From positions 1-41,864 of the IMG/VR virus record IMGVR_UViG_3300038855_000035: a stretch of DNA of 41,864 bases; one strand, given 5' to 3'. Positions within the stretch are counted from its first letter, which is position 1. Every line of letters starts with the position of its first letter. Of this stretch, positions 1-41,864 are shown piece after piece. The DNA is from a virus. Both the position numbers and the translations under genes were made by a program. Under the pieces are notes generated by a model. That model made no database searches and was not told the DNA's origin. It saw only the letters and a list, made by a program, of their open reading frames with translations.

Positions 1-1024
1 TTAGTGCAGAAGCAACGTCTGCAGAAGTCAGGATAATGTTACCCTTTCCACGACGAGTTCTCTGTGCAACAGCGTTTGCATCGCGCTCAATCTGGAACAG
101 AAGTCCCTTGAACTTCTCAACTGACCATCTGCCGTTGGAGTCGACGTCTAAGTCAAACAGTCCGGCAGTTGCTGTGTTTTGTACAGCGCCTTGCTCGGCA
201 GTCTTATAGATGGTACGAATAACCTCGCGGTTAATCTCAGCAAGAATCTCAGTAGAAAGAATGTTGGCAAGTTCTGCCTCAGCATTCAATCCGTGGATTG
301 CTTTCAAGTCCTGAGCAAGCTCAAGTGAGTACTCAGCCTTTAATGCACGTGACTTCGCAGTAACGGTGACTTTCTCGATTGAGAATGCCATCTCGTTGAA
401 GCCCCAGCCAGTTCCGTCGCCTAATTGCTCGCCGTCACCTGTAGGCATACCCTGTCCAACAGTGTAGTCACTGTTAGTAGCGGTTGCTGTTGGGTTAAGA
501 ACTGAAGGGTTGCTACCAGACTGGATAGTAGTACCAATACCAGCAGTCACTTCAGCGTGATCGCGAGTAATAGTATTCTTAGCTGCGTCGGATGCAAGTC
601 CAGAGAACGTTGTATCTACTTCATCGTAGAATGTCTCGGTTCCACTCATGCTTGTGTAGCGTGAGCGCATTGCGAAGATAAGTCCAGTAGGACCACTCAT
701 TGGTTGTACACCAGCCAAGTCGTAAGCGACTAGGTTTGGCATAGAACGACGAATGAGGCTTATCAATACAGGGTCGAAACCAGCATTTCCTAATGCATTG
801 GTTCCAGCGGTACCAAATCCACCCTGTGCGCCTGCGGCGTTACTGACGTTGGTAGGGTTCTCCATCAGGTTCTGACCTGAGTTGAACGCCTGTTCCTCTT
901 TGAGGAATTTCTCTTGGTTTTCTAGCAGAACTGCGGTTACGCTTCTACGATGGGCATCTTCGATACCTCCATCATGGTCTAGAAGGGGCTTCCACTTTTC
1001 TACCAGATGTTCTGATTGGAACAT
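1..1024 (-). CDS. gp23: Major capsid protein gp23 (partial, C-terminus beyond window)
   Basis: I translated this frame by hand from the ATG at 1022-1024; it stays open to the window edge, giving about 341 residues (T4 gp23 has 521). The N-terminus (MFQSEHLVEKWKPLLDHDGG) and the segment FDPVLISLIRRSMPNLVAYD are typical of cyanophage gp23. In the family this protein builds the hexameric capsid lattice after its N-terminal arm is removed by the gp21 protease. A candidate cleavage site of the LxE type, LME at residues 53-55, lies near where T4 gp23 is cut (after residue 65); this is inference. It is the last gene of the head cluster gp20-gp67-gp21-gp22-gp23. A short AGG lies about 10 bases before the start. 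Codons end in G or C more often than in the baseplate genes, as expected for a highly expressed capsid gene. Confidence 0.96.
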   Translation of the reverse strand, partial: MFQSEHLVEKWKPLLDHDGGIEDAHRRSVTAVLLENQEKFLKEEQAFNSGQNLMENPTNVSNAAGAQGGFGTAGTNALGNAGFDPVLISLIRRSMPNLVAYDLAGVQPMSGPTGLIFAMRSRYTSMSGTETFYDEVDTTFSGLASDAAKNTITRDHAEVTAGIGTTIQSGSNPSVLNPTATATNSDYTVGQGMPTGDGEQLGDGTGWGFNEMAFSIEKVTVTAKSRALKAEYSLELAQDLKAIHGLNAEAELANILSTEILAEINREVIRTIYKTAEQGAVQNTATAGLFDLDVDSNGRWSVEKFKGLLFQIERDANAVAQRTRRGKGNIILTSADVASAL

Positions 1025-1040
1025 TAGTAGTTACCTAAAG

Positions 1041-1047
1041 TGTTTAG
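1041..1047 (-). promoter_or_regulatory. Possible degenerate late promoter for gp23
   Basis: The gp22-gp23 gap reads CTAAACA on the minus strand, one base away from the CTAAATA core seen before other genes here, and sits 17 bases before the gp23 start. No exact match to TAAATA occurs in this gap. gp23 may also be read from the gp22 promoter. Confidence 0.3.
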
Positions 1048-1067
1048 TTTGATAATATTAAATTCAG

Positions 1068-2165
1068 TTACTTCATCTTACCGAGCAAGCTCATATAGGA
1101 TTCCATAGATGCAGGTACATCAGCAGATGCAACTTCACCATCAGTGGATTCCATTAGAGTATCGGCGCCAGAAGTTTGAGGAGCTGCCTTTTTATCAGAG
1201 AAATAAGATTCTCTCAGGGTTGCTAGCTTCTCTTTGTATGATTCTTCACTTTCAAACTCTACACCTTCAGCAAGTGTAGCGAGCTTCTCTTTCTGTGTGG
1301 CAGCAAGCCCTTCAGAAACATCGGCAAGAATTACATCTGAAGCAGACTCAGAAAGTCTCTTGTTCAGTGCAACGTTTGCTTCGATCTGCTCGTTGAGTTT
1401 AGTCTCCATTTCATCTAATTTCTCTACCATAGTAGAGACAACATCATATTTCTCGTCAGGGATTGAAACATAATGATCTTCAAATAGCGACTTCATCCCA
1501 GTTAAGAAGGATTCAGTCATTTCTGTTTTAAGTCCGTGCTCTACAGAGAGTTGATTCTCGTTTAGCCACTCTTGAGCAACGTACTCAAGATAAGAATCGG
1601 TGCGCTCAGTAAGCTCGGTCTTGTGTGCTGCTACTGCTTCTTCGATTGCAGTAGACTTTTCTTCATCAAGTTTTGCCTTGATTTCAGAAACCTTTGAGTT
1701 GATGGCGGCTTCAAAGATAGTCTTTGCTTTCTCTTTGAATTCTTCGGAGAGTTCTTCGCCACCTAATAGAGCATTGACATCATCTTCCATGTCATAAGTC
1801 TCTACAACTTCTTCTTCAACAACTGGAGTCTCAGTTGCAGGATCTTCAGATACTACTTCTTGTTCGTCTTTCACTTCAACCTCGTCGCCAGCTTTAAGAT
1901 CTTTTGGTGATGAACCACTTGCCTTTCCTTTGCGGTTAGTAACCACATCAGATACTTGCTTGATAGTTCCGCCAGGTGTCTTTACCTTAGCAGAATCATC
2001 ATCAGGCTTATAGTTTTCTGGAGTTGGGCCGCCCAAATCTTCCCAAGTAGCAGGTGTGCCACCAGTTGTGAGTTTAGGGATTGCCTTATCACCAGGATTG
2101 GCATTAGCGTTAACAGCGGTTTTTGATTCCACTCCTACTGCTTCTTTTACTGCTTCAGCTGACAT
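1068..2165 (-). CDS. gp22: Prohead core scaffolding protein gp22
   Basis: The product has 365 residues and is rich in Glu, Lys, Ala and Ser, with a long predicted helical and coiled-coil stretch from about residue 125 to 300. The N-terminal 120 residues are acidic and low complexity. This composition, and the position between the protease gp21 and the capsid protein gp23, match the T4 and cyanophage internal scaffold gp22, which fills the prohead, guides shell assembly and is then degraded by gp21. T4 gp22 is shorter (269 residues); cyanophage versions are often longer. Sequence conservation in this family is low, so the call rests mainly on order and composition. Confidence 0.85.
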   Translation of the reverse strand: MSAEAVKEAVGVESKTAVNANANPGDKAIPKLTTGGTPATWEDLGGPTPENYKPDDDSAKVKTPGGTIKQVSDVVTNRKGKASGSSPKDLKAGDEVEVKDEQEVVSEDPATETPVVEEEVVETYDMEDDVNALLGGEELSEEFKEKAKTIFEAAINSKVSEIKAKLDEEKSTAIEEAVAAHKTELTERTDSYLEYVAQEWLNENQLSVEHGLKTEMTESFLTGMKSLFEDHYVSIPDEKYDVVSTMVEKLDEMETKLNEQIEANVALNKRLSESASDVILADVSEGLAATQKEKLATLAEGVEFESEESYKEKLATLRESYFSDKKAAPQTSGADTLMESTDGEVASADVPASMESYMSLLGKMK

Positions 2166-2202
2166 TTTGATTTGACTCCGAATTACCGTTGTAATCTATA
2201 CT

Positions 2203-2209
2203 TATTTAG
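2203..2209 (-). promoter_or_regulatory. Late promoter core upstream of gp22
   Basis: CTAAATA on the minus strand in the 49-base gap between gp21 and gp22, 37 bases before the gp22 start. It matches the T4-type late promoter core (TATAAATA in T4; CTAAATA is the commonest variant in this window). Confidence 0.6.
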
Positions 2210-2214
2210 AAAAG

Positions 2215-2865
2215 TTAGAGATTTGATAGAAAATCATTAAAGAGATTCAACTTGTTCTCATCAAGTTTTTTCTGATCAACTAAGGTGTTGATCTGTTTGT
2301 AAGTCTTGGTTGCAAACCTCTCGCGGAGGATGCCACCGTCCCATACCCAATCTTTGCCTTCCATGATACCTTCAACAAAAGCATCTGGAGCACTAGGATC
2401 TGCAACAATATCAGCAGCGGTTGCTAGCATGAAATCGTCACCAACTACATTAATTCCTTCACGAGTTGCTTTAAGAGAACCGATTCCTCTTGAAGAAACT
2501 CCTAATTTAACTCCTTCTTCTACCAATGAAGCAGCAATCTTACCCATTGGTGTGCCAAGGATCTTAGCCTTACCAATGAAATTTTGTCCACTTTCCTTTA
2601 GAGAAACGATTTTGTGTGAAACTCTATCGAGATTCACAGTTGGACCGTCTGGGTGTCCAAGTTCTCCGAGAGCACGTCCTGATTGGATATGATTCTCGTT
2701 ATATCTCCCTACCTCACGGCGGAGAGTTTCCATGGGATACATCCTGCCATTACGATTTTTGATGTTTCCTTGAAGGAAAACACCCTCAATATACATAGAT
2801 TTCTTGCCGTTCTTTTGCTCAACAAGAAATTCTACAGATTCAATTTCTTCTCGTATGAGTTTCAT
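2215..2865 (-). CDS. gp21: Prohead core protein protease gp21
   Basis: The product has 216 residues, close to T4 gp21 (212). This family of serine proteases processes the scaffold and capsid proteins during prohead maturation. The conserved blocks are present: IEGVFLQGNIKNRNGRMYP near the N-terminus, the histidine motif GELGHPDGP (His71), and the serine motif LGVSSRGIGS (Ser124/125), which together give the expected catalytic His and Ser. The ATG overlaps the stop of the preceding gene in a TGATG junction, suggesting translational coupling. It precedes gp22 as in T4. Confidence 0.95.
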   Translation of the reverse strand: MKLIREEIESVEFLVEQKNGKKSMYIEGVFLQGNIKNRNGRMYPMETLRREVGRYNENHIQSGRALGELGHPDGPTVNLDRVSHKIVSLKESGQNFIGKAKILGTPMGKIAASLVEEGVKLGVSSRGIGSLKATREGINVVGDDFMLATAADIVADPSAPDAFVEGIMEGKDWVWDGGILRERFATKTYKQINTLVDQKKLDENKLNLFNDFLSNL

Positions 2866-3440
2866 CAGGCTTCCCCTGCTATTTGAACTTGTTGTACGTA
2901 AATTTTGCCAGAACCAGTATCGGTTCTAGCGGCAACCATAAAGGATCTCCTTAGAGTTCCTGTATCGCCAGAAGCGTTTTCATCGTCATCAGTCCAAGTA
3001 CCACTCCATCCACTTGAATTATAAGAAACTGTTAATGTAGTTCTCTGATCGTCGGTTGTATAAGAAGGATAAGTTATTGCAGTTATATGTGCATGTTCAA
3101 AAGTCCATCCACTTTTACCACTTAGTGATACAGTATCACCAACAGCAAAAGGAGAACCTTTTACACCTTCTGGGAACTTAATAGTTGTGGTAGTCCCCTT
3201 TGTCACCATCGTTACTCTTTGTGAGAGTACCGGACCTAAAGATAAAAATGACTCACCAGATGCTTGAACCAAGTAATCTGTGACAACTGCAACTGGAGTT
3301 GATCCAATTGCAACGTGGTTATTACCACTAGTTGCTACAATCCTCAAGGTATCAGACTGTTGATCTATTTGTGTAGATTGTCCACTAGTAGCACTAGTCG
3401 TTAAAGTTACTACACTACCAACTGGATTGTGTACCGCCAT
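2865..3440 (-). CDS. Unidentified beta-rich protein between prohead core protein and protease
   Basis: The product has 191 residues and is rich in Thr, Ser, Gly and Val, without a signal peptide, membrane segment or Cys. Alternating hydrophobic and polar residues suggest beta structure. I do not recognise the family. It starts in a TAATG junction with the gp67-like gene and ends in a TGATG junction with gp21, so it is translated together with the head assembly genes. In T4 this slot is held by gp68, a charged helical core protein that this sequence does not resemble. A head decoration or other capsid-associated role is plausible from position and composition, but is inference only. Confidence 0.85.
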   Translation of the reverse strand: MAVHNPVGSVVTLTTSATSGQSTQIDQQSDTLRIVATSGNNHVAIGSTPVAVVTDYLVQASGESFLSLGPVLSQRVTMVTKGTTTTIKFPEGVKGSPFAVGDTVSLSGKSGWTFEHAHITAITYPSYTTDDQRTTLTVSYNSSGWSGTWTDDDENASGDTGTLRRSFMVAARTDTGSGKIYVQQVQIAGEA

Positions 3441-3670
3441 TACTCGTCTTCCTCTGTTTCAGTGGTTGCTTCAGGTGCATCATTTACTTCAACTTCATCT
3501 TCAACTTCGGGAACTTGATTCCCAAATAAACTATTGGCGATTTCTGGCTTCAAAGCATCTACTTTATTGGCAGTCTTTGAATAAAGAAGATCTTTAATCG
3601 CATCACTCACCTGTGAAGGTGACTGATTCGCCACAATAGCATCCATTAAATCGTCCATACTAATGGTCAT
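3440..3670 (-). CDS. gp67: Prohead core protein, gp67-like
   Basis: This 76-residue protein has a helical N-terminal half (MTISMDDLMDAIVANQSPSQ) and a very acidic C-terminal tail ending in Glu/Asp runs. It sits directly after the portal gene, as T4 gene 67 does, and has the pattern of the small prohead core protein annotated at this place in cyanophages. Its expected role is a minor component of the scaffold core. The stop codon overlaps the start of the next gene (TAATG). An exact TATAAATA promoter lies 18 bases upstream. Confidence 0.75.
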   Translation of the reverse strand: MTISMDDLMDAIVANQSPSQVSDAIKDLLYSKTANKVDALKPEIANSLFGNQVPEVEDEVEVNDAPEATTETEEDE

Positions 3671-3687
3671 AACTTTTTTCTAATTAT

Positions 3688-3695
3688 TATTTATA
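3688..3695 (-). promoter_or_regulatory. Late promoter TATAAATA upstream of the gp67-like gene
   Basis: This is the only exact match I found in an intergenic stretch of this window to the canonical T4 late promoter TATAAATA. It lies in the 74-base gap between gp20 and the gp67-like gene and would drive the head operon gp67-191aa-gp21-gp22-gp23. Confidence 0.75.
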
Positions 3696-3744
3696 TCTTC
3701 TGCAGTTTGCTTTCGATACGTAATTATATAGTTATGATGCTCCA

Positions 3745-5451
3745 TCAAATTTCACCACCTTTTGGCATCTTAGTTCTACCTCCATCTTTGGCACCATCAA
3801 GATTAGGTTCCATAATAGGAGTTCCTAAATCTGGTTGAGGTACATTACCTGGTGCTTCGCCAAATGCTGGATCCATTCCTACACCATCAACTGCCATTTC
3901 AACTGCTTTTGGATCTTGAATGACTCCATCTTCAATTTCTTGTTCAATTAACTTATCCTGTTCAAGAATATCTTGATCAGTCTGACGAAGAACTTGACGA
4001 CGAACCCAATCCTGAGAATAATACTTACCAATATAAGGTTCGGCTTCCATTGCTAATGCAAATCTTTCTCTCCGAATCTCACCGTCCTTAAGTTCAGAGA
4101 AGTGATTATCATATAAGAAATCAAACTGAATGTTCTCAGACATTGCATCCCAATCTTCTGGGGTACAAATATTCTTAAGTAAGCATTGAGTTCTTAAACA
4201 ATCTAAGAATAGATTACTAAATCTCTTACGTAATCTACCTACAAACTTAGTAAACTTAAGTTCATCTCTTAATATCTCAGAAGATCTGCCCAGGTTAAAT
4301 CCACCATCTCCTTCAATTCTTGAGATTGGAACATTAAGTGACTTATAAAGTTTCTTCTTGAAGTACTCAATGTCTGTGATTTCTCCGAGGTTTTGTCCTC
4401 CTGGTAGTGTTGAGATTTCTGTTCCACGTCCACCCTCTCTTCTAGGTAACCAGAAGTCCTCCATCATGGACATAAACTTCTTATCATCACGGACTTCACC
4501 CGTGGCAGCATCATAAACTAACTTGTTACGATATCTCATCATAACATCACGAAGGTATTGTTCTGCCTTAACTTTAGGTAGATTACCTACATCAATATAG
4601 AAAATTCTTCTTTCTGGTGCTCTTGATAATCTATAGATAACCAAAGAGTCCTCAATCATTCTAAGTTGATTGAGTGATTTAATTGCTTTATGAAGGTATG
4701 ATAGTACAGAACCTTTGTTTCTATCTACAAGGCCTGATGTGCAATAAGCAATTGAATCCTTTGCGAAACGAACACCTTTAGTGTCTGTTAAGTTACTGGA
4801 TGGATTTAATGCCCCACCAGTGGTGTCCTTAGTGCTGTATATGAAATATTCTTCTATCTTAGGGAAAGCACTCTGCATGCTAGTCAGTTCTTTATTCCCT
4901 TGAATAGCTGCAATTCTTGTTGCTTGATCCTTATTTTCTTTGACAGCATGACGAACAAACCGCATTTTCATTGCGTCAATATAACGCAATTCCTGTATTC
5001 CATCCTGTGGTGATTTTAAATCTATAACTTTATGGTAATATAATCTACCATCGACATACCAGTTACGCACAATCTCATGTGCTTTTTTATCAAAATCAAG
5101 TAAATCTTTTACGTGTTTAAATTCTTGTCTTATTTTCTGCTTGATACCATCACTAGCATTTAATTTTGAAAGTTCAATTTCTACTGGACTTTCATTAGTG
5201 TCTGATACTAAAGTTTCTTGTATAACATCTTCGATTGCACCATCAACTTCTGGATGCAATGCCATCTCGCGATATCTACGAATAAGTTGAAACTCATTCT
5301 TAAATACACCTTCTAAGTCTACATAGTTACCAAAAAATCCCGAAGTCAGATAGTAATCGCTTTGGTCCTCCTTTGACATGGGGACCGGCGATACCACCGA
5401 CTTCGGGGTCTCTTCATTATTCTCAATCGAGAATCCAAATAATTTAGCCAT
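3745..5451 (-). CDS. gp20: Portal vertex protein gp20
   Basis: The product has 568 residues (T4: 524). In this family it forms the dodecameric portal through which DNA is packaged and on which the prohead is initiated. Recognisable cyanophage gp20 blocks include RRYREMALHPEVDGAIEDVI near residue 60, the RAPERRIFYIDVGNLP region, and GGRGTEISTLPGGQNLGEI followed by YFKKKLYKSLNVPISR in the middle of the protein. The C-terminal 60 residues are Pro, Gly and acid rich. It follows gp19 with a 59-base gap that carries a late promoter core and an inverted repeat ending one base before the ATG. Confidence 0.97.
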   Translation of the reverse strand: MAKLFGFSIENNEETPKSVVSPVPMSKEDQSDYYLTSGFFGNYVDLEGVFKNEFQLIRRYREMALHPEVDGAIEDVIQETLVSDTNESPVEIELSKLNASDGIKQKIRQEFKHVKDLLDFDKKAHEIVRNWYVDGRLYYHKVIDLKSPQDGIQELRYIDAMKMRFVRHAVKENKDQATRIAAIQGNKELTSMQSAFPKIEEYFIYSTKDTTGGALNPSSNLTDTKGVRFAKDSIAYCTSGLVDRNKGSVLSYLHKAIKSLNQLRMIEDSLVIYRLSRAPERRIFYIDVGNLPKVKAEQYLRDVMMRYRNKLVYDAATGEVRDDKKFMSMMEDFWLPRREGGRGTEISTLPGGQNLGEITDIEYFKKKLYKSLNVPISRIEGDGGFNLGRSSEILRDELKFTKFVGRLRKRFSNLFLDCLRTQCLLKNICTPEDWDAMSENIQFDFLYDNHFSELKDGEIRRERFALAMEAEPYIGKYYSQDWVRRQVLRQTDQDILEQDKLIEQEIEDGVIQDPKAVEMAVDGVGMDPAFGEAPGNVPQPDLGTPIMEPNLDGAKDGGRTKMPKGGEI

Positions 5452-5452
5452 T

Positions 5453-5482
5453 AATACTATGGACTATACCGTTCATAGTATT
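5453..5482 (-). repeat. 9-bp inverted repeat abutting the gp20 start codon
   Basis: AATACTATG at 5453-5461 and its exact reverse complement CATAGTATT at 5474-5482 flank a 12-base loop. In the minus-strand transcript this could form a stem-loop whose 3' edge lies one base before the portal ATG. It overlaps the promoter core at 5479-5485, so only transcripts started upstream would carry the whole stem. Confidence 0.5.
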
Positions 5483-5485
5483 TAG
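5479..5485 (-). promoter_or_regulatory. Late promoter core upstream of gp20
   Basis: CTAAATA on the minus strand in the gp19-gp20 gap, 27 bases before the portal start codon. Confidence 0.6.
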
Positions 5486-5510
5486 TATAGCACAGATATT
5501 ACCTTATTTC

Positions 5511-6158
5511 CTAGACTATAGGCTTAGGAATACCATTTATCGCTCTCCAGTATTGAACTTGGAATTCAACTGTAAATTCTTCAATTGTATCTCCAGTTTC
5601 ATAGGATAGTGCAATCTCAGAAATATTTGAAGGCCAAATATCAACGAACTGATACTGTCTCAAAACAGCAGATGTCTCACCACCTTCTCCAGTAATTCTA
5701 CCAGATGGTCCATTAGCGGCTTGATTATCAGAATCTTTAATGGCAGTTTCGCCATGTCCTAGTTGATAAACATTAGCATCAACCATATAAGATATTGGAC
5801 TTGTAGTTCCACTGTTATTATCCAGTTTAGAAATACCATTCATCCATCCTTCAAAGGCAGTTCTAATTGCCCAATCTTCATCGTTAATAACGGTGATTGT
5901 CCATGGATCGAAGGTTCTGTCACCAGCAACCTTTAAAATACGACCTCTAAATGGGACATCGATTGGTGCAACGTTTGATGCAGGAAGGTTAGCAGCCTTA
6001 CATAAGAATCTAAAATCGTCCTTCTCTTTTGTCCAAAGTCCCTCGGCATATGAGGGAAATTTGTCAATTGCAACCTCGAACAGATTCGGGCGAGCACCAC
6101 CACCCGCTAATCTGCTCTTAAACTGATTGATCGTCTTAAGTCTTGGATTGTTAGCCAT
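5511..6158 (-). CDS. gp19: Tail tube protein gp19
   Basis: The product has 215 residues (T4: 163) and is the inner tail tube subunit, which stacks as hexameric rings inside the sheath and conducts DNA. Typical blocks are ARPNLFEVAIDKFPSYAEG, the segment RILKVAGDRTFDPWTITVIN, and the C-terminal beta stretch IEEFTVEFQVQYWRAINGI. The extra length is mostly in the middle, with a Gly/Ser-rich stretch near residues 145-160. A strong AAGGAG ribosome binding site at 6170-6175 lies 11 bases before the ATG, fitting the high copy number of the protein. It follows gp18 with only 20 bases between. Confidence 0.95.
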   Translation of the reverse strand: MANNPRLKTINQFKSRLAGGGARPNLFEVAIDKFPSYAEGLWTKEKDDFRFLCKAANLPASNVAPIDVPFRGRILKVAGDRTFDPWTITVINDEDWAIRTAFEGWMNGISKLDNNSGTTSPISYMVDANVYQLGHGETAIKDSDNQAANGPSGRITGEGGETSAVLRQYQFVDIWPSNISEIALSYETGDTIEEFTVEFQVQYWRAINGIPKPIV

Positions 6159-6178
6159 TTTACGTTAAACTCCTTAAA

Positions 6179-8380
6179 TTAAACTCTACCAGCGACTTCC
6201 TCGAAACTAACTCCTGTGCGGGTGGCAACAAAGGTTAGTGCAACGAAGTTGATAGATTTAGCGGGCTTGAGGAAGATGTCTGCATGGAATTCATTATTAT
6301 CGATGACATCTGGTGTGTTGTTTGTCTCGTCGCAAATTACTAGGAAGTCGTAAAGACCACGCTTTGCTTGAACGTCACGTAGATATGGTTCTACGATATT
6401 AATAAAGTTCGAGCGAGTAATTTCGTCGTTGAACTCAAAGAGTTGAGCTTGTGCAGCTCTCTCCAGTGCCTGCTCGACTGTAAGGAACAGTCTTCTAACG
6501 TTAATTCTGTCAAACGCTGAGGCATAACCAAGGGCAGTCTTGTCTCCGAAGAGCATTATGCCAATACCAGGGCGGAATATAATCGGGTTAATTCGCTTGG
6601 TATACAGAGTATCTCTCTGTGCCTGCGTAGGATTATAAGCAAGTTTTGTAGCGTTGTTAAGAACACCGCGTTGCTGTCCTGCAGGTGAGAACCATGGATA
6701 GAACTCTCTGTTAGTCCTAACCATTAATCCAGCAATGTCGCCGTTAGTTGGAACCCAACGGAACTCATTGTTGAATCTGTCAAACATATACTTGTATCCA
6801 GAATCCATGATTCCGTAGGAAGAAGAGTTAACTCCATCCAAAGTGGATACAATATTGTCTGTTTGAGTAGTAGAGTTGGTTATGTTAACCACGTCTCCAC
6901 GTTGTGGTGATGTTACTGCAACACAATCCTTACGTGTTTCAGCAATATCAATTAACTTGTTAGCCTTAGCCTGTGATGCTGCTCTTGAATCACCACCAGG
7001 TCCAGCAATCAGATAATCAACTGCAATCTCATCCTTAGTCTGGAACTTCTCATAAGAAGTAATCAGATTTCCGAGAGTAGCAGCAAATCCGTTTGCAGTT
7101 GTATAGTTGTTACCACCATCCATCTTATAGGTGGTGTTTCCTATACCTGCAAAATACTTAACATCCTTAGCATTTTGTCCCCACTGTCCATCAGCATTGC
7201 TGATTGCAGTAAACACAGTTCCACCGAAACCAGTCTGAACTGGAACAGTAAGACGTAGAGCATCAAATGCAATAGATGGGTTGTATCCAGCATAGATTCT
7301 CTCTGAGAAATCTGCCAGATAATTCTTGTACCATATCTTGGTTCCAGCCTGTCCTGATGATTCAGCATCAAGTGCTTTGGAAAGTGAGATATGCTTCTCA
7401 ATAATGTTACCCTTAATACCAGTTACAATACCATCATCATCAACAACGACAACGTGCATTGCGTCAGACTTAGCACCTCTATCAAGAGTGAATTGGTTAG
7501 TTACTGGTTTCTGAGCAACAGACTTCCAGTAGATAGTTGCGTTATCTAATCCAAGAGTCTGATTATCATACCAGTCAGCGACTGCTGAAGGTGAGAAACC
7601 AGACGCATTACCATATGTGTTAGAAGGAGTCCTTGTGAAAAGAGTATCAGAAGCGGTGAAGGCATGAATACCACCTTCAGTGTAATCAACTTTAGTTTCA
7701 GTTGAACCACCACCAACTGTTTCTACACGAGAAATAATCTTAACATCAATTGATGACTTACCACCAGCAGCATCAGTAGTGACACCAGTGATGATACCCT
7801 TAAGGTATCCAGTGAAAGTAGAAGTTGTACCTTTTCCAGGAATTGAAACTGCAGCCATTGCTGTAGTAACACCATATCCAATGGTACAACCAATAGCAGC
7901 AGGACTAGCAGAACTTATAGTCAGTGTCTGGTCTGCCAAGTCGTCAATGAATGCAACTTTTAAACCTTTTGCCCACTGTCCAGGGTTTTTGGCAGCGTAA
8001 TAGAAATCGGTAGCAGAAGTGTAGTTAGACTGATAATCGTCGTAACTCTTAATCTTTAGGGTAGTAGTATTAGCAATACCAACACCAGCATTAGCGTTCT
8101 TAAGATCGTCATCGTCAGTCCTACAGACTTTAATGATACCACCATAAGAAAGGAATGACGCTGCAGTCATCCAATACTCATACTGTGCATCGGTGCTCAA
8201 TGGCTTACCGAAAGTGTTGATTAAATCCTGTTCAGTCTCTATAGTGATTGGATCGTCAACCGGTCCAATTTCGAATGGACCAGCAATTGCGCCGATATTA
8301 TCGACGATATTATCCGCCCTTCCGACTGTTAGATCAACTTCCCTGATTAATACACCAGGAGATACTAACTGAATAGCCAT
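6179..8380 (-). CDS. gp18: Contractile tail sheath protein gp18
   Basis: The product has 733 residues (T4: 659). It forms the contractile sheath around the gp19 tube. The N-terminus (MAIQLVSPGVLIREVDLTVG) and C-terminal sheath domain (NFINIVEPYLRDVQAKRGLY, ADIFLKPAKSINFVALTFVA) are characteristic; these conserved ends form the inner and inter-subunit domains in the family. The variable middle (roughly residues 130-330) is Thr/Gly-rich and probably gives the surface-exposed domains. A late promoter core lies 35 bases upstream, so gp18 heads a unit with gp19. Confidence 0.97.
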   Translation of the reverse strand: MAIQLVSPGVLIREVDLTVGRADNIVDNIGAIAGPFEIGPVDDPITIETEQDLINTFGKPLSTDAQYEYWMTAASFLSYGGIIKVCRTDDDDLKNANAGVGIANTTTLKIKSYDDYQSNYTSATDFYYAAKNPGQWAKGLKVAFIDDLADQTLTISSASPAAIGCTIGYGVTTAMAAVSIPGKGTTSTFTGYLKGIITGVTTDAAGGKSSIDVKIISRVETVGGGSTETKVDYTEGGIHAFTASDTLFTRTPSNTYGNASGFSPSAVADWYDNQTLGLDNATIYWKSVAQKPVTNQFTLDRGAKSDAMHVVVVDDDGIVTGIKGNIIEKHISLSKALDAESSGQAGTKIWYKNYLADFSERIYAGYNPSIAFDALRLTVPVQTGFGGTVFTAISNADGQWGQNAKDVKYFAGIGNTTYKMDGGNNYTTANGFAATLGNLITSYEKFQTKDEIAVDYLIAGPGGDSRAASQAKANKLIDIAETRKDCVAVTSPQRGDVVNITNSTTQTDNIVSTLDGVNSSSYGIMDSGYKYMFDRFNNEFRWVPTNGDIAGLMVRTNREFYPWFSPAGQQRGVLNNATKLAYNPTQAQRDTLYTKRINPIIFRPGIGIMLFGDKTALGYASAFDRINVRRLFLTVEQALERAAQAQLFEFNDEITRSNFINIVEPYLRDVQAKRGLYDFLVICDETNNTPDVIDNNEFHADIFLKPAKSINFVALTFVATRTGVSFEEVAGRV

Positions 8381-8415
8381 GTTTTTCCCTCTGAGGTTCC
8401 CAATTTCCTACAAAT

Positions 8416-8423
8416 TATTTATT
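8416..8423 (-). promoter_or_regulatory. Late promoter core upstream of gp18
   Basis: AATAAATA on the minus strand in the 82-base gap between gp17 and gp18, 35 bases before the gp18 start. It fits the T4-type NATAAATA consensus and would drive the abundant sheath and tube proteins. The rest of the gap holds no open frame that I can support. Confidence 0.65.
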
Positions 8424-8462
8424 GAAAGGAACTATTTCACAGGGGAAACTATGAATGAACAG

Positions 8463-10112
8463 TTAAGAAAGGTACTCCCACATGTAAGATTTGTCTCCAT
8501 ATTCATCTACTGTGCTCCAAGTATCTCCTTGTGCATCTACAAAAGTATCTTCATCTGAACCATCGACTAAGAAACCAAATGGTGCCATATCTTGCTCTAT
8601 TTGATTCTTGTTATCCTCATATAATCTCTTACGTACATCCTGATCAGTTAATTCTTTAAAATAATCACATTGTACTAACCATGCATAAATGACAAGACAC
8701 ATTGCCAAATCATCATTACATCCATCATCTGCTTCAAATGAATTACTCTTTGAAATGAATGTTGTTAACTCAGATATAATATCATAATCATTAAAGATTA
8801 ATTTATCTGCCTCAATTAATGTCTTAAGATTTAATGCACCAACCTTCTTAACAGTTTTGGACATCTTGACACCTAATTGTACCTTACCACCACTAAAACC
8901 CTGTCCTATAACTTGTCCAGCACGTCCTCTCATAGATGACATAAGAAGATTAGGATATTCAAAATCATAATTAAGTATGGATGCAACCTGATCACCAATA
9001 TCATTTATTTCACAAAGTACAAATGCATTGTTGTAACCTTTACATGTTTCGTATATAATATTAGGGAATAGCATAGGTCTAATTTCATTATTCCTATATT
9101 TTGCTACTATCCTATGAGGGAATGTGGTTATGTCTACAATTATAAATGCAGAATAATCCTCTCCTATACCACGAGCAACGTCAACTGTACAAACATAATC
9201 ATGTTTATCTTGTGGTGACTCAAATAAATCCAAACCCTCATTAGACATTACTGGTTTATCATAAACCAATGATTTTAATTTTGCTGGACTAATAAGGGTA
9301 TCAACAGAACCTAAGAAGTTACATTCAAATTCAACTTTAAATTGCGACTCAGAAGTGTTTGCAATAGTTTGTCTTTTCCATTCATCATCCCTACCAGGAA
9401 CTTCACTCCAATGGACTACAGTCGGTACATATTCATTATCTCCGTTCTCAGCATCGTGCCACATTCGATAGAAGTGGTTCATACCCTTGGGGGTAGAAAC
9501 GATGATAATCTTTGTTGATTTACCAGATGAAATAGTAGGATATACTGAACTAAAGAAGTCGTCAGCAATATGATTCGGAACGAATGCAAATTCGTCCAGG
9601 AATATGATATTAAAAGTCATACCCCTGACTGCAGCAGCAGATGTAGATGCTGCCATAATCTTAGAACCATTTTCTAATTCCAGACTACCTTTGTTCCATA
9701 CAAGAATACCCTGTTGCATCCACTTGGGTAAATTCTCATACGCAGTCTGAAGTCTTCCTAATAAATCTCTAGCAGTTGCTGCCTTGTTTGCAAGAATACC
9801 TATATTAACATTATCATTGAATACTGCATAGTGAAGTAGATACGATACAGACGTAGTAGACTTACCAGTCTGTCGTGGCATCATGCATATATTAAATCTA
9901 TTCTGATGAAATCTATCAATTAACTTCTCTTGGAATGGCCACATCTCAAATGGAACCAAACCTTCATCAACGTTTACAATCTTAATATAATTTCTCGCAA
10001 AATAAATTGGGTCCAGTTTACATTTAATAAACTCCTGGACTTGATCATGACTAAACTCAATTTCAGTGTTGGCTTTCTTTAGATTGGGATTGCCAAGATA
10101 TACTTCAGGCAT
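8463..10112 (-). CDS. gp17: Terminase large subunit gp17
   Basis: The product has 549 residues (T4: 610) and is the ATP-driven DNA packaging motor and headful nuclease. Seen in the sequence: Walker A MPRQTGKST at residues 78-86; Walker B IIFLDE at 169-174, followed by FAFVPN; a coupling motif VSTPKG near 205-210; and the RNase H-like nuclease beginning at CTVDVARGIGEDYS, where Asp311 is the likely first catalytic aspartate. A later ALCEIND-type strand (FVLCEINDIGDQ) and the C-terminal CNDDLAMCL supply the other acidic residues. It lies five bases after an accessory gene rather than directly after gp16 as in T4. Confidence 0.98.
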   Translation of the reverse strand: MPEVYLGNPNLKKANTEIEFSHDQVQEFIKCKLDPIYFARNYIKIVNVDEGLVPFEMWPFQEKLIDRFHQNRFNICMMPRQTGKSTTSVSYLLHYAVFNDNVNIGILANKAATARDLLGRLQTAYENLPKWMQQGILVWNKGSLELENGSKIMAASTSAAAVRGMTFNIIFLDEFAFVPNHIADDFFSSVYPTISSGKSTKIIIVSTPKGMNHFYRMWHDAENGDNEYVPTVVHWSEVPGRDDEWKRQTIANTSESQFKVEFECNFLGSVDTLISPAKLKSLVYDKPVMSNEGLDLFESPQDKHDYVCTVDVARGIGEDYSAFIIVDITTFPHRIVAKYRNNEIRPMLFPNIIYETCKGYNNAFVLCEINDIGDQVASILNYDFEYPNLLMSSMRGRAGQVIGQGFSGGKVQLGVKMSKTVKKVGALNLKTLIEADKLIFNDYDIISELTTFISKSNSFEADDGCNDDLAMCLVIYAWLVQCDYFKELTDQDVRKRLYEDNKNQIEQDMAPFGFLVDGSDEDTFVDAQGDTWSTVDEYGDKSYMWEYLS

Positions 10113-10117
10113 AATAA

Positions 10118-10531
10118 TTAAACAGTTACGTCAGCACCAGCTCCTTGATTGACTGCTTGTCTTTTCTTCAATAGAACCAGTTTCTTAATCATATTAATTC
10201 TTTTTTCAGATGCTTCTAATTTCTTTTTAGACTGCTCTTCTTTCTTTTTCTTTACAGCATCCAATGGGTCTTCATCAGGTGTTGCACCAACTTCCTGATT
10301 GATTTGTTCCTGCTCTGGTAACTTTACAATCGCAGAAGTCCTATCAATAGGATGTTCATAATATGCATTTACTTTAGCACCAGGATATATCTTTTGAATA
10401 CTATCTTGTATTTCTGCTCTAGAAGGTTTCTTTAAACCTGGGAAGAAAAATTGAATAGTATAATATCTGCCACGCCATACTAATGACACGCACATGTTAA
10501 TACCATTCTTACGTTCAATAGTATCACTCAT
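10118..10531 (-). CDS. Hypothetical protein upstream of gp17
   Basis: This 137-residue protein is of unknown function. The first half (VWRGRYYTIQFFFPGLKKPS, then an IYPGAKVNAYYE strand) looks like a small alpha/beta domain; the second half, from about residue 90, is a Lys/Glu-rich helix likely to form a coiled coil, ending in a Gly/Ala/Val tail. An internal ATG at residue 13 (MCVSLVWRG) is an alternative start. It is preceded by a GATAAATA late promoter core and ends 5 bases before gp17, so it is probably cotranscribed with the packaging motor. I recall similar proteins at this place in cyanophages but no function. Confidence 0.8.
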   Translation of the reverse strand: MSDTIERKNGINMCVSLVWRGRYYTIQFFFPGLKKPSRAEIQDSIQKIYPGAKVNAYYEHPIDRTSAIVKLPEQEQINQEVGATPDEDPLDAVKKKKEEQSKKKLEASEKRINMIKKLVLLKKRQAVNQGAGADVTV

Positions 10532-10552
10532 GAAAGAAAAAGAGAACCTCTT

Positions 10553-10681
10553 TTATTTATCTTCTTCCGTCTCTTCTGCTTGATAATAGCGCAATCTTCT
10601 CTTGAGGATGAGAACTTCTTGCTTTAAGTCAGCATTCTCTTCCTCAAGTTTTTCAATATGTTCTTCGTAGATCACATACAT
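10553..10681 (-). CDS. Micro-gene encoding a 42-residue coiled-coil peptide
   Basis: This frame was read by hand: ATG at 10679-10681 to TAA at 10553-10555. The peptide begins MYVIYEEHIEKLEEENADLK and continues with a basic LKRRLRYY stretch and an acidic tail. Hydrophobic residues spaced every three to four positions suggest a short coiled coil. It fills an otherwise empty 162-base gap between two genes on the same strand with tight spacing on each side, which supports it being real. Its last codons (Asp-Lys-stop) also spell the promoter core of the next gene. Function unknown. Confidence 0.7.
   Translation of the reverse strand: MYVIYEEHIEKLEEENADLKQEVLILKRRLRYYQAEETEEDK
10554..10561 (-). 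promoter_or_regulatory. Late promoter core inside the end of the 42-codon gene
   Basis: GATAAATA on the minus strand, overlapping the last codons of the micro-gene, 22 bases before the start of the 137-residue protein. It probably starts a transcript that includes gp17. Confidence 0.6.
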
Positions 10682-10693
10682 GTAATTATTTAA

Positions 10694-11251
10694 TCAATTA
10701 AGGTTCTCTTCAACTTCGTTACAATACTTAGAGAAATCCTGTGCCATCTGCCCACCTATTTCTGCACCTTGTTCCATGCCGAACATAGTAGCAGCACCAG
10801 CGAGCACCCAACCAACATAAGGAATAGAGGCGATACCAGAAGTACCAACAGCGGCACCGACGCTACCGCCGACAATCTTTCCTGTCTGTTTTCCTCCACC
10901 TGCCGCCTCGATACACTTGACTTGGGCGGCAGACATCTTTGACCCTGATTGATCCGATAAGTGGAAAGACCCATCCATCGTGTATTCTTGTTTGGAATGC
11001 ACTCTTGCCTTTGATAATCCCAGAAAGCCACCAGGACGTTCAACGTCCTTAGTTACCTCCATTACTTTAGGATCATTTGCTCTGTATTTGATACGATATC
11101 CATCCTTACCTGCTTCTACAGTATAAGAAGTATAATCACTAATAGGAAGATTGAGTTGTGGGAACTGATTACGATTCGCAACTAACCCAATCAAACCAAT
11201 ATGCGATAACCCTAGGATACCTCCTAGGCTAAGGCCAATCCACTTGTTCAT
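10694..11251 (-). CDS. Putative membrane protein with glycine-zipper region
   Basis: The product has 185 residues. Residues 5-24 form a hydrophobic, uncleaved-looking membrane segment. Residues 117-160 hold a Gly/Ala-rich stretch (GKIVGGSVGAAVGTSGI followed by VGWVLAGAATMFGM) resembling a glycine-zipper double membrane-spanning segment. Between them is a polar domain of about 90 residues. There are only two Cys (113 and 177). The gene starts 17 bases after the previous one within the cassette between the terminase subunits. Function unknown; envelope disturbance or lysis is a guess from context. Confidence 0.85.
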   Translation of the reverse strand: MNKWIGLSLGGILGLSHIGLIGLVANRNQFPQLNLPISDYTSYTVEAGKDGYRIKYRANDPKVMEVTKDVERPGGFLGLSKARVHSKQEYTMDGSFHLSDQSGSKMSAAQVKCIEAAGGGKQTGKIVGGSVGAAVGTSGIASIPYVGWVLAGAATMFGMEQGAEIGGQMAQDFSKYCNEVEENLN

Positions 11252-11268
11252 CCAACTCGTCCTCTATA

Positions 11269-11535
11269 TCAGAGACTGGTTTGGAGCTCAGGCGCTTGCG
11301 GCGCAGCAGGACCACCGACACCAGGAGTAGCACCAAGACTAGGCAAATCATTGGAACCAGTAGGGAGTCCACCGCCAAGTCCACCAAGTGAACCAAGAGC
11401 TGCTTCAATAGCTTGTTGCTTGATGTTATCAACGATAGAATCTCTGTTGACAAATACAAATAAGCCACTGCCAACAATGGCAAGAGATACAACGCCAGAC
11501 GCAACAGCAACGACGTTAACAATTTTCTGACACAT
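11269..11535 (-). CDS. Small single-span membrane protein
   Basis: I place the start at the ATG at 11533-11535 (88 residues, MCQKIVNVVAVASG...), five bases after the upstream stop, rather than the in-frame upstream ATG at 11604, which would overlap that gene by 65 bases. Residues 4-27 form one hydrophobic span, followed by NRDSIVDNIK, then a Gly/Pro-rich C-terminus (GGLGGGLP, GATPGVGGPAAP). The pattern fits an N-terminally anchored protein with a disordered tail. I recall similar small proteins in cyanophages beside the next gene, without known function. Confidence 0.75.
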   Translation of the reverse strand: MCQKIVNVVAVASGVVSLAIVGSGLFVFVNRDSIVDNIKQQAIEAALGSLGGLGGGLPTGSNDLPSLGATPGVGGPAAPQAPELQTSL

Positions 11536-11539
11536 TTTA

Positions 11540-12010
11540 CTATACAGTAGGTTTAACTGGTGGCTCACTATTACCGGGCTTAATAACCATAGGAGCTTGT
11601 TCAATTCTGATTACTTGAGCAGGAGCAGTTTGACTTGCTTTCTCAATTAATTTTTCCATATCTTGCTTAGATACGGTTCCAGGAGGAGTACCGTTACCAT
11701 TCATCTTCATGGTACCGTCACCTTTCTTACTCGCTGTCTGAATTCCGAAGGAAGCTAAAACTCCAGTAAAAACTGAAGCTATAAAAGTCGGATCAATTTT
11801 CTGTTGTGGTACACCTGGGATAGATACGTAATTTAATGTCAATATCCCTCCGGACCAGACAAGAACACCCAAACGTACAAATGTACTGATAATTGCTGCT
11901 TGTTCCTCTTGATCAGGAATAATGTTGTCCTTTATCTTACCGAGAACACTCTTCTTTTTCTCGTCTTTTTTCTCTTCCCCATGAAGTTCTTTTTTTACTT
12001 CATCTGGCAT
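11540..12010 (-). CDS. Putative two-span membrane protein (holin-like topology, unproven)
   Basis: The product has 156 residues. A highly charged N-terminus (residues 1-37, many Lys and Glu) precedes two hydrophobic segments at about 40-60 (AIISTFVRLGVLVWSGGILT) and 74-93, joined by a short loop SIPGVPQQKID. A polar C-terminal tail follows, rich in Pro and Gln. Two helices with charged termini resemble small holins, but this is topology only. A GATAAATA promoter core 21 bases upstream makes it the first gene of the cassette between gp16 and gp17. No catalytic residues are evident. Confidence 0.82.
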   Translation of the reverse strand: MPDEVKKELHGEEKKDEKKKSVLGKIKDNIIPDQEEQAAIISTFVRLGVLVWSGGILTLNYVSIPGVPQQKIDPTFIASVFTGVLASFGIQTASKKGDGTMKMNGNGTPPGTVSKQDMEKLIEKASQTAPAQVIRIEQAPMVIKPGNSEPPVKPTV

Positions 12011-12031
12011 AGAATTCCTAGCAAGTCATTC

Positions 12032-12039
12032 TATTTATC
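12032..12039 (-). promoter_or_regulatory. Late promoter core heading the membrane-protein cassette
   Basis: GATAAATA on the minus strand in the 51-base gap between gp16 and the 156-residue membrane protein, 21 bases before its start. A second match, AATAAATA at 12063-12070, overlaps the gp16 stop codon and could be an alternative core. Confidence 0.65.
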
Positions 12040-12061
12040 AATTATCCTATTTACCATAGAT

Positions 12062-12481
12062 TTATTTATTTTGCGCTTTAGCTGCGTCTTTTAACATTTT
12101 TGAAAGTTCATTGGTTGAACCAACAAACAATGCATTAGTTACATTCGTAGGTGTCCTTTCCTTTTCCTCCTCTACTTCTTTAAGTTTCTTTTGCAAGTCC
12201 ATTAACTTGTCAGTTGCGTCTGATACGGACTTGACGAGTTGTCCAGCAACTTCGTATGCTCTTGGCATTTCACTCTCCTGAGCAAGTTCAAGAATTCCAT
12301 TAATTGCTTCTTGTCCTTTTTCAATGATAGAGTATAAATTGCCTCTTGTGTATTCGTAGTCATTTCTGATATCCGTCTTATCCCTGTCTACAGGGGGTTT
12401 TTGGATACCAACCTTCTTAGTGTCAGCAACAATTTCTGCTGCTACATCAAATGTTTCTTCCAGTGAGGTGAAATCTGCCAT
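12062..12481 (-). CDS. gp16: Terminase small subunit gp16
   Basis: The product has 139 residues (T4: 164). In the family it forms rings that recognise DNA and stimulate the gp17 ATPase. Blocks matching T4 gp16 from memory are DIRNDYEYTRGNLYSIIEKG (T4 has EDDYGVVRRNMH), SEMPRAYEVAGQLV (T4 NADSPRHMEVFATLM) and NALFVGSTNELSKML near the C-terminus (T4 NATVFMGSPTELM). The centre, about residues 85-110, is a charged coiled coil. It starts two bases after the gp15 stop, as in the T4 gene order. Confidence 0.93.
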   Translation of the reverse strand: MADFTSLEETFDVAAEIVADTKKVGIQKPPVDRDKTDIRNDYEYTRGNLYSIIEKGQEAINGILELAQESEMPRAYEVAGQLVKSVSDATDKLMDLQKKLKEVEEEKERTPTNVTNALFVGSTNELSKMLKDAAKAQNK

Positions 12482-12483
12482 AA

Positions 12484-13536
12484 TTATGGATCAACATCAG
12501 CATTTTGTGATGGACTATACTGCTTAAAGTCTTGGAAGAATGAAGTAGTCTCATTAAATCCGAAATCATCACCCAATTCAATGAGTGCATCATCAGCAGT
12601 ATCAATAAGGTCTACAGTAGAACCTTGTACGTGTTCTGCTGCAGATGTTCCATCTTCACCACGTCTAACGACAAGATTATTGCCGTCAATTTCTTTAATC
12701 TTGATAGTCTCGGTGTCGATGTAAATTCTGTTATCTACTGCTAATCCTGAAGCATCTCCGACTGTAACGAGAGTTTCTTTATTATCAAGATTTTCTGCAA
12801 GGAATGTAATGCCATCACCTGTGTAATCCTTAACAGCACGAGGTGTGACACTATAACGCACCTCTCTTCTAAAGTCCTTACCTTTCCTTGTACTATAATC
12901 AATAGTTGCTTTCTTGATTAATCCACTTGAAGTAGAAGGAATAGGACCGAATAGATATGTTTTAGCAGTGAATGTTAGTGTATAAATTAATGCTCGACGT
13001 TCTGAAAAATCTCCTTCATAATCATCTGTAAAAGAAACACTATCTAAATTTACAGCTACATCTCTTTTCTCACCAATAGTAGAGAGTAAATTAATTGTTA
13101 GGTTATAAGAAGGTTGGAAATATGGTAATATCTGTTCTACAATCTGTAATGCATCATCATTAATCTTCGCTAGAACATTAAGTTCGAAAGTCATATTATA
13201 TGGAACTGGCATATAGACTTTCTTAGTCTTTGTTTTATCACTAATTGAATTGGTAAGAAAAGTTTGAGTTTGGGTTACCTTTCTACTTGGGTCGTAACTC
13301 AATCCAGTAAATTCAAACGATATTCTAGGAAGTGTTAAAGTCGGTGCTCCTTTAAGATTAGGTGATTGTTCTATTCTTGCTAGGAACTTTTGAATTGGAC
13401 CATAAGCAAGCGGAACCTTCATCACGCTGACAGTTTTTGCACTGCTGTCAACATGTTTGATTTGTATATTGTTAAAGAGGGTTCCGAAACCGATAACGGT
13501 TTTTCTCAGGATCTCATGATAGAAATATTCAAACAC
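12484..13536 (-). CDS. gp15: Tail sheath stabilizer / tail completion protein gp15
   Basis: The product has 350 residues (T4: 272) and starts at GTG (13534-13536). T4 gp15 caps the tail and joins it to the head. Conserved N-terminal core: FEYFYHEILRKTVIGFGTLF (T4 FGYFYNSSFRR...LF), the TLPRISFEFTGLSYDPSRK block and QIVEQILPYFQPSYNLTI, which is nearly identical to T4. The extra length is C-terminal: residues about 250-308 form a module (VTVGDASGLAVDN, then IKIKEIDGNNLVVRRGEDGT) that also appears in the gp7 and DUF4815 proteins of this window. The acidic end is cyanophage-like. Confidence 0.94.
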   Translation of the reverse strand: MFEYFYHEILRKTVIGFGTLFNNIQIKHVDSSAKTVSVMKVPLAYGPIQKFLARIEQSPNLKGAPTLTLPRISFEFTGLSYDPSRKVTQTQTFLTNSISDKTKTKKVYMPVPYNMTFELNVLAKINDDALQIVEQILPYFQPSYNLTINLLSTIGEKRDVAVNLDSVSFTDDYEGDFSERRALIYTLTFTAKTYLFGPIPSTSSGLIKKATIDYSTRKGKDFRREVRYSVTPRAVKDYTGDGITFLAENLDNKETLVTVGDASGLAVDNRIYIDTETIKIKEIDGNNLVVRRGEDGTSAAEHVQGSTVDLIDTADDALIELGDDFGFNETTSFFQDFKQYSPSQNADVDP

Positions 13537-13556
13537 AGACTATAATACTGATTTAA

Positions 13557-13889
13557 CTATCTACTATTTAGATTCTCAGACCCGCCTATATTATAGGTAA
13601 CGTCAGAATCGCAATTTTCTGAACCACCTAAAGAAAATGGATTATATCTAGCAGTTGCAATTTTATACATTTTCTCATGTATAGTTTCCTCTTTTTTAGG
13701 TTTCTCATCAGTAAACCAATCTAAATCTGCAAATTCAGAAGGTTTATAATCATCAGGAGGTTCGTATTCTGATGGCGCAGTATCTTCCCAACTGGGAGAT
13801 TCTTTCGCCACAGGCATAGAATCTAAGGGATTTGGTGGGAACCAATCCTCATCTCCATCAGGATCATAATAACCATATTGACTTTCCAT
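13557..13889 (-). CDS. Hypothetical acidic Pro/Asp-rich protein
   Basis: The product has 110 residues. The N-terminal 70 are rich in Asp, Glu, Pro, Tyr and Trp (GYYDPDGDEDWFPPNPLDSM) and look disordered. The C-terminus contains a duplicated motif: GGSENCDSD and GGSENLNSR. The start codon follows the gp14 stop without a gap. Position between the two neck and tail-completion genes implies a late role, perhaps as a small neck or assembly component. I do not recognise a family. Confidence 0.78.
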   Translation of the reverse strand: MESQYGYYDPDGDEDWFPPNPLDSMPVAKESPSWEDTAPSEYEPPDDYKPSEFADLDWFTDEKPKKEETIHEKMYKIATARYNPFSLGGSENCDSDVTYNIGGSENLNSR

Positions 13890-15269
13890 TTACGCTTCTC
13901 CAAATGGGTTTCCTTTTGTCCAATCTAGTATATCATCTCCTGCCGATTGTATCACATCATTTTCTGCATATGTTGAGACTAAATCATCAGTAGTATCCAC
14001 TGCAAGAGTATAAACTGCTGATGATTCGTCGCCAGTGATCGACTCTCCTGGGTTAAATGTTCCTGTTGCAATGCCAACCACAAGCGTCTTAGTACTTGCG
14101 TCCCAAGATTTAACTCTTGCTTTGGTTCCTGTGGTTCCACCTGTAACCTCCTCATTGAAGTAGAAGTCTCCAGAACCAAGTAATCCTGGATTGCTAATAG
14201 TAACAGTAATTGTATCACCACCAGTATATCCAGCACCAGCATTAGATAGTCTAGCAGAGCGTATAGTGCCTCCAACAGCGACTACTTCACCAAGTGCTGT
14301 AGTACCTGTTCCAGGAGCACTGAAAGTTATTGTGGGAGTAGTTCCATAGTATCCTGCACCACCCTCAGTAATAGTAACAATACCTACAGTTCCTGTAGTT
14401 GCTATACCAACTGTTACAGCAATACCTGTTCCTCCTCCACCAGCAAATGTTATAAATGGTGGTTCCAAATATCCAGCACCAGGATCTGTAATTCTAATAC
14501 TTTCAATAGCAAATGATGTAGTAAGTCCTATCTTACTAGTTGTTATTGCTACAGCAGTAGCTGTAATGCCGCCAGATGGAGCAGAAGAAATTGCAACTGT
14601 AGGGGTTGCCCTGTATCCATTTCCAGGATTAATGAGATCAATGAACTGAACACCGCCGTTTCTAAATGAGGTGACAGCAGTAGCTGTTGTTCCGACACCA
14701 GTAAGTGTGAGAGTTTGTGAGTATCCAATTTCTGTTGTTTCGTCATCAATAGTACCAATTCCAGTATCAATCGTTTCGTCTTCATAACGGAAGACTTCAC
14801 ACTGTAATTCGTAGACATAAAGTTCTTTTAGTTGATAGAAGGGCTTCGCATGTTCGACGAACTTGATTTCGTATAGTCTATCGTCAAGTGGGAACCAAAT
14901 GAGATCTCCTTCCTTCGGTCTGGAGGATAATTTAATTCCCGTTTCATTTCTGATAAGAGGTTGGATATACGTTTCGAATCTTTCTCTTGATATAACAAGG
15001 TTAATATCATCCTGTACTTCAACACCAAACTTCGAAAGTATTCTACCATTTCCTTGATAAGTATCATAGTTGTTGACGTATGCTTCTAATGGATAAGCAT
15101 CATCAAATTTCGACTGTACTACCTCTTTGATTATGGTATTAGTCGTCAGATATTTACGAGGAATATAATAGCATTCGACACCATAAACCTTAATCATCTC
15201 ATTATTGAGAGATTGAAGAAGGTTTTGCTCGTTACGAGTACCTTGAGTGAAGAACGGATTTAATGCCAT
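13890..15269 (-). CDS. gp14: Neck protein gp14 with an inserted GxGY-repeat region
   Basis: The product has 459 residues against 256 in T4. The first 170 or so residues match the cyanophage gp14 pattern (MALNPFFTQGTRNEQNLLQS; VECYYIPRKYL; PLEAYVNNYDTYQGNGRILSK), and the last ones (QSAGDDILDWTKGNPFGEA) are the usual C-terminus. Between them, residues about 193-360 carry four repeats of the form [DN]PGxGYxxxPT[IV]xF..., followed at 365-420 by a Gly/Thr-rich module (TGTKARVKSWDASTKTLVV). In T4, gp14 with gp13 forms the collar that closes the filled head. The start overlaps the gp13 stop (TAATG). Confidence 0.93.
   Translation of the reverse strand: MALNPFFTQGTRNEQNLLQSLNNEMIKVYGVECYYIPRKYLTTNTIIKEVVQSKFDDAYPLEAYVNNYDTYQGNGRILSKFGVEVQDDINLVISRERFETYIQPLIRNETGIKLSSRPKEGDLIWFPLDDRLYEIKFVEHAKPFYQLKELYVYELQCEVFRYEDETIDTGIGTIDDETTEIGYSQTLTLTGVGTTATAVTSFRNGGVQFIDLINPGNGYRATPTVAISSAPSGGITATAVAITTSKIGLTTSFAIESIRITDPGAGYLEPPFITFAGGGGTGIAVTVGIATTGTVGIVTITEGGAGYYGTTPTITFSAPGTGTTALGEVVAVGGTIRSARLSNAGAGYTGGDTITVTISNPGLLGSGDFYFNEEVTGGTTGTKARVKSWDASTKTLVVGIATGTFNPGESITGDESSAVYTLAVDTTDDLVSTYAENDVIQSAGDDILDWTKGNPFGEA
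14150..14690 (-). repeat. Four GxGY protein repeats within gp14
   Basis: Four degenerate copies of about 40 residues each are seen in translation: INPGNGYRATPTVAIS, ITDPGAGYLEPPFITF, ITEGGAGYYGTTPTITF and LSNAGAGYTGGDTITVTI. The same motif occurs in gp7, gp8 and the DUF4815 protein. They are degenerate at the DNA level. Confidence 0.85.
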
Positions 15270-16111
15270 TATGCTATCATATCAAGAGGTGGAATCTCAT
15301 AAGTACGTAGCATTTCCTCATTAATTTTATCTATTTCAAGTTGGGCATCATCATACATTTGACGTCCATTCAACTCAATACCACCTGGAAGTTTAACTCC
15401 TTGGAACTTAATAAGGTTTTGTCCCCACTGTCTCTTAAGTAGAGCAGTATAATATCTCTTGACAAACCTATCATTATAAACCTTTGTAAAATCTGATGGA
15501 TCTAATATTCTATAACATTCAATAATAAGATAATCATCTACTGTTAATTCACCAAAATCAACATCAAGATATAATCTTCCCTGTCTAATATTAAATCTGA
15601 TTTGCTTCTCTGTATTCAATAAGTAGTCAATATCAGATAACTTTGTCTTCACCATAGAATATGTTAATAATTCTAGTGAATCCCAGTAATAGACATCATT
15701 CAAGAATAATTGATACTTCACACTAAACATATTATTAGTCATTGTGTTCGAACCATCGAATCTCATGACTTTCTCAACACCAACTACAGTATCTGGTAGT
15801 TGAATAAAATTAGAATTCTCTTCAAAATCAAAAGTGGTAGATATTCCAACAGTTGATGTTCCTGTTGTAGTTACTATACCGATTGAATTATTACCACCTC
15901 TTGCCCTTCCTCTATCAATATCATCTTGAGTTATTTTATATTTCAAAGGCATCTTCATGACACCATCATAATGCCTCTCCTGAAACATCTGAAAAGCATC
16001 ATCGAGGCAATCTTCGCATTGCTCATCCGCAACATTAACTTCGACTACTGGCTCACCCAGTTGCCTCTTAGCATATGTTATAAGTTCGGATCTAGAAGCA
16101 GGCTTCGCCAT
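15269..16111 (-). CDS. gp13: Neck protein gp13
   Basis: The product has 280 residues (T4: 309). Together with gp14 it closes the packaged head and forms the docking site for the tail. The N-terminal helix (MAKPASRSELITYAKRQLGE) followed by VNVADEQCEDCLDDAFQMFQ and ERHYDGVMKM is the standard gp13 signature. The middle contains a conserved beta region (FIQLPDTVVGVEKVMRFD), and the C-terminus VKRYYTALLKRQWGQNLIKF with LPGGIELNGRQMYDDA is also typical. It is preceded by a late promoter core 17 bases upstream and coupled to gp14 by a one-base TAATG overlap. Confidence 0.95.
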   Translation of the reverse strand: MAKPASRSELITYAKRQLGEPVVEVNVADEQCEDCLDDAFQMFQERHYDGVMKMPLKYKITQDDIDRGRARGGNNSIGIVTTTGTSTVGISTTFDFEENSNFIQLPDTVVGVEKVMRFDGSNTMTNNMFSVKYQLFLNDVYYWDSLELLTYSMVKTKLSDIDYLLNTEKQIRFNIRQGRLYLDVDFGELTVDDYLIIECYRILDPSDFTKVYNDRFVKRYYTALLKRQWGQNLIKFQGVKLPGGIELNGRQMYDDAQLEIDKINEEMLRTYEIPPLDMIA

Positions 16112-16128
16112 ATTCCCAATTTTCTAAT

Positions 16129-16136
16129 TATTTATT
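16129..16136 (-). promoter_or_regulatory. Late promoter core upstream of gp13
   Basis: AATAAATA on the minus strand, overlapping the stop codon of the preceding 125-residue gene, 17 bases before the gp13 start. Confidence 0.65.
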
Positions 16137-16512
16137 AAAGGGTAGAAGATATACCACCTCTAACTATAATTTGTCCTTCTACTATTCTATTTACCGTTGT
16201 TCCAGTCTTCGCATTTACGTCATAGAAATATCTACCGTCTGCTAATTCTGATGTCTGTGTAGTAGTCAAACCAATATGGAATTTACCATCATAAGCACTA
16301 GTAAATCCACAAGTGAAAGTTTGAGTTGCTGCAGCACCAACGTGCTTTGCCATCTGTCCTGACAAATTTGTATAATTTGTGAAATCATATGCACTACCAG
16401 CAGGAACATTAACAGTATAAGTGCAAGTAAATGACGCACCAACGTTTATTACCAAATCAGATACTGGTGGGTAATCAGATTGTGAATCAAATGTAAAGGT
16501 TCTAGTTGCCAT
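16135..16512 (-). CDS. Small beta-rich virion protein (Ig/BppU-like pattern)
   Basis: This 125-residue protein has a pattern widespread among small phage structural proteins: an N-terminal strand with INVGASFTCTYTV, then YDFTNYTNLSGQMAKHV, a dGKF(H)IGLTTTQTSELADGR block, and YFYDVNAKT...IVEGQIIV. The 'LT..QT..L..GRY.YDV' signature fits the beta-sandwich fold of baseplate or head-associated small proteins, but I cannot assign a precise family. The start overlaps the previous gene by 11 bases. Position between the baseplate genes and gp13 suggests a virion component. Confidence 0.85.
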   Translation of the reverse strand: MATRTFTFDSQSDYPPVSDLVINVGASFTCTYTVNVPAGSAYDFTNYTNLSGQMAKHVGAAATQTFTCGFTSAYDGKFHIGLTTTQTSELADGRYFYDVNAKTGTTVNRIVEGQIIVRGGISSTL

Positions 16513-16699
16513 TTGATAAATTCCTTAACATTTCTTTGATTTCTTTAAGTTCACTTTTAAGTTCATCTAATTCTGCTTTCTCACTTTTCTTTTGATCTCT
16601 AGCAGAAATGTACTTTTTGTACTCAGTCATATCAGTGGAAACAATTGCATTTGATTCTTCATCTCTGTAAAGATGATGATTATCTTTTACAGGTATCAT
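16502..16699 (-). CDS. Small coiled-coil protein after the DUF4815 gene
   Basis: The product has 65 residues: an N-terminal MIPVKDNHHLYRDEESNAIV segment, then from about residue 27 a continuous charged helix with Leu at heptad-like spacing (LDELKSELKEIKEMLRNL). It begins in an ATGA overlap with the DUF4815 stop, and overlaps the next gene by 11 bases, which implies coupled translation. Small proteins like this recur at this place in cyanophages; perhaps a chaperone or trimerisation aid, but no function is known to me. Confidence 0.8.
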   Translation of the reverse strand: MIPVKDNHHLYRDEESNAIVSTDMTEYKKYISARDQKKSEKAELDELKSELKEIKEMLRNLSNGN

Positions 16700-19600
16700 G
16701 ACAATGCAATTGCTCTAAATTCTCTGACCCTAGGAGGAGTTGCCTGGTTAGTACCAGTCATCATAATTTTAATCTTAAATCCATTAAACTCTTTCAAGTC
16801 ATCAATAGTAAATTCATATTCACGGAAATCACTACGTCTAGAAGAAGGTGGTACAAAGACATCAGGAAGTCCTGAATTATACTTAGCTTCAATAATTGCA
16901 CCATTCTCATCTCTATTATCATAACCAGGGAAGAGTTCATAACGAGAAATATTCTCAGCATCATCTTGTCTGAACAGAGAATATGCAACTCTTATGTCAG
17001 AAGTTGCTGCTCTGTTAGCAGAGAATAGAACTTTAATACCAGTAGCAGGAACTTTAAGTCCTATATTCTTAGTAACATAAGTTGCAGAAGTAGGATCTTC
17101 TCCAGGAGTCTTAACTTTACTATTTGTAGCAAAGATATCAACAGTGTCATCAATTCTATTGGTTGTTAAAATAGCACTTACCCTATCAATATCAATTATT
17201 GGAGATATTGCAGGATCGTTACTATCTAAATCACATTGTATATTCAAAGATTTGTATCCAGGTAATGATGTTAATTTACTATCTTCATTCACCTTAGAAG
17301 CAACCAAACGAGGAGTATCAAAGAAATTAGATTCATTAAGAACAATAGATGAATAACCCTTATCCTCAAATGATGTTTCAATACCACTTACACTACGTGC
17401 AGTAACACTTCTAACTCTAGAATTAATTGATGTTCCTTTTGGAGTGAGTGTTTGGAAATTAGGCGTTAAAACTTCATATTGAATATTTTGAGAAGCAAAG
17501 ATTCTTGAATCACCACCAGTCTTTTCTTGATTAAAGTATAGACTTGGGAATCCACCACCACTATTATGCCTATTAGTACCAATAGAAACATTATCAAAAG
17601 AAGTTGCATCCATATCAATACCAACATAATAACTATCCATTGTTATTGGATGAGATCCTTGATTTGCTACCTCAGACATATTATGAGTTTTATTAATTCT
17701 CCTTAGAGATACTCCATTAAACTCATACTTATATACAAGAGCATTTATTGGATGAGTAAACGCAAGAGTTCCTTCCTGTGCTCTCGTAATTCCACTAATA
17801 GTATTTCCATTAATAGATGTATACTTAATAACTTCATTTTCAATCTTAATATATCCAGGATTAGTAGTACCAACTCCAACATTCTCGAAGGAAGTGAATG
17901 CAGCACCAGCAGAAACTATAAGATCTCCAGTACTTTCTCTTCCATAAGCAGCTGTTATTGGTGATGGAGGAACATCACTCAAAACTCCATCAATCTTAAC
18001 AAGATTGTTAGATTCATGCATAGAATGATTTTTATGGCGAACCTTAAGTGTCTTACCATCATAATATGGATCGTTAATCGCTTGTCCAGAAAGAATAGTT
18101 ACATTAGAACCAGTCCCATTAATTTCAGATCTGATGCCAGTATTAGTAACATATGTCAAACTAGAACCAGCAGCAACAAAGTCTCCTTGAACATTGTCCA
18201 AGAATAATGTATTTGTAAATCCAATAGAAACAATTGAAAGTTGTGCTCCTGTTCCAATACCATTCATTGAAGCAGTTGGAATACCAACAATATCTCCAAT
18301 CTTATATCCTCTACCACCATCCGTTACACTAACAAGTCCAACAGTTCCTGCTTTATTATTAGGATCCTGATAAACAGAACCAGCTACAGATACCTGAACC
18401 GTAACTTTCAATCCGGAACCTGTACCAGTAATTGTATATGGTTGAATTGCTTCTGTAGTCGCAACTGTATATCCAGTACCTGGATTAATTGCTAATAAAG
18501 AAAGCGTAGAACCACTACTTACAACTGAACCACCAATCGCAATAATATTACCAACACCACCTGAAATACCAGAACCAGTTTGGGCAATAGCAACACCAGT
18601 AGTAATACCAAGTGTAGTAATAGTATCACTAATAGAAGAAGTTAATCCAAGTGTAACTCTCTTAGATAATGCTGTAACTGGATTGTTAGATAATTCTACA
18701 ATCTCATTATTTCCAATATTAAGTTCTGGGTTAAAGAAATTGACAGTACCTGTAGTACCAGCAGTAAATTCTGCTCTATAAAGATTGAATTTAAGACCTT
18801 CAAGTTGTGAAGGAGTCCAGGTAGATGCGTTCTGTGACTTGAACAACGAACCAAGATGAGGTTGTTGTGTAATAAGTATCTTCTGTGCTTCTCCTATTCC
18901 AAGAGTAGATACATCCTCCTCTCCTAATCTAGATATCCAAACATTATATTCAGTAGATGGAGATAGAACTACAATTGAATATTCATTACCAGCACCTTCT
19001 AGATATATTGGAGAATCAAATGTAAATTTTGTGGCAGCAGATGCGTCTGCAGATATATTAACATCTGCAGGAAGAAGTTCTTTCTTACTTAAAGGAATAA
19101 TAGTAGTTGTTGGAGATCCCAATTCAACTGTTCTAATTTCTACACTAACAGGAAGTTCCGCATCCTTATTTGAGAAGAACAAATCAACAGAAGTCAAGAA
19201 TATACCATTTGGTTCACTAACATCAAATGTTTGTGCAAGTGGATCGTAGTACTTCGACATCAACGCACGTTGAACAGTTGATGTATTTTCTTTAATGATT
19301 CCAGGATCTTTTAATGGGATACGCCTTTGTCTGTCTGTAAGAATCCTGTTGTCAATTAGACCGCAGTAATGTTCCTCAGTTCTAGTGTTAATACAGTTAT
19401 CTTGAAGAGTTTCAATAAAACCACAAGCTTCATAATTCTTTTCAACAGCTGTTGTTGTTGTTCCTGGAATTAGTGAATTAACAGGAGATGATGTAAATCT
19501 TATTGTTTTAGCTCCACTAGTCCATTCTGGATTTTCCTCAAATTTTGCATCAGGAATAAAGAAGGAACCAATAAGAGTACCAACATTATCTGTTATTAAA

Positions 19601-22600
19601 CGAGAAACCGAAAGGTATGCTTCAGCACCACTACTAAGTCCTCTGAGTCTCATCTCACCACCAGCAACATATCCATAATATTGCCCTTGTGGTTGTAACT
19701 GTAGACTAAATGTATCTACGTTTAAAATAGTTGATGTGGAAGTATAAACTTCAGCAATACTTTGATTGTCATCATATGGATTTATTTTATAAGTATCAGA
19801 TGGAGCATTATATGGTCCATACTTATGGTTTGGAGTAGCAACTCTAAATCTTAAATCACCACCAGCATTACCAATAAATCCACTTCCATTACCCCAGACT
19901 TCCTCTCCTACTTGGAATACTCCACTTTCCATTGTTATTTCTAGAAGTTTAGGGAAGCACCATGCTGATATATCTTGTCCATCAAAGAACGCATACATCT
20001 GAGTTCTTGGTTTGGCATTTCTAATAATAAATTCAATGTTCCTTGAACGCATTAATGGAATATTCTCACGATCAACAACCCTATCTCCAATAGTTTCAGA
20101 ATTAATTCTTTCTATAGTCCTTCCAGTAAGTCCAGTTATAGAGTTGAGCGTAGGTGCAGCAGTATCTTTAGTTGCTACTTTAACATTTACATCCTGTGAT
20201 CTTACTTGAACATTTTTAAGTCCATCAGCAATACCAGTAGGCCATCTTTCTCTACTACGACCACTTGCAATTCTCGTATTTAACCTAGGCATTGCATCAA
20301 GAAGGACTGCTCTTGTATCATTAGTAACCATTGTTGATACATCAATACCAATCCAGTCTGTCTGCCAGCAATTCCAAACTGAATCAATGAGTCCTGCATT
20401 CTCATCAAAATCCTGTGGATTAGGACAAACAACTTCATAATCGCCATCGATGTTAATATCTCTAACATCACCTTTTCTAGGATCTACCCAACAATCAGAA
20501 GATGGGTTCATTTCACAACTTGCACCCCAGAAATCTATCCCGAATGGTTGACAATTCTCTGTTCTAGATGCATATTTATTTTGTAAAGATAATGTTTCAC
20601 TATAATCAAGAGTAACTAAATCACCAGTTCTGCGGCATCCACTACCAATCAAATCAGTAGCAAATCCATAATCTTGTGCTGGGTCAGCAGTTTGTCCGAT
20701 ACCAATAATAGTATTAGTTCCTAAAAGAAGATCAACTGCAGTTGTATAATGCGATGGACGCATTTCTCCCTTATTTTTATCAATAGAAGCATTAAAATCT
20801 GGATCCAACTTACTCTGAGCAGTTCCATTCTGGAAATTATCTACTACAAATCCACACTTAAATCTATCTAATCCATTAGCATCTTTAATGGACATGTTCT
20901 TAGTATCACTTTCAAGCATTGAAAGTGCTGTATAATATTCAAGATTCTTAACTCTTTGATCAAGTCTACCAATATCGGACATCCGATATCTCTTATATGA
21001 TTTAAGAAGAGTCCTAACCTGATTTGATTCATATGTGTAAGCAGGTACTACCAATGTTCCAACATCTAATGCACCACTTACACCTTCAGGAGCAACTGGA
21101 TTATCAGCAGGTATACCTGTTTGAATTTGGAAAGAACCGTTAGTTGTTAAGAATATTCTATCAATTCTTGGTAGATAATAAGTAAATGTTATATTTAAAT
21201 TCTCATCATCGGAAAGAATGTTAGGAGGGGCTTGTCCTTCTCCACTAAAAACTCTTGAATCAAATTCAAATGGTGATTTTGTAGCAGTTGCAGGATTATA
21301 TGTTGATACTCTAGGACGTATATCAATATAATCAGTTAATCTATCTGTAAGTTGAGCATCAATATAATAGATATCATTATCAAATCTATCAGAATCATAA
21401 CTATTAACACTAAAGATATCTCCAGTATCATCAGCAGGAACTGTATAATATTGATAAACTATCTTTAATCTATTTGAAGGTTCTGCTTCTCCACCATTTC
21501 TTATAATTCTTCCATAGTCATAAAAAGAAGATCTTTGTCCAGAATCTACTTCATACTTATCAGTAATATTTCTATCACCATTAGTTTGAGCAGTAACAGT
21601 GGCTTGAATTCCTGATGATTTGAAAGTTACTACATTACCAATTTGAATTGGTGTATTAGTAGTAATATATGAAATTCCAATTTTACTAGAATTTATTATT
21701 TCTACAACAACAGCAACAGAATTATTTGAAGACGTTATCTCTTCACCAACAGTTAAATCTGCTGTTGTACCATTTGGACCAGACAATGATGTCATTGTAA
21801 TAGATGGCAAATCTGGATCTGCCATATCATTAGATTCATATACTCCAAGAATCTTCATTACATCTGGTACATTCAAACATATCTCTTCATCTTCTACACG
21901 AGTACCATATAGATTACTATATGTCAATCCATTCTTAAGACTTTGAACAGATGTACCAGAACCACGTTTCTTAGATCTTGTAATTATAGTGGTACCAGTA
22001 GTCCATCTCTTTTCTTTAGAAGATGGATTATCTTTTTTGAGAGTTACATCTACTCTTGCAGCTGAATCAGCAGCAACCGAGAGATTTACGAACTTCAAGT
22101 TCTTCATCCCTCCACTAAACTGAACCTTATCAGCAGTTAATGCCTCCTTTTTACCATTACTATAAGCAAGGATATACCTTTGTGGAGTAAATGGTTGATA
22201 TGTATAATCAGAACCTATACTAAATTGCCCAATAGCAATTTCATTATTTGCTACCGTTACATTCCTAAATTGCTTCTTAACAATCAAATATGAATTTAAT
22301 ATGTCAATATCGTTGATATTTGATTTTGGTAATCTAGTAATGAAAGAATTATTACTCTTTAATACATTACTTAAAGAACGAATAGACAATCCCTGAGTAT
22401 TAACCTCTGTAGTTGGAAGAGCACCAGCAGCTTGTCCAGGAACATTTGTTACTGCTACAACTGTAAGTGAATTACCATCAGCAGAAACAGCAGTAACTCT
22501 ATTATATGTTTCAGTATTGAATCCAACTGCAGAATAACCAACATAATTACCAGCAGTTATAATACCAGCAAAATTATTTCCAGGACTTGTTACAGTTGAA

Positions 22601-24387
22601 ATACCTTGGTTTCCTGCAGTAATAATAAATGTTGGATTAATTCCATTAAAAGTATCTGCTATTGGAATTACATTCTTTGTTAAATTAAAGTCAGCATTAA
22701 ATGTTTGTCCAACACCTAAGTTACCAATAGCTTCGGATGAATGAACAGAGAACACATCATTCAATCCATAATCTCTAACAGTCTTAATAACTGGTCCTAC
22801 ATCCTCACCATTAACTTTAAATGATTCATCTGTAACAAAACTACCATTATTACAATATACAGTTAAACTATTACCTTGACTCACAGCAGCCGTCACATAC
22901 CCCTCAGCGCCGCTAGAATTGCCCGTAATGCGAGCAGGTAGGGAAATATCAATATATGTACTAATGCCCAGTGTGGTGAATGTTTGGATATCAAATAAGC
23001 GCAAATCCCAATGATTTAATCCATGCTCACCCCAATTCAAATTAATCGTTTCCGCAGAGAAATTATATACTTTTGCTCTACCAATTTCTGATCCTGCAGC
23101 AGCTTTCCAAGTACCACCAATTCTTTGATCTCTTAAAGAAACATATGATGTAGTTCCCAAACCAACATTAGGAGCTCCATATACATTGTTTACAATAAAC
23201 TGAGAACCAGTATTATAATCTACTCCAATATCTTTAATTTCTTTTGTTGTTCTTGCTTTAGGAACATCGAGGTTCGTATTACTAATAGTCTCAATATCAT
23301 ATCCACGGACATAAGCTTTACCAGGACTAATTTGATATATCATCAAATCACTAGATGGTGTGTTACCTTCTTGAGTAGTTTGTCCAGGAAGATAAATTCC
23401 CTTATTTCCTTTTCTATCGTTTAAAGATTCTCTGACTTTAACGTTAAATGGTTTTACATAATAATTACCAGATTCATCAAATGTTCTCTTAGCTAAAGCA
23501 TCTCTAATTAAAGAATATTGTGAATCATCATGGAAATATTGCTTCTCGCCATCATCCAGACGCATAATTTCAACAAAATTCTCATCATTAAGTTCATCAA
23601 GTTCTTTTTTCGCTAAAACTGCAGATATTTTTAATCTATCAGCACCAGGAGCAGCAAAATTACTAAATCCATTAGCGTTATCATATAGAGATTCATCTGT
23701 ACCAGCAGTTACAATCTCTTCTACTACATTTAATCCAACTCTATATGAAGGAGTATTGGAATATTGATCAAGAATAAGTGTTTGTTTAGCAACTCTTACA
23801 AAATTTCCTCGAAGAAAATAAACACCCTCTGTAATCTGTACAGCACTTCCAACAGAAGTTGCACTTGTTGGAATTGCATTAGCAAATCCCTCATTTGATG
23901 CAATTAAAGTATTTGCATAAGTAATCGATGCTAGAGTTAAAAGTGTTTCACCATCTTGAAAAGTTTGCCCAGAAAAAGTTGTAGAGGACTTCTCATATTG
24001 GACATAAAATGTTAAATTACCATTATCTGATTCTGAATCACTAATATAATTAACTATTTTTGCAGTAACTCCAGATACTTCACCTTTAATTCTTTTACCA
24101 ACTAATTTATCAGCATAAAAAGATACTGGAATACCAAAATATGCTGCCTCAACTTCAACAGCATAATAATCCGATTGATATGAAATTTGTCCAGGTATTA
24201 CTTTAGAACCTTCCCTAAAGGTATGGTCTCCAAATTGCTCTAATTGATTCTGGAGAATAGATTGTAGAGTCGTTAATTCCCTAGCCTGAACTGGATAACC
24301 AGGCTTAAATAGCACCTTATGAAAGTCGCTAGATGCACTAAAATCGTCAAAGTATGGCGATACGTTTAAATTCGTTTGCTGTGGCAT
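16696..24387 (-). CDS. Giant baseplate-associated structural protein, DUF4815 family
   Basis: The product has 2563 residues. The N-terminus (NLNVSPYFDDFSASSDFHKV, then FKPGYPVQARELTTLQSILQ and NQLEQFGDHTFREGSKVIPG) is the signature of the DUF4815 family of marine myophage virion proteins, found at the place of T4 gp9/gp10. Residues about 1250-1690 hold a Cys-rich region in an otherwise Cys-poor chain. Around residue 1710 a PLAQTFDVSEPNGIFLTSVD block starts a beta domain common in these proteins. Two GxGY repeats lie near residues 1960-2050 and an IGxE-type module near 2160-2220. The C-terminal domain (FKIKIMMTGTNQATPP...VREFRAIALS) is conserved in cyanophages. Likely a baseplate or fibre-attachment component; exact role inferred. 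It follows gp8 by four bases. Confidence 0.9.
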   Translation of the reverse strand: MPQQTNLNVSPYFDDFSASSDFHKVLFKPGYPVQARELTTLQSILQNQLEQFGDHTFREGSKVIPGQISYQSDYYAVEVEAAYFGIPVSFYADKLVGKRIKGEVSGVTAKIVNYISDSESDNGNLTFYVQYEKSSTTFSGQTFQDGETLLTLASITYANTLIASNEGFANAIPTSATSVGSAVQITEGVYFLRGNFVRVAKQTLILDQYSNTPSYRVGLNVVEEIVTAGTDESLYDNANGFSNFAAPGADRLKISAVLAKKELDELNDENFVEIMRLDDGEKQYFHDDSQYSLIRDALAKRTFDESGNYYVKPFNVKVRESLNDRKGNKGIYLPGQTTQEGNTPSSDLMIYQISPGKAYVRGYDIETISNTNLDVPKARTTKEIKDIGVDYNTGSQFIVNNVYGAPNVGLGTTSYVSLRDQRIGGTWKAAAGSEIGRAKVYNFSAETINLNWGEHGLNHWDLRLFDIQTFTTLGISTYIDISLPARITGNSSGAEGYVTAAVSQGNSLTVYCNNGSFVTDESFKVNGEDVGPVIKTVRDYGLNDVFSVHSSEAIGNLGVGQTFNADFNLTKNVIPIADTFNGINPTFIITAGNQGISTVTSPGNNFAGIITAGNYVGYSAVGFNTETYNRVTAVSADGNSLTVVAVTNVPGQAAGALPTTEVNTQGLSIRSLSNVLKSNNSFITRLPKSNINDIDILNSYLIVKKQFRNVTVANNEIAIGQFSIGSDYTYQPFTPQRYILAYSNGKKEALTADKVQFSGGMKNLKFVNLSVAADSAARVDVTLKKDNPSSKEKRWTTGTTIITRSKKRGSGTSVQSLKNGLTYSNLYGTRVEDEEICLNVPDVMKILGVYESNDMADPDLPSITMTSLSGPNGTTADLTVGEEITSSNNSVAVVVEIINSSKIGISYITTNTPIQIGNVVTFKSSGIQATVTAQTNGDRNITDKYEVDSGQRSSFYDYGRIIRNGGEAEPSNRLKIVYQYYTVPADDTGDIFSVNSYDSDRFDNDIYYIDAQLTDRLTDYIDIRPRVSTYNPATATKSPFEFDSRVFSGEGQAPPNILSDDENLNITFTYYLPRIDRIFLTTNGSFQIQTGIPADNPVAPEGVSGALDVGTLVVPAYTYESNQVRTLLKSYKRYRMSDIGRLDQRVKNLEYYTALSMLESDTKNMSIKDANGLDRFKCGFVVDNFQNGTAQSKLDPDFNASIDKNKGEMRPSHYTTAVDLLLGTNTIIGIGQTADPAQDYGFATDLIGSGCRRTGDLVTLDYSETLSLQNKYASRTENCQPFGIDFWGASCEMNPSSDCWVDPRKGDVRDINIDGDYEVVCPNPQDFDENAGLIDSVWNCWQTDWIGIDVSTMVTNDTRAVLLDAMPRLNTRIASGRSRERWPTGIADGLKNVQVRSQDVNVKVATKDTAAPTLNSITGLTGRTIERINSETIGDRVVDRENIPLMRSRNIEFIIRNAKPRTQMYAFFDGQDISAWCFPKLLEITMESGVFQVGEEVWGNGSGFIGNAGGDLRFRVATPNHKYGPYNAPSDTYKINPYDDNQSIAEVYTSTSTILNVDTFSLQLQPQGQYYGYVAGGEMRLRGLSSGAEAYLSVSRLITDNVGTLIGSFFIPDAKFEENPEWTSGAKTIRFTSSPVNSLIPGTTTTAVEKNYEACGFIETLQDNCINTRTEEHYCGLIDNRILTDRQRRIPLKDPGIIKENTSTVQRALMSKYYDPLAQTFDVSEPNGIFLTSVDLFFSNKDAELPVSVEIRTVELGSPTTTIIPLSKKELLPADVNISADASAATKFTFDSPIYLEGAGNEYSIVVLSPSTEYNVWISRLGEEDVSTLGIGEAQKILITQQPHLGSLFKSQNASTWTPSQLEGLKFNLYRAEFTAGTTGTVNFFNPELNIGNNEIVELSNNPVTALSKRVTLGLTSSISDTITTLGITTGVAIAQTGSGISGGVGNIIAIGGSVVSSGSTLSLLAINPGTGYTVATTEAIQPYTITGTGSGLKVTVQVSVAGSVYQDPNNKAGTVGLVSVTDGGRGYKIGDIVGIPTASMNGIGTGAQLSIVSIGFTNTLFLDNVQGDFVAAGSSLTYVTNTGIRSEINGTGSNVTILSGQAINDPYYDGKTLKVRHKNHSMHESNNLVKIDGVLSDVPPSPITAAYGRESTGDLIVSAGAAFTSFENVGVGTTNPGYIKIENEVIKYTSINGNTISGITRAQEGTLAFTHPINALVYKYEFNGVSLRRINKTHNMSEVANQGSHPITMDSYYVGIDMDATSFDNVSIGTNRHNSGGGFPSLYFNQEKTGGDSRIFASQNIQYEVLTPNFQTLTPKGTSINSRVRSVTARSVSGIETSFEDKGYSSIVLNESNFFDTPRLVASKVNEDSKLTSLPGYKSLNIQCDLDSNDPAISPIIDIDRVSAILTTNRIDDTVDIFATNSKVKTPGEDPTSATYVTKNIGLKVPATGIKVLFSANRAATSDIRVAYSLFRQDDAENISRYELFPGYDNRDENGAIIEAKYNSGLPDVFVPPSSRRSDFREYEFTIDDLKEFNGFKIKIMMTGTNQATPPRVREFRAIALS

Positions 24388-24391
24388 CGAT

Positions 24392-25957
24392 TTAGAACTC
24401 TACAATAATTTTGATGTCTTCTTTCTGATTAGTGGATCTAGTGATAGATGCCCTATTATCAACGTATATAATCTCACCAGAGTATTTTTTAACTTCTGGG
24501 GGAGCAACACCATTTGTAAAGGCTTGTCCCAGGTTATACGTTTTATTATTTATTACAGTAGTTATACCTGTGTAGTCAAGATCTATCGATAGATCAACAG
24601 AACCACCACTAACAGTCGTGGTTCCTCCTGTTGCTACAGTTGAAGCAAAGTCATGTAACTCAAATCCATAGTCAGGATTTGTTTTCGCTATACCAGCAGT
24701 AGTAAATCCAGCAAGAGCACTAGACTGCCAGTACTTTAATACTCTTGTATTTGCATCCCAAGAAACAACTTGTCCAACAGCAGTTGAACCAACACCAACT
24801 GTCTGACGGACTCTAGCATCAGCAGTAAATGTTGCTGCTGTAACACCAGCACCAGTCAATCTCAAAGCATATACTGCACTAGCTTGAGTTGTGGTAATAA
24901 CAGTGGCAGAAGAAGTTTCTTCTGGATTCTTAATCATACCAACTCTTGCAAACTGATTACCAGTCACAAAGTCTGGGTTAGAATCATCATTCTCAATACG
25001 AGAATAAATAAGAACTCTAGTTGCTCCCAATTCACGGTAAATATCTGCACCATGTCCACCTTGTGGTGGTATAACAACAATAAATGTAGCATCAGTACTA
25101 CCAGAAGTGTTTGTAATACCACCAGCAGTTAAATCAACTGTTCCGTAGGTATAACCATCACCACCTTGAGTAACACTAATAGATTCAATTTGTCCAGAAG
25201 CATTAACTGTTACAGAACATTTTGCACCGTTACCATTTCCATTAATAGGAACATTAGTATAAGTAGCAGCATTACCATAACCAGCACCTCTATTAGTAAT
25301 AACTACATTCTTTAACTGGTTACCAGAAAGAGCAGCGTTACCTCTTACAGCAGTAATATTTGCGTTGGTTGTTGATTCCCAATTATCAGGAACTGGGATA
25401 AAATTAGTTGATTCAAATTTAACAAGATCTCCTGGGTTAATAGTATAGAGATACTTCCAAAGATAACCATCACCACTAGTACCACCAGCTTTTGGTTCCA
25501 AATCTGTGTGAAGAGGTTCATCAAGAGACGGTTTACCTAATAAGTTATCTGGGTCGTAACCATTAGCAACACAGATATAAACTCTATAATCGCTATTCAT
25601 TACGTAATAATTTGCACCATATAAATTAGACGAACCAGTTTGTCCAGCAGTATTATTTCTGCTATAATCGTGTCTATAGTAATCGTATGTTGTACCAGAA
25701 GTCCAACTAAGTTTTCTTATAACCCTTTTTACATCTCCAGCATTGATCTTTTTCAATGCAATCATAGTATCCCAATATCTATCTTCTTCTAAGAAAGAAT
25801 CAATAGGATCAGGAACATTACTATCCCAATCTGATTGAACATCAGTTGCATTAGGCAAATTGATAAAACTATAATAGCTATTAGTTGTTGTCTTGATGCC
25901 TGCCGCAAAATTAGCAGCATTCAAGACCCTCAATTGATCTGTTATAATAGCAGACAT
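24392..25957 (-). CDS. gp8: Baseplate wedge protein gp8 with inserted repeats
   Basis: The product has 521 residues against 334 in T4. Family signatures: the DRYWDTMIALKKINAGDVKR block, DYRVYICVAN (T4 VYRCLDV), the motif SGDGYLWKYLYTINPGD at residues 161-177 (T4 EPGDGYVWEYLFEIPPD), and the C-terminus SGEIIYVDNRASI...EDIKIIVEF, which parallels T4 SGEMIYMENRPPI...EEINILFTF. The added roughly 190 residues lie between these last two blocks and contain two GxGY repeats (ITNRGAGYGNAATY; VTQGGDGYTYGTV) and a module with VGQVVSWDANTRVLKYW. gp8 is a dimeric part of each baseplate wedge. A late promoter core sits 17 bases upstream. Confidence 0.94.
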   Translation of the reverse strand: MSAIITDQLRVLNAANFAAGIKTTTNSYYSFINLPNATDVQSDWDSNVPDPIDSFLEEDRYWDTMIALKKINAGDVKRVIRKLSWTSGTTYDYYRHDYSRNNTAGQTGSSNLYGANYYVMNSDYRVYICVANGYDPDNLLGKPSLDEPLHTDLEPKAGGTSGDGYLWKYLYTINPGDLVKFESTNFIPVPDNWESTTNANITAVRGNAALSGNQLKNVVITNRGAGYGNAATYTNVPINGNGNGAKCSVTVNASGQIESISVTQGGDGYTYGTVDLTAGGITNTSGSTDATFIVVIPPQGGHGADIYRELGATRVLIYSRIENDDSNPDFVTGNQFARVGMIKNPEETSSATVITTTQASAVYALRLTGAGVTAATFTADARVRQTVGVGSTAVGQVVSWDANTRVLKYWQSSALAGFTTAGIAKTNPDYGFELHDFASTVATGGTTTVSGGSVDLSIDLDYTGITTVINNKTYNLGQAFTNGVAPPEVKKYSGEIIYVDNRASITRSTNQKEDIKIIVEF

Positions 25958-25974
25958 TTTTAGACTTTTTTCTT

Positions 25975-25981
25975 TATTTAG
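25975..25981 (-). promoter_or_regulatory. Late promoter core upstream of gp8
   Basis: CTAAATA on the minus strand; its TAA is the stop codon of the gp7 gene, and it lies 17 bases before the gp8 start. Confidence 0.65.
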
Positions 25982-28900
25982 TAAGAACGTTTGATGTTTC
26001 TCAATCTTCTAATTACAGGTGCTGTAGATAACCCTGTAATACCATTACTAGTCACTACACTAAATGCATGAGGGTCACTATCTCTAGTAACTCCAGTTAA
26101 TTTACCAAAACTATAATTACCAAAGTAGTTATTCATCAATGGAGTTGCAAACCCTTCTGATGAAGAAACACTAACTGTAACTCTTTGTACTCCAGTTGTA
26201 CCAATACCAATTACAACACTTTCACCATATTCAACTGCCTGACAGCGATATATGTTATCTAAATGAGTAGTACCAACACCAACTGCACTTGTACCATTAA
26301 CATCTTCATAGGATGTTACTCCAGCACCAACACTAGTATTGTGTAAGTAGAAGAAATCACCAGCTGTTATCTGAGAAAGAGTAATAGCAGTACCAACACG
26401 TGCTGCATTTCTCATAACCATATCAGTGAACAAATCAAGTACAAGTCCTGTTTTAGCAGTACCAACGGTTGTAGCAGCAACACCAGCAATAATACCAAAG
26501 TCACCTGTAAGTACTGGAGTACCAAGAGTATCAGCAACTCCAGTTGGTTCTCCAAGAAGAACCATTGGTATTGATGTATTAGTATAACCAGTACCTGCAT
26601 TAGTAATAGTCATTCCAGTAATTGTTCCAGCAGCACTAACTGTTGCAGTAGCAGCAGCACCAATTATTACACCTGAATAAGTACTAATAGAAACAGTAGG
26701 AGCAGCAGTATAACCAAGTCCTGATGCAGTCAAATCAAGACTAATTGTTCCTGTATCAGAAACAATAGCAGTTGCTGCAGCAGAAACTTTATCTGCATTC
26801 TCATCATTAATAACTAAATTTAAAGAACTACCACTATAATTTTCCTGCTTATCATTAAACAAAGGACGAATACTTTGGACAAAAATAGTAGTTGAACCAA
26901 TACCTACATTCTGAATAATACGAGTTACTGGAGTAATAGCAGATTCATTAATGATTCTACCTTTACCAACATAAACACCATCAACAACAATATCGTCTCT
27001 TTGTTTAGTCCAAGTTATAGGACGTTCAAATGCAGTATCAGTCGTAATTCCAGGTCCAAAATACTGAACTGTCTTAAAAGTATCAGCAGTTTGGATACCA
27101 CTAACAATACGACCTGTTTGTTCTAAACCAAATGTAGATGATCTAGTAGCCTCATCACGTAATCTAACAATATCACCTTTCTTAATAGTTTCAATAGTAT
27201 CAACAAATACAGAGTCTATTGCCGAACCTTTAAAATAATATGCTTTTAAGATATCACCTTCTTTAGGTGCTTCAAGAAAATCAATAACACTACCACCCCT
27301 AAATTTATAAGAAACTCCGGGGTCTTGTAAAATATCATTAATAAAGATAATTAAGTTATCTTGAATTCTAATTGGAGAACCTTTTGCAGATATAAGTGAA
27401 ACAGGAACACCATCTTTAGTAATAGTAAAGGACTTAGTAACACCATTAAAGAATGAACTAAAGTTATCCAGAACTTCCAACTTTCCAAATGTCCAACCAG
27501 TAAACTTATCATCATGTACGGATTCAACAATAATTTGGAAATCCTTGAAATTAGCAGGAGTTCCAGTTGTTGGTATTCCAGCAAAGTTCGCTGTATTAGC
27601 AGGAACAGTTAATACATCACCAACATCATAATTACGTCCAGTATTATTAAGAGTAAATTGTGTTACACTATTACCCAATCCTACTGTAATATCAACTGTT
27701 GCATTAACTCCAGTTGTAGTAGAACCACCTGCAGCAACTAAAGGAATATTCTCATATCCTGTAGGAGCATCAATCCAAACTTTAGGTGGATTTGTAAATG
27801 TAAATCCAGTACCAGGAGAAGTTACATTAATACTTGTAATGTATCCCGAATCAACAATAGCAGTACCAATAGCAGTTCTATTTGGATATCCAGCAGCACC
27901 AGAAGTACCAACTCCTACGTATACTGTCTGAATACCAATTCTATAACCACTACCACTATTTGCAATGGATACAGATGAAACTGTACCAGCAGCAGAAATA
28001 ACAGCAGTACCACCAGCAGCAACAAGTGGTTGATATCCCATTCCCTCAGAAGAACCAACATTAACAAGAACTCCACCTCTAGGAAGCGTACCGACGTTTA
28101 GATCCGCTGCTACAGAAGAACCAGTACCAGTAAAGGCTATTTTAGTTGTTGTACCACCAGCACCAACACTAATACTATAATCAACACCTGGTCCCTGGAA
28201 TATTTCATTTAGAAGAACTATACCATTATTAGTGGAGAAACCAGTAATATTGGATTCGTCTTGAGTTATTGTGAATGTTTTAGCAATACCAGTAAAATCT
28301 TTCGAGAGTGAATCAAAGAGATAGTTATTTTCATAAGCAACACTATCATCTGATTCAGCACTTCTAACAAATACTCTTCCTTGGAAAGTAGAACGTGTTG
28401 ATAATCCAGCATAACCTTCTTCACCATATGGAGGTTCAACAAAGTTAATTGCATTATCAATAATAGTGTAATTTCCACTATATTTGGTTACAACTGCACC
28501 AGAAGTATGAATTCCTTTATCACTACCTAACCATCCTCTATCAACAAGTAATTGATCTGCAAGTTGATAACCGGTTGATTTAACCCTCATAAATTCTTCA
28601 TCAATCTTAATTAAATCACTAGCGACCATAGAACCAATACCAGTTATCTGACAATTAATTTGATTAGCACTCATAGTACTTGTTAAACCAACAGTAACAC
28701 CAGTAGATACAATAGGTGACTGAATATTGTTATCTAAAGCAACTAATGCCTTAGTATTTTGCTTATCTTGTGTGAAGGAATGTGATGCACCAGCACCAAC
28801 GGTAGTAAAATCTAAAACAGTTGCAGGTGTTGCTAAAGCATCAGAAGCAGTAGGTGCAAGTTTAATTAAATCTTCACTAACCTTTACAGCATAAACTGTC

Positions 28901-31900
28901 GAAGGAATTGTACCACCACTTGTCTGTATACCAGTACCATCATACTTATAAGTGAGTTTCTCACCAGTAACCATGAAATGGTCTGCAAATTGTATGGTAT
29001 TAGCGTTTTTATCAACAACTGTTGTATCGGTATCAGGAGACCAGAATTTATAGAAGATTGGTCTATTTCTATGAGTAAGATCAAAACTACGTTTGACAAC
29101 AGATAAAGTACCGGTATAATTACCTTCACCATTACGTAATTGTCCAATTCCATTTATTCCTATAGGAATTGTATTAATACCAACCTCAGTTCTTTGATCT
29201 TCTACTGCTTGTCCAAATACTCTAACCTTAGTTGCAATATTAGCATTAGGAGTATAATAGAGACAGAATTCACTACCAGAGAATCCAGCACCAACTGTCC
29301 CTAGTCCAACATCCATAGTTGAATTACCATCATCGTATGACAGTATTTCTCCATAATGTGTTTCATACATTTGAGTTACTGAACCATCAGTTGCCTGTAT
29401 TGTAAGTACTTCTTGTAAAGCAGATTTACTATTAGTAGTATCTTCTATAGAAACTATCCAATAAGCACCCTCATACTCAGTGCTAGTAAATCCACAAATC
29501 TTATTCTCACCAGGAGTTCCAGAAGCAGTGATTGATGTATAGAAAGAACCCATCAGTGATTCTACCATTGAAGTAGTACCAACACCAGTGACACCCTTAT
29601 TAAGTTGATAATCAATAACTTTAACACCACAGTTGGTAGTAATACCAGAACTAGGATAAAAATTCAGATTAGTTAATCCTGATGTCTGTACACCAAAGGT
29701 TCCAATAAAACCACCAGTTGCTAAAGGTGCATAATCAACAAATCCTGTAGACGCATTATTAGATCCAGGTATAACGTTAACTTCAGTTAACATATGAGTG
29801 CTTATACCATGAGCATCTGCTGTAACTTCTACTATAAGCTTGTTGGCAGCAGAATTAGAAGCCTTTGCTTGCCAAATTGTAGTTCCACCACCAATAGCAG
29901 TTGTAGTTGTAAATCCACTTATTGTAACCAGATCACCTACACTAGTCGAACCAGTTCCTGTAATAGCTCCTGTTCCAATACCTGGCATTTTATTGAAATC
30001 AACAGAAATGAAATCAATAACATAATTGTTTAATTCATACTTAGTTGGATAGAAGTTAAAGTTGGCATATGCTCCACTAAACACATAATCAAAAGTACCT
30101 AGTTGTCCTTGACTATCAACACTATATTGATTGAGATATGCATAAGTTCCGTCTGTAATAACATTTACAAAACCACACTGATTTTCTCCATTATAACGAG
30201 TGTCTTTTATATTATAGAAATAACGATGACTAGTAAACTTGTCCTTAGTTATAGAATCAAACTTCTGGAATGGATCAGTTCTAGGTACACTGTGAAAATC
30301 ATCACCAATATCATCAATTGAGAGAACTCTGTTAGTTCTTGCTTCTTCATAATTGGTAAGAATTCTATTTTCTAAAACAATCTGTTTAGATACTGTTATT
30401 TGGTTTTCAGTGCTAACACCTGCAACTTCAACAGTTAATTCACTTGCATTATCATAATCTAAAAGAGTATCTACATCAGTAACAGATATCAAATCAACTT
30501 TAACAGAAACTTCTTGACCACTAGCAGCATTTGCAGCAGCAGCGCCAATACCAGCATTAGGGAACCCAATACCTCCAGTTCCATATGATCCATCACCTTG
30601 TTCATCAGCGTCCTTAGGTCTTCCTTCAAAAGACTCAAGTTCCATATCAGAGAACTTCTTAAATCCACTAGTATGAACAATCTCACTAACTACATCTTTC
30701 CAACTAGAATATTGAATAGGAGACTTAATTGAATATGCAAATGCTTGATAATAGTCATTATCATGAATTCTTTGTCTAGAATCATTTAAGAATCCAGTTA
30801 CCTCATGGAATCCCTTTTTCTGTTCTACAAGAGGTCCAACATCAAATGTAGAGTCAAATCTTTCAATAGATTGAATAAATCCAACTTGATTAGATGAATC
30901 ACCCTCAATTTCTTTGCCAGATTCAAATACATCACTCGTAGCAATTCTAAGAGTATTGTTATTCCTATTCCATCCAACTACAGTACCAGTTTTTGTACCT
31001 GTAAGTGTTTTTTGAGTAATTTTCTCTTTAATACTAAAATCACCTTTTCTAGTTACTGGAATAAATCCAGGGAAATGTTTCTCCGGTACAACCCGTCCAG
31101 AAGACGCATCTGGGTTAAATTCACCAGGATTATCATTTTCTAGGATAAAAGTAACCTTTGGATTAGCACCACCAAGATTAGGTGTTACAGAATTAAGTGT
31201 AAAAAGGTTGTAATTGTATTCACTGGAATTATATCCAAATCCAGTAGTAGCAATACCAACACCCTCAACTAAAACCTTATCTCCAACTGCAAATGGGAAA
31301 TCCATTCCTGTAGAAAAATCAGTATCAAGAGTAAGTTCAACAGTTGCAGTAGAAGTTGTAAATCCAATAGTTTCAATACCAACTCCGTTGGAGTTGTGAA
31401 TAGGTATTATAGTTGGGTATGGGTCTTGTAATCTCTTAGTATTATTAACGATATTAACACTAGAAACACCAACAGAACCACTAACTTCTGTCTTAACTTC
31501 CACTTCGGTAATAATCTGATCACTTACCCTATCTTTAACAATTACTTTTGGTGGAGTGGAATAATTATGCCCACCAGAACTTAATCCAATATGATCTAAT
31601 GATCTATATCTATCAACCTTAAAGAGACTTGGTAATGCTCCAGTTGGACGTAACGTTTGATCGTATGGGAATTCAAAACCAGGATTATCAATTTGAGTTG
31701 ATTTAACCTGTCCAATTGAATTGCTTTCTACTCTTAATACACAACCATCCCCATAAGTAGTCGCAGCAGTACCAATATATGATCTACGTATTGTAGAAAT
31801 ACCAGGTATTGTATGATATCCAAAACCCCTATTTGTTACTTTAATATCTGCTATTCCACCTAAAGCACCAGCAGAAGTTGTCTCATATGAAATATCACTT

Positions 31901-34900
31901 AATACATCCGTATATACAGAACTCTCTGGTTCATTAGGAACATTAAATGTAAATGTTGTTGAACCCATTGAAGAAATTTTAAATTCCCCATCATAAAGAG
32001 AATCAACTAATTTAATAGTATTATAATTTTTAACTTTTTTGTCAGTAATAATCTCAGATTGAACTGTAGTAATTCTATCTGGATTAACTGGTTTCAAAGA
32101 GTAATAAAGAAACTCTGGAGTTCTAGCATTTGTTTGTAAAAATACTCTTCCTCCTGTTATACCTACATTTCCACTACTAGTAACATCAAATTGATCAGGA
32201 GTTGCAGTTAAATACTCATGTTTAAAATCCTTATCTCTAAAGAACTTAACAGAGAACGCAGAATAAGTTGTACCACCAGATACATTAGAAAGTGAACTAT
32301 CAGCAACATTAAATTCTAATTTTTGCCCTCTAGTTAAATTAATAAGTGGGTTAACTGGAAGTAAAGAGTGTAATACTGCTCCACCAGTGGATGCTAATGA
32401 TATATGCTCAGGATATTGAATTGTTGCATTATAATAATTTGATGCTAATTTAATAGTATCAGAATTGTCTTTAATAACATAATAAGTACCACTAGTAGTT
32501 AAACCAGACACTACGCTAGTTGATTCGTATATAACTTGATCACCAGTATTAAATCCATGATTAACAATACTAATTGTATCATTAGTAGTACTTACATTAC
32601 TTTGTAAGAACGTTGCTAAACCTACTGTTACTTTTCTATTATAATTACTGTACTTAATATTGTAAGAAGATGTAATTCCAGGTAATACATCTAAAAATAC
32701 AGTATCACCAACCCCAAGTCCATGTGCAGTAGTTGCTGTTGCTGTAACAACTACTTTCTCCAAAATACCAGTAAGTTGAGTATCTGTAGTTGTTAATGAA
32801 TGTGTTACACCAGCACCAACATTATGGAAATAAAGTTGTATAGCAGCAGTAGAAGCAACACCAACATATGTTCCTTCAGAACCAACTCCAACTGGCATTG
32901 TTGTTAAACCAATTAAATTTTGTCCTAATTTAATTGAATAAACTTGAGTAGGAAGGTTAAAATTGCTAATACCATTAGTAGATACTGAAACAACAGTTCC
33001 ACCACCAGAAGAATAAGTTAATGATTGTCCAGTTGTAAATTTATGATTTGGTAGATATATCGATCTATATGGAATAGCAATATCAGTAGATGCTAAACCA
33101 GGTGCTGTAATTGATATAGTACTATTAATACCAACTCCAGAAGTAGTACCAACTCCAACAACTTCAGAAGGATCAAAATATGTACTCTTCTGTATTTTAA
33201 TATCAGAATCTGTATTTACACCAACGTTAATAGTTAAACCACGTGGTTTTTCTTCAATAATAGTTCCAGCAGTATATGCTGTACCAACAGTTCCACCATA
33301 TTCTCTTATAACCCTAACTCTTGAATTAAATGTATCTACATTTATAACAAACAATTGTTCAGTTGATATTCCAATAACATCATCTACATTAAGAACTCCC
33401 ACATCTCCATTAATTGGAATATATGTAACTATACCTGTAGCAGAGGTATTCCCAATAGCAGTAGCAACTTTAAACAATGCTGTAGTAACACCAATATTAT
33501 AAACACCATCTAAGTTAATAATTGACTGTGATGATATTCCAGAAACACTTACATAATCACCATTTTTAAAATCATGTGGTTGTTGAGTTCTAGCAAGAAC
33601 TGATTTTTTGTCTTGTAATATTTCAAATGTAACATCTTCTTTTTTAATAATAGAAGATGCTATTTTAACAATATTCTTACCTGCAACTTTTGTAACTTTC
33701 GAAGATGCATTAACTCCACCACTACCCGAATTATCAAATACAACCCTATCACCAACTTTATAATTATATCCACCATCTTCAATGAATACAGATTCTATTC
33801 TACCAGGTTCAGCATAAACAACTGAAGCAAACTCATCAATCGTCTTATCAGGACGTGAAACATATTCATAATCACTAGCAGTGAAAGATAACTTATATGG
33901 ATAGATGTTTCTTACATAACCACCCTTATCTAAATCAATTTTATCAGTAATTGAATCTGGACTGAAGTTAAAAGAATCTGGTTTAGATTTAAATGATTCT
34001 CCAATTACGTATGGGAATACGGGTGTAAAATACTTGTCAAATGTTTGGTCTTGCTGAGAAGAATTATCAATGGTAGCAAAGTATGCATATGTACCCTCAG
34101 GATAGTCAGGAGTCTTACAGAAACGCCCGTTATACTTGTCTAAGTCACCTTTATTAGTAAATGTATAATCATTGGTAAATGAACCCAATGGCCAGTCACC
34201 AACGCTAGGTCCAAGTTGTCTAGTAGCATTAAGTTCATATCCAGGAATCAATCTCCTGATTACGCCACCATCTATTCTATCAAATCCATAGGGACCATAA
34301 ATTGGGTTTCCGTCATAAGCAAATCCAATAATTGGAGAATGGTTATCTGAAACTTCCTCAGCATTCTCATATTCCAAATCATAAGTACCATAATCCTTTT
34401 CACCATTTAATTTCAATGATGGGAGCATTTCTCTTAATTTTCTAGGAGCATATAGGTGTGTAAACTGCGAACCATAGTCAGCAGTACTATTCTCCATAAA
34501 TCCATCATCAAGTTTAATTTTTGTACGGAAACGATTAACATTATCAAGTTCCCATCTCTTGATTCTAGGATCAACTACAGGTGCTCTACCACCAGCGTTT
34601 AAAGCGGTTTCTATGCTTAAGAAAGACCTATCGGTAACAAATCCAACACCACCACTTACAACGTTAACAGAAGTCACTACACCGTCTGTTATAACGGGTG
34701 TTAGAGCTGCATATGTACCAATACCAGATGTAATGATTTCGGGAGGTGCATTATATCCAGAACCACCTCTAGTAACGATAACTTGCTCAATTGAACCATC
34801 TTTTACGATTGGACGAAGTTCAGCACCAGAACCAGAGAGAAAATCAATATTTGGTGGACGATTATAACTTATAATTGAAGAGTTACCATATCCTGTTCCA

Positions 34901-37900
34901 TTTTGAGTCAAATCAACGGAAGTTATTGATCCTCTAACAACAGGAATCATTGTGGCATGATAATCACCCAATGCAGTGTTAATTCCAATTTCTCCACTAA
35001 TAGAAACTGAAATTGGTTGATAATTGAAAATATGAGTACCTACACCAACACTTGTTAGATTTACATAGATGTCATTATCATAATCAGATGTTAATGTGCC
35101 ACCAACTCCAGCATTTGCTAATCTGAAGTTATTATTGTCAACAACAAGTACTTTATATTGATTATTTGCATTTAAACCACCAATAACACTACCAGTAGAA
35201 GAATATGTTAAAATTTCGCCATTTTCATATCCATGATTCTTAATATTGATAGAATGGTTAGAAGTACTAATTCCAGTAGTGATAACAGTACGTTTTTTGT
35301 TCTCATATCCACTTCCAGGGTTAGTTACAAATATACGATCAACAACATTCTTCTTTTTAACACTTTCAAACTTCTGAGTACCTGATCCTTTATCAGAAAG
35401 GTCTATTGTGCTAATTCCAGCAATAGCATCTTCAAAATTAGAGTGTAATCGGATATTTGTGTTATCAACAAGTCCAACAAAATAAATTGCACCATCACCT
35501 AAGCTTGTTGTTCCTGTTCCAACTGCTCCACCCTTATTTTGACGATAAAATACTCTTTCTCCATTATTAAAGAGGTGATAAGTTGTAAATCCAACAGTAT
35601 TAGTAGAAGTATTGATACCAACAGAAACGTCAAGTGTAGGAGCATGAATTCCTTGCCTCATTTTTGCTTCTGCAGTCGCTCCTTTACCATTACCACCAGA
35701 AATCTTAATTTGTGGTTGTTCTAAGTAATCAAAACCAGGATATGTTATATCAATTCTTTCAAATGAACCCTTTACATTGACATGCCCAGTTGCACCAACC
35801 CCTGCAGCGTCTGTAATCAACAATTCAGGTGGATTTATAACATCATGTCCACTTCCACCCTCTGTAACAAGAATTTCGTCTAATGGACCATAATAGATAC
35901 CATCTCTTGACTTATAATTTGCTAATTCTACTCCATTTACAAAAATACCAGTTTTTTCACCAGGTGTTGTTGTAAAATCTTTTCCAGGAGAATCAAAAAC
36001 TGGTTTAGTAAGTCTTCTTACCAGTCTTTGTGAATCAATTGCCTTATTTTGCAGTCTACTAGCAAATGTATGAGTTGTAATACCAGCACTATTACCAGTT
36101 ACAGTAATAAACTTACCTACATCAATGTTTGCACGAGAATATGCTAATTTAAAGGATTGATCATCGATTTTTTGAGCATAATAAGTACCTTCTGTAAGAG
36201 GACTAAGTGGAAGTGTTGTAGTAGAAGTAGAAACAACACCATCAACTAAAGTAGAAGTCTGAGTTGTTCCTGGAACATAATAAACTTCATCTCCAGTCTT
36301 AAAGTCATGAGTTCTTGAAGTAGAAATAGTATCTCCAGCAAAAGTTGCTGCAAATTTTATATCTATACCTCTTAAATCAGCATTAAGTTGCTGATTTATA
36401 TAATATGGGATAGAAGGAGATGTAATATAAGTTTGATGTTCAGATTCACCTTCAATGAAATCATGTGGAACCTCTGTATGCTTTGGCCCAACCATTTTCA
36501 TACCATTATGAGTATGATATGGACCAGCATATGGAACACCACTAACTATTCCAACAACATTTAAATCATATGCATTCTGAACATTTGCACTAAATTTATA
36601 AGTTGGTTGTTTAACAGCAGGAAGAATTTCTGCTCTAATAAGTTCTTTTCTTGCTTTATATGTTACGCCAAGGTCAATAGCACCTAATCCACTAAGAATG
36701 GCAATCTTATTTGAAGGAATGTCAATAACATTACCTTGAGTTAGTGATTGGGTTGATTGGTTAATTAATGATACTATATCACCAAGAAATAGTAAGTGTA
36801 CTTCTGGACAAGTAATCTTAATGTTACCATTACCTATATCCTCAATTTTGTCAATATTAAATCTATTTGTAACATTATAAACCCATTCAGTAAATGTCTT
36901 ATCTTTATCTTTTAAAGTACCTAAATTTTGTACATCAATAGAATCACCAGCAACCATCTGTTTACTGAGTCCTGGTATCATAAAATCAGAAACTACACCA
37001 GTAATTCTAACAGTAATTTTATTACCATCATTATCATATCCATAAACACTGGATTCTAATCTAATTAATGAATTTTTAGTAATAGCAGCAGTATTACCAG
37101 ATAATCCTAAAAATTGATTTGTAGTTTTACTTGTATAAGTAACAGTATATTCTGCTTCATCAACAGTTATTATTAAAGTACCTGAAGGTGGAAATCCAAT
37201 TGTAGAATCAACATATAATGTATTAACACTAGCAATTTCATCAGTTACGGTTCTAGTTGTGGGAGTAACACTAAACTTACCGTAGATAGAACCAGATTCA
37301 CTAATATCTTTATCAGAACCAGCGTCTAAACTTATTTGATAATAAGTGTTACCGCTACGATTATATGAAATTATATCAGCAATTGAACCATAAGAATAGT
37401 TCAAAACACCATCTACTTTATCTTGATATAAAGTTTGTCCTTTAAGACTATAAGGATCACCATCTAAAGAAACAACTACTAAATCTTCTGTTATTCTATA
37501 GTCAGCATCAGAAGGTTTAATTGTTTGTTCAAATGGTTTTACAATGACAGCTTTAGAACCATATAAAGCACGGAAAAGAATCTCAAAAGAATCATCAGTT
37601 CCTTTTGTTACATATAAATCCTTTGCTTGCTTTGAGAAAAGAGACTGGTCCAATCCAGAAACAAAAGATCTATCTTCTAATCCAGGAACATATAAACTCT
37701 TATACTTTCTAAAAAATTCTATTAAGAAAAGATTACTTAAGTTTGTTACTACAGCATCATCAGCATGAGAAGCAGAAGATGAAGTACTAAATGTTACCTT
37801 ATCTTCTTCTGTACTAGTGAAGAGAGAAGTAATTGCACTAAAACCACGCTTGCAATTAAAAAACTGTCTCTTATCCTTATTTTCATATGTAATTATTTCA

Positions 37901-38202
37901 CTACCAATTTTTAAATATCCATATCTATCGGGAAATCCCTGAGTAGAGTTAACTGCAATTGTTTTATCAAATGCATCAACAGCTCCATCTAAATTCGTAG
38001 AAGTTACAAGATTTTTCTGACGAAATGAATCATTCTTAATATATTGATCTATATTTTCAGCAATATCAACAGGACCACCTTGGAATTCCTGTGATTTATA
38101 ATACTGCTCTAAAAATTCTCCAAATAATGGAGATTCACTTCTAATCTGTTCCGGTATCTGTTGACTTACAACAGAGTAGGTTTTAGCTCTTGTTTCTATC
38201 AT
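25978..38202 (-). CDS. gp7: Giant gp7-like baseplate wedge protein (4074 residues)
   Basis: The gene occupies 12.2 kb as one open frame in the gp7 position between gp6 and gp8. By-eye comparison with remembered T4 gp7 (1032 residues) finds two matching blocks. Block A, near residues 195-265: KDLYVTKGTDDSFEILFRAL followed by YGSKAVIV and LKGQTLYQ (T4 YDFYSTKGIEASYKFLFKVL, LVGQTIY). Block B, near residue 2480: DYYQAFAYSIKSPIQYSSWK followed by DVVSEIVHTSGF (T4 RSYYVMKIKSNLPSSRWKSD, VIRFVHPVGF). In T4 the blocks are about 100 residues apart; here about 2,200. The intervening and C-terminal parts contain about 15 GxGY repeats, about seven TGDxVxY modules, a YHYH-type domain near 1270-1410 and two FTIT/GP-GV modules. 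The start overlaps the gp6 stop (TAATG). gp7 anchors the wedge in T4; the added mass is probably exposed on the virion. Confidence 0.88.
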   Translation of the reverse strand: MIETRAKTYSVVSQQIPEQIRSESPLFGEFLEQYYKSQEFQGGPVDIAENIDQYIKNDSFRQKNLVTSTNLDGAVDAFDKTIAVNSTQGFPDRYGYLKIGSEIITYENKDKRQFFNCKRGFSAITSLFTSTEEDKVTFSTSSSASHADDAVVTNLSNLFLIEFFRKYKSLYVPGLEDRSFVSGLDQSLFSKQAKDLYVTKGTDDSFEILFRALYGSKAVIVKPFEQTIKPSDADYRITEDLVVVSLDGDPYSLKGQTLYQDKVDGVLNYSYGSIADIISYNRSGNTYYQISLDAGSDKDISESGSIYGKFSVTPTTRTVTDEIASVNTLYVDSTIGFPPSGTLIITVDEAEYTVTYTSKTTNQFLGLSGNTAAITKNSLIRLESSVYGYDNDGNKITVRITGVVSDFMIPGLSKQMVAGDSIDVQNLGTLKDKDKTFTEWVYNVTNRFNIDKIEDIGNGNIKITCPEVHLLFLGDIVSLINQSTQSLTQGNVIDIPSNKIAILSGLGAIDLGVTYKARKELIRAEILPAVKQPTYKFSANVQNAYDLNVVGIVSGVPYAGPYHTHNGMKMVGPKHTEVPHDFIEGESEHQTYITSPSIPYYINQQLNADLRGIDIKFAATFAGDTISTSRTHDFKTGDEVYYVPGTTQTSTLVDGVVSTSTTTLPLSPLTEGTYYAQKIDDQSFKLAYSRANIDVGKFITVTGNSAGITTHTFASRLQNKAIDSQRLVRRLTKPVFDSPGKDFTTTPGEKTGIFVNGVELANYKSRDGIYYGPLDEILVTEGGSGHDVINPPELLITDAAGVGATGHVNVKGSFERIDITYPGFDYLEQPQIKISGGNGKGATAEAKMRQGIHAPTLDVSVGINTSTNTVGFTTYHLFNNGERVFYRQNKGGAVGTGTTSLGDGAIYFVGLVDNTNIRLHSNFEDAIAGISTIDLSDKGSGTQKFESVKKKNVVDRIFVTNPGSGYENKKRTVITTGISTSNHSINIKNHGYENGEILTYSSTGSVIGGLNANNQYKVLVVDNNNFRLANAGVGGTLTSDYDNDIYVNLTSVGVGTHIFNYQPISVSISGEIGINTALGDYHATMIPVVRGSITSVDLTQNGTGYGNSSIISYNRPPNIDFLSGSGAELRPIVKDGSIEQVIVTRGGSGYNAPPEIITSGIGTYAALTPVITDGVVTSVNVVSGGVGFVTDRSFLSIETALNAGGRAPVVDPRIKRWELDNVNRFRTKIKLDDGFMENSTADYGSQFTHLYAPRKLREMLPSLKLNGEKDYGTYDLEYENAEEVSDNHSPIIGFAYDGNPIYGPYGFDRIDGGVIRRLIPGYELNATRQLGPSVGDWPLGSFTNDYTFTNKGDLDKYNGRFCKTPDYPEGTYAYFATIDNSSQQDQTFDKYFTPVFPYVIGESFKSKPDSFNFSPDSITDKIDLDKGGYVRNIYPYKLSFTASDYEYVSRPDKTIDEFASVVYAEPGRIESVFIEDGGYNYKVGDRVVFDNSGSGGVNASSKVTKVAGKNIVKIASSIIKKEDVTFEILQDKKSVLARTQQPHDFKNGDYVSVSGISSQSIINLDGVYNIGVTTALFKVATAIGNTSATGIVTYIPINGDVGVLNVDDVIGISTEQLFVINVDTFNSRVRVIREYGGTVGTAYTAGTIIEEKPRGLTINVGVNTDSDIKIQKSTYFDPSEVVGVGTTSGVGINSTISITAPGLASTDIAIPYRSIYLPNHKFTTGQSLTYSSGGGTVVSVSTNGISNFNLPTQVYSIKLGQNLIGLTTMPVGVGSEGTYVGVASTAAIQLYFHNVGAGVTHSLTTTDTQLTGILEKVVVTATATTAHGLGVGDTVFLDVLPGITSSYNIKYSNYNRKVTVGLATFLQSNVSTTNDTISIVNHGFNTGDQVIYESTSVVSGLTTSGTYYVIKDNSDTIKLASNYYNATIQYPEHISLASTGGAVLHSLLPVNPLINLTRGQKLEFNVADSSLSNVSGGTTYSAFSVKFFRDKDFKHEYLTATPDQFDVTSSGNVGITGGRVFLQTNARTPEFLYYSLKPVNPDRITTVQSEIITDKKVKNYNTIKLVDSLYDGEFKISSMGSTTFTFNVPNEPESSVYTDVLSDISYETTSAGALGGIADIKVTNRGFGYHTIPGISTIRRSYIGTAATTYGDGCVLRVESNSIGQVKSTQIDNPGFEFPYDQTLRPTGALPSLFKVDRYRSLDHIGLSSGGHNYSTPPKVIVKDRVSDQIITEVEVKTEVSGSVGVSSVNIVNNTKRLQDPYPTIIPIHNSNGVGIETIGFTTSTATVELTLDTDFSTGMDFPFAVGDKVLVEGVGIATTGFGYNSSEYNYNLFTLNSVTPNLGGANPKVTFILENDNPGEFNPDASSGRVVPEKHFPGFIPVTRKGDFSIKEKITQKTLTGTKTGTVVGWNRNNNTLRIATSDVFESGKEIEGDSSNQVGFIQSIERFDSTFDVGPLVEQKKGFHEVTGFLNDSRQRIHDNDYYQAFAYSIKSPIQYSSWKDVVSEIVHTSGFKKFSDMELESFEGRPKDADEQGDGSYGTGGIGFPNAGIGAAAANAASGQEVSVKVDLISVTDVDTLLDYDNASELTVEVAGVSTENQITVSKQIVLENRILTNYEEARTNRVLSIDDIGDDFHSVPRTDPFQKFDSITKDKFTSHRYFYNIKDTRYNGENQCGFVNVITDGTYAYLNQYSVDSQGQLGTFDYVFSGAYANFNFYPTKYELNNYVIDFISVDFNKMPGIGTGAITGTGSTSVGDLVTISGFTTTTAIGGGTTIWQAKASNSAANKLIVEVTADAHGISTHMLTEVNVIPGSNNASTGFVDYAPLATGGFIGTFGVQTSGLTNLNFYPSSGITTNCGVKVIDYQLNKGVTGVGTTSMVESLMGSFYTSITASGTPGENKICGFTSTEYEGAYWIVSIEDTTNSKSALQEVLTIQATDGSVTQMYETHYGEILSYDDGNSTMDVGLGTVGAGFSGSEFCLYYTPNANIATKVRVFGQAVEDQRTEVGINTIPIGINGIGQLRNGEGNYTGTLSVVKRSFDLTHRNRPIFYKFWSPDTDTTVVDKNANTIQFADHFMVTGEKLTYKYDGTGIQTSGGTIPSTVYAVKVSEDLIKLAPTASDALATPATVLDFTTVGAGASHSFTQDKQNTKALVALDNNIQSPIVSTGVTVGLTSTMSANQINCQITGIGSMVASDLIKIDEEFMRVKSTGYQLADQLLVDRGWLGSDKGIHTSGAVVTKYSGNYTIIDNAINFVEPPYGEEGYAGLSTRSTFQGRVFVRSAESDDSVAYENNYLFDSLSKDFTGIAKTFTITQDESNITGFSTNNGIVLLNEIFQGPGVDYSISVGAGGTTTKIAFTGTGSSVAADLNVGTLPRGGVLVNVGSSEGMGYQPLVAAGGTAVISAAGTVSSVSIANSGSGYRIGIQTVYVGVGTSGAAGYPNRTAIGTAIVDSGYITSINVTSPGTGFTFTNPPKVWIDAPTGYENIPLVAAGGSTTTGVNATVDITVGLGNSVTQFTLNNTGRNYDVGDVLTVPANTANFAGIPTTGTPANFKDFQIIVESVHDDKFTGWTFGKLEVLDNFSSFFNGVTKSFTITKDGVPVSLISAKGSPIRIQDNLIIFINDILQDPGVSYKFRGGSVIDFLEAPKEGDILKAYYFKGSAIDSVFVDTIETIKKGDIVRLRDEATRSSTFGLEQTGRIVSGIQTADTFKTVQYFGPGITTDTAFERPITWTKQRDDIVVDGVYVGKGRIINESAITPVTRIIQNVGIGSTTIFVQSIRPLFNDKQENYSGSSLNLVINDENADKVSAAATAIVSDTGTISLDLTASGLGYTAAPTVSISTYSGVIIGAAATATVSAAGTITGMTITNAGTGYTNTSIPMVLLGEPTGVADTLGTPVLTGDFGIIAGVAATTVGTAKTGLVLDLFTDMVMRNAARVGTAITLSQITAGDFFYLHNTSVGAGVTSYEDVNGTSAVGVGTTHLDNIYRCQAVEYGESVVIGIGTTGVQRVTVSVSSSEGFATPLMNNYFGNYSFGKLTGVTRDSDPHAFSVVTSNGITGLSTAPVIRRLRNIKRSY
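26590..27990 (-). repeat. GxGY repeats in the C-terminal part of gp7
   Basis: Five copies are seen in translation: IANSGSGYRIGIQTV (near 27985), VTSPGTGFTFTNPPKV (27835), LNNTGRNYDVGDVL (27655), LTASGLGYTAAPTVSI (26740) and ITNAGTGYTNTSIPMV (26620). They are degenerate at the DNA level. Confidence 0.8.
31580..31870 (-). repeat. Three GxGY-type repeats in the middle of gp7
   Basis: VTNRGFGYHTIPGIST (near 31850), IDNPGFEFPYDQTLRP (31705) and LSSGGHNYSTPPKVIV (31590) follow one another with spacing of 40 to 50 residues. Confidence 0.7.
33975..34400 (-). other. YHYH-type domain within gp7
   Basis: Within gp7 (residues about 1270-1410) the segment SPIIGFAYDGNPIYGPYGFD and, about 80 residues later, NGRFCKTPDYPEGTYAYF match the two hallmark blocks I remember for the YHYH domain (PF14240), known from marine bacterial secreted proteins and cyanophage structural proteins. 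Biochemical function is not known. Confidence 0.7.
34670..36320 (-). repeat. Alternating GxGY and TGDxVxY protein modules in the N-terminal third of gp7
   Basis: In translation, TGDxVxY-type modules lie near 36055-36315, 35365-35590 and 35015-35250. They alternate with GxGY repeats near 35885, 35745, 35340, 34920, 34785 and 34675. The copies are diverged, and no long exact DNA repeat is apparent. Confidence 0.75.
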
Positions 38203-40280
38203 TAGTATGAATAGCTGCCGCTGGAAGTGTTACCTGTTACTTGCTCAGAATTAAATGTTGTAGAGGTTGTATAGGTTGTTGCATAAGATGTGTCAACTTC
38301 CTGTACCGTATTAGCCTCTGTTCCACTAACTGTTGAATATTGTGGAACTCCTCTAACTAAAGGAGATTCACGATCATCTCTTCCGTTAGGGAAACTAGAA
38401 CTAACGACGTAGTTAGAACCAGAAACGTCTGCGCCAGAAGAAATAGTGTCAGAAACCATAGTAACTAAACTGTTACTAGTATCTAGTTGCAAATAAAGAT
38501 CCTGTAATCCAATAACATCATAAGATTTTGGTGTTCCGCTAATTTCAATGACTGGTTGATCAGTACTGATTATAGTGGAATTAATAATGATAGCATTAAT
38601 TAATATCTCACCCCTTGTATACTCAATTGTACCAATATTATTTCTAATAATAGCAACTTGGTTAGAAGAAAGTAATTTAAAGAGAATTAATCTGCCTGTT
38701 TTTCTATCTGGATTTGGTATATCAGAGATATACACAGTTCCACTTATACCACTAACAGAAAAACCAGATGATTTAATATTATAACCATTTAATGAGTTTA
38801 CATTAAATGCATTACCATAACAAAGTTCATATGTTGCTAAATCTGATAAAGCAGGTCTCATATCTCTTCTCATCGCTAATCTAGTGATGTTTGAAGTGAT
38901 AGCAGTGTCAGTTTGATCAACTAAACGCATTGCCTTAGAGAACTTAAATCGCGCTCCAAAGGTATTCAATTCACTCGAACGAGCATATGTATTCAGAGTG
39001 CTTAATATCGAGGTTTTAAGGGCAGATACGCTATTTGTAGAGTTTTCATTATAATATGCACTAGTATCCATCTCAACATACAGATATTTAAGATCTATAA
39101 GTTGTGGAAGGATTCCAGCAACTGTATAACGCTTTAACTTGTTCTTAAGTTCGATTTTTTCAATTTGAGACAAATATTTACCATTTTTTGGTTTTATACT
39201 AATAAAGACTTTACCAAATTGTGGAGGACTAGTATCTTCACCTCCATAAACAGCAACTGACTCAGTATTTGTATAAATGTTGGTAATAATTGCTTTATAG
39301 TCGTCTGAAGTCACTGCACGGTTCTGTGCGGAATAAACTAAAGGCGCATATTTCTTAATTGAAGAAACTGATTCAATATCATCGCCATTTTCAGCAGCAT
39401 TGATAGTTGTTATGTCAGAAATTCCTTCTGTAATGACGACTCCGGAATTATCTACTATATTTCCACTGAAAGTAAAGGAATTTACGCCATTTGCGTCTTC
39501 TCCATTTGTTGAAATGTAATTTACAACAATATAATTAGAATCTTCGAGTTTTTTACCAAATTTACCATCTCCAAAAATTAATTCATACTTCTCATCAGCT
39601 GCTTCTTGTAAAAGGAAGATTAATGAGTTGTTATCTACGTCAATAATGTTATTTGATAACTTATAAATCGTTTTTAAATTAGTTGCATTGATATTTGGTG
39701 ATACTGCTACCTTAATTGTTGAAGTATCGATACCACTATTGGGTAAAATGAACTTTTCAATAGGAACACCATCTCCAGTCTCTCTATAAGTGAAAGTTTT
39801 TGACAAATATGAACCTTCGAAGATATCAACACCACTAAAAATTGCAATATTATCAACAACAGGTACAGTTATGTCATTCATAAGTGCAAAACTGTAATTT
39901 CTATTGTTATATGTATTCGAAACAGCTATAATTCCCGCTTTTAGTGTTAATGTTAGCGGTTGTGTGGCATAAGATGAGGTATCAACAAAGAATTCTACTA
40001 TTGCTTTTGATGCAGTCTTTGATCTTGGGGTATATCCAACGTTTCTAGCAAGTGCAGCGACATTTTCTCTTAAAGTTGCACTATCAATGAATACCTCATT
40101 AGCAATCATGTTGCTATTGTAGGCAGTAATGTAAGAATTATATGCTAAAGTGTCAATTAGGACCGACATGTTCGATCCTTCAAAGTCAAAATCAGTAAAA
40201 TTGGAATTCGCTCTCAAATAATCCTTTATTTGAGTCTTAATATCTTCAAAATCTAAATTTTGAAACTGTGTAAGAGGCAT
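38202..40280 (-). CDS. gp6: Baseplate wedge protein gp6
   Basis: The product has 692 residues (T4: 660). It belongs to the baseplate-J/gp6 family and forms the ring of dimers that holds the wedges together. The N-terminus is typical: TQFQNLDFEDIKTQIKDYLR followed by FDFEGSNMSVLIDTLAYNSY and ANEVFIDSATLRENVAALAR, as is YELIFGDGKFGKKLED in the middle and the SVSSIKKYAPLVYSAQNRAV block that marks the J-like fold. The C-terminal 60 residues are Ser/Thr-rich. It starts directly after the gp25 stop with no gap and ends in a TAATG overlap with gp7. Confidence 0.96.
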   Translation of the reverse strand: MPLTQFQNLDFEDIKTQIKDYLRANSNFTDFDFEGSNMSVLIDTLAYNSYITAYNSNMIANEVFIDSATLRENVAALARNVGYTPRSKTASKAIVEFFVDTSSYATQPLTLTLKAGIIAVSNTYNNRNYSFALMNDITVPVVDNIAIFSGVDIFEGSYLSKTFTYRETGDGVPIEKFILPNSGIDTSTIKVAVSPNINATNLKTIYKLSNNIIDVDNNSLIFLLQEAADEKYELIFGDGKFGKKLEDSNYIVVNYISTNGEDANGVNSFTFSGNIVDNSGVVITEGISDITTINAAENGDDIESVSSIKKYAPLVYSAQNRAVTSDDYKAIITNIYTNTESVAVYGGEDTSPPQFGKVFISIKPKNGKYLSQIEKIELKNKLKRYTVAGILPQLIDLKYLYVEMDTSAYYNENSTNSVSALKTSILSTLNTYARSSELNTFGARFKFSKAMRLVDQTDTAITSNITRLAMRRDMRPALSDLATYELCYGNAFNVNSLNGYNIKSSGFSVSGISGTVYISDIPNPDRKTGRLILFKLLSSNQVAIIRNNIGTIEYTRGEILINAIIINSTIISTDQPVIEISGTPKSYDVIGLQDLYLQLDTSNSLVTMVSDTISSGADVSGSNYVVSSSFPNGRDDRESPLVRGVPQYSTVSGTEANTVQEVDTSYATTYTTSTTFNSEQVTGNTSSGSYSY

Positions 40281-40682
40281 TTATCTTAATGATTCTAATA
40301 AGAAATTAACTTGTTGGGCAGGAACGTCAATTCCAACGATTTCATAAACAATTGTCACGTCATATGCGTGAGAATCATAGTATGGAGTAACTTGAACGTC
40401 CATTAATTGAACCCTAGGTTCAAAATTATCAATAGTATTACGTATTTCAGTAGCAATAATAGATGCTGAACCAACATCCATCAATTCAAAAAGACTTTCA
40501 CCTATTCGAGAACCCAAATTTGGATTAAATGGACGTTCTCTTAGGTGTGTTAACACTAAATTCTTCACTGCACGGGAAATTGCGCTCTCATTTTTCAGAG
40601 GAATCACGTCTCTAGTAATAGGATGAGGTTTAAATGACACTGAAATGTCTTTAAACCCACGTGATACACGCTGGACCGGCAT
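40281..40682 (-). CDS. gp25: Baseplate wedge protein gp25
   Basis: The product has 133 residues (T4: 132). It belongs to the gpW/gp25 family, historically called lysozyme-like, and joins gp6 and gp53 in the wedge core and starts sheath assembly. Hallmarks: SRGFKDISVSFKPHPITRDV at the N-terminus, the helix AISRAVKNLVLTHLRERPFN followed by PNLGSRIGESLFELMD, and a C-terminal beta-hairpin (YDVTIVYEIVGID). The gene is directly joined to gp6 and is preceded by a CTAAATA promoter core 19 bases upstream. Confidence 0.96.
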   Translation of the reverse strand: MPVQRVSRGFKDISVSFKPHPITRDVIPLKNESAISRAVKNLVLTHLRERPFNPNLGSRIGESLFELMDVGSASIIATEIRNTIDNFEPRVQLMDVQVTPYYDSHAYDVTIVYEIVGIDVPAQQVNFLLESLR

Positions 40683-40701
40683 TTATACTAAGATTTTCTT
40701 T

Positions 40702-40708
40702 TATTTAG
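40702..40708 (-). promoter_or_regulatory. Late promoter core upstream of gp25
   Basis: CTAAATA on the minus strand, sharing its TAA with the stop codon of the 71-residue gene, 19 bases before gp25. It probably starts the baseplate operon gp25-gp6-gp7. Confidence 0.65.
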
Positions 40709-40920
40709 ACGACTTTATCGGGATTCCACAGTTCTCCATCACCACTATCTACATCAAAAAGGTCATTTTCAGCTATATTAGCGTTAAATTTCTTCTTTTT
40801 GGGTGTTAATTCGTCAGCAACAATCTCACGAAGCATTTTTTCGTGTTGAATTGCGCCTAAATTGTCTAAAAAATCGTTTTGAGCTTCCATTCCCTGCATA
40901 TCGACTTTAGATGAAGTCAT
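40705..40920 (-). CDS. Small acidic hypothetical protein upstream of gp25
   Basis: The product has 71 residues: a helical N-terminal half (NDFLDNLGAIQHEKMLREIV), a basic KKKK patch near residue 42, and an acidic C-terminus (LFDVDSGDGELWNPDKVV). No membrane segment or known motif. It has its own GATAAATA promoter core upstream, and its stop codon is part of the gp25 promoter core. A late structural or assembly role is likely from context; family unknown to me. Confidence 0.75.
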   Translation of the reverse strand: MTSSKVDMQGMEAQNDFLDNLGAIQHEKMLREIVADELTPKKKKFNANIAENDLFDVDSGDGELWNPDKVV

Positions 40921-40938
40921 TAGAAATTTGCGTTTTTT

Positions 40939-40946
40939 TATTTATC
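40939..40946 (-). promoter_or_regulatory. Late promoter core downstream of pebS
   Basis: GATAAATA on the minus strand in the 30-base gap between pebS and the 71-residue gene, 18 bases before the latter. It separates the bilin reductase gene from the baseplate unit. Confidence 0.6.
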
Positions 40947-40950
40947 CAAT

Positions 40951-41583
40951 TTAACTATAAGAAAATAAAAATTCATTCACAAGTCGTTCCGATTTTTGCT
41001 TTCCAAACTTATTAGAAAGATACCCACCAACAGGATCAAGTTTAATCATATATGAATCAAAATCTTTATAAACACTAGTATCCATACCAGTAGGTTGCTT
41101 AAACTCTAACATATCAGCATAAATTTTCAAATACTTTTCAAACATATCAAGATGTTGATCAACCTCATCCATAGTACAATATGCTATGTAAATATTTTCA
41201 GAAAAGTGATTACCTGGTTCAAAAAACCTAACATCACCCTTACCTTTTGGCAATCCCTCTACACCAAATAAAAAATTCTCTGTTGGATGTTGAAAATCAA
41301 ATACTACAATAACTTTCTTATCAAAGAATCCCATGAGATCCATACCAAAACAGGGAAGATTACTTCCAGTCTTAGGATAGATGATGTTGTTGTAAATACA
41401 AGATTTTTCATTGTAAATTTCTACCTCTCTTGATTTAATAAAATATGGATGATTATACAATTCAGCAACAAGAGTAGTATCTTGGCTCTTCCAATAACCC
41501 CATCTTAACACCTTGTGCATTTCAGGAAAGGTTTTATTAAGAATTGCTTTATAACTTGACCAAAGATCCATTTCTGTACTCAC
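40951..41583 (-). CDS. pebS: Ferredoxin-dependent bilin reductase, phycoerythrobilin synthase (PebS) family
   Basis: The product has 210 residues from a GTG at 41581-41583; an ATG 12 bases downstream (MDLWSS) is an equally plausible start. It is strongly similar by eye to remembered P-SSM2 PebS (233 residues): IYPKTGSNLPCFGMDLM (PebS LYPKTGADLPCFGMDLM), KKVIVVFDFQHP, EPGNHFSENI, DEVDQHLD, and the C-terminus NEFLFSYS. PebS reduces biliverdin IX-alpha by four electrons, taken from ferredoxin, to phycoerythrobilin. Both family catalytic aspartates appear present: Asp82 in CFGMD (PebS Asp105) and Asp183 in KLDPVGGY (PebS Asp206). The related phage enzyme PcyX makes the same product and cannot be excluded. 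It starts inside the end of the preceding gene and sits just upstream of the baseplate genes; no heme oxygenase gene is in the window. Confidence 0.92.
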   Translation of the reverse strand: MSTEMDLWSSYKAILNKTFPEMHKVLRWGYWKSQDTTLVAELYNHPYFIKSREVEIYNEKSCIYNNIIYPKTGSNLPCFGMDLMGFFDKKVIVVFDFQHPTENFLFGVEGLPKGKGDVRFFEPGNHFSENIYIAYCTMDEVDQHLDMFEKYLKIYADMLEFKQPTGMDTSVYKDFDSYMIKLDPVGGYLSNKFGKQKSERLVNEFLFSYS

Positions 41584-41864
41584 AATCCACTAATTTACAA
41601 TTTCTTTCATCTTCGACGGAATATATCCTGTCAACGAGGTTTTCAAAGCGTCCAATTGATCGATAAAGACTAGAAGTTCCAGAATCTCCTGAGAGTCTGT
41701 AGAAAGCTTTCCAGGTATCTTCAGCGATATTATTAATAGCAACTTCAATAAGGTAACATCTGTTCCCCGCATAGTGAGTCTCCAAGAGCGAGCAACAAGA
41801 TTTAAAGTTACCAGGATGTGGTTTGATTCCAATAACATAGGTTGATTCATCATTTAACCACCAG
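41549..41864 (-). CDS. Unidentified protein, C-terminal part (5' end beyond window)
   Basis: The frame is open from the window edge (first full codon at 41861-41863, reading WWLNDESTYVIGIKPHPGNF) to TAA at 41549, giving 104 residues. The visible part has Cys residues in KSCCSLLE, GNRCYLIE, RNCKLVDC, then a short tail NGSLVKL. I do not recognise it. It overlaps pebS by 35 bases (23 if pebS starts at its ATG), so the two are likely cotranscribed. An alternative frame with an ATG at 41853 covers the same DNA, but its translation is Leu-rich and less protein-like. Confidence 0.65.
   Translation of the reverse strand, partial: WWLNDESTYVIGIKPHPGNFKSCCSLLETHYAGNRCYLIEVAINNIAEDTWKAFYRLSGDSGTSSLYRSIGRFENLVDRIYSVEDERNCKLVDCEYRNGSLVKL

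Follow-up and report, generated by a model that had tools for sequence, protein, structure and literature searches.

The DNA investigated in this study, referred to as the window, is one virus record of 41,864 bases and represents a late-gene segment of a T4-like cyanophage, lying mostly on the minus strand. Its gene content comprises baseplate proteins, gp13, gp14, gp15, gp16, a block of open reading frames (ORFs), gp17, gp18, the prohead protease and the scaffold. A gene for a 4,074-aa protein with a YHYH domain (25978-38202, minus strand) adjoins the gp6 and gp8 baseplate genes, and a ferredoxin-dependent bilin reductase gene (PF05996, E 3e-15; 40951-41583, minus strand) was also noticed beside baseplate genes. 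Between the terminase small subunit gp16 (12062-12481, minus strand; PF11053/phrog_445) and the terminase large subunit gp17 (8463-10112, minus strand; PF03237/PF17289), the gap is filled by five minus-strand ORFs of 156, 88, 185, 42 and 137 aa, with intergenic distances from gp16 through to gp17 of 51, 4, 17, 12, 21 and 5 nt. The first (11540-12010) encodes a T4-GC 218 protein of the DUF6450 family (PF20048, E 1.5e-34; phrog_2714, E 6.8e-58) with two hydropathy spans (residues 39-57 and 72-90); the second (11269-11535, ATG at 11535) a T4-GC 414 protein (phrog_33185, E 3.2e-24; phrog_568, E 4.1e-18) with one span (residues 11-29) and a Gly/Pro tail; and the third (10694-11251) a T4-GC 219 protein (phrog_605, E 4e-64) with a single N-terminal span and a glycine-rich hydrophobic stretch. 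The fourth (10553-10681) is an acidic coiled-coil ORF of 42 aa that accompanies the cassette at gp16-gp17, and the fifth (10118-10531) encodes a soluble 137-aa protein with a phrog_1742/10346-like N-terminus, which is linked to gp17 in many cyanophages; neither of these two showed a membrane span by hydropathy. The number, lengths and coordinates of these ORFs agree with a preliminary description of the locus, and so do the spans which it had predicted for the first three proteins. Pairwise dN/dS against related metagenomic loci was 0.15-0.18 for the 156-aa, 0.48-0.64 for the 88-aa, 0.19-0.44 for the 185-aa, 0.05-0.33 for the 42-aa and 0.23-0.84 for the 137-aa ORF, and all five are under purifying selection, which is weak for the 88-aa gene.

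The cyanophage/T4 late-promoter motif GATAAATA stands 29 nt before the 156-aa gene (12032-12039, minus strand) and again 30 nt before the 137-aa gene (10554-10561, minus strand), while a second copy of the motif upstream of the block, AATAAATA, occupies 12063-12070 on the same strand. With gaps of 4-51 nt, the tight packing behind a late promoter that had been described beforehand was found as stated. A late motif, NATAAATA, has been reported for S-PM2 (PMC2984593), and we observed it at -36 to -22 before GC218 in 10 of 84 loci (12%) and before GC414 in 13 of 68 (19%), against a background of about 1%; none of 42 replication-gene starts had it upstream. The exact late motif is present in the window and in a minority of its relatives and is absent from most cassette loci, and the literature on cyanophage transcript timing and holins yielded no gene-level timing for the cassette genes.

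Judged by profile matches and gene order, the first three genes are the known cyanophage cassette T4-GC 218-414-219, all three being present on the same strand and in the same order as in cultured phages. This order is found in Syn1, P-SSM4 and S-SM1, near regA or rusA, and in P-SSM7, likewise near regA or rusA, a gene annotated GC713 stands where 414 is expected. It has been reported that GC218, 219, 234, 235 and 237, often together with a plasmid-stability gene, cluster in 15 of 16 cyanophages, S-PM2 being the exception, and that the cluster varies in position and is perhaps mobile, with no function given (Sullivan et al. 2010, PMC3037559). The window matches this cluster in GC218, GC414 and GC219 but differs from it in that the trio lies at gp16-gp17, has no GC234-237 adjacent to it, and is followed by the 42- and 137-aa ORFs. 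Since the cluster is reported as variable, the missing GC234, GC235 and GC237 limit only the extent of the unit. Relatives of DUF6450 were disclosed in 443 phage records and those of GC219 in 365, nearly all of them named Synechococcus or Prochlorococcus phages, cyanophages or marine viruses, and DUF6450 was single-copy in 24 of the 26 records checked. Ten further DUF6450 matches came from assemblies assigned to bacteria or archaea, for the most part metagenome bins or single-cell assemblies; these are probably phage contigs rather than sequences of cellular origin.

The DUF6450 proteins are uniform in their membrane topology and variable in length. Exactly two spans were predicted by hydropathy in all 105 members, whose lengths range from 58 to 165 aa, and their lysine and arginine residues average 3.4 before, 1.1 between and 3.5 after the spans. 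Because basic residues are thus enriched outside the hairpin, the topology is predicted to be N-in/C-in, and the window copy is a holin candidate. In the T7-like cyanophage S-RIP1, a DUF6450 gene of only 58 aa has the tail fibre gene on one side and that of the terminase small subunit on the other, the genome position that the holin gene 17.5 occupies in T7; in P-GSP1 and NATL1A-7 the gene is flanked by large unnamed genes and by the DNA maturase. DUF6450 resembles the class II holins, to which T7 gp17.5 belongs, in its two spans, predicted N-in/C-in topology, charged ends and, in the window and a minority of relatives, a late motif, but no holin family match was detected in Pfam or PHROGs among the members scanned. 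Class II holins measure 65-95 aa (PMC12843271), a range exceeded by the window protein with its 156 aa. We therefore did not assign DUF6450 to class II proper, as the window member is too large and has no holin-family sequence match. Among cyanophages, PaV-LD ORF124 (PMC9096620) and MaMV-DC ORF70 (PMC12843271) are, like the cassette candidates, membrane proteins tested or proposed for lysis; these, however, come from freshwater phages, and MaMV-DC ORF70 has a single span where DUF6450 has two. Two AlphaFold2 models were obtained, both of low confidence (mean pLDDT 54 for GC219 and 59 for the other). A viral structure search with the low-confidence GC218 model gave two matches (E 1e-5 and 4e-4), a PDB structure search with the low-confidence GC219 model gave nothing at E < 1, and profile searches against PDB sequences gave nothing meaningful.

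The two partner proteins are also predicted to be membrane proteins. The alignment of GC219 shows an invariant His17 in the N-terminal span, and its low-confidence model adds a predicted four-strand beta domain and a C-terminal glycine-zipper helical hairpin bounded by the invariant Cys113 and Cys177; a disulfide between these cysteines, if formed, would put that part of GC219 outside the cytoplasm. GC219 was considered as an i-spanin and rejected, for it has the span but, in the low-confidence model, a beta domain and glycine zipper in place of a coiled coil. A classical spanin reading of the cassette was likewise rejected, as no lipobox of a two-component spanin was found in GC218, 414, 219, 235, 236 or 237, and marine cyanophages have been listed as spanin-less (PMC6139136). 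GC414 is a single-span protein whose Gly/Pro tail varies. Its gene is overlapped in the +1 frame by a hydrophobic, Leu-rich ORF (11229-11522, minus strand) that stays open throughout the ten members of the gp16-gp17 group to which the window belongs; within this group GC414 shows little synonymous divergence (dS 0.11-0.37) compared with GC218 (dS 0.6-1.2). Overprinting of GC414 is possible, but the relatedness of the sequences, their codon composition and the ribosome site of GC219 confound this reading.

Many phages carry GC234 after the cassette, and also GC235-237, encoded on the opposite strand. Nearly all GC236 and GC237 proteins start with a signal-like segment, and in GC235 an apparent one lies behind a long upstream extension. 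Taken with GC218, GC414 and GC219, these genes give the picture of an envelope module, for which lysis is the most economical role. Such a module might instead remodel the envelope or exclude superinfecting phages, the cassette and the secreted GC235, GC236 and GC237 altering the host surface so as to block other phages or to aid release without a lesion. The signal-like N-termini and the joint travel of GC235-237 with the cassette in many phages are consistent with this, but no match to GC234, GC235, GC236 or GC237 was found among the ORFs of the 41.8-kb window, the late motifs speak against an early exclusion function, and the hydrolase neighbours described below favour lysis. We regard this explanation as unlikely.

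No peptidoglycan hydrolase and no Pfam lysis domain was found among the 19 window proteins scanned, a set comprising all but the smallest ORFs and a few others, which is consistent with the remark in the preliminary description that the window holds no visible lysis gene. Elsewhere, 22 of 105 DUF6450 loci have a same-strand peptidoglycan hydrolase no more than 4 kb away, the enzymes belonging to three unrelated families: a C39 endolysin (phrog_10051) starts 36-45 nt downstream of DUF6450 in several loci, a GH24 phage lysozyme lies about 2-4 kb downstream in some of the hydrolase-linked loci, and Phage_lysozyme2 (PF18013), most members of which begin with a hydrophobic segment, lies upstream in others. 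In the complete genomes of S-SM2 and S-SKS1, lysozyme2 is about 1.7 kb from DUF6450, and in many cultured phages (S-RIM2, S-RIM8, S-CAM22, ACG-2014d) it is about 30 kb away; among the complete genomes searched, PF18013 gave no match in P-HM1, P-SSM2, P-SSM4, P-SSM7 and S-SM1, the last of which has a different cell-wall hydrolase far from DUF6450. A Fisher combination for hydrolase proximity gave p = 0.008, an unreliable value as it rests on eight records chosen for convenience that exclude S-RIM2, S-RIM8, S-CAM22 and ACG-2014d. In most lysozyme2-linked loci, a secreted, metallopeptidase-like phrog_591 protein with an HEGWHAAQ motif is encoded between GC414 and DUF6450 (for example L016:6806-7495 and the GC945 gene of S-SM2, L118:7466-8218), some copies having a lipobox-like N-terminus. 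The window also encodes, between gp14 and gp15, a 110-aa acidic protein with GGSEN repeats (13557-13889, minus strand) that resembles GC943, a gene which directly follows lysozyme2 in S-SM2 and a cell-wall hydrolase in S-SM1.

A further line of evidence comes from the genomic slot after nrdB and rusA. Syn1 has the order nrdB-x-rusA-218-414-219, S-PM2, which is without DUF6450, has nrdB-rusA-C39-GH24 lysozyme, followed further on by an RlpA-like transglycosylase, and S-CREM2 has nrdB-x-x-rusA-C39-GH19 endolysin. The rusA genes of S-PM2 and S-CREM2 are homologous to that of Syn1 (84% and 62% identity), and their C39 genes are homologous to each other. S-PM2 appears, from its sequence, to hold a lysis cluster after rusA. 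In that phage, the 'putative lysin' S-PM2p157 (L117:6783-7001) represents the C-terminal portion of a GH24 lysozyme whose full-length frame had not been called, p160 (L117:7722-8084) is an RlpA-like lytic transglycosylase and p161 (L117:8115-8513) resembles a small lipoprotein. The S-PM2 genes share the slot of the Syn1 cassette but encode enzymes, not membrane proteins; the equivalence is positional and not homologous. Mutual exclusion is not strict, as DUF6450 and C39 co-occur in some lineages or contigs. The virion proteins encoded near the endolysins of S-CREM2 were considered and found unrelated to the cassette. S-CREM2 also has, near its neck genes and just upstream of a gp13-like gene, a small two-span ORF with LLWSMGFLSASYLG (L130:1460-1771); this sub-threshold DUF6450 match is possibly a divergent member, so that among the phages checked only S-PM2 is cleanly without DUF6450.

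Hydrolases are not the only recurrent neighbours, for 21 of the 105 DUF6450 loci have petE within 4.5 kb, which makes it as frequent a neighbour as the hydrolases. The cassette could be a module of photosynthetic or energy membranes, whose proteins alter the plasma or thylakoid membrane or electron flow in the course of infection without lysing the cell. That the hosts are cyanobacteria, and that 218-219 is followed in S-SM2 by petE, ferredoxin and PTOX, would suit such a role; the cassette, however, occurs both with and without petE-type genes, its proteins match no redox or pigment-binding family, and the cyanopodoviral copies of DUF6450 have tail and terminase genes around them and no petE annotated nearby. 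We consider this explanation quite unlikely.

The position of the cassette between the terminase genes has to be read against its distribution. The gp16-gp17 interval is a hot-spot for variable genes in cyanomyoviruses (Millard et al. 2009, cited in PMC3037559), and we found it to hold other genes in P-HM1, P-SSM2, S-SKS1, Sf-FS3 and Sf-CH5. The window uses the same insertion site, but its content is a mobile cassette, whereas P-SSM2, Sf-CH5 and S-SKS1 have virion-type or hypothetical genes there. In a context survey of 105 IMG/VR and cultured loci, many of them related or duplicate contigs, the cassette was observed at gp16-gp17, downstream of regA, of nrdB or rusA, or of a 2OG oxygenase, and beside GC237, petE or lysozymes, in the orders 218-414-219, 414-218-219 and 218-219-414. 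On the DUF6450 tree, which has few columns and limited resolution, accounting for the gp16-gp17 placement takes four changes, of which well-supported branches force two or more, and by this reconstruction the cassette arrived at gp16-gp17 more than once. Homology and synteny show the window block to be a relocated copy of the cassette in the gp16-gp17 hot-spot; the finding brings together two things already described, the cassette and the insertion site. The 42- and 137-aa ORFs belong to this site and not to the membrane cassette; relatives of the 137-aa protein occur in 49 phage records, where several of the genes neighbour gp17 and some bear a virion or structural annotation.

Comparison across cyanophages therefore bears out the conservation of the trio, relatives of which occur in hundreds of records, and not that of its position: most often they lie elsewhere in the genome, and at least four other genomic contexts were observed. 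The coupling to packaging that the preliminary description had thought possible was rejected on these grounds, with unrelated genes filling the gap in other cyanophages: as the position is not conserved, the positional argument for such a link is removed, and the cassette's place between the terminase genes is incidental. For the related idea that the proteins are packaging or virion accessories, either membrane-anchored partners of terminase or minor virion proteins, one may cite the gp16-gp17 location shared by the window and related contigs and the virion annotations of neighbouring genes of this interval in other phages, but the cassette lies near regA, nrdB, rusA or petE elsewhere and in the records examined its families carry hypothetical-protein and not virion annotations, so that we hold it to be improbable. 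Finally, a toxin-antitoxin or plasmid-stability element conferring mobility on the cassette is highly improbable, for although GC414 is annotated 'plasmid stability' and it has been suggested that such a gene might confer mobility (PMC3037559), in the window that name comes from the PHROG label, the protein matching no Pfam family and consisting of one span and a Gly/Pro tail, and there is no recombinase within the cassette.

With moderate confidence, we suggest that the most likely job of the cassette is the inner-membrane part of host lysis, in which it would work like a holin. This reading is supported by the two-span topology, the T7-holin position, the hydrolase neighbours, the slot equivalence with S-PM2 and S-CREM2, and the late motif. 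Of the holin, spanin-like or envelope-modifying unit proposed in the preliminary description, the holin-like and envelope-modifying parts are thus plausible and the spanin-like part, in its classical sense, is not. Counted against lysis are the missing holin-family match, the missing window hydrolase, the separations of about 30 kb in many cultured phages, the equal nearness of petE, the rarity of the exact motif, the length of 156 aa, which is large for a class II holin, and the occasional presence of DUF6450 and C39 together. In the mechanism we propose, DUF6450 would accumulate late as a two-span N-in/C-in protein and open or depolarise the cytoplasmic membrane in the manner of small holins, and the lesion would let a phage peptidoglycan hydrolase, encoded elsewhere in the genome, reach or act on the wall. 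GC414, with its one span, and GC219, with its span, probably periplasmic domain and Cys-flanked glycine-zipper hairpin, may tune or extend the lesion, while the 42- and 137-aa ORFs would be neighbours at the insertion site, outside the lysis unit.

More tentatively, and with somewhat greater doubt than for the lysis role itself, DUF6450 could represent an undescribed holin family common to T4-like and T7-like marine cyanophages, forming with GC414 and GC219, and in many phages GC234-237, a mobile, cyanophage-specific lysis module that has no classical spanins and is served by interchangeable peptidoglycan hydrolases. To our knowledge, the genes for the host-burst step in these marine cyanophages are not known, and as the cassette genes occur in nearly all cyanophages checked, they provide a concrete set for testing. 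If the cassette is holin-like, a large set of 'hypothetical' cyanophage genes would become interpretable; if it is not, a membrane module widespread among cyanophages still awaits a role.
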